In this document: positions 1-33,890 of the stretch, piece by piece | How positions within the stretch are numbered: the stretch's first letter is position 1 | Layout: every line of letters starts with the position of its first letter | Assembly (NCBI GenBank): GCA_026225115.1 | Contig: JAMFSE010000109.1 | Coordinates: 1 to 33,890, forward strand | DNA: 33,890 nucleotides | From: Rhodovastum atsumiense | GTDB taxonomy: Bacteria > Pseudomonadota > Alphaproteobacteria > Acetobacterales > Acetobacteraceae | Direction: 5' to 3' | The notes under the pieces: generated by a model | Told to the model about the DNA's origin: nothing | The model's database searches: none | What the model saw: only the letters and a program-made list of their open reading frames with translations | Translations under genes and position numbers: made by a program

Positions 1-124
1 CACCCTCGAACGGAGGGCAATATGGTCAATTTGCATACGCAAGATGAGGCAGCCGCCAAGGCCAAAGCCCCTTTACGTCACCGGCGCCGGCAAATACTCG
101 GTGGACGCCAAACTCGGCCTTGGT
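1..124 (+). other. Possible 3' tail of a frame-disrupted gene
   Basis: Codons at 74-124 read YVTGAGKYSVDAKLGLG and stop, and the GAGKYSVDA segment resembles the extreme C-terminus of DoxX-family membrane proteins. Upstream in that frame the codons look non-coding. The more coding-like frame (starting at base 1, reading ...DEAAAKAKAPL) would need a one-base shift near 72 to join it. This may therefore be the decayed or frameshifted end of a gene that begins outside the window, or chance. The family likeness rests on about ten residues and is weak. Confidence 0.2.
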
Positions 125-167
125 TGATTTCCCGGCCATTTCGGTCATAAGCCTTCCGGCGAAAGAC

Positions 168-242
168 GCCGGATTAGCACAGTGGTAGTGCAGCGGTTTT
201 GTAAACCGAAGGCCGGGGGTTCAAATCCCTCATCCGGCACCA
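168..242 (+). tRNA. tRNA-Thr (anticodon UGU)
   Basis: A complete 75-nt cloverleaf can be drawn by hand. The acceptor stem GCCGGAT/ATCCGGC is perfect, the D arm is GCAC-AGTGGTA-GTGC, and the anticodon stem GCGGT/ACCGA has one terminal G-A mismatch. The loop TTTGTAA gives anticodon TGT at 200-202, the T arm is GGGGG-TTCAAAT-CCCTC, and the discriminator A is followed by an encoded CCA. It reads ACA threonine codons (and others by wobble). It ends 24 bp before the stop codon of the convergent Sel1-repeat gene. No clear promoter was identified in the short upstream sequence. Confidence 0.95.
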
Positions 243-266
243 TCGGCCGGTTGCACGCAACAACCC

Positions 267-872
267 TTACTGGCCGCCGCCGGAGGCGACGGACACCAGG
301 TCCACCCATTGGGTCTGGCCGCTGACCGCATAGGCCAAAGCGTAGAAATGTTGCTGTAATTGCTGCAGGGGGATGGTCGCCGCGCTGGGCGCGATCCCCT
401 GCGCCGCAGCCTTAGCAAAGAGTGCCGCGGCCTGCACCGGATCCGCCGTCACAGCCTCGCCATTCTGAAGCATTTCCGCCAGCGCGAATTCGGCAAAACC
501 GTTGCCTTGGGCTGCCGCCTTTTCGTACCAGGGGAGCGCGTCCTTCGGATCGGGCGGCGGCGGCCCCTTGGCGAAGCTGCCGGTCTGGTAGAGAAACCCA
601 AGCTCGCACTGGGCTTCCGCATTGCCCGCTACGGCGGCCTGCCTGAGCAGATTGGCAGCGCCGATATAGTCCTGAACAACGCCGATCCCGACATAATCGA
701 GCGTGCCGAGCTGAAGCTCCGCCTTAACGTCGCCGGCGGCCGCAGCCTGTTCCAGCGGCGCGGGATCAAACGCAGCGGACGCGTTGGCGCGACAGGGTTG
801 AACCGGTAATGCAAAGCCAAACAGCAGAAGCGAAAGCCGCAAACCGGTCAAACAGCGCGCACGCTTGGTCAT
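267..872 (-). CDS. Secreted Sel1-like (TPR-type) repeat protein
   Basis: The start is the ATG at 872, because it is preceded by AAAGGGG about 12 nt upstream and opens a typical signal peptide (MTKRARC, then a hydrophobic run ending near CRANA). A longer reading from 917 would run into the chemoreceptor gene. The mature part has Sel1 repeats of roughly 36 residues, with motifs such as AAAAGDVKAELQLGTLDYVG, AAVAGNAEAQCELGFLYQTG and AAAQGNGFAEFALAEMLQNG. Sel1 repeats form alpha-alpha superhelices that bind other proteins, so an adaptor role in the periplasm is inferred; the partner is unknown. It starts 16 bp after the stop of the membrane chemoreceptor gene and is probably cotranscribed with it. 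About 201 aa. Confidence 0.8.
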   Translation of the reverse strand: MTKRARCLTGLRLSLLLFGFALPVQPCRANASAAFDPAPLEQAAAAGDVKAELQLGTLDYVGIGVVQDYIGAANLLRQAAVAGNAEAQCELGFLYQTGSFAKGPPPPDPKDALPWYEKAAAQGNGFAEFALAEMLQNGEAVTADPVQAAALFAKAAAQGIAPSAATIPLQQLQQHFYALAYAVSGQTQWVDLVSVASGGGQ

Positions 873-888
873 AGGCGGGCGACCCCTT

Positions 889-3153
889 TCACACATGCGA
901 CAGCAATGTTCCGGCACGCCGCGGCTCGGGCAGCGCGATCATCTGCGCCGAATGCCCGGTCTCCTCAGTTGCAGCCTCCGACATTTTGAATTCGTTCACC
1001 AGCGCGCTGAGCGTCGATGCCTCGCCATTCAGGCTGGCGCTGGCGATCGCAGCCTGTTCGACAATGCGGAGGTTTTGCTGCGTGATCTGGTCCATCTGGC
1101 TGACGGTGCCGTTGACCTCAGCCAACGCCTTCGCCTGCTCCTGCGCAGCCGCCGCAATGTCTCCCACCAGCTCGGTCAGCGCATTGATTTGCCCGGTAAT
1201 CCGCCGCAACACCTGTCCGGTTTCATTGACCAGCTTGACGCCCTTGCTGACTTCCTGACCGGAGCCGGAAATGATCACCTTGATCTCCTTTGCGGCATCC
1301 GCCGAGCGCTGCGCCAGCGCCCGGACTTCGGTCGCCACCACCGCAAAACCGCGGCCTGCATCGCCGGCGCGCGCCGCCTCGATCCCCGCATTGAGCGCCA
1401 GCAGATTGGTCTGAAATGCAATCTCGTCGATCACACCGACAATGCTGGCAATCTCACCGGATGAGCGTTGAATCTCCGTCATCGCGTTGATCGTGTCCTC
1501 GACAACCTTCCCGGACGCACTGGCATCCGTATGCGCCGCGGCGGCGAGCCGCGCGGCACCGGCCGCGTTTTCCGAAGTCTTGCCGACCGTGCCGGTAATT
1601 TCATCCAGCGTGGCGGCGGCCCCTTCGAGCTGGGCGGCCTGTTTTTCAGTGCGAAGCGCGAGGTCGGTGGAAACTTCCTGGATTTCGCCGGCGCCGGCGT
1701 GAACATTGCGCGTGCTGCGCATCACCCGCAGCATGGTGGCGTCCATTTTCGTTGAGGCCTGATTGAAATCCATCCGCAGACCCTTGAACTCTACGCTGAA
1801 TCTTTCGTTAATCCGCCAGGTCAGATCGCCATTGGCAAAACTTATCAGGGCGGCGGCAAGCGCGCTCACAACCTGCTTCTGATCCGCCAGGCTCCTGGCA
1901 CGTTCCTCGTCCCGCTGCAGGCGTTCAGCGTCCGACGCCTCGCGTTCGCTGGCGGCGCGCTGCTCGAGATTGCGTTTTTCTTTCAGCGCATCTCGGAACT
2001 TTGCAAAGGCGCGGGCCAGATCCCCGACGGCGCCGGATTTCTCGTGGCCGCCCAGCCTGGTATTCTCATCGCCATCGGCAAGCGCGCTGAGCGCGCCGGC
2101 GGCGCGCCGGATCATCCGGTCGTTGCGGTCAACCGACCAAACCGCGCCAAGACCGATGAGGATCAACGCAATCAGCGTGAGATAGGCGCCGGTCTCAAAA
2201 ATCCGCGCAGCCCGCACATCCGGCCTGGCGTAGAAAACAGCATCGGGAACCTCCGCCCACAAACTCCAGCTCGAACGCGGGTCATGCACGTCAAGCCGCA
2301 GGACCTCGGAATAAATCAGGCGGGGATCGGGGCTTGCGGCCGCAGCCAGGCGCCGCGCGGTGGCATCCAGCACGGTGTTGCGGGAAACCAGCAAGGCGCC
2401 ATAAGCCGGGTTGACCAAAGCGAAATTCTGCATGGGCAGCACGGCGCGGATCGCCTTGACCCGGATAATGGCCGAGATGGTCCCCTTGAATTTACCGTCC
2501 GGGCCATAAAACGGTACTGAAAAGATCATGCCGGTACGGTCGGCATTGTTCAGCGTGACGTTGAAGACGGTGTTGTCGCAGGTAATGACCTGCCGCCCGG
2601 TGATCATCGGGATGTTGAATGCATCGGTCGGCTTGATGTTCGGAACATGCTGGCCGAACCACTGCATCTGATGATGCAGCAAATGATATTCATAGATTTC
2701 GGATTCGAAACGCTTGGTCACGTTGCCGCCGCCGGCATCGTCGGAAATCAGATCGTCGAACATCAGAATCGGCGTCTGCGGCGCGCCGGTGACGGGATCG
2801 ATCTGATCGGCATCCAGTGACGCCGGAACGATATAGACTTCCGAGACGTCGACCTCGCTGCCCAGGTTATTGTATAATTCCTGGACGGTGGTGGTGTCGT
2901 TCTGACTGATGTTCGTTGCGTGACGGTCAATATTCTTCACGCTGGGGAGCCGGCTCATGGTACGAAGATTCTGATAGATATAGTCGAATTGCTGCTGGGC
3001 GGCAGCGGCGGCCAGCAGCGTGCCGGCATGCGACTCGCTCTGAAAACGCCCGCGCGCTTCCGCGAAATCCGACCTTGCCTTCAGATGGATCGCGCCGGCG
3101 CCACCGACGGCGAGAAACGCGATCGCGGCAAATGCGATGCTGTTGCGTTTCAT
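889..3153 (-). CDS. Methyl-accepting chemotaxis protein, membrane-bound, Cache-type sensor
   Basis: A 754-aa transmembrane chemoreceptor. An N-terminal membrane segment (about residues 5-22) is followed by a periplasmic region of about 300 residues whose features ([30 protein letters not shown] is split across it) fit a double-Cache small-molecule sensor. A second membrane segment lies near residues 322-340 ([16 protein letters not shown]). HAMP-like sequence and a second HAMP-like block ([12 protein letters not shown]) come next, then the signalling domain with the conserved hairpin tip around residues 571-621 ([20 protein letters not shown]). The C-terminus ends TLLSHV and lacks a CheR-binding pentapeptide. 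The ligand cannot be told. It follows the PAS chemoreceptor gene on the same strand and precedes the Sel1 gene by 16 bp. An ACGGA-like ribosome site precedes the ATG. Confidence 0.92.
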
Positions 3154-3192
3154 GGCAATCCGTCTTGCATGTGCATCAATGCCGCTCCGGCG

Positions 3193-3241
3193 CAGTTTGA
3201 TTTACCCAGCTCCCGAGTGTCATGCTGAACCCAGTTTGATT
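3193..3241. repeat. Direct repeat CAGTTTGATT, two copies
   Basis: The 10-mer CAGTTTGATT occurs at 3193-3202 and 3232-3241, 39 bp apart (close to four helical turns), in the 200-bp gap upstream of the membrane chemoreceptor gene. The position and spacing would suit a regulator binding on one face of the DNA, but two matches of ten bases can also be chance. No convincing sigma-54 or sigma-28 promoter was seen in this gap. Confidence 0.3.
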
Positions 3242-3353
3242 GCGTTCCGCGTCAGCATCCGACTGGCAGCTTAACTAAGGTTTCCAAATGCGAGATTAAC
3301 CGCGCAAATTTAATTGCAGATCGCCAAAGAAATTTGCTTGCACGGCAGCGGCC

Positions 3354-5132
3354 TTAAAATTCTGCCCAGGCGTGCTCTTGCTTGGTAGCGGCTTTGCGCG
3401 CCGGACCGGCCGGGGCACCCGCATTGCTCAGAACCTTCAACTGCGGCTTGGCTTTGGCCGCCGTCCTGGCCTCAACCTCGCTTCCGACCTTGAAGCCGGA
3501 AATCAAGCGGATCAGCGTCTCGCCCTCATGGGCCAGCTGCTCGCTGACCGCAGCGGTTTGCTCCACCATCGCGGCATTCTGCTGGGTCACCTGGTCCATC
3601 TGGTTCACCGCGATATTCACCTCGCTCAGTCCGGCCGACTGCTCCTGCGCGCTCGACGCAATCTCGGCAATGACATCGTCGATCTTCGCGACCTGTTCGA
3701 CAATCCGCTCCAGCGCCTGTCCGGCATCGCCCACTAGGCCCACCCCGTTCGACACCTGCTGGCCGGATTCCGAAATCAGCGATTTGATCTCCTTCGCCGC
3801 CGCCGCCGAGCGCTGCGCCAAAGCCCGCACCTCGGTCGCCACCACCGCGAAGCCGCGCCCGGCATCGCCGGCCCGCGCCGCCTCGATCCCGGCATTCAGC
3901 GCCAGCAAATTCGTCTGAAACGCAATCTCGTCGATCACGCCGATAATATTGCCGATCTCGCGCGAGGATTTCTCAATCGCCCCCATGGCGGAGACCGCCT
4001 GATGCACGATCCCACCGGATTTCTCGGCATCCCCCTTGGCCGCCGTCACAACTTCGCGGGCGCGCAGCGCGCCATCGGCGGTTTTCCTGACGGTGGTGGT
4101 AATCTCGTCGAGCGCCGCCGCAGTCTGCTCCAGGCTCGCCGCCTGCTGCTCGGTCCGGCGCGACAGATTCTGGGTAGCGGCGGAAATTTCCCCGGTCGCG
4201 GACTGGATCGCACGCCCGGTGGTTGCAACAACCTTCAGCGTGGATTGCAGATTTTCCGCCGCCGCGTTGAAATCGGTTCGCAATTTGTCCAGCGAGGGCA
4301 TCAGCTTCGTGGTGACTCGGATTTCCGTATTGCCCTCGGCAAGGGCCGATAACGCGCCGCCAACGAGCGCGACATTGGCCATGTCTTCGGTGATATCGGT
4401 GGCAAATTTAATCACCCTTGTGACCTTTCCATTGGCATCAAAGATCGGGTTATAGTCGGCCTGCAGCCAGACCGCCTTTCCCGATTTGCCACGGCGGCAG
4501 AACTCGCCGGCGATGAATTCGCCGCCGCGCAGCCGGTCCCAGAATTGTTTATATTCGGCGCCGGCGGCGTATTCCGGATCGACCAACACGCTATGCTTGC
4601 CGCCGATAATTTCATTGCGGCTATAGCCGAACGATTTCAGAAAATTCTCATTGGCGTCGAGAATGCCGCCCTGCAGGTCGAATTCGATGCTCGCCTGGGA
4701 GCGGGAAATCGCCCGGATCAGGCTGGCGTCGTGCGCGGCTTTCATTTTGGCAGCCGTAATATCGAGCGCCAGCTTCACCACCTTCACCACCTTGCCGCCG
4801 CGGCCACGGACCGGGCTGTAGGAAGCCTGCAGCCAGACTTGGCGGCCATCTTTGGCAATCCGCGCATACTCGCCGGTGTCGAACTTCCCGCTCCTCAACC
4901 GGGCCCAGAACGCACTGTATTCCTGGCTCTGCGCATCGTCCGGATCAACCAGCAGGCTGTGATGCTTGCCCTTAAGATCGGCCAGTGCATAACCGACCGT
5001 GGCGCAGAACAGCGGATTAGCGGTGATGATCCGGCCATCCGGAGCGAATTCGATGACCGCGAAGGATTTGCCGAGCGCCTCCAACGTGGCGCCGGCGCCC
5101 CCGCCAAAGAGGCTCAAACTGCGAAAATTCAT
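3354..5132 (-). CDS. Cytoplasmic chemoreceptor with two PAS domains and C-terminal CheR pentapeptide
   Basis: A soluble methyl-accepting protein with no membrane segments. Two PAS domains, each ending in a WLQAxYxPxxxxxGKVxxVxKxAxDIT-type pattern, cover about residues 16-130 and 140-255. A HAMP-like linker ([14 protein letters not shown]) and the MCP signalling domain with the tip [20 protein letters not shown] follow. The protein ends HAWAEF, matching the aromatic-x-x-aromatic pattern of the CheR/CheB-docking pentapeptide, so this receptor can probably recruit the adaptation enzymes while its neighbour cannot. The PAS-PAS-MCP order resembles BdlA/Aer-type redox or energy sensors; a bound cofactor is inferred only. 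I chose ATG 5132 ([11 protein letters not shown]); a GTG at 5183 is possible but adds an unlikely N-terminus. 592 aa. Confidence 0.9.
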
Positions 5133-5277
5133 TCTAGTTGACCCGTTCAAATGCTGCAGGATGCACCCGTATTGCCCCGACACGGGTTAACAAAAACTAA
5201 CCAGCCGAAATGATTCTCGGCCCCGATGCGAAGCGGTCATTTACAAACCGCGGTCCCCGGGTAAACCCTGATCCGTC

Positions 5278-7278
5278 ATGATCATTTCCGCGCCTGCACT
5301 CCTCATCGACGGCGCATTCACCGGGCCCGCCGCTTTGCTGATCGAAAACGGTCTGATCACGACCATCCTGCCCGGCATCCCGGATAACCCGGATATCCGC
5401 CTCGAACACGGGGTTCTGTCTCCCGGCCTGATCGACCTGCATAACAACGGCGCCTTCGGGGTCGATTTCAGCACCGCCACCGGCGCGGAATTCGATCACG
5501 CCATCACTCGCCTGGCCGAACACGGCGTCACCAGCCTGCTGCCCACCATCATCACCGCGCCCTTGAACGCTTTGGCCAATTCCGCCGGCATCATTGCCGA
5601 AGCATCCGCCCGCCACCCCGGGATTCTCGGCCTGCATCTGGAAGGTCCGTTTCTGGCGCCGCCGAAAAACGGTACCCACCGCGCCGATTGGCTGCAGGCA
5701 TTCTCCCCTGAAACACTCAGCTATCTGCTGGCAATTCCCGGCCTGCGCCTGGTCACGCTGGCGCCCGAAATCCCAGGCGCGCTTGCCATCATCGAACAGC
5801 TTGCAAACGCCGGGATCATCGTCGCCCTCGGCCACACCGCCGCCACCGCCGCGCAAACCGCCGCCGCCGCAACCGCCGGCGCCCGGCTGGTCACCCATGT
5901 CTTCAACGCCCAATCGCCGCTGCACCACCGCGCCCCTGGCGTGCCGGGCGCTGCCCTGACCGACAAACGCCTGTTCCCCTGCCTCATCGCCGACGGCGTG
6001 CATGTCGACCCCATCATCCTCAAACTCGCCTTCGCCGCCTCCCCCAACGCAATCGCCGTCACCGATTCCATCCTCGCCGCCGGCATGCCGGAAGGCTTCG
6101 AGGCGCAATTCGGCGGCGAAAAAATCATCCTGAAGAACGGCGTGGCCCAACAGCAGAACGGCACCATCGCCGGCGCCGCCATCACTTTGGATGAAGGCAT
6201 CCGCCGGCTCATCGCCGCCGGCATTTCCCCGCAAACGGCCCTGGCCGCCGCCACCGAACGCCCCGCCGCCGCCATGCGCCTGACCGACCGCGGCCGCATT
6301 GCCCCCGGGCAGCGCGCCGACCTTGTCTGGTGGAATGTTGATTTTACCGTCGCCGAGGTCTGGCGCGCAGGCCAAACCCCCGCCATCTCCGCACCCGCCC
6401 CCAAAGGCACGGAATACGCCCGCCCAGACCTGCATGATCTGGACGGACGACCAACGCTCGAAATCGTCCAGACCTTCTTCACCCAGGAAGCCGCCGCACA
6501 ACGCGCGCTAACCGCCGCCGCACCCAGGCTCGCCGCCTTGGCCGATGCCGCCGCTTTAAGGCTGCAGTCCGGCGGCCGGCTATTCTACGCCGGCGCCGGC
6601 ACCTCCGGCCGCCTGGCGCTGCTGGACGCCGTCGAATGCGGCCCGACCTTCGGCGTCGGCCCTGAGACCATAATTCCGCTCCTGGCCGGGGGCGACACCG
6701 CTTTTCTGCACGCCGTCGAAGGCGCTGAGGATAATGCGGCCGCTGCCATAGAAACGCTGACGGCCCATAACTTCAACGCCAAAGACGCGCTGGTCGGCAT
6801 CGCCGCCTCCGGCCGAACCCCATTCACGCTGACCGCCATCACCCATGCGCGCGCGCTCGGCGCACTCACCGGCGCCATCGTCAACAACCTCGCCTCGCCG
6901 ATCGCAGCCGCCGCCGAAATCGCGATCGAAATCAACTCCGGCCCCGAGATCATCGCCGGCTCCACGCGCCTGTCCGCCGGCACCACCCAGAAAATCGCGC
7001 TGAACATTCTGTCCTCGACCGTCATGATCCGCCTCGGCAAAACCCACGGCCCCTATATGGTCGACGTCCGCGCCACCAACGAAAAACTGATCCGCCGCGC
7101 CACCCGCATCACCGCAACGCTGGCAGAAGTCACCGAACCCGAAGCGCAAGCAGCACTTGCCGCCGCCAACATGCACGTAAAAACCGCCATTTTGATACTA
7201 CGCTTAGGTATCACCGCAGCGGAAGCATCCAGAATTCTGCAGACATCAGGCGGAAGTTTACGAAAAGCACTTAGCTAA
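5278..7278 (+). CDS. nagA-murQ: Fused N-acetylglucosamine-6-phosphate deacetylase / N-acetylmuramic acid-6-phosphate etherase
   Basis: One uninterrupted 666-codon frame carries two complete enzymes. Residues 1 to about 365 are NagA. Metal and catalytic positions are H55-x-N57 (SPGLIDLHNNG), E122 (HLEGPF), H186 (LGHTAAT), H207 (THVFNA) and D263 (VTDS); from E122 on, their spacing closely follows E. coli NagA. Residues 378 to 666 are MurQ, a SIS-fold lyase, with the signature GAGTSGRLALLDAVECGPT (E453), EGAED (E481/E484), GIAASGRTP and STRLSAGTTQK. Only about a dozen residues (QTPAISAPAPKG) join them. MurQ cleaves MurNAc-6-P to GlcNAc-6-P plus D-lactate, and NagA deacetylates that product to GlcN-6-P, so the fusion links successive steps of peptidoglycan recycling in the cytoplasm. 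No clear ribosome site precedes the ATG. It is divergent from the chemoreceptor genes. Confidence 0.93.
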   Translation: MIISAPALLIDGAFTGPAALLIENGLITTILPGIPDNPDIRLEHGVLSPGLIDLHNNGAFGVDFSTATGAEFDHAITRLAEHGVTSLLPTIITAPLNALANSAGIIAEASARHPGILGLHLEGPFLAPPKNGTHRADWLQAFSPETLSYLLAIPGLRLVTLAPEIPGALAIIEQLANAGIIVALGHTAATAAQTAAAATAGARLVTHVFNAQSPLHHRAPGVPGAALTDKRLFPCLIADGVHVDPIILKLAFAASPNAIAVTDSILAAGMPEGFEAQFGGEKIILKNGVAQQQNGTIAGAAITLDEGIRRLIAAGISPQTALAAATERPAAAMRLTDRGRIAPGQRADLVWWNVDFTVAEVWRAGQTPAISAPAPKGTEYARPDLHDLDGRPTLEIVQTFFTQEAAAQRALTAAAPRLAALADAAALRLQSGGRLFYAGAGTSGRLALLDAVECGPTFGVGPETIIPLLAGGDTAFLHAVEGAEDNAAAAIETLTAHNFNAKDALVGIAASGRTPFTLTAITHARALGALTGAIVNNLASPIAAAAEIAIEINSGPEIIAGSTRLSAGTTQKIALNILSSTVMIRLGKTHGPYMVDVRATNEKLIRRATRITATLAEVTEPEAQAALAAANMHVKTAILILRLGITAAEASRILQTSGGSLRKALS

Positions 7279-7284
7279 ACCAGG

Positions 7285-7297
7285 CGTCATTGCGAGG
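7285..7297. repeat. Fragment of CGTCATTGCGAGG-type dispersed repeat
   Basis: CGTCATTGCGAGG, followed by a degenerate ATGGGGCGAGG, lies just after the nagA-murQ stop. The same 13-mer starts a fuller copy at 28904. Sequences of this type, continuing to ...GGCAATCCA, are a common intergenic repeat in alphaproteobacteria. This copy lacks the second half. Confidence 0.55.
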
Positions 7298-7365
7298 ATG
7301 GGGCGAGGTCTAATGTCCCCTATGGCGCGTTTTGATGCACAGAAAGCCATTGTCGCCGCCACAAA

Positions 7366-7420
7366 CCATGGCCCAGATTCAAAAAAGTTTTTGCGCCGCT
7401 TTTTTCAAAAAACGGCTGCC
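7366..7420 (-). repeat. Terminator-like intergenic repeat, copy A
   Basis: Read on the minus strand: GGCAGCCGTTTTTTGAAAAA, AGCGGCGC, then CAAAAACTTTTTTG and CTGGGCCATGG. The GCCG/CGGC-flanked T6/A6 hairpin begins about four bases beyond the accC stop and points along accC, so it is a likely accC terminator. It could also stop read-through from nagA-murQ on the other strand. It belongs to the twelve-copy family described under 8782. Confidence 0.75.
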
Positions 7421-7423
7421 TTC

Positions 7424-8767
7424 CTACCCACCCAACGCCACAAACTTCTCCAGCCAATGGATCGTATAATCCCCGGCGCGAAACTCAGGGTTTTCCAAAA
7501 TCCGCTCATGCAGCGGAATCGTCGTCTTGATCCCGGAAATCACAAACTCCCGCAGCGCCCGCCGCATCCGCGCAATCGCCTCATCCCGGGTCTTCCCATA
7601 GGTAATCAGCTTCGCCACCAGCGAGTCATAATGCGGCGGCACCCGGTACCCGGCATACAAGGCCGAATCCACCCGCACCCCGAGGCCGCCCGGCGGATGA
7701 TAGGTCTCCACCAACCCAGGTGACGGCGCAAATGTCTCAGGATCTTCCGCCGTAATCCGGCACTCGATCGCATGGCCGGACAAATGAATATCGTCCTGCG
7801 TATATCCCAGCGGCTCCCCGGCCGCGATGCGGATCTGCTCATGCACCAGATCCATCCCCGAAATCATTTCGGAAACCGGATGCTCCACCTGCAGCCGCGT
7901 ATTCATCTCAATGAACGAAAACTGCTCATCCTGATACAGAAACTCCAGCGTCCCCGCATTCCGGTAGCCGATTTCCTTCAACGCCTTGGTCACCGTCTCG
8001 CCCAGCGCATCGCGCTGCGCCGCCGTTATCGCCGGCGAGCCGGCCTCTTCCAGCAATTTCTGATGCCGCCGCTGCAGTGAGCAATCACGCTCGCCAAAAT
8101 GCACCACGCCGCCATGCGAATCCGCCAATATTTGAAGCTCGATATGCCGCGGCCTGTCGAGATACTTCTCCATATAAACGGCATTATTTCCAAATGCCGC
8201 ACCAGCCTCGGCCCGCGCTTCCCGGAACGCTGCCTCCAGCTCGCCGGCATTCCGCGCAACCTTCATGCCGCGCCCGCCGCCGCCTGCCGCCGCCTTGATC
8301 AGCACCGGATACTTAATCTTCTCGGCCACCGCCCGCGCCTCCTCCAGCGTCTCCAGCTCACCGTCAGATCCCGGCACCAGCGGCACGCCCAGTTTCAGCA
8401 TCGTCGTCTTCGCAGTGATCTTGTCGCCCATCATCCGGATATGCGCCGCTGACGGCCCAATAAACGTAATGTTATGCGCCTCCACCATCTCGGCGAAATC
8501 CGCATTCTCCGACAAAAACCCATAGCCCGGATGAATCGCATCCGCCCCGGTAATCAACGCCGCCGAAAGCACCGCCGGCATCTTCAAATAACTGTCGCGC
8601 CCCGGTGGCGGCCCAATGCAAACACTCTCATCGGCCAGCCGCACATGCATCGCATCCGTATCCGCCGTCGAATGCACGGCAACCGTCGCGATCCCCAACT
8701 CCCGGCAAGCCCGCTGCACCCGCAGCGCAATCTCCCCACGATTCGCGATCAATATTTTTTTGAACAT
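7424..8767 (-). CDS. accC: Biotin carboxylase subunit of acetyl-CoA carboxylase
   Basis: A 447-aa cytoplasmic enzyme that carboxylates the biotin on AccB using ATP and bicarbonate, the first half-reaction of malonyl-CoA synthesis for fatty acids. It is recognised over its full length by the N-terminal [16 protein letters not shown], the ATP-grasp glycine loop [13 protein letters not shown] (about residues 160-172), [20 protein letters not shown] (split from flanking text here) and the catalytic segment [14 protein letters not shown]. The length is normal for AccC and all key residues appear present. It follows accB on the same strand, but the 172-bp gap holds an inverted pair of terminator-like repeats, so its expression may not simply follow accB. 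Confidence 0.97.
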
Positions 8768-8781
8768 TTTTAAGCCCAGTT

Positions 8782-8852
8782 AAGGCAAGGGAAGGACTTC
8801 TTTTTGTGAACAAAAAGAAGCAAAAAAACTTTTTTATACTGGGGCATGGGCG
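8782..8852 (+). repeat. Terminator-like intergenic repeat, copy B1
   Basis: A clear copy of the family: AGGCAAGG, then CTTCTTTTTGTGAACAAAAA and GAAG (9-bp stem), CAAAAAAACTTTTTTA, and CTGGGGCATGGGCG at 8839-8852. It faces copy B2, and their G-rich ends can pair (14 bp, one mismatch, 7-nt spacer). Unlike most copies it is not preceded by a gene on its own strand. Confidence 0.85.
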
Positions 8853-8856
8853 CTGA

Positions 8857-8938
8857 ACCCGCCCACGCCCCAGGCCCAGGCCCAGAGTAAAAAGAGTTTT
8901 TTGGTTCTCTTTTGCAAAAAAGAACTGCTTTACTTGCC
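8857..8938 (-). repeat. Terminator-like intergenic repeat, copy B2
   Basis: On the minus strand it begins two bases after the accB stop: AAGGCAAG, then GTTCTTTTTTGCAAAAGAGA AC as a hairpin, CAAAAAACTCTTTTTA, and the G-rich end pairing with B1. It points along accB, so transcripts leaving accB meet it before reaching accC. Confidence 0.85.
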
Positions 8939-8939
8939 T

Positions 8940-9392
8940 TCATTCAATAATCAACAAAGGTTCGTCATACTCGACCGGCGCGCCGGCTTTTACCAGAATC
9001 TGCGTCACTTTTCCGGCTCTGGTTGCCTTGATCTGGTTGAATGTTTTCATCGCCTCGATCAGCAGCACGGTCTGCCCCGGCACCACGGTCTGCCCGATCG
9101 TAACATAAGGCGGCGCGCTGGGTTCCGAGGAGAGATAGGCCACGCCGACCATCGGGCTTTTCACGGCGCCCGGGTGTTTCGCGGGGTCGGGCTTGGCCGC
9201 CGGCTCCGGCGCCAGTGCCGCCACCGGTGCCGCCATCGCGGCCGCTGCTGCCACGGGCACGCTTACCTGCTGGATCACGCGCGCCAGGCGCAGCTTGCGG
9301 CCACCCTCTTCCAGCTCGATTTCCGAGAGGCCGGTACTGTTCAGTAATTCCGCCAGCGCACGCAGCGCGTCAGGGTCAAACGAGAGGCTCAT
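8940..9392 (-). CDS. accB: Biotin carboxyl carrier protein of acetyl-CoA carboxylase
   Basis: A 150-aa carrier that shuttles carboxyl groups between AccC and the AccAD carboxyltransferase. The N-terminal helical region (residues 1-40) is followed by an Ala/Pro-rich linker (about 45-75) and the biotinyl domain. The biotin-accepting lysine is K116 in [13 protein letters not shown], and the domain also shows the expected [19 protein letters not shown] thumb-like segment. Its ATG overlaps the aroQ stop by four bases (ATGA), which implies translational coupling. The aroQ-accB-accC order is common in proteobacteria. Confidence 0.97.
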
Positions 9393-9838
9393 TGGTCTTC
9401 TTCCAAAATGTCGGAAAGGGCGATCAGCGCCAGCCTATAACCTGCAAACCCCAACCCGCAAATCACACCTTGTGACGCGCGCGAAACATAGGAATGGTGC
9501 CGGAAGGGTTCGCGCGTGAAAATATTCGACAAATGCACCTCGATCACCGGGATATCGAGCGCCAGCAGCGCGTCCATCAGCGCAATCGAGGTATGGGAAT
9601 ACCCGGCCGGATTGATGATCAAGCCGGACGCCCGCCCGCGCGCTTCCTGCACCCAGGAGATCAGCTCGCCTTCCAGGTTGGACTGCCGGAAATCGATCGC
9701 GACTCCCAGGCCCTCGGCCGCTTCCCCGCAAAGGGTTTCCAGATCGTCCAGCGTGCCGGTGCCGTAAATCTCCGGCTCCCGGCTGCCGAGCAGATTAAGG
9801 TTCGGTCCGTTCAGTATGGTAATGAGTGGTGCCGCCAT
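9389..9838 (-). CDS. aroQ: Type II 3-dehydroquinate dehydratase
   Basis: A 149-aa enzyme of the shikimate pathway that converts 3-dehydroquinate to 3-dehydroshikimate. The type II signature is clear: [19 protein letters not shown] (catalytic Y25, R20), [12 protein letters not shown] and the catalytic histidine in [19 protein letters not shown]. Type II enzymes are small flavodoxin-fold dodecamers, and the length is typical. It is the first gene of the cluster with accB and accC, and is divergent from thiS across an 80-bp gap that must hold both promoters; an AT-rich TATTCAAT stretch on this strand is a possible -10 region. Confidence 0.97.
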
Positions 9839-9918
9839 CGCGCCCGATCGTCCTAATTGAATAGCAAGGCCGGTAGCACAGGGTTTCCGTTTCGGCCAAC
9901 AGCCGCCATATTGGGGGC

Positions 9919-10140
9919 ATGGATGCGTCGATTGAAACTTTGGACCTGACCGTGAACGGCGAGCCTGGCACTTTCCCCATGCGCCTCACGGTCGCCGGGC
10001 TGATTGCGGCGCTGCAGCTGGATATCCGGAAGGTCGCGGTCGAGCTGAACCGCGAAATCGTACCCCGCTCGACCTATGCGCAGGTTTCGCTTAATTCAGG
10101 CGACACCCTTGAAATCGTTCATTTTATTGGAGGCGGCTAG
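9919..10140 (+). CDS. thiS: Sulfur carrier protein ThiS
   Basis: A 73-aa ubiquitin-fold protein ending in the required GG (FIGGG) that carries sulfur as a C-terminal thiocarboxylate for making the thiazole of thiamine. The N-terminus is about five residues longer than usual. A G-rich ribosome site (TGGGGGC) lies immediately upstream of the ATG. Its stop codon abuts the thiG ATG with no gap, so the two are coupled. The 80-bp upstream gap is too short for, and lacks the CTGAGA core of, a TPP riboswitch. Confidence 0.95.
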
Positions 10141-10932
10141 ATGGACGCTTACGTAACCGCGGAAGATGGCTGGACCGTCGCCGGCCGAAATTTCGACTCC
10201 CGGCTGATCGTCGGCACCGGCAAATACAAAGACCTGCCTACAACCGCCGCCGCCATTGAGGCCTCGGGCGCCGAAATCGTCACCGTCGCCGTCCGCAGGG
10301 TGAATCTATCCGACCCCAAGGCCCCCATGCTGCAGGATTATGTCAGCCCCACGCGCTACACTTACCTGCCCAACACCGCCGGCTGCTTCACCGCCGATGA
10401 CGCGGTCCGCACGCTGCGCCTGGCGCGCGAAGCCGGTGGCTGGAACCTCGTCAAACTCGAAGTCCTCGGCCCACCTCCCACCCTTTATCCAGATATGCCC
10501 GCCACCCTGGAAGCCGCCGCGGCGCTGATCGGCGACGGCTTCGAGGTGATGGTCTACTGCTCGGACGACCCGATCGCCGCCAAACGGCTGGAGGAAATGG
10601 GATGTGTGGCCATCATGCCGCTCGGCGCTCCCATCGGCTCCGGCCTTGGCGTCCAGAACCCGCTGATGATCCAGATGATCATCGCCAACGCCAAGGTTCC
10701 CGTCCTGGTCGATGCCGGCGTCGGCACCGCCTACGACGCCACCTTCGCCATGGAGCTCGGCTGCGACGCCGTGCTCGTCAACTCCGCCATCGCCATGGCC
10801 GACGATCCCGTGCTGATGGCGCGCGCCATGAAAGCCGGCGTCGAGGCCGGCCGCCTCGCCTTCCGCGCCGGCCGCATCCCGCGCCTTGGCGCCGCCAACC
10901 CCTCCAGCCCGACCACAGGGCTTATCCGCTGA
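10141..10932 (+). CDS. thiG: Thiazole synthase ThiG
   Basis: A 263-aa TIM-barrel enzyme that condenses deoxyxylulose 5-phosphate, dehydroglycine or iminoglycine and ThiS-thiocarboxylate into thiazole phosphate. Recognisable segments are [52 protein letters not shown] with the Schiff-base lysine K105, [15 protein letters not shown] and [18 protein letters not shown]. Full length. It follows thiS directly. Its TGA stop overlaps the probable CTG start of the next gene. Other thiamine genes (thiO/thiH, thiE, thiF) are not in this window. Confidence 0.97.
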
Positions 10933-11555
10933 ATAAACTACTGCGGCTTATCCCGGAGCTGGTCGCCAATTTCGTCGCCCCCTGGGCGGTGTACGAGCTG
11001 CTGGACGACCATTATGGCGACGTCTTCGCGCTGATCGCCTCGGCCATGCCGCCGCTGATCTGGAGCGCCTATGAGCTGATCAAAACCCGCCGGCTGGATG
11101 CGATCAGCATCATCGTCGTCGCCAGCATCCTGTTCACCGTCGGCGCCACCGCCATGGGCGGCTCCGCCCGCCTCATCCAGATCCGCGACGCGCTGGTCAC
11201 CGGCGTGGTCGGCCTGATCTTTCTGTTCTCGCTGTTCCTGAAACGCCCCATCATCTTCTACCTCGCCCGCGCCACCATGGCCCGCAACACCATTGAGGGC
11301 GCGGAAGATTTCGAGACTGTCTGGGGCAGGCCCGGCGTCCCGAAAATCCTGCGCCTGCTCACCGCCGTCTGGGGCGCCGGCCTGGTCGTGCAAACCGCCG
11401 CCATGTGCAGCCTGGCCTATGTCTGGCCCATCGGCCGCTACCTGCTCTTCGGCCCCGTCATCGGCTACGGTATCTTCGGAATCCTGATGATCTGGAGCCT
11501 ATGGTACCTGGCCCAAAACGGCGCCGCCGGCAGGGCAATATTCCAAAAAGGGTAA
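10929..11555 (+). CDS. VC0807-like integral membrane protein, probable CTG start
   Basis: About 208 aa with four or five membrane segments (around [55 protein letters not shown] and [20 protein letters not shown]). It resembles the VC0807/DUF3159-like family of small membrane proteins of unknown function. The conserved-looking N-terminus [19 protein letters not shown] has no ATG, GTG or TTG in frame in this stretch; the only fitting codon is CTG at 10929, which overlaps the thiG stop as CTGA with an AGGG about 8 nt upstream. The first in-frame ATG (11046) would remove about 39 residues. The start is inferred, and the function is unknown despite coupling to thiG. Confidence 0.7.
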
Positions 11556-11613
11556 GCGGTTCTTTTTCTTCAGAAAAAGAACCAAAAGACTTTTTTAATC
11601 TGGGCCTCGGGCG
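11556..11613 (+). terminator. Terminator-like intergenic repeat, copy C
   Basis: It starts right after the stop codon: GCGGTTCTTTTTCTTCAGAA, AAAGAACC, AAAAGACTTTTTTAATCTG, GGCCTCGGGCG. The stem GGTTCTTTTT/AAAAAGAACC is perfect with a CTTCAG-type loop, and a T6 tract follows. It would end the thiSG transcript before the convergent DUF2147 gene. Confidence 0.8.
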
Positions 11614-11629
11614 CAGGGATCTAACGGGC

Positions 11630-12085
11630 TCAGGTTGGTAAATGGCATTTGGGTAAAATCGGTCCACCTCTGTAGGCAGTCCATGTGGTTGATTTGCCCA
11701 ACAGGGGAATCAGCAGATACCCCCGCAAAACCAGATTCCCATCCGCATTGAACGACAGCAGCGCCGGATGCGAAACTCCATTGCGCGGGTCCAGCACCAC
11801 CCCCTGCCAGACCGTGCCGTTGTCGCCCTGCGTCACGGAAGTCGTCTGCACAATCGTCAGCCCGCATTGCGGATGGCCCTGCCAATCCACCGGCATGGGA
11901 TCGGTCGGATGGTCAAACTGCATCCCCACAATTGCCCCGCAATACCCGTTGCCGCAGGGCACAATATGGATCACGGCGCCGCCGCCCTCCGTCAGCCAGT
12001 TGCCGGCCGGCGTATTGGGCGCAAAAGCAAAGGCCGGCGCCAACCAGGAGCAAAGCAATGCGAGAGCCAAGGCTGGTCTGATCAA
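11630..12085 (-). CDS. Secreted DUF2147-family protein
   Basis: 151 aa with a clear signal peptide (MIRPALALALLCSWLAPAFA). The mature part follows the DUF2147 pattern: NTPAGNWLTEGGGAVIHIVPCGNGYCGAIVG is the typical opening (split here by its Cys pair), with a later VLDPRNG and LRGYLLIPLLGKSTTW. Members are small periplasmic or secreted beta-rich proteins of uncertain role. The start codon is TTG at 12085, supported by GGGGAG about 10 nt upstream. It lies 91 bp downstream of the helicase gene on the same strand and may be in its transcript. Confidence 0.85.
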   Translation of the reverse strand: MIRPALALALLCSWLAPAFAFAPNTPAGNWLTEGGGAVIHIVPCGNGYCGAIVGMQFDHPTDPMPVDWQGHPQCGLTIVQTTSVTQGDNGTVWQGVVLDPRNGVSHPALLSFNADGNLVLRGYLLIPLLGKSTTWTAYRGGPILPKCHLPT

Positions 12086-12176
12086 CGCAACAACTCCCCG
12101 AACAGCCGATTATTTTACCCAAATCCCCACGCAGCCACAGCAGGCATCCGAAGAACTAAGGACATTTAACCTAAAG

Positions 12177-14951
12177 TTAAGGCGTAGCCGTATCACCGCC
12201 GGCGAGAAATGTCCGAATACCGGCGGCGGTGGCGGCTAAGCCACAGCGGATAACCGGTGCCTCTGCTGGAAAAGCCGAAAAAACCCGGCTTGGCGCCTGC
12301 CGGTCCAGCAGCACGAACACCCCGCGGTCATCGCCTCGCCGGATCAGCCGCCCAAACGCCTGCCGCAGCCGCAGCCGTACAATCGCGTCGTCATAATCCT
12401 TCGGCCGGCCTTCCGAGAGATGTGTGCGCCGAGCCCGGTGCAGAATATCCGGCCGCGGCCAGGGCGTGCGCTCAAACACCACCAGCCGCAGCGCATTGCC
12501 GGGAATATCCACCCCGTCACGCATCGCATCGGTCCCAAGCAGGCAGGAATGTTCCTCGGCCCGGAAAATATCCACCAGCGTCGCGTTATCCATGGCGTCG
12601 ACATGCTGCGCGTAGAGCGGAATGCCGGCTTCCTCCAGCGGGGCCGCAATCCGTGCATGCACCGCGCGCAGCCGCGAAATAGCGGTGAAAAGCCCCAGAG
12701 CCCCGCCGTCGGACGCCTCGAACAAGGCCCGAAACGCGCCGGCCAGCGCGCCGATATCCGTGCCGTTCACATCGTTGACGACGAAAATCCGCGTCTGCCT
12801 GGCGTAATCAAAAGGCGAAGCAAACGCCGCCCGAATCGCCGGGCTCGCCAGATGCGTGGCCCCGGTCCGGGCCTCGGCGCCCGACCACGCGGCCTCATTT
12901 TCGGTTCCATCCCGCAAGGTAGCCGAGGTCACCAGCATGCCGTGCGCGGGGCTGGCGATGGTCTGAATAAACGCCTCGGTCGGGTCCAGCATATGCGACA
13001 GGAACGCCACATCCCGGTCGCCATCGGCGGTACGGTCCAGGCGCAGAAAATGCACATGCCCGGGCCGCATCCCCGGCCTTGGTGCGGCCGCAGGCATGGC
13101 ATCCAGCATCCGCCGCCAGGCCGCAAGCGGGTCAATGGCGCGCCGCTTCAGCGAGCGCGCCGCCCCTTCAAGCCGCTGCCTTGTCGGCTCATCCAGCGTC
13201 TGCGCTTCGGTCTCAAGCCGGTCGAGAAACCGCTCCCGCAGGGCCGCCAGCGGAATCCGCAACCGCTCCAGCGCCCGCGACAGCGCCTCACCGGTTTCCA
13301 GCACATCATCCTCGGCCGGATAGAGATCCACCTCCACCGGCATATGTCCGGACAACGCGGGCTCCGGCGCCCGCGCCCTGGCCTGGGCCCGCAGCGTCTT
13401 CAAAAATGCTTCCCCGGCGTTTTTCTGCGCCCCCGGCTCGGCAATATCCTCCTGCGCGAACCGCGCCGCGAATGCCGGCGCCGGCAGTGCCCGGGCAGCG
13501 GTCAACGCCGCATCCAGCTTCGGCTTCAGCTGCTCATCCGCGGCCAGAATATCCTCCAGCCGCCGGGCAATGCCCCGCGCCCGCGACCTTGCCCCCTCCG
13601 CCCCCAGCAGCCAGCGCCGCAGCTCCGCCATCGCCGCCCCGGAAAGCTCCACCGAAAACGCGCTATCCGCCGCATCGAAAATATGATGCCCCTCATCGAA
13701 CACATAGCGCGTCGGCACATAGGCATCATCCAGCCCGCCCCACACCGCCTGCGCCATCACCAGCGCATGGTTGGCAATCACCAGATCAGCCATCCGCGCC
13801 CGCCGGATCACATGCTCGATGGTGCAGCGCTTGTAATGCGGGCAAGCGGCATGAATGCACTCCCCGCGCCGATCCGCGATATTCGCCAGCAGCGTATGGC
13901 CGAATAATTCCGCGAACCAGCCCGGCAGATCCCCGCCCATCAAATCCCCATCCGCGCTCGCCATCGCCCAGCGCGAGATCAACCCGAGCGGAATGGTGAA
14001 CCGGTCGACATTCACCGTATCCTCGTAATTCAACAGGCAGAGATAATTCTCCCTCCCCTTGCGCAGCACCACCCGCCGCCGGGATTTTTCAGCCGGCGCC
14101 AGCCTTGACGCCTCGGACTCGATCTGCCGCTGCAAATGCCGGGTAAAGGTCGAAACCCACACCGCCCCCTGGTTTTTCTCCGCCCATATACTGGCCGGCG
14201 CCAGATAGCCAAGTGTCTTGCCGGTACCGGTCCCGGCCTCCGCCAGCACCATATGCGGCGCGCCTTCAACCGAGCGCGGCGCAAAAGCAGCCGCAGCAGC
14301 AGAAGCATAATCCGCCTGCGCCGGCCGCTGCTCGGCGCCAGGCCCCAGCAATGTCGCCAGCCGCGCCCGCGCCTCCACCTGCGCCACCGGAAAAGCCGAG
14401 GGCGGCGGCCGCGGCGCCTCATCCTCCCATTCCGGCAGCCGCTTCCAAAGCCGCAGCGCCATGCCGTCCGGCTGCGCTGCCGGCGCGCCCAGGGCCGCCA
14501 GCACGTAGCGCGCCCAGCCCCAGCCGGGGGCGCCATAGCCCATCTGCCCCATGCGCGCCGCCAGCCCCGGCGCATCCCGGTTCATCGGCAGCGATTTGCC
14601 CAAGGAGAGCCGCGCCAGCAAAGCTTCGGCCATCGGCCCCAGCGACGCCACGGCCTGCTCCTGGCTAACGGGCACTTCCATATCGAGAAACCGCGCCAGC
14701 CCGGCGGCGGTAGGCGCCGCCGACTGCGCCGGACACACAAAGGCGAACAGCTCCAGAATATCCAGCACCGGCACCGCAGGATTGCCCAGCCGGCGCAGCG
14801 TCGCCGGCCCGTGGATCACCAGCGCCACCGCATCCCCCAAAGCTTTGGCCACCCCGCCGGGCTTTACGGAAACGAAGTCGCCATCACTGGTGAGCAGGGT
14901 TGCTTTGCCATGTCCGGCGATGAGCGCACTTAAATCCGGCAAAAACGGCAT
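12177..14951 (-). CDS. ATP-dependent DNA helicase, DinG/XPD type
   Basis: A 924-aa superfamily 2 helicase. Walker A is AEAGTGTGKT (K245), and the DEAH-type box is FDEGHH (about residues 418-423). Four cysteines between them (NYLCLLN, then GECIHAACPHYKRC) match the iron-sulfur cluster of XPD/DinG helicases, which unwind 5' to 3' and act on R-loops, D-loops or G-quadruplexes. C-terminal motifs include LVTSATLRDG, GTDAMRDGVDIPG and LRQAFGRLIRRGDDRG. An N-terminal block of about 200 residues precedes the helicase core, as in alphaproteobacterial members. It is divergent from lysK over 49 bp. Whether it is the functional equivalent of E. coli DinG or YoaA is unclear. Confidence 0.93.
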   Translation of the reverse strand: MPFLPDLSALIAGHGKATLLTSDGDFVSVKPGGVAKALGDAVALVIHGPATLRRLGNPAVPVLDILELFAFVCPAQSAAPTAAGLARFLDMEVPVSQEQAVASLGPMAEALLARLSLGKSLPMNRDAPGLAARMGQMGYGAPGWGWARYVLAALGAPAAQPDGMALRLWKRLPEWEDEAPRPPPSAFPVAQVEARARLATLLGPGAEQRPAQADYASAAAAAFAPRSVEGAPHMVLAEAGTGTGKTLGYLAPASIWAEKNQGAVWVSTFTRHLQRQIESEASRLAPAEKSRRRVVLRKGRENYLCLLNYEDTVNVDRFTIPLGLISRWAMASADGDLMGGDLPGWFAELFGHTLLANIADRRGECIHAACPHYKRCTIEHVIRRARMADLVIANHALVMAQAVWGGLDDAYVPTRYVFDEGHHIFDAADSAFSVELSGAAMAELRRWLLGAEGARSRARGIARRLEDILAADEQLKPKLDAALTAARALPAPAFAARFAQEDIAEPGAQKNAGEAFLKTLRAQARARAPEPALSGHMPVEVDLYPAEDDVLETGEALSRALERLRIPLAALRERFLDRLETEAQTLDEPTRQRLEGAARSLKRRAIDPLAAWRRMLDAMPAAAPRPGMRPGHVHFLRLDRTADGDRDVAFLSHMLDPTEAFIQTIASPAHGMLVTSATLRDGTENEAAWSGAEARTGATHLASPAIRAAFASPFDYARQTRIFVVNDVNGTDIGALAGAFRALFEASDGGALGLFTAISRLRAVHARIAAPLEEAGIPLYAQHVDAMDNATLVDIFRAEEHSCLLGTDAMRDGVDIPGNALRLVVFERTPWPRPDILHRARRTHLSEGRPKDYDDAIVRLRLRQAFGRLIRRGDDRGVFVLLDRQAPSRVFSAFPAEAPVIRCGLAATAAGIRTFLAGGDTATP

Positions 14952-15000
14952 ATCTCAAAGTATAGACGTCCTGCCTGTTTCGCCATAGACGGAGCGCGTT

Positions 15001-16593
15001 ATGACCGAACAAAACCCCCCTGCTGCAAGCGCGGCTGCACCTGCACAGATCTCCTGGCCTTTCCGCGAAGCCGAGCGCGTCGCCGAAAGATTGAAGCAAA
15101 CCGGCAAAACCCACGCTTTGTTCGAAACCGGCTACGGCCCCTCCGGCCTGCCGCATATCGGCACCTTCGGCGAGGTCGCGCGCACCACCTGGGTGCGACG
15201 CGCCTTCACCGAACTGACGGGCCTGCCATCGCGCCTGCTGGCCTTCTCCGACGACATGGACGGACTGCGCAAAGTCCCGGACAACGTGCCCAACAAGGAA
15301 ATGCTGAAGGAATTCATCGGCAAGCCCCTCACGCAGGTGCCGGACCCGTTCGGCACCCATTCTAGCTTCGGCGCGCATAACAACGCACGCCTGCGCAGCT
15401 TTCTCGATTCGTTTGGATTTGACTACGAATTTGCCTCCTCCAGCGAATACTACTTTTCCGGCCGTTTCGACGAAGCGCTGCTGCACGTGCTGGCAAACCA
15501 CGACAAAATCATCGACATCATCCGCCCGACGCTTGGCCCCGAACGCCGCGCCACCTATTCGCCGATCCTGCCCATCCATCCGCGCAGCGGCATCGTCATG
15601 CAGGTGCCGATCCAGCAGGTGGATGTGGAATCCGGCACGGTCATGTGGACCGACCCCGAAACCGGCACGCGCTTCGAGACCGAAGTCACCGGCGGCTCCG
15701 CCAAGCTGCAATGGAAAGCCGACTGGGCCATGCGCTGGTATGCGCTCGGCGTCGATTACGAAATGTCCGGCAAAGACCTCATAGATTCGGTAAAACTCTC
15801 GTCTGCCATCGTCCGCGCCTTGGGCAAGGAACCGCCTGTCTGCCTCACCTATGAACTGTTCCTGGATGAACACAGCCAGAAGATTTCAAAGAGCAAAGGC
15901 AACGGCCTCTCGGTCGAGGAATGGCTGAAATACGCGCCGCCGGAATCCCTCGCGCAGTTCATGTATCACGCCCCGCAGCGCGCCAAGCGCCTGTTCTTCG
16001 ACGTTATCCCCCGCGCCGCCGACGACTACATCAACAACGTCGCCGCCTTACGCGAATCAACCGACCCGCACGCCAACCCGGCCTGGCATATCCTCGGCGG
16101 CAAAGATTCTGCCGCCGCCGGCAGCCCCATCGGCTTCACCATGCTGCTCAACCTGGCCTCGGTCATCAATGCCGACAGCCCTGAAATGCTCTGGGGATTC
16201 ATCAACAGCTACCTCCCCGGAACCACCCCGGAGAACTTCCCGTTCCTCGCCAATCTGGTCGATTACGCCATCGCCTACTACCAGGATTTCGTCGCCTCCA
16301 AAAAACAGTTCCGGCAGCCCACCGACATCGAACGCGGCGCCCTGTTCGACCTCGCCGGCTCGCTGCGCCACCTCTCCGAACATGACAGCCCCGAAACCAT
16401 TCAGAACCTGGTTTACGCCGTCGGCAAACGCCACCCCTTCACGCCGCTCAAAGCCTGGTTCGACTGCCTCTACCAGGTCCTCCTCGGCCAGGTCGAAGGC
16501 CCCCGCTTCGGTGGCTTCATCGCCCTCTACGGCATCGAGCGCACCGTAAAACTAATCGAGGGCGCGCTGGCAAGGGAAGACGAGGCCGCTTGA
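15001..16593 (+). CDS. lysK: Class I lysyl-tRNA synthetase
   Basis: A 530-aa class I enzyme charging tRNA-Lys, of the archaeal and alphaproteobacterial type rather than the class II LysS of most bacteria. The Rossmann signatures are present: a HIGH box at H52-I-G-T (GLPHIGTF) and a KMSKS-type box K294-I-S-K-S. Other familiar segments are [17 protein letters not shown] and SGKDLIDSV, with the C-terminal anticodon-binding helical part. GGAGCG precedes the ATG by about 7 nt. No class II lysS is in the window, so this is presumably the only lysyl-tRNA synthetase, which cannot be confirmed here. A copy of the terminator-like repeat follows the stop directly. Confidence 0.96.
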
Positions 16594-16596
16594 GAC

Positions 16597-16661
16597 AGGC
16601 AAGCACTTCTTTTTGTGAACAAAAAGAAGCAAAAAAACTTTTTTACTCTGGGCCTCGGGCG
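16597..16661 (+). terminator. Terminator-like intergenic repeat, copy D1
   Basis: It begins three bases after the lysK stop: AGGCAAGCA, CTTCTTTTTGTGAACAAAAA GAAG, CAAAAAAACTTTTTTACTCTG, GGCCTCGGGCG. The hairpin is identical to that in copies B1 and E2. It points along lysK and is its likely terminator. Confidence 0.85.
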
Positions 16662-16688
16662 TTTATACCGCCATCGCCCTCAGTCGTC

Positions 16689-16737
16689 TTGGCCGGGCTT
16701 GACCCGGCGGGGCCGCCCCCGGCCATCCACGCCTTTC
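16689..16737. repeat. GGCCGG...CCGGCCATCCACG repeat, copy 1
   Basis: A second repeat family between copies D1 and D2. TGGCCGGG (16690-16697) pairs with CCCGGCCA (16718-16725) around a G+C-rich loop, followed by TCCACGCCTTTCG. The other copy is at 21371, again beside a pair of the A/T-hairpin elements. Confidence 0.7.
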
Positions 16738-16767
16738 GACAATGAAATCTGCAGCGTTGTCCTTGCA

Positions 16768-16832
16768 ACCACCCATGCCCCAGATAAACAAAAGTTTTTT
16801 GTTTCTTTTTTTCAAAAAAGAAATACTTCCCC
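16768..16832 (-). repeat. Terminator-like intergenic repeat, copy D2
   Basis: A minus-strand copy: TTTCTTTTTTGAAAAAAAGA AA hairpin, CAAAAAACTTTTGTTTATCTG, GGGCATGGGTGG. It faces D1. It is the one copy lying just upstream of a gene (the plus-strand membrane protein at 16845) and pointing away from it, with no minus-strand gene before it. Confidence 0.8.
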
Positions 16833-16844
16833 GCGGATTTTCCT

Positions 16845-17804
16845 TTGCGTTCTAAGCGCGCCCTAAAATATTTGCCTCCCATGCTCGGGCTAATATTACT
16901 CACCGCCATCATCTTTGGCCTGCATCACGAATTGCACCGGGTCAGCATGGCATCGGTGATGACTGCTTTGTCGGTAACCCCACGATATGAAATCTATCGC
17001 GCGCTCGGGTTATTGGCATTGGGCTGCTTGTTCATGGCCTTTTACGATTTGCCGGGGATTTTATTCGCGAAAAAATCGATTCATTTTCCCTGGATCGGTT
17101 TCCGCCACGTCTGGTTCGCATCCTTCTGCGCCTATTCGCTGAGTCACGTCCTTGGCGCCCCGACATTTTCCGGCACCGCGATCCGGGTCCGGCTTTATGC
17201 GCAATGGGGTGTACCGGCGGCCGGCATTGCCCGCGTGGTGGCGTTGACGGGGGCGACATTTCCGTTGGGCACGGCGGCGCTCATCGGCGGCATTCTGTTA
17301 TTTCATCCGCTGGAAATGCCGTTATTCGGGCAAAGTTTTTCCGCCCTCGCCTTGCGCGGCATCGGCGCGACTTTATGGGCGATCATCGCTCTTTATATTT
17401 TGCTGGCAAACGGCAAAAAGCCGCTAAAGCTCTTCGGCCACGAAATTTTTCGCCCCGGCCTGGCACTGGCAATCGGCCAGGTGCTGCTTTCCTGCGCGGA
17501 CACCGCGAACGCCTGTGCGATCCTGTTCATTATCCTGCCAGGCGGAACGGGGCTCAGCTATTCGCATCTGCTGGCGATCTATCTGGCGGGTTTCGCGGGC
17601 GGCATGTTCAGCGGCCTGCCGGGCGGGGTCGGCGTATTGGACACGGTATTGTTGCTGGGGCTTTCGGTATACATGCCGCCGGCCAGCGCCATCGGCGCGA
17701 TTTTGCTATATCGTGTGCTGTATTACCTGATACCCGCGGCGATCGGCACGCTATGTTTTGCCGTCCATGAGATTTGGGTAACGACGAAAAGGAACCAAGC
17801 ATGA
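16845..17804 (+). CDS. MprF-type flippase-domain membrane protein (UPF0104 family), no synthetase domain
   Basis: A 319-aa protein with about eight membrane segments that matches the lysylphosphatidylglycerol synthase transmembrane region (UPF0104), for example FRHVWFASFCAYSLSHVLGA, RVRLYAQWGVP, and LAIYLAGFAGGMFSGLPGGVGVLDTVLLL (read as two overlapping parts). In full MprF this domain flips lipids and is followed by a cytoplasmic aminoacyl-transferase domain, which is absent here, so a lipid-transport role is inferred. I take the TTG at 16845 as start because it gives a positively charged N-terminus (RSKRALKY); ATG 16881 is the alternative. Its stop overlaps the next ATG (ATGA). One sampled 60-base line is about 40% G+C, well below its neighbours. 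Confidence 0.82.
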   Translation: MRSKRALKYLPPMLGLILLTAIIFGLHHELHRVSMASVMTALSVTPRYEIYRALGLLALGCLFMAFYDLPGILFAKKSIHFPWIGFRHVWFASFCAYSLSHVLGAPTFSGTAIRVRLYAQWGVPAAGIARVVALTGATFPLGTAALIGGILLFHPLEMPLFGQSFSALALRGIGATLWAIIALYILLANGKKPLKLFGHEIFRPGLALAIGQVLLSCADTANACAILFIILPGGTGLSYSHLLAIYLAGFAGGMFSGLPGGVGVLDTVLLLGLSVYMPPASAIGAILLYRVLYYLIPAAIGTLCFAVHEIWVTTKRNQA

Positions 17805-19198
17805 GTGCGACGCAGACGACCATTTCTCCGGTGGATGGCAGCATCTATGTCGAGCGTCCCTATGCGGCGCCGGCGGAGATCGACGCGGCATTAAACAAGG
17901 CAGTCTCGGCGCAGCGCAACTGGGCCCGCTTGAGCATCGCCGAACGCGCCGCATTCTGCAGCAGATTCTGTGATTCCCTGCTTTCCCACACCGCCGAGAT
18001 CGCGCTCGAAATCGCCTGGCAGATGGGCCGGCCGGTTTCGCAAACGCCAGGCGAGGTGCGCGGCTGTGTCGAGCGTGCGCGCTTCATGATCGAACACGCA
18101 GCCGAGGGTTTGGCGGATCTCGACCCAGGGCCGAAAGCCGGTTTCAAGCGCTATGTGAAGCGGGTGCCGCTCGGCGTCGTCTTCGTCATCGCTCCCTGGA
18201 ATTATCCTTTGCTGACCGCCATCAACACCGTCATCCCGGCGATCATGGCGGGCAACGCCGTGGTGCTGAAGCATGCGCCGCAGACGCCGTTGGCGGCGGA
18301 GCGCTTTGCCGAGGCCTTTGCGCAAGCCGGCCTGCCGGAAGGCGTCTTCCAATATCTGCATCTCACCCCCGCCACCGCCGAGGCGCTGGTGCATGAGCCG
18401 CGGATCGCCCACGTCGCCTTCACCGGCTCCGTCGCCGTCGGGCATAAAGTCAGCCGCGCCGCCGCCGACCGTTTCATCTCCGTCGGCCTGGAGCTTGGCG
18501 GCAAAGACCCGGCCTACGTCCGCGCCGATGCGGATGTTGCCTTCGCCGTGGAAAATCTCGTCGACGGCGCCTTCTTCAATTCTGGCCAGTCCTGCTGCGG
18601 GATCGAGCGGATCTACGTCCATGAAGCCGTCTACGAGGATTTCCTGGCCCGCGCCGTCGCGCTCACCAATCAGTACCGGCTCGGCAACCCGACCGACCCC
18701 GCAACCAATCTCGGGCCGGTCGTGTCAGTCAAAGCCGCCGGCGCCATCCGCGCCCAAATCGCCGAGGCAATCGCCGAAGGCGCCGTCCCGCTGATCGACA
18801 CCGGCAAATTCCCGGCCGACGAACCCGGCTCCCCCTATATCGCGCCGCAGATCCTGGTGAACGTCACGCACCAGATGCGGCTCATGACCGAGGAGACCTT
18901 TGGCCCGGTGGTCGGAATCATGAAAGTCGGCTCGGACGAAGCGGCCGTCCAGCTGATGAACGACAGCAGCTACGGCCTCACCGCCGCCCTCTTCACCCGC
19001 GACCTGGCTGCCGCCGAGGCGATCGGCGCGCAGATCGAAACCGGCACCGTCTTCCTCAACCGCTGCGACGCTTTGGACCCGGCGCTCCCCTGGGTCGGGG
19101 TCAAGGACAGCGGCCGAGGGCACACCCTTTCAATCTGGGGCTACGAGCACCTCACCCGCCCGCAGGTTTTCCATTTGCGCTTGCCTTCCGAAACTTAA
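17801..19198 (+). CDS. NAD(P)-dependent aldehyde dehydrogenase
   Basis: A 465-aa member of the aldehyde dehydrogenase superfamily that oxidises an aldehyde to the acid. The catalytic cysteine is C265 (GQSCCGIERIYV) and the general base is E231 (LELGGKDP), with the standard 34-residue spacing. The cofactor segments VIAPWNYPLLTAINTVIPA and AFTGSVAVG and the C-terminal EETFGPVVGI and NRCDALDPALPWVGVKDSG are also clear. The last resembles broad-specificity and succinate-semialdehyde-like members; the substrate cannot be assigned. The start is ATG 17801 with AAAAGGAACC upstream; a reading from 17774 would begin inside the previous gene. The ATGA overlap suggests coupling to the flippase-domain gene. 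Confidence 0.92.
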   Translation: MSATQTTISPVDGSIYVERPYAAPAEIDAALNKAVSAQRNWARLSIAERAAFCSRFCDSLLSHTAEIALEIAWQMGRPVSQTPGEVRGCVERARFMIEHAAEGLADLDPGPKAGFKRYVKRVPLGVVFVIAPWNYPLLTAINTVIPAIMAGNAVVLKHAPQTPLAAERFAEAFAQAGLPEGVFQYLHLTPATAEALVHEPRIAHVAFTGSVAVGHKVSRAAADRFISVGLELGGKDPAYVRADADVAFAVENLVDGAFFNSGQSCCGIERIYVHEAVYEDFLARAVALTNQYRLGNPTDPATNLGPVVSVKAAGAIRAQIAEAIAEGAVPLIDTGKFPADEPGSPYIAPQILVNVTHQMRLMTEETFGPVVGIMKVGSDEAAVQLMNDSSYGLTAALFTRDLAAAEAIGAQIETGTVFLNRCDALDPALPWVGVKDSGRGHTLSIWGYEHLTRPQVFHLRLPSET

Positions 19199-19279
19199 GG
19201 AAGTTTTAAGGCCTTTCTGCCCAAGGATGAACAAAAGCGCCCGGTCCGGGCGGCCCACGGGATATTTGAAAGTGCCGGA

Positions 19280-19453
19280 ATGTTCATTGATTTTCTATGC
19301 GCGGCGCTGGCGTTAAAAGCCGACCGGCGCGCTGTCACGGCGATCGAATATGCCTTGATCGCCTCGCTGGTCGCCGTCGTCATCGTCACCGCGGTCGCCG
19401 GAATCGGCACGAAACTGCCGGTAATTTTCAACAAAGTTTCCACTGAGTTGTAG
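19280..19453 (+). CDS. flp: Flp/Fap-type type IVb pilin, small
   Basis: A 57-aa gene. After a short leader (MFIDFLCAALALKADRRA) comes VTAIEYALIASLVAVVIVTA, the hallmark of Flp pilins: the T-A-I-E-Y core with glutamate at +5 and tyrosine at +6 of the predicted prepilin-peptidase site, then one hydrophobic helix. Cleavage would fall after A18, whereas most Flp pilins have Gly at -1. These subunits form thin Tad pili used for surface attachment. No tad/cpa assembly or prepilin peptidase gene is in the window, so this is an orphan copy here. No strong ribosome site is visible. A 7-bp G+C palindrome (19238-19252) lies upstream. Confidence 0.85.
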   Translation: MFIDFLCAALALKADRRAVTAIEYALIASLVAVVIVTAVAGIGTKLPVIFNKVSTEL

Positions 19454-19518
19454 TGCCGCCATATCTTGCATCTCAGCTCCAACTTGCACAAAGCCGCCAT
19501 TTGGCCTATCTCACCCGC

Positions 19519-19572
19519 ATGTCTCGCTCCACGCGCCAGCTCCTGCTTCGACTTATCCGCCCCTGGGCGTAG
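19519..19572 (+). CDS. leuL: Putative leucine-rich leader peptide of leuA
   Basis: A 17-codon frame, MSRSTRQLLLRLIRPWA, ends 84 bp before leuA. It has three Leu codons in a row (CTC CTG CTT) and a fourth Leu plus Ile within six codons, the pattern of attenuator peptides for leucine synthesis. Ribosome stalling there would expose the downstream hairpin region. No strong ribosome site is visible, and 17 codons can occur by chance. The case rests on composition, position and the competing hairpins that follow. Confidence 0.6.
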   Translation: MSRSTRQLLLRLIRPWA

Positions 19573-19640
19573 AAGCCGCGCGTCTATCTGCCGGCACGTT
19601 CAGGGGAATGCCCCTAAACCACCCTCAAATCCGGCATTTT
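19560..19640 (+). promoter_or_regulatory. Attenuator-like competing hairpins upstream of leuA
   Basis: Segment CCCCT at 19560-19564 (inside the leader peptide's end) can pair with AGGGG at 19602-19606, which can instead pair with CCCCT at 19611-19615 (AATG loop). An outer pair, TGCCGG (19589-19594) with CCGGCA (19631-19636), closes over the second hairpin and is followed at once by TTTT. The two states are mutually exclusive, as in 2:3 antiterminator versus 3:4 terminator designs. The stems are short and were drawn by eye. Confidence 0.5.
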
Positions 19641-19656
19641 AAGCGAGACCAGTCAA

Positions 19657-21231
<1,575 letters not shown>

Positions 21232-21294
21232 GCAAGCAGCCGCTTTTTTGAAAAAAGCGGCGCAAAAAACTTCTTTGAATCTGGGGCATGGGCG
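21232..21294 (+). terminator. Terminator-like intergenic repeat, copy E1
   Basis: It follows the leuA stop directly: AGCAAGCA, GCCGCTTTTTTGAAAAAAGC GGC, then CAAAAAACTTCTTTGAAT and CTGGGGCATGGGCG (21281-21294). The stem flank is GCCGC/GCGGC instead of GTTC/GAAC, a compensated change that argues for selection on pairing. Confidence 0.85.
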
Positions 21295-21307
21295 ATGGCA
21301 GCTCCAA

Positions 21308-21370
21308 CGCCCATGCCCCAGAATAAAACAAAGTTTTTTTGCTTCTTTTTGTTCACAAAAAGAAGTCGCT
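21308..21370 (-). repeat. Terminator-like intergenic repeat, copy E2
   Basis: A minus-strand copy whose G-rich end at 21308-21321 is the exact reverse complement of 21281-21294 in E1 (14 bp, 13-nt spacer). Its hairpin CTTCTTTTT...AAAAAGAAG matches B1 and D1. It lies about 58 bp beyond the stop of the minus-strand lipoprotein gene and points along it. Confidence 0.85.
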
Positions 21371-21420
21371 TATGGCCGGACCTGGGCCGGCGGAGCCGCC
21401 CCGGCCATCCACGCCTTCGT
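21371..21420. repeat. GGCCGG...CCGGCCATCCACG repeat, copy 2
   Basis: ATGGCCGG (21372-21379) and CCGGCCAT (21401-21408) form a perfect 8-bp stem around a loop that itself contains CGGCGGAGCCG, followed by CCACGCCTTCG. It matches the copy at 16689 and again adjoins A/T-hairpin elements. Confidence 0.7.
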
Positions 21421-21427
21421 CCTTACG

Positions 21428-21664
21428 CTAATTGCCCAGATTGATCTGATTATGGGTGGTGGCAGCGCCCGTCAGCGCACCCGCGCCCGCACCAATCAAT
21501 GCACCAGTCCCGGCGCCCATACCGGTCGCCGCACCAATAATGGCGCCACCGCCAGCACCAATCGCACCGCCGGTGAGCGCCCGATGGCCAGGCGAATAAC
21601 CGCAGGCGGCAAGACCAAAAAGCGAGGCCGACAGCATTGCCGGCACGATGAGTTTACGAAACAT
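21428..21664 (-). CDS. Glycine-zipper lipoprotein
   Basis: 78 aa starting at ATG 21664, supported by TTGGAG about 10 nt upstream. The signal sequence MFRKLIVPAMLSASLFGLAAC ends in a lipobox (L-A-A-C, Cys 21), so the protein should be lipid-anchored. The mature part is nearly all GxxxG-type glycine zipper (GGAIGAGGGAIIGAATGMGA), a two-helix membrane-associating motif found in outer-membrane lipoproteins of the SlyB/YMGG type. The precise role is unknown. A longer frame reaching 22072 exists but its upstream part overlaps mreB and looks non-coding. Confidence 0.8.
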   Translation of the reverse strand: MFRKLIVPAMLSASLFGLAACGYSPGHRALTGGAIGAGGGAIIGAATGMGAGTGALIGAGAGALTGAATTHNQINLGN

Positions 21665-21810
21665 ACTAAATACTCCAATTTCTAACGGGGCTGATATTTT
21701 TCCCACGCCACCGAATTTCAATGCCAAACAAAGCTTTGCGGTGGCCGCAATGTGGTGATGCGGGGGCACGGCAACCAGGTTTGCGGTCAAGCCGCGCCTG
21801 CCCTGCGGGC

Positions 21811-21902
21811 CCGCCCTTGCCGCAGCAGGGCGGCGGCTGTAAGCCCTGCACGCCCCGGACTGATGGTGTATCAGCCCGGCGGCGTCCCCCTTCAACCGGG
21901 GG
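21811..21902 (+). promoter_or_regulatory. Structured leader upstream of mreB (three hairpins)
   Basis: The 261-bp gap between the lipoprotein gene and mreB contains three strong hairpins in a row. The first is CCGCCCTTGC/GCAGGGCGG with loop CGCA (21811-21833), one bulged base. The second is CCGGACTGAT-GGTGT-ATCAGCCCGG (21855-21879), one internal A-C mismatch. The third is CCCCC/GGGGG with a 7-nt loop (21886-21902), 11 nt before the GGGAAGG ribosome site. No T-run follows any of them. It could be a regulatory leader or a small RNA, and it matches no RNA family I recognise. Confidence 0.45.
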
Positions 21903-21925
21903 GCGAACTCGCGGGAAGGTTTTGA

Positions 21926-22966
<1,041 letters not shown>

Positions 22967-22967
22967 A

Positions 22968-23030
22968 AGCCAAGCGGTTCTTTTTTGAAAAAAAGAACCA
23001 AAAAACTTTTGTTACTCTGGGCCATGGGCG
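22968..23030 (+). terminator. Terminator-like intergenic repeat, copy F
   Basis: It begins after the mreB stop: GCCAAGC, GGTTCTTTTTTGAAAAAAAG AACC, AAAAAACTTTTGTTACTCTG, GGCCATGGGCG. The 10-bp stem is perfect. Probable mreB terminator, 16 bp short of the convergent gene's stop. Confidence 0.82.
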
Positions 23031-23046
23031 TTGGCCCCGCGACGCC

Positions 23047-23646
23047 TTAGGTGGACTTGACCGTATTGTATTGCGCAATCACTTGCCGCGTGCGGATCTG
23101 GTCGAGTTCGAGGCTGTTCAGAACATCGCCGCCCGCCAAACCATTCTGTTCAAGGTTACCACTCGCGTTCGTCGTCACGCCATAGGCCGCCAACTGCGCC
23201 GGTGACCAGGCGATCGGCGCGACCAAACGGGTCTCGGCCGGCGTGGTTTTCGCCACTTGCTCGGAAGGCGCGGAAATCGCGGTTTTATGGCCAATCCCGA
23301 TATCCGCGAGCAGTCGTTCGCCAATTTTTTCCGGATCGATTCCCGTCAGTTTTTCCACCGCCAGCTCACCAAGATTGAGCGCAGCCCCGATCGGGCCGCC
23401 GATCAACGTGCTGACCACCAGCGATCCCGCATCGCGCACCGGTTCTGGAATCACATCCCCCGTAATGGCGCGAAACAGCGTCCCGATCACCGGAATATAT
23501 TGCAGCGGATTCAAATCCGACAGCAGCGCGCGAAACCCAAAATGATGCCGCGCCACCGCTTTTTGCGCCCCATCCGCTTTCATCTGCTCTGGCGGCGGCA
23601 CGACGCCCTTTGCCAGGCCAGCAGTAACGCGAAATTCCAGCGTCAT
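23047..23646 (-). CDS. Hypothetical protein, family not recognised
   Basis: 199 aa from ATG 23646 (GAGGGT upstream); a GTG at 23688 is less likely. The protein looks soluble, with a moderately hydrophobic middle (SLVVSTLIGGPIGAALNLGE) embedded in NPLQYIPVIGTLFRAITGDVIPEPVRDAG and VEKLTGIDPEKI. I believe similar proteins occur in related Rhodospirillales but know no function. The low-complexity C-terminus (QNGLAGGDVLNSLELDQIRTRQ) could be flexible. There is no signal peptide. The previous gene on this strand is metW, about 200 bp upstream with repeat copy G between, so it is probably an independent unit. Confidence 0.7.
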   Translation of the reverse strand: MTLEFRVTAGLAKGVVPPPEQMKADGAQKAVARHHFGFRALLSDLNPLQYIPVIGTLFRAITGDVIPEPVRDAGSLVVSTLIGGPIGAALNLGELAVEKLTGIDPEKIGERLLADIGIGHKTAISAPSEQVAKTTPAETRLVAPIAWSPAQLAAYGVTTNASGNLEQNGLAGGDVLNSLELDQIRTRQVIAQYNTVKST

Positions 23647-23769
23647 CCGGAGGCACCCTCGCTGCTTAAGCCCCCATCGTGCCACCAAGACTCTTAAGAA
23701 CTACTTATCGAGCCACGCCCCATGTCACGTAGGGTGGGTGTCAATCCACGGAAAAGCGCTGCCGGCGCC

Positions 23770-23852
23770 ACCACCCACTGCCCAAATTAAAAGAAGTTTT
23801 TTGGTTTCGCGCGCGGCCAGCGTTTTTTTCAAAAAAGAACTTCTTCCTTGCC
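23770..23852 (-). terminator. Terminator-like intergenic repeat, copy G (diverged)
   Basis: It starts right after the metW stop on the minus strand: GGCAAGGAAG, then AAGTTCTTTTTTGAAAAAAA, an inserted CGCTGGCCGCGCGC, ACCAAAAAACTTCTTTTAAT and TTGGGCAGTGGGTGG. The insertion separates the hairpin from the AAAAAACTT tract, making this the most diverged copy. CACCCAC in it pairs with GTGGGTG at 23734-23740. Confidence 0.65.
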
Positions 23853-24506
23853 TCAAGCCTTGCGCAGCAAAAACAGCCCCTGCTCGCCGAACAGATTTGC
23901 CAGCCCCGGAAACCGCCGCCAAGGCGCACGCGCCCCGGCCTCATCCGCCGCCAGCCATTCTTCAACCAGATAACCATCCTTGGTGCACAGATCGAAAAAA
24001 TCCTGGATCGTGCAGGGATGGATATTTGGCGTCTCATACCACATCCGGTGCCACGCCTTCGTCATCGGCATTTTACCGCCCAGCAGCAGCTGCATCCGCA
24101 ACGTCCAATGCCCGAAATTCGGAAAACTGACGATCGCATAGGTGCTGATGCGCAGCATTTGCCGCAGCACCTCGCGCGGCCGTTCCACCGCCTGCAGCGT
24201 GCGCGACAGAATCACATAATCGAAGGCGGCATTTGGATAATTCGCGAGATCGCTATCCGCGTCGCCCTGCATCACCGGCAGCCCGTGCGTCACCGCGCGG
24301 GTCACCTCCGCCATGTCGATCTCCAGCCCGCGCGCGTCGCATTGCTTGGTGCGAAACAGATGGTCGATCAGCGTGCCGTCGCCGCAGCCGATATCCAGCA
24401 CCCGGCTATTCGCCGCCACCATTCCGGCGATCAGCCGCAGGTCGACGCGCATATTTTTGGCGACGAACTGCACGGGGTGGCCCCCCGCCGGCGCCGCGTG
24501 GTTCAA
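23853..24506 (-). CDS. metW: Methionine biosynthesis protein MetW (methyltransferase fold)
   Basis: 217 aa with the SAM-binding signature [18 protein letters not shown] and the MetW-specific stretches [16 protein letters not shown]-like ([16 protein letters not shown]), [21 protein letters not shown] and [15 protein letters not shown]. MetW works with MetX in O-acylhomoserine formation in many proteobacteria, though its exact role is debated. The start is TTG at 24506, overlapping the metX stop as TTGA; this gives an N-terminus of 18 residues before [11 protein letters not shown], whose ATG at 24452 is the alternative start and lacks a ribosome site. The overlap argues for coupling. Confidence 0.92.
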
Positions 24507-25645
24507 CTTAAGCCAGCATGCTCGGCGCAGCCGGCGAGAAACCCGCTAAGCGTACGATGAAAATCCGGCTCGTCGAGCAAAAACGCATCATGCCCCTTAT
24601 CGGACATGATCTCGACGAAGCTGGCATTGGCGGCGACATGGTTAAGCGCCCGCGCAATGGCGCGCGACTGCGCCGTCGGAAACAGCCAATCGGAGGAAAA
24701 CGACACCAGCAGAAACCGGGTCTTGCTGCCCGCAAAAGCGCTCGGCAACGCGCCGCCATGGTCCGCCGCCAGATCGAACAGATCCATGGCGCGGGTAATG
24801 GTGAGATAGGAATTGGCGTCGAACCGCCGCACGAAACTGGACCCCTGATATTCGAGATAGCTTTCCACCTCGAACCTATCGCCGAGCAGCGTCAAATCGG
24901 TCGCATTCTGCAGCCGCCGCCCGAATTTGCGCGTCAGCGCGGCCTCCGAAACATAGGTAATATGCGCCGTCATCCGCGCCACCGCGAGCCCGCGCTCCGG
25001 CGTCACCCCTTCGGCCCAGTAGCGGCCGGCATAGAAAAACGGATCCGCGGCAATCGCCTGCCGGCCGATTTCATGAAAGGCGATGTTCTGCGCGGAATGA
25101 TAGGCCGCCGCCGCCACCGGCACGGCGGCGAACACGGCGTCCGGGTACAGCGCCGCCCAGGCCAGCGCCTGCATGCCGCCCATCGAGCCGCCGACGACCG
25201 CGAACAACCGGCTGATGCCCAGGTGATCGATAAGCAGTTTCTGGGCGCGCACCATGTCCTGGATCGTCACGGCCGGGAATTCGGTTCCCCAGGGCTCATT
25301 TGGGCGTTCGTCATGTGCACTCCGCGGCCCGGTGGACCCCATACAGCCGCCCAGCACATTGGCGCAGATCACAAAATACTTCTCGGTATCCACAGCCTTG
25401 CCCGGCCCCACCACCGTATTCCACCAGCCGGGCTTGCCGGTCAGCGGATGGATCTCGGCAACATACTGGTCGCCGGTCAAGGCATGGCACACCAGAATAG
25501 CATTACTCGCCGCCGCATTGAGCGTGCCATAACTGCGATACGCAACCGTGATATTCGCCAGATGCCGGCCGCAATCCAGCGCCAGCCCATCCTCAAAACG
25601 GACGGACTGGTGCGCAACCTCAGGCAAGGTCTGGCTCTGATCCAT
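24503..25645 (-). CDS. metX: Homoserine O-acetyltransferase
   Basis: About 380 aa from ATG 25645. An alpha/beta-hydrolase enzyme that acylates homoserine at the start of methionine synthesis. Recognisable segments are [43 protein letters not shown], the nucleophile elbow [14 protein letters not shown] (Ser), and near the C-terminus [15 protein letters not shown] and [12 protein letters not shown] (catalytic Asp and His). Acyl-donor choice (acetyl or succinyl) cannot be fixed by eye. Longer starts at 25693 or 25735 exist, but the added residues come from the inverted-repeat arm and have no good ribosome site. No SAM-II riboswitch core is present upstream. Confidence 0.94.
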
Positions 25646-25699
25646 GACCGAGCCGATATGCGCCTGCGATATCCCCCACGCAATCCCCGGCATCCTCGC

Positions 25700-25887
25700 A
25701 AACGCTGTTTCAGAAGTCGCTCTGGAGAGTCGCATGGCGGTGATTTTCGAGCACCGGAGCGGAGCGACCCGCGCGCGGAGCGCGCTAATTATATAATAGG
25801 CTGCTCCGCAGCCGAGAGGTCGTGAGCACCGGAGCGCAGAAAATCGCCGTCAGGCGGCCGCCAGAGTAGACATCTGGAATAGCCTTT
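25700..25887. repeat. Imperfect inverted repeat around the metX / chorismate mutase promoter region
   Basis: The left arm (25700-25760, read on the minus strand) and the right arm (25826-25887, plus strand) are similar over about 61 bases: GCWCCGGWGC, GAAAATCRCCG, CCAGAG, TCTG, AGC, TTT in the same order, roughly three-quarters identical by eye. Each arm reads outward toward its gene. The 65-bp centre contains TTATATAATA, giving TATAAT on both strands, a likely bidirectional promoter. Both transcripts would then start with related leaders. It could instead be a MITE-like insertion, but no target duplication was seen. Confidence 0.6.
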
Positions 25888-25933
25888 CAACGCCTTTGCA
25901 GGTGGGGCATGAAGCTGTATCACTTGGACGAGT

Positions 25934-26818
25934 ATGAGTACGAACCTGTCCCCGGCCAAACTTGCCGAAACCACGCCGCCTGACGCGCCGCCCAGCAAGC
26001 TCGCGCAACTGCGCGCCGAGCTCGACGCCATAGATGACCGGCTGCACGATCTGCTGATGCAACGCGCCACGGTGATCGAGCGCGTCGCCACCGACGCCGG
26101 CAAAACCGGCGCCAAAATCCGCCCGGGACGCGAGGCCAGCATGCTGCGCCGCCTGCTGGCGCGCCACCGGGGCTCGCTGCCGCCGCAAACCATCCTGCGC
26201 TTCTGGCGCGAAATGTTCGCAGGCGCGCTGATCATCGAAGGCGGCCAGACCATCGCGGTCTCCGGCAGCGACGAGAATGCCGAACTCCCGGCGTTGGCGC
26301 GCGAGCATTTCGGCCCCCTGACCCCGCTCCGCCGGCACCGCAACCCAACCCAGGCACTGGCGGATGTCGAGCGCGGCACCGCCCAGGTCGCCGTATTGCC
26401 ACCCCCCGGCGACACGCCGGACGGCAATTGGTGGACCGCCTTGATGGGCACCGGCACCAAGCTCTCGGTTATCGCAAAACTCCCCTTCTGGACCAAGCGC
26501 CCCGAAGGCACACCGATCGGCGAGGCCTATGTCGTGGCGGCCATGCGCCCGGACCCCAGCGGCGCCGACCGCGGGCTCATCGCCTTGGAACTCAGCGCCG
26601 ATATCTCCCGCACCCGGATCACCGCCAACCTCAGAGCCGCCGGCATTATCCCGGGCTCCATCTGGCTGAAGCGCATCAGCGACACCGATGTCGTCGCCTT
26701 GGTGGAAGTCGATGGCCTGGTGGCGGATGACGATCCCCGCCTGCAGGCAATCACCGGCCTGCTGGCGCCGCCATCGGTCATCGGCGGTTTCGCCATCCCG
26801 CTCGACCCGGCGGCGTGA
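25934..26818 (+). CDS. Chorismate mutase (AroQ type) with degenerate prephenate dehydratase-like extension
   Basis: 294 aa. Residues about 20-105 are an AroQ-class chorismate mutase helix bundle ([43 protein letters not shown]), which converts chorismate to prephenate. The rest resembles prephenate dehydratase: [16 protein letters not shown] matches the first lobe, but the catalytic TRF motif is missing. A final block ([33 protein letters not shown]) looks ACT-like. So the protein is probably a mutase with an inactive, possibly regulatory tail. It begins the cluster with the aminotransferase (7-bp gap) and tyrA, fitting tyrosine supply. Confidence 0.82.
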
Positions 26819-26825
26819 GACTTTC

Positions 26826-27929
26826 ATGACCGGCCCGAAACCACGCCCGGAAATTTTCTCCGTGCATTCCTATGTCGGCGGCGAATCGAAACTGCCCGGC
26901 GTCAACAGAGTCATCAAACTTTCTTCCAACGAAGGCGCCTTCGGTCCCCCGCCGTCGGCAATCGCCGCCCTGGCCGAAGCCGGCAAGCATATGCACCGCT
27001 ACCCGGATGGCGGCATGACGGCGCTGCGCAACGCCATCGGCAAAACCCATGGCCTGGCCCCGGCGCAAATCGTCTGCGGCAACGGCTCGGACGAAATTCT
27101 GCAATTGCTGATCCAGGCCTATGGCGGCCCTGGCACCGAGCTGATCATGAGCGCGCATGGCTTCTCGATCTACGAAATCGCCGGCAAACTCGCCGGCTGC
27201 CGAATCCGCAAGGCGCCGGAGAAAAAACTCACCACCGATGTCGACGCCATCCTGGCACTGCTGACACCTGCAACCCGCATGGTCTTCATCGCCAACCCAA
27301 ACAACCCCACCGGCACCATGATCTCCGATGCCGAACTGCAGCGCCTGCGCGCAAACCTGCCGCCCGACGTGCTGCTGGTGATCGACGCCGCCTATGCCGA
27401 ATATGTCGAAAATTACGACGGCGGCATCGGCCTGGTCGATACCGGCGACAACACCGTCATGACCCGCACCTTCTCGAAAATCTACGGCCTCGGCGGCGCC
27501 AGGCTCGGCTGGGGCTACGCGCCGCTGCCAATCGTGGACGTGCTGAACCGCCTGCGCGGCCCCTTCAATGTCAGCACCGCCGCCGCCGCCGCCGGCATGG
27601 CCGCCCTTGCCGACCCGAACTGGGTAACCGAAGGCCGAGCCCACAACACCCGCGCCCGCACAAAACTCGCAGCGCAGCTAACCGCGGCCGGCTTAAAAAT
27701 CCACCCCAGCGAGGCCAATTTTCTGCTCGTCGAATACCAAACCCCGGAACGCGCCGTCGCGGCCGACCAATATCTGCGCAGCCGCGGCGTCATCGTCCGC
27801 AACGTGAAATCTTACGGCCTGCCGAACTGCCTGCGGATCACCATCGGCACCCACGACGAATGCGACCTCATCGCCGAAAGCTTAAGCGCATTCCAGAAAC
27901 TCGCCGAGCCGGCACTCGCCGATGGCTGA
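26826..27929 (+). CDS. hisC: Histidinol-phosphate / aromatic amino acid aminotransferase
   Basis: A 367-aa PLP-dependent class II aminotransferase of the HisC family. Motifs: [60 protein letters not shown] and [15 protein letters not shown] with PLP lysine K218. The start is ATG 26826, seven bases after the chorismate mutase stop; an upstream reading would lie inside that gene. HisC works in histidine synthesis, but placed between chorismate mutase and tyrA this copy probably transaminates prephenate or hydroxyphenylpyruvate as well or instead. No other his genes are nearby. It overlaps tyrA by eight bases. Confidence 0.94.
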
Positions 27930-28809
27930 ACCCGTCTTCAAACGCGTCGCGCTGATCGGCATCGGCCTGATCGGCAGCTCCATCGCCCGCGCCGCCAAAG
28001 AGTTTGGCGGGCTGGCTGGTGAGGTCATCGCCAACGCCCGGAGTAAAAACTCGCTCGACCGCGTCGCCGAACTCGGCTTCGCCGACATCTGCGAACTCGA
28101 CCCCGCAAAAGCCGTCGCCGGCGCCGACTGCGTCATCCTCTGCTCCCCCGTCGGCACCTACGCCGAGCTCGCCGCCCGCATCGGCCCATCCCTATCACCC
28201 GGCGCCGTCCTCACCGATGTCGGCTCCACCAAACAATCGGTCATGCGCGACGTCGGACCCTTTGTGCCAGAAGGGGTGCATTTTATTCCAGCCCACCCCA
28301 TCGCCGGCACCGAATTCTCCGGTCCGGACTCAGGCTTCGCCACCCTCTTCCAAGGCCGTTGGACCCTGCTGACCCCGCCGCCCGGCACCGATGAGACCGC
28401 CATCGCCAAACTCCGCAAATTCTGGGAAATCATGGGCGCGCAAACCGCGGTCATGGACGCCGCCCACCACGACCGCGTGCTCGCCATCGTCAGCCACCTC
28501 CCACACCTAATCGCCTTCACCATCTGCGGCACCGCCGACGACCTGGCGGACGAGACCCGCCAGGAAGTCATGCAATACTCCGCCTCGGGCTTTCGCGACT
28601 TCACCCGCATCGCCGCCTCCGACCCCGTCATGTGGCGCGATATCTTTCTGAACAACCGCGAAGCCGTCCTGGAAATGCTGGCCCGCTTCACCGAAGACGC
28701 CCAGGCCATGGCCCGCGCCATCCGCTGGGGCGATGCTGAATACATCGAAGACAAAGTCATCCGCAGCCGGAAGATTAGAAAAAGTTTGATTGAGCTAAAG
28801 CAAGCCTAA
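27922..28809 (+). CDS. tyrA: Prephenate / cyclohexadienyl dehydrogenase
   Basis: 295 aa. The N-terminal Rossmann motif is [16 protein letters not shown]; family segments include [20 protein letters not shown], the active-site [13 protein letters not shown] and a second conserved His in [10 protein letters not shown], followed by the helical dimerisation domain. It oxidatively decarboxylates prephenate (or arogenate) toward tyrosine. It has no ACT domain. Often named tyrC in alphaproteobacteria. It starts inside the end of the aminotransferase gene (8-bp overlap), so the three genes form a coupled tyrosine unit, closed by repeat copy H right after the stop. Confidence 0.95.
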
Positions 28810-28869
28810 GCAGTTCTTTTTCTGAAGAAAAAGAACCAAAAAGACTTTTTTACTTCGGGCCACGGGCGC
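28810..28869 (+). terminator. Terminator-like intergenic repeat, copy H
   Basis: It begins at the tyrA stop: GCAGTTCTTTTTCTGAAGAA, AAAGAACC, AAAAAGACTTTTTTACTTC, GGGCCACGGGCG. The stem GTTCTTTTTCT/AG AAAAAGAAC is long with a tiny loop. Probable terminator of the tyrosine cluster. Confidence 0.82.
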
Positions 28870-28903
28870 GATTTCCGCCGAAGCCCATCTTCTCTAAAAA
28901 CCC

Positions 28904-28942
28904 GTCATTGCGAGGCCGCGAAGCGGCCGCGGCAATCCATCT
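28904..28942. repeat. CGTCATTGCGAGG...GGCAATCCATC dispersed repeat
   Basis: A full copy of the alphaproteobacterial-type repeat: CGTCATTGCGAGG, a palindromic middle (CCGCGAAGCGGCCGCGG) and GGCAATCCATC. A half copy is at 7285. It lies between copy H and the ABC-F gene, about 20 bp before that gene's ATG. Confidence 0.7.
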
Positions 28943-28962
28943 TTTTGTAAACCCGAGGCCAA

Positions 28963-30585
28963 ATGATCCGCCTAGACAACATCAGCAAACAAAACGGCTC
29001 CCGCCTCGTCTTCATTGAGGCCTCCGCCGCCCTGCAAAAAGGCGAGAAAATCGGACTGGTCGGCCCCAACGGCGCCGGCAAAACCACGCTGTTCCGCATG
29101 ATAACCGGCCAGGACGAACCCGATGAAGGCCTGGTCCTGGTCGACCGCGGCGTCAGCATCGGCTTCTTCAGCCAGGACGTCGGCGAAATTTCGGGCCGCA
29201 GCGCCGTCGCCGAGGTTATGGCCGGCGCCGGGCCGGTCAGCGAAATCGCCGCCGAGCTGGCGCAACTCGAATCCGCCATGGCCGACCCCGAACAGGCAGA
29301 CAACCTCGATTCAATCCTCGAACGTTTCGGCGAAGTCCAATCCCGCTTCGAGGAACTGGACGGCTACGCGCTGGACGGCCGCGCCCGCGAGGTTCTGGAC
29401 GGCCTCGGCTTCAGCCAGGAGATGATGGACGGCGACGTCGGCAAACTCTCCGGCGGCTGGAAGATGCGCGTGGCCCTCGGCCGTATCCTGCTCATGCGCC
29501 CCGATGTCATGCTGCTCGACGAACCAAGCAACCATCTCGACCTCGAAAGCCTGATCTGGCTGGAGAATTTTCTCCGCGGCTATGACGGCGCGCTGTTGAT
29601 GACCTCACACGATCGCGAATTCATGAACCGCATCATCACCAAGGTGATCGAGATCGACGCAGGCAACCTCACCAGTTTTTCCGGCGATTATGAATTCTAC
29701 GCACGCCAGACCGCATTGAACGAAAAGCAGCAGCAGGCGCAGTTCGAACGCCAGCAGGCGATGCTCGCCAAGGAAATCGCCTTTATCGAACGCTTCAAGG
29801 CCCGCGCCTCGCATGCCGCCCAGGTGCAAAGCCGGGTGAAGAAGCTCGATAAAATAGACCGTGTCGAGCCGCCGAAACGCCGCCAGACCGTCGCCTTCGA
29901 TTTCCGGCCGCCGCCACGCTCGGGCGAGGACGTGGCCAACCTGCGGAGCGTCCACAAAGCCTACGGCAACCGGACAATTTATTCAGGGCTCGATCTGTTG
30001 ATCCGGCGCAAGGAACGCTGCTGCGTGCTGGGCATCAACGGCGCCGGAAAATCCACTTTGCTGAAGCTGGTAACCGGCACCACGTCCCCGGATGCCGGAA
30101 CCGTGACGCTCGGCGGCAGCGTCAAAATGGGATATTTCGCCCAGCACGCCATGGATTTGCTGGACGGCGAAAGCACAATATTCGAAACGCTGGACGCCGC
30201 CTTCCCGCATGCCGGCCAGGGCCAGCTTCGCTCACTGGCAGGGGCGTTTGGCTTCTCCGGCGATGAAGTGGAAAAGCGCTGCCGCGTCCTCTCCGGCGGC
30301 GAAAAAGCCCGGCTGGTCATGGCGCTGATGCTGTTCGACCCGCCGAATTTTCTGGTGCTGGACGAGCCAACCAACCATCTCGATCTCGCAACCAAGGAAA
30401 TGCTCATCGGCGCCCTCGGACAATATGAGGGCACGATGCTGTTCGTCTCCCACGACCGGCATTTCCTCGCCGCCCTCTCCAACCGCGTCCTTGAACTCAC
30501 CCCGGACGGCGTGCATTTTTACGACGGCGGCTACACGGAATACGTGGCCCGCACCGGGCAAGAGGCGCCGGGGCTGCACAGCTAA
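28963..30585 (+). CDS. ABC-F family ATPase (translation-associated)
   Basis: 540 aa with two ABC ATPase domains and no membrane segments. The first half has GPNGAGKTT, LSGGWKMRVALGR and MLLDEPSNHLD; the second has GINGAGKST, LSGGEKARLVMAL and LVLDEPTNHLD. The linker (about residues 245-305, QQQAQFERQQAMLAKEIAFI) is the charged helical P-site tRNA interaction motif of ABC-F proteins, which bind the ribosomal E site and relieve stalled translation. The overall pattern is nearest the YbiT/Uup-like groups rather than EttA, but the subgroup is uncertain. CGAGG precedes the ATG. Its TAA overlaps the stop of the convergent gene. Confidence 0.93.
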   Translation: MIRLDNISKQNGSRLVFIEASAALQKGEKIGLVGPNGAGKTTLFRMITGQDEPDEGLVLVDRGVSIGFFSQDVGEISGRSAVAEVMAGAGPVSEIAAELAQLESAMADPEQADNLDSILERFGEVQSRFEELDGYALDGRAREVLDGLGFSQEMMDGDVGKLSGGWKMRVALGRILLMRPDVMLLDEPSNHLDLESLIWLENFLRGYDGALLMTSHDREFMNRIITKVIEIDAGNLTSFSGDYEFYARQTALNEKQQQAQFERQQAMLAKEIAFIERFKARASHAAQVQSRVKKLDKIDRVEPPKRRQTVAFDFRPPPRSGEDVANLRSVHKAYGNRTIYSGLDLLIRRKERCCVLGINGAGKSTLLKLVTGTTSPDAGTVTLGGSVKMGYFAQHAMDLLDGESTIFETLDAAFPHAGQGQLRSLAGAFGFSGDEVEKRCRVLSGGEKARLVMALMLFDPPNFLVLDEPTNHLDLATKEMLIGALGQYEGTMLFVSHDRHFLAALSNRVLELTPDGVHFYDGGYTEYVARTGQEAPGLHS

Positions 30586-31790
30586 ATGGCCGCGTGCTCT
30601 GACTCGCCCCCGATAAGCGCGATTGGCCCGATAAACCGCCGGTCCATTAGCCTGTTGCCCAATCTCGCATTCATCAAAATCGCTGCGGCAGCCAAGCCAA
30701 TCAGCAAAACACAGTAAAGCGCAAAAAAATACAGCTCGCCTGCGTGGCCGCCGATCGCCATCAGGATCGGGCAGACGACTTGCAGAATCCGCCCCAGATG
30801 CCGCGCCCGAAAATTTCCAATACGATCGAAACAGCTGACTGCAACGCCGAGCCCGAACGGCAGCGTCAACAAATCATATCCCATCGGCCGCGGGTACAGC
30901 AGAAGACAAACCGAAATCCCAAGCATCAGCCTGTCGGATGCTTCGCCGACGCAGAATTCGGAAAGCACAACCCCGCTTGCCAATATCACGACGGCGAATG
31001 GTCCATAGCAACCGGCAAGAACAATGGAATTCGATATATTGGAAATAACGGGCATTCCCAGAATCCCGTTGCCGCGTTCGGCGACGATGCCGAAATAATG
31101 CGCCAGCGCCTGCCAATTCACAAAGTCAACGAAATCAGTCTTGTAAAACCACAGAAAATACCCACCGATAATCGTAATGCCAGCCAAAATCAGCATCGCC
31201 CGTTCCGGCAAAGGCCTTTTGATAAACAGGAATAAAGCCAGATAAACCGCGAACGTAGGTTTGACGATCGCCGCTACCGCAACCACGGGCACCAGCAAAA
31301 TCGGCATCGCCAAAAACCAGCGGCCGCATAAAAAAATCAGCCCGTGCAGCACAATGGAAATATTGCCCGAGGGCAACGCGCTGCCGGGTATTTCAACAAG
31401 AAACGGCGCCCGCGCATCAATGGTGTGATCAGGCTCAATCAGCCGCCGCAGCACATTATAGACAACGAAGAAAAACACTCCGGCACAGGCGAAAATCTCG
31501 AATGTCAGCCCGAAATGCGCCTGCAGCATCGCGAGGAATCTCGCCGCGGCCGGCGGATAGACATAGGCCGTCGGCGCCATATTCCGGCATGCAAAATGGC
31601 TGATATAGAGCGGAAGTTTTGCATTCAGCGCCTGCCCAGCGCAGGACACCGCTTCAAAATCATCCAGCCAGTAGCACTCCCGCCAAAGCTCAAGAATGCT
31701 GCCGAAAATAAACGGAATGGAAAACAACAGCGCGAGAAAACGCGGATGACGCGTAAAGCCGGTTTTCGGTCTGGGATCCGCGTCATCCAT
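30582..31790 (-). CDS. GT87-like polytopic membrane glycosyltransferase (putative)
   Basis: 402 aa with about ten membrane segments. The early region WRECYWLDDFEAVSCAGQAL, then LPLY and AYVYPPAAARFLAMLQ matches the GT87/DUF2029 family (polyprenyl-phosphate-dependent mannosyltransferases), where an acidic loop after the first helix and the YPP motif are typical. Later segments include PSGNISIVLHGLIFL. The sugar and acceptor are unknown. Sampled lines of the gene are 43-55% G+C against about 65% in the neighbouring ABC-F gene, which suggests acquisition or relaxed composition. The 3' end overlaps the ABC-F gene by four bases (CTAA), both stops sharing it. Confidence 0.72.
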   Translation of the reverse strand: MDDADPRPKTGFTRHPRFLALLFSIPFIFGSILELWRECYWLDDFEAVSCAGQALNAKLPLYISHFACRNMAPTAYVYPPAAARFLAMLQAHFGLTFEIFACAGVFFFVVYNVLRRLIEPDHTIDARAPFLVEIPGSALPSGNISIVLHGLIFLCGRWFLAMPILLVPVVAVAAIVKPTFAVYLALFLFIKRPLPERAMLILAGITIIGGYFLWFYKTDFVDFVNWQALAHYFGIVAERGNGILGMPVISNISNSIVLAGCYGPFAVVILASGVVLSEFCVGEASDRLMLGISVCLLLYPRPMGYDLLTLPFGLGVAVSCFDRIGNFRARHLGRILQVVCPILMAIGGHAGELYFFALYCVLLIGLAAAAILMNARLGNRLMDRRFIGPIALIGGESEHAAI

Positions 31791-31837
31791 TGCCGAGCGT
31801 TAAGCGAAGCCGCTCAATGATGTCAACGATTAGCATT

Positions 31838-31858
31838 AAATCCGGGGCATAGGCGGCG
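31838..31858 (+). repeat. Remnant of a terminator-like repeat
   Basis: TTAAATCCGGGGCATAGGCG resembles the distal end (GAATCTGGGGCATGGGCG) of a plus-strand element without its A/T hairpin. It faces copy I, so this locus was probably once a pair like those at 8782 and 21232. Confidence 0.5.
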
Positions 31859-31867
31859 GCCTAACCA

Positions 31868-31938
31868 CAACCCATGCCCCAGCATAAAAAAGTCTTTTTG
31901 GTTCTTTTTCTTCAGAAAAAGAACTGCTTTCCTTGCCT
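31868..31938 (-). terminator. Terminator-like intergenic repeat, copy I
   Basis: It starts four bases after the MFS transporter stop on the minus strand: AGGCAAGGAAAGCA, GTTCTTTTTCTGAAGAAAAA GAAC, CAAAAAGACTTTTTTATG, CTGGGGCATGGG. Nearly identical to copy H. Probable terminator of the transporter gene. Confidence 0.82.
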
Positions 31939-31941
31939 ACC

Positions 31942-33438
31942 TCAAATCTGCGGCGCGGTATGCGCCACATCTTTCAGCACCCCGCGGGTCTCCAGGCGGA
32001 ATACCCAGGTGGCGGCGGCGCCCAGCAGGGAGGCGATGATCAGCCCGATCAGCAGCGCCTGGGTGCCGATTGCCTTGAGCAAGATGGGAAACAGGAAGGC
32101 TGTGGCCACCGCGCCGATTTTCGCGAAGGAGGCGGCGAAGCCGGCGCCGTAGCCGCGGATCGCGGTTGGGAAAACCTCGCCTGCCAGCAGGTAGGTTTGC
32201 GCGTTGGGGCCGAGGTTGGTCATGAAGTTGAACAGCATGAACCCAGCAAACAGCAGCGGCATATCGGTACCGCCGCCGACCAGCGAGAGGGCTGCCAGGC
32301 CAAGCCCGGCGGCGCAGCCGAAGAAGCCGATAATTTGAAGTTTGATCCGCCCGGCGCGTTCCACCAGCAGGATGGCGCTGAGGATGCCGAGGATCAGCAG
32401 CACGTCGAGCATTGCCGTACCTTTTGCCGAAAGCAGCACTTTATGGACCAGGCTGGGCACATCGTTGGTGACACCGGCGGCGCCGATCGTCAGCGCCAGG
32501 ATGACCGGCGTGAAGATGCCGATGCCGTAGGTGCTAAGGTCCTGCAGGAACCAGGGGATGGAGGCAAGGTAGGTGGCACGCCGATGGTCCTTGTCGAACA
32601 GCACCGACATATGGATTTTCGGCTCTTCGCGGCGTCCGTGTTCGGTAACATGTGGGTCGTGCAGCACGACGCTTTTCGGGTATTGCGGCTCGCGCTTCAA
32701 AAGCTTGTGCGTCTCCGCTTCAGCTTCCTTGATCCGCCCGCGGGAGACCAGCCATTGCGCGCTGTCGCAGATGAAGAACCGGCCGCTGATGACGGCGATG
32801 GCCGGCAGGATCGCGGCTGCGAACATCCAGCGCCATGCATCGAGCTGCGGGTAGAACGACAGAATGATGTAGCCAAGCCCGGCGCCGCAAATGGCGCCGA
32901 CCGCCTGAAACGCAAAGGCGCTCAGCACCAGCCCGCCGCGTCCGCGGCTCGGCACGGCTTCGGAGATCACCATATGCGCGGTCGGATAATCGCAACCCAG
33001 CGCCAGGCCGATGCCGAACAGGCACACCACCAGCATCAGGAAACTCTGCGCCAGGGTCAGCGCAACCAGGAAAATTGTGAACAGCACCATTTCGGCGATG
33101 AACATGGTTTTACGGCCGAATACGTCGGCCATGCGGCCGAGCACGGTGGCGCCGATCAGAATGCCGAACAGCGAGGCGGCGGTCACGAAGCTCAGCTGCG
33201 TGGCCTGCAGGCCAAAGGTTACCTTGATCAGCGGCAGGGCGACGCCGGTCATGAACACCACCAGGCCCTCGAAGAATTTGCCGGCAATGGCCAGCGCCCA
33301 GATCCGCCACTGCATGCCGGTCAGCGGCAGACTATGGAGCTTGGTTCCATCCGGCCACATCGGAATTTCGTCGATATAGTCCTGCACGGTTCGCCGGTTG
33401 GATAGATTTGCCGCCGGATTGCTGCCGATTTCGTTCAT
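31942..33438 (-). CDS. MFS transporter, sugar/metabolite:H+ symporter type
   Basis: 498 aa with twelve predicted membrane segments and a longer hydrophilic N-terminus (about 45 residues). The family motif between helices 2 and 3 is GRMADVFGRKTMF; the central cytoplasmic loop carries SAQWLVSRGRIKEAEAE, typical of the sugar-porter and related metabolite symporter branches, and a half-repeat motif VERAGRIKLQ is in the second half. The substrate cannot be read from sequence. The ATG at 33438 has GAGGGCAG upstream. Small inverted repeats lie in the leader. Copy I follows the stop. Confidence 0.9.
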   Translation of the reverse strand: MNEIGSNPAANLSNRRTVQDYIDEIPMWPDGTKLHSLPLTGMQWRIWALAIAGKFFEGLVVFMTGVALPLIKVTFGLQATQLSFVTAASLFGILIGATVLGRMADVFGRKTMFIAEMVLFTIFLVALTLAQSFLMLVVCLFGIGLALGCDYPTAHMVISEAVPSRGRGGLVLSAFAFQAVGAICGAGLGYIILSFYPQLDAWRWMFAAAILPAIAVISGRFFICDSAQWLVSRGRIKEAEAETHKLLKREPQYPKSVVLHDPHVTEHGRREEPKIHMSVLFDKDHRRATYLASIPWFLQDLSTYGIGIFTPVILALTIGAAGVTNDVPSLVHKVLLSAKGTAMLDVLLILGILSAILLVERAGRIKLQIIGFFGCAAGLGLAALSLVGGGTDMPLLFAGFMLFNFMTNLGPNAQTYLLAGEVFPTAIRGYGAGFAASFAKIGAVATAFLFPILLKAIGTQALLIGLIIASLLGAAATWVFRLETRGVLKDVAHTAPQI

Positions 33439-33455
33439 GACTGCCCTCTATTTCA

Positions 33456-33556
33456 GAAACCTGGGTTTCAGTTATTTAGGACAGCGATATTCCACAATCG
33501 GCACCCGGAGGGTGTGACGGAACAATGAACATTAACCGGCTGTAACGATCTGTTAC
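33456..33556. promoter_or_regulatory. Inverted repeats upstream of the MFS transporter
   Basis: Three small palindromes lie in the 138-bp gap: GAAACC-TG-GGTTTC (33456-33469), CACCC-GGA-GGGTG (33502-33514) and GTAAC-GATCT-GTTAC (33542-33556). The first sits only about 18 bp before the start codon and the last is in promoter position for the transporter, so one or more may be operators. Evidence is symmetry and position only. Confidence 0.35.
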
Positions 33557-33576
33557 CAAAATCCGGGGGACCGGCT

Positions 33577-33890
33577 TCAGCCTCGCAGCCGGGCCAGCGT
33601 TGCGGTCGTAGAGTGGCCAGGGAGAAGCTCCGCCAGCGCCACGCGCCCACCCCAGGATTCCACCTCGCGGGCGCCGACCACCTGTTCCACCGTATAATCC
33701 GCGCCCTTCACCAGCAGATCCGGCTTGATCTGGCTTAGGATCTCCAGCGGCGTATCGTCTTCGAACATGCAGACCAGATCGACGCAGGCCAGCGAGGCCA
33801 GCACCGCGGCGCGCGCCGCCTCCTGCTGCACGGGCCGCGCCGGCCCTTTCAGGCGCTTGACCGAGGCATCGCTGTTCATGCCGACAATCA
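33577..33890 (-). CDS. hldE: ADP-heptose synthase adenylyltransferase domain (HldE/RfaE C-terminal part), partial
   Basis: The gene runs off the right edge; about 103 C-terminal residues are visible, preceded in frame by [52 protein letters not shown] and [16 protein letters not shown] are characteristic of the nucleotidyltransferase domain that makes ADP-glycero-manno-heptose for lipopolysaccharide core. Whether the missing part includes the HldE kinase domain or is only the small stand-alone enzyme (HldC/RfaE2) cannot be told. It is upstream of the transporter gene on the same strand by 138 bp. Confidence 0.93.

Follow-up and report, generated by a model that had tools for sequence, protein, structure and literature searches.

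The window, meaning the whole stretch of 33,890 nucleotides that was analysed, contains a nagA-murQ fusion gene at positions 5278-7278 on the forward strand, as defined by the ORF list and family models. The open reading frame starts with ATG, encodes a protein of 666 amino acids (666 codons plus stop) and has no internal stops. The N-terminal NagA half (residues 1-372, positions 5278-6393, forward strand) has an amidohydrolase fold and is a predicted GlcNAc-6-phosphate deacetylase, with metal and substrate positions at H55, N57, E122, H134, H186, H207, R218, H242 and D263. The MurQ half (residues 377-666, positions 6406-7275, forward strand) has a SIS fold and is a predicted MurNAc-6-phosphate etherase, with key positions at E453, EGAED 481-485 and K572. 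The linker (residues 369-376, positions 6382-6405, forward strand) has pLDDT values below 50 and differs in length and sequence between species. An earlier note on this DNA had described a single 666-codon frame holding a full NagA and a full MurQ, and this description is borne out, with family models matching both halves and the fold aligning with both. The residues it named (H55/N57, E122, H186, H207, D263, E453, EGAED and STRLSAGTTQK) are all located where it had placed them, and its count of about a dozen joining residues is roughly right, the fold alignments of the halves covering residues 1-372 and 375-666.

The fusion gene is flanked by two opposite-strand genes, for a chemotaxis receptor and a biotin carboxylase, and a promoter scan gave one weak match upstream of it. 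The window also carries a tRNA-Thr (TGT) at positions 168-242 and, at positions 15001-16593, a class I type lysyl-tRNA synthetase (PF01921) that adjoins an opposite-strand helicase gene (Helicase_C_2).

The NagA half matched the NCBIfam model TIGR00221 (nagA) over residues 18-359 with 258.3 bits, which is above the cut-off of 225.65. The score for the narrower NagA equivalog model PRK11170 (205 bits) lies under its cut-off of 483, and the predicted NagA membership is therefore claimed at the level of the broad family only. The NagA fold spans the full length of the half. Residues E122, H186, H207 and D263 align with E131, H195, H216 and D273 of E. coli NagA (E. coli numbers counted on the alignment), and D263 aligns with the position at which 2p53, the D273N entry, carries N. 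We take these four E. coli residues to define the metal and catalytic site of NagA. The positions of this site are in part those given in the available portion of PMC6016474, which describes NagA as dimeric, the substrate lying where the two subunits meet and its phosphate being contacted by an arginine of the partner subunit, and in some enzymes by a neighbouring histidine. By our own reading, the window has H217-R218 at the position of the partner arginine; R218 is invariant in set A1, and H217 nearly so. Given this interface-bound substrate of NagA and the retention of R218, the fusion should at least dimerise.

The MurQ half scored above the cut-offs of both PRK05441 (murQ; residues 378-665, 346.5 versus 168) and PRK12570 (314.4 versus 255), and its predicted membership is claimed for the family of these two models. 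The score for the MurQ equivalog model TIGR00274 was 296.5, slightly below the cut-off of 302; this model matches 25 of the 25 fusions of set A1 at E <= 1e-20. The MurQ fold spans the full length of the half, and E453 and E481/E484 presumably correspond to the catalytic residues Glu83/Glu114 of E. coli MurQ, which is a dimer.

Conservation was analyzed in a set of 41 sequences, consisting of the window and 40 other fusions with NagA parts longer than 300 and MurQ parts longer than 240 amino acids. Identical sequences were kept once; contig-cut rows and L078 (genome G443, with a broken NagA half) were left out, and L007 was kept despite its cut start. Residues N57, E122, H134, H186, H207, A211, R218, H242, D263, E453, E481 and E484 are identical in all 41 distinct fusions. 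In 3 of the 41, H55 is replaced by Q, as found in E. coli NagA, and 7 have T in place of N210 (E. coli N219). Estimates of dN/dS by the Nei-Gojobori method for 12 hand-chosen near pairs were 0.11-0.25 for the NagA half and 0.12-0.28 for the MurQ half, and the NagA and MurQ distance matrices over the 41 fusions were correlated (Mantel r 0.89, with 0 of 999 permutations as high). Given the invariant positions, the low dN/dS values and the correlated distances, neither half is drifting. Both halves are under purifying selection.

Within the genus of the window, 33 of the 36 other genomes gave a match, all 33 with a one-frame piece spanning the join, and the three genomes lacking a match are 81-85% complete. 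The scan of 397 genomes of the GTDB family, including its own, yielded matches of at least 52% identity over the join in at least 27 genomes; among the matches listed, 14 were in g1 (window's included), 12 in the 13 matched g369 genomes and 1 in g300. No match covering both halves was obtained in a sample of 24 genomes from other families or in the remaining 384 of the 385 class genomes sampled. Among the listed matches lacking stops in the phylum scan, a sample of 398 genomes, both halves were covered only in the window's genome. In the class, family and phylum scans at most three candidates per genome were scored, a fused match being assumed to rank first. The plasmid scan gave two records with one place covering at least 80% of the query, and at the three top places (H1-H3, of which H1 and H2 were inspected) the two enzymes are annotated as distinct features.

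Weak matches that cross the join (34-48% identity by our own reading of the table, for example G635 at residues 260-665, G492, G565, G545 and G184) were not fusions where inspected, and nagA was a separate gene in all five weak-match loci inspected (G635, G492, G565, G184 and G557). Long MurQ frames in G908, G1009 and G1089 were likewise rejected as NagA fusions, the partner being a BadF-type kinase-like domain (typed in G1089, which is locus L112, and judged by eye in the others). MurQ was found behind such a domain at L057:2371-4236, L112:2144-4051, L113:1108-2988 and L114:1993-3852, in frames of 620-636 amino acids; typing of the kinase half covered L057 and L112, where the NagK_SO3507 model scored below its cut-off in both, and L113 and L114 were judged by eye.

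The join can be followed beyond the window. No stop or frameshift is present near positions 6380-6410, where the earlier note had asked whether resequencing might break the frame, and the frame runs uninterrupted through the join in 41 distinct homologous sequences. A pattern scan of contigs from close relatives located the same join in the named isolates Acidocella aquatica, A. aromatica, A. aminolytica, A. facilis and Acidiphilium rubrum. In A. facilis, a 1211-aa stop-to-stop frame was considered as evidence of a third domain and rejected, the upstream part being Arg-rich and, as judged by eye, resembling a non-coding frame. The fixed stoichiometry that had been proposed for the fusion is upheld in the window, since one polypeptide implies 1:1 synthesis and the internal-start scan found no ATG, GTG or TTG among the linker codons that could serve as a separate MurQ start. 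ATG or GTG occurs in the scanned stretch of 35 of 46 rows, with the anchor misplaced in several (L021, L023, L025-L027, L048 and L059 among them), and the result for the window is the one relied on. A separate MurQ start may be used in other fusion-bearing species, many of which have such codons in the linker.

A HIT gene is located directly upstream of the fusion in 6 of 9 mapped loci of the Acidiphilium group (typed by Pfam in L055), ending 4-7 bases before the ATG of the fusion in the four loci that were read. The genes preceding it resemble a his operon (hisE typed, the others by our own reading). In the Acidocella-type loci, a small gene group, c19, follows the fusion in 7 of 11 mapped cases and c32 in 4 of 11; no Pfam match was obtained for the c19 and c32 genes in L041 (10033-10548 and 10567-11007). 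The fusion frame is whole although its neighbours are not the same in the window, in other Acidocella and in Acidiphilium; thus, the neighbourhood varies and the join stays. We conclude that the join is genuine and kept by selection.

Two genomes depart from this pattern. In G610, of the Acidiphilium group, MurQ stands alone (L083:4893-5915) where relatives carry the fusion, directly behind a gene from the cluster to which the HIT gene upstream of the relatives' fusions belongs. The G610 MurQ falls inside the Acidiphilium fusions in the MurQ tree, the junction has a repeat-like stretch, and another contig encodes a distant NagA (282 bits). We interpret this as a loss of the NagA half. The case of G610, with its lone MurQ, shows that the join can be dispensed with. 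In G443 (g300, a third genus group; L078:4604-6695), the NagA half is broken and the MurQ half is open. This break could be decay or an assembly error, the latter being possible because it is seen in one genome of about 150 contigs.

Phylogenetic trees were inferred for both halves by a quick method that gave long-branch warnings, with SH-aLRT as the only support for the MurQ tree. In that tree, into which the MurQ halves of L078 and of the contig-cut L030 and L084 were entered as fused rows, the fused rows and G610 form one branch (SH-aLRT 90). This branch joins the pair L057/L058 at 89, and the pair itself is grouped at 99. In the NagA tree, from which L078 was left out and in which the contig-cut L054 was counted as fused, four separate nagA genes are placed beside Acidocella at 88, and two changes are needed as the tree is drawn. 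One clade of fused rows was not rejected by the AU test (p 0.494), a result that does not by itself establish one clade. Acidisphaera sp. L21 (L058) has separate nagA and murQ genes, with an 8-nt overlap if murQ starts at the chosen ATG (9891), and an AnmK gene comes after them. This arrangement is likely to picture the state before the fusion. We infer that a single origin is most likely, in which neighbouring nagA and murQ genes became joined in an Acidocella/Acidiphilium ancestor.

The fusion is the one match above the TIGR00221 cut-off in the window's genome (only matches over cut-off were counted; all 14 control genomes give a match, 7 of them over cut-off), and the P0001 search likewise gave one match in all there; the fusion is the sole match of each kind in that genome. 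AnmK was found above cut-off in 16 of 16 genomes searched, with 455.5 bits versus 352 for the copy in the window's genome, and an AmpG-type transporter in 6 of 6, the window's genome included. NagZ of the window's genome scored 223.7 bits versus a cut-off of 207. No match to a BadF-type kinase was obtained in this genome, which is 98.8% complete, and NagB was not found there; its PF01182 match is a 6-phosphogluconolactonase, as are those of G034 and G512. Its NagB-II matches are GlmS, the main one, and the MurQ half itself. The cut-off of the NagB-II model NF046059 was reached in 0 of 8 genomes and 0 of 14 controls and is thus no yardstick, and in the other genomes that carry the fusion, NagB-II matches were assessed from frame length alone. 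Since NagB was not found, wall synthesis and not glycolysis is the most likely destination of GlcN-6-P from the fusion. The single ROK kinase match of the window's genome is below every equivalog cut-off shown (fructokinase, 374.7 versus 443; N-acetylglucosamine kinase, 248.8 versus 380), and this kinase could make free GlcNAc-6-P.

Taken together, the completeness of the halves, the retained active sites, the purifying selection, the sole copies in the window's genome and the presence of the partner genes suggest that the fusion is likely a bifunctional peptidoglycan-recycling enzyme, both activities being predicted from sequence and modelled fold. According to the available portions of PMC5371407, PMC6016474 and PMC13041923, MurQ converts MurNAc-6-P to GlcNAc-6-P and D-lactate, and NagA converts GlcNAc-6-P to GlcN-6-P and acetate. 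The point of the earlier note that consecutive steps of peptidoglycan-sugar recycling are joined agrees with the reactions of MurNAc recycling in the parts available of PMC5371407 and PMC13041923. In the proposed route, AnmK would make MurNAc-6-phosphate from anhydro-MurNAc, the C-terminal MurQ half would strip off D-lactate to give GlcNAc-6-phosphate, and the N-terminal NagA half would strip off acetate to give GlcN-6-phosphate. The latter would feed GlmM and new cell wall, if flux runs in the direction assumed here.

The benefit of the join may be a fixed 1:1 supply and a high local concentration, with GlcNAc-6-P removed as it is made, for which we see a nearly even prospect. In Caulobacter, the two nagA genes could not be deleted together, and a build-up of GlcNAc-6-P was suggested to be possibly toxic, according to the available portion of PMC13046382. 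Given this suggestion, quick removal of GlcNAc-6-P is a plausible gain; the NagB-based cause of toxicity proposed for Caulobacter would not apply here, because NagB was not found.

A serious, if somewhat doubtful, candidate is that the gene boundary was lost by chance and that the fusion, both enzymes still working, is kept only because both are needed, with equal dosage as the gain at most. The overlapping nagA-murQ pair of a relative, the poorly conserved linker and the retention in G610 of MurQ without its NagA half are all consistent with such a neutral event, whereas the intact frame in two genera, despite differing neighbour genes, argues against it.

It is unlikely that the fusion performs true product hand-over, in which the active sites lie opposite one another and GlcNAc-6-P is passed on without entering the cell pool. 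The consecutive steps, the single chain and the short linker would suit hand-over, and paired NagA and MurQ dimers could keep the sites close. However, the AlphaFold model (mean pLDDT 89.5) has a pTM of 0.59 and pLDDT below 50 at residues 369-376, the linker, and at 562-565, within the STRLSAGTTQK stretch; the low pTM and the low-confidence linker therefore give no confident arrangement of the two active sites. The linkers differ in length and sequence among species, and the ROK kinase may supply free GlcNAc-6-P, open to the NagA half from solution, which also argues against hand-over. We similarly consider it improbable that two dimer-forming enzymes are locked in a higher-order assembly that takes in MurNAc-6-P and releases GlcN-6-P while hardly any GlcNAc-6-P is set free, in bacteria that lack NagB. 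If true, what was a shared metabolic branch point would have become a one-way unit dedicated to recycling, and G610 would be a natural control with the halves split.

The glucokinase regulatory protein (GKRP) is a relative of MurQ, and Pfam GKRP models match the MurQ half. It is nevertheless very improbable that one half has turned into a non-enzymatic regulator or scaffold of this kind, since the catalytic positions are retained in 41 of 41 fusions, no separate copy was found in the window's genome to take over the reaction, and the match to GKRP is far poorer than those to bacterial MurQ structures. That the join is an assembly or sequencing artefact, as the 149 contigs of the window's assembly might suggest, is refuted by the identical join in independent genomes of two genera, leaving a practically negligible chance.

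On the preferred reading of a bifunctional enzyme, two steps of cell-wall sugar recycling would be tied in one molecule across two acid-loving genera, Acidocella and Acidiphilium. NCBI places a third genus, Acidisoma, in the Acidocellaceae. The relatives with separate genes and the one with a single half offer a clean test of whether joining alters flux or the GlcNAc-6-P level. Automatic annotation may name a fused gene of this kind after just one of its halves. No description of a NagA-MurQ fusion was met in the open-licence literature, represented mostly by titles and the beginnings of abstracts, and the available portions of PMC13046382, PMC11980594, PMC5371407, PMC6016474, PMC5061867 and PMC13041923 make no mention of one.

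Among known structures, NagA of E. coli (1ymy/2p50/2p53) and of M. smegmatis (6fv3/6fv4) share the whole fold and the metal and substrate positions with the NagA half. MurQ of H. influenzae (4lzj/4m0d/1nri) and of Y. enterocolitica (4s12) share the whole SIS fold and the conserved residues with the fusion. Each of the matched PDB chains of NagA and MurQ covers one half, and none covers both. Unlike free MurQ, the MurQ of the fusion sits behind NagA: residue 11 of 4lzj aligns with window residue 375, and about the first ten residues of 4lzj have no counterpart in the fusion.

Among gene arrangements, Acidisphaera (L058) has the same two enzymes in touching or overlapping genes, but as two proteins, and is the only case among the loci inspected in which a free murQ comes directly after nagA. 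The genes are likewise separate, and touching or overlapping, in Haliovirga abyssi and several Acetobacteraceae, in the order murQ then nagA. In the BadF-type kinase-MurQ fusions of an Acetobacteraceae MAG (L057) and of other Pseudomonadota (L112-L114), MurQ is likewise the C-terminal half, but the partner is a BadF-type kinase-like domain and not NagA. Thus, since such fusions occur besides those with NagA, MurQ has been joined to at least two different partners.
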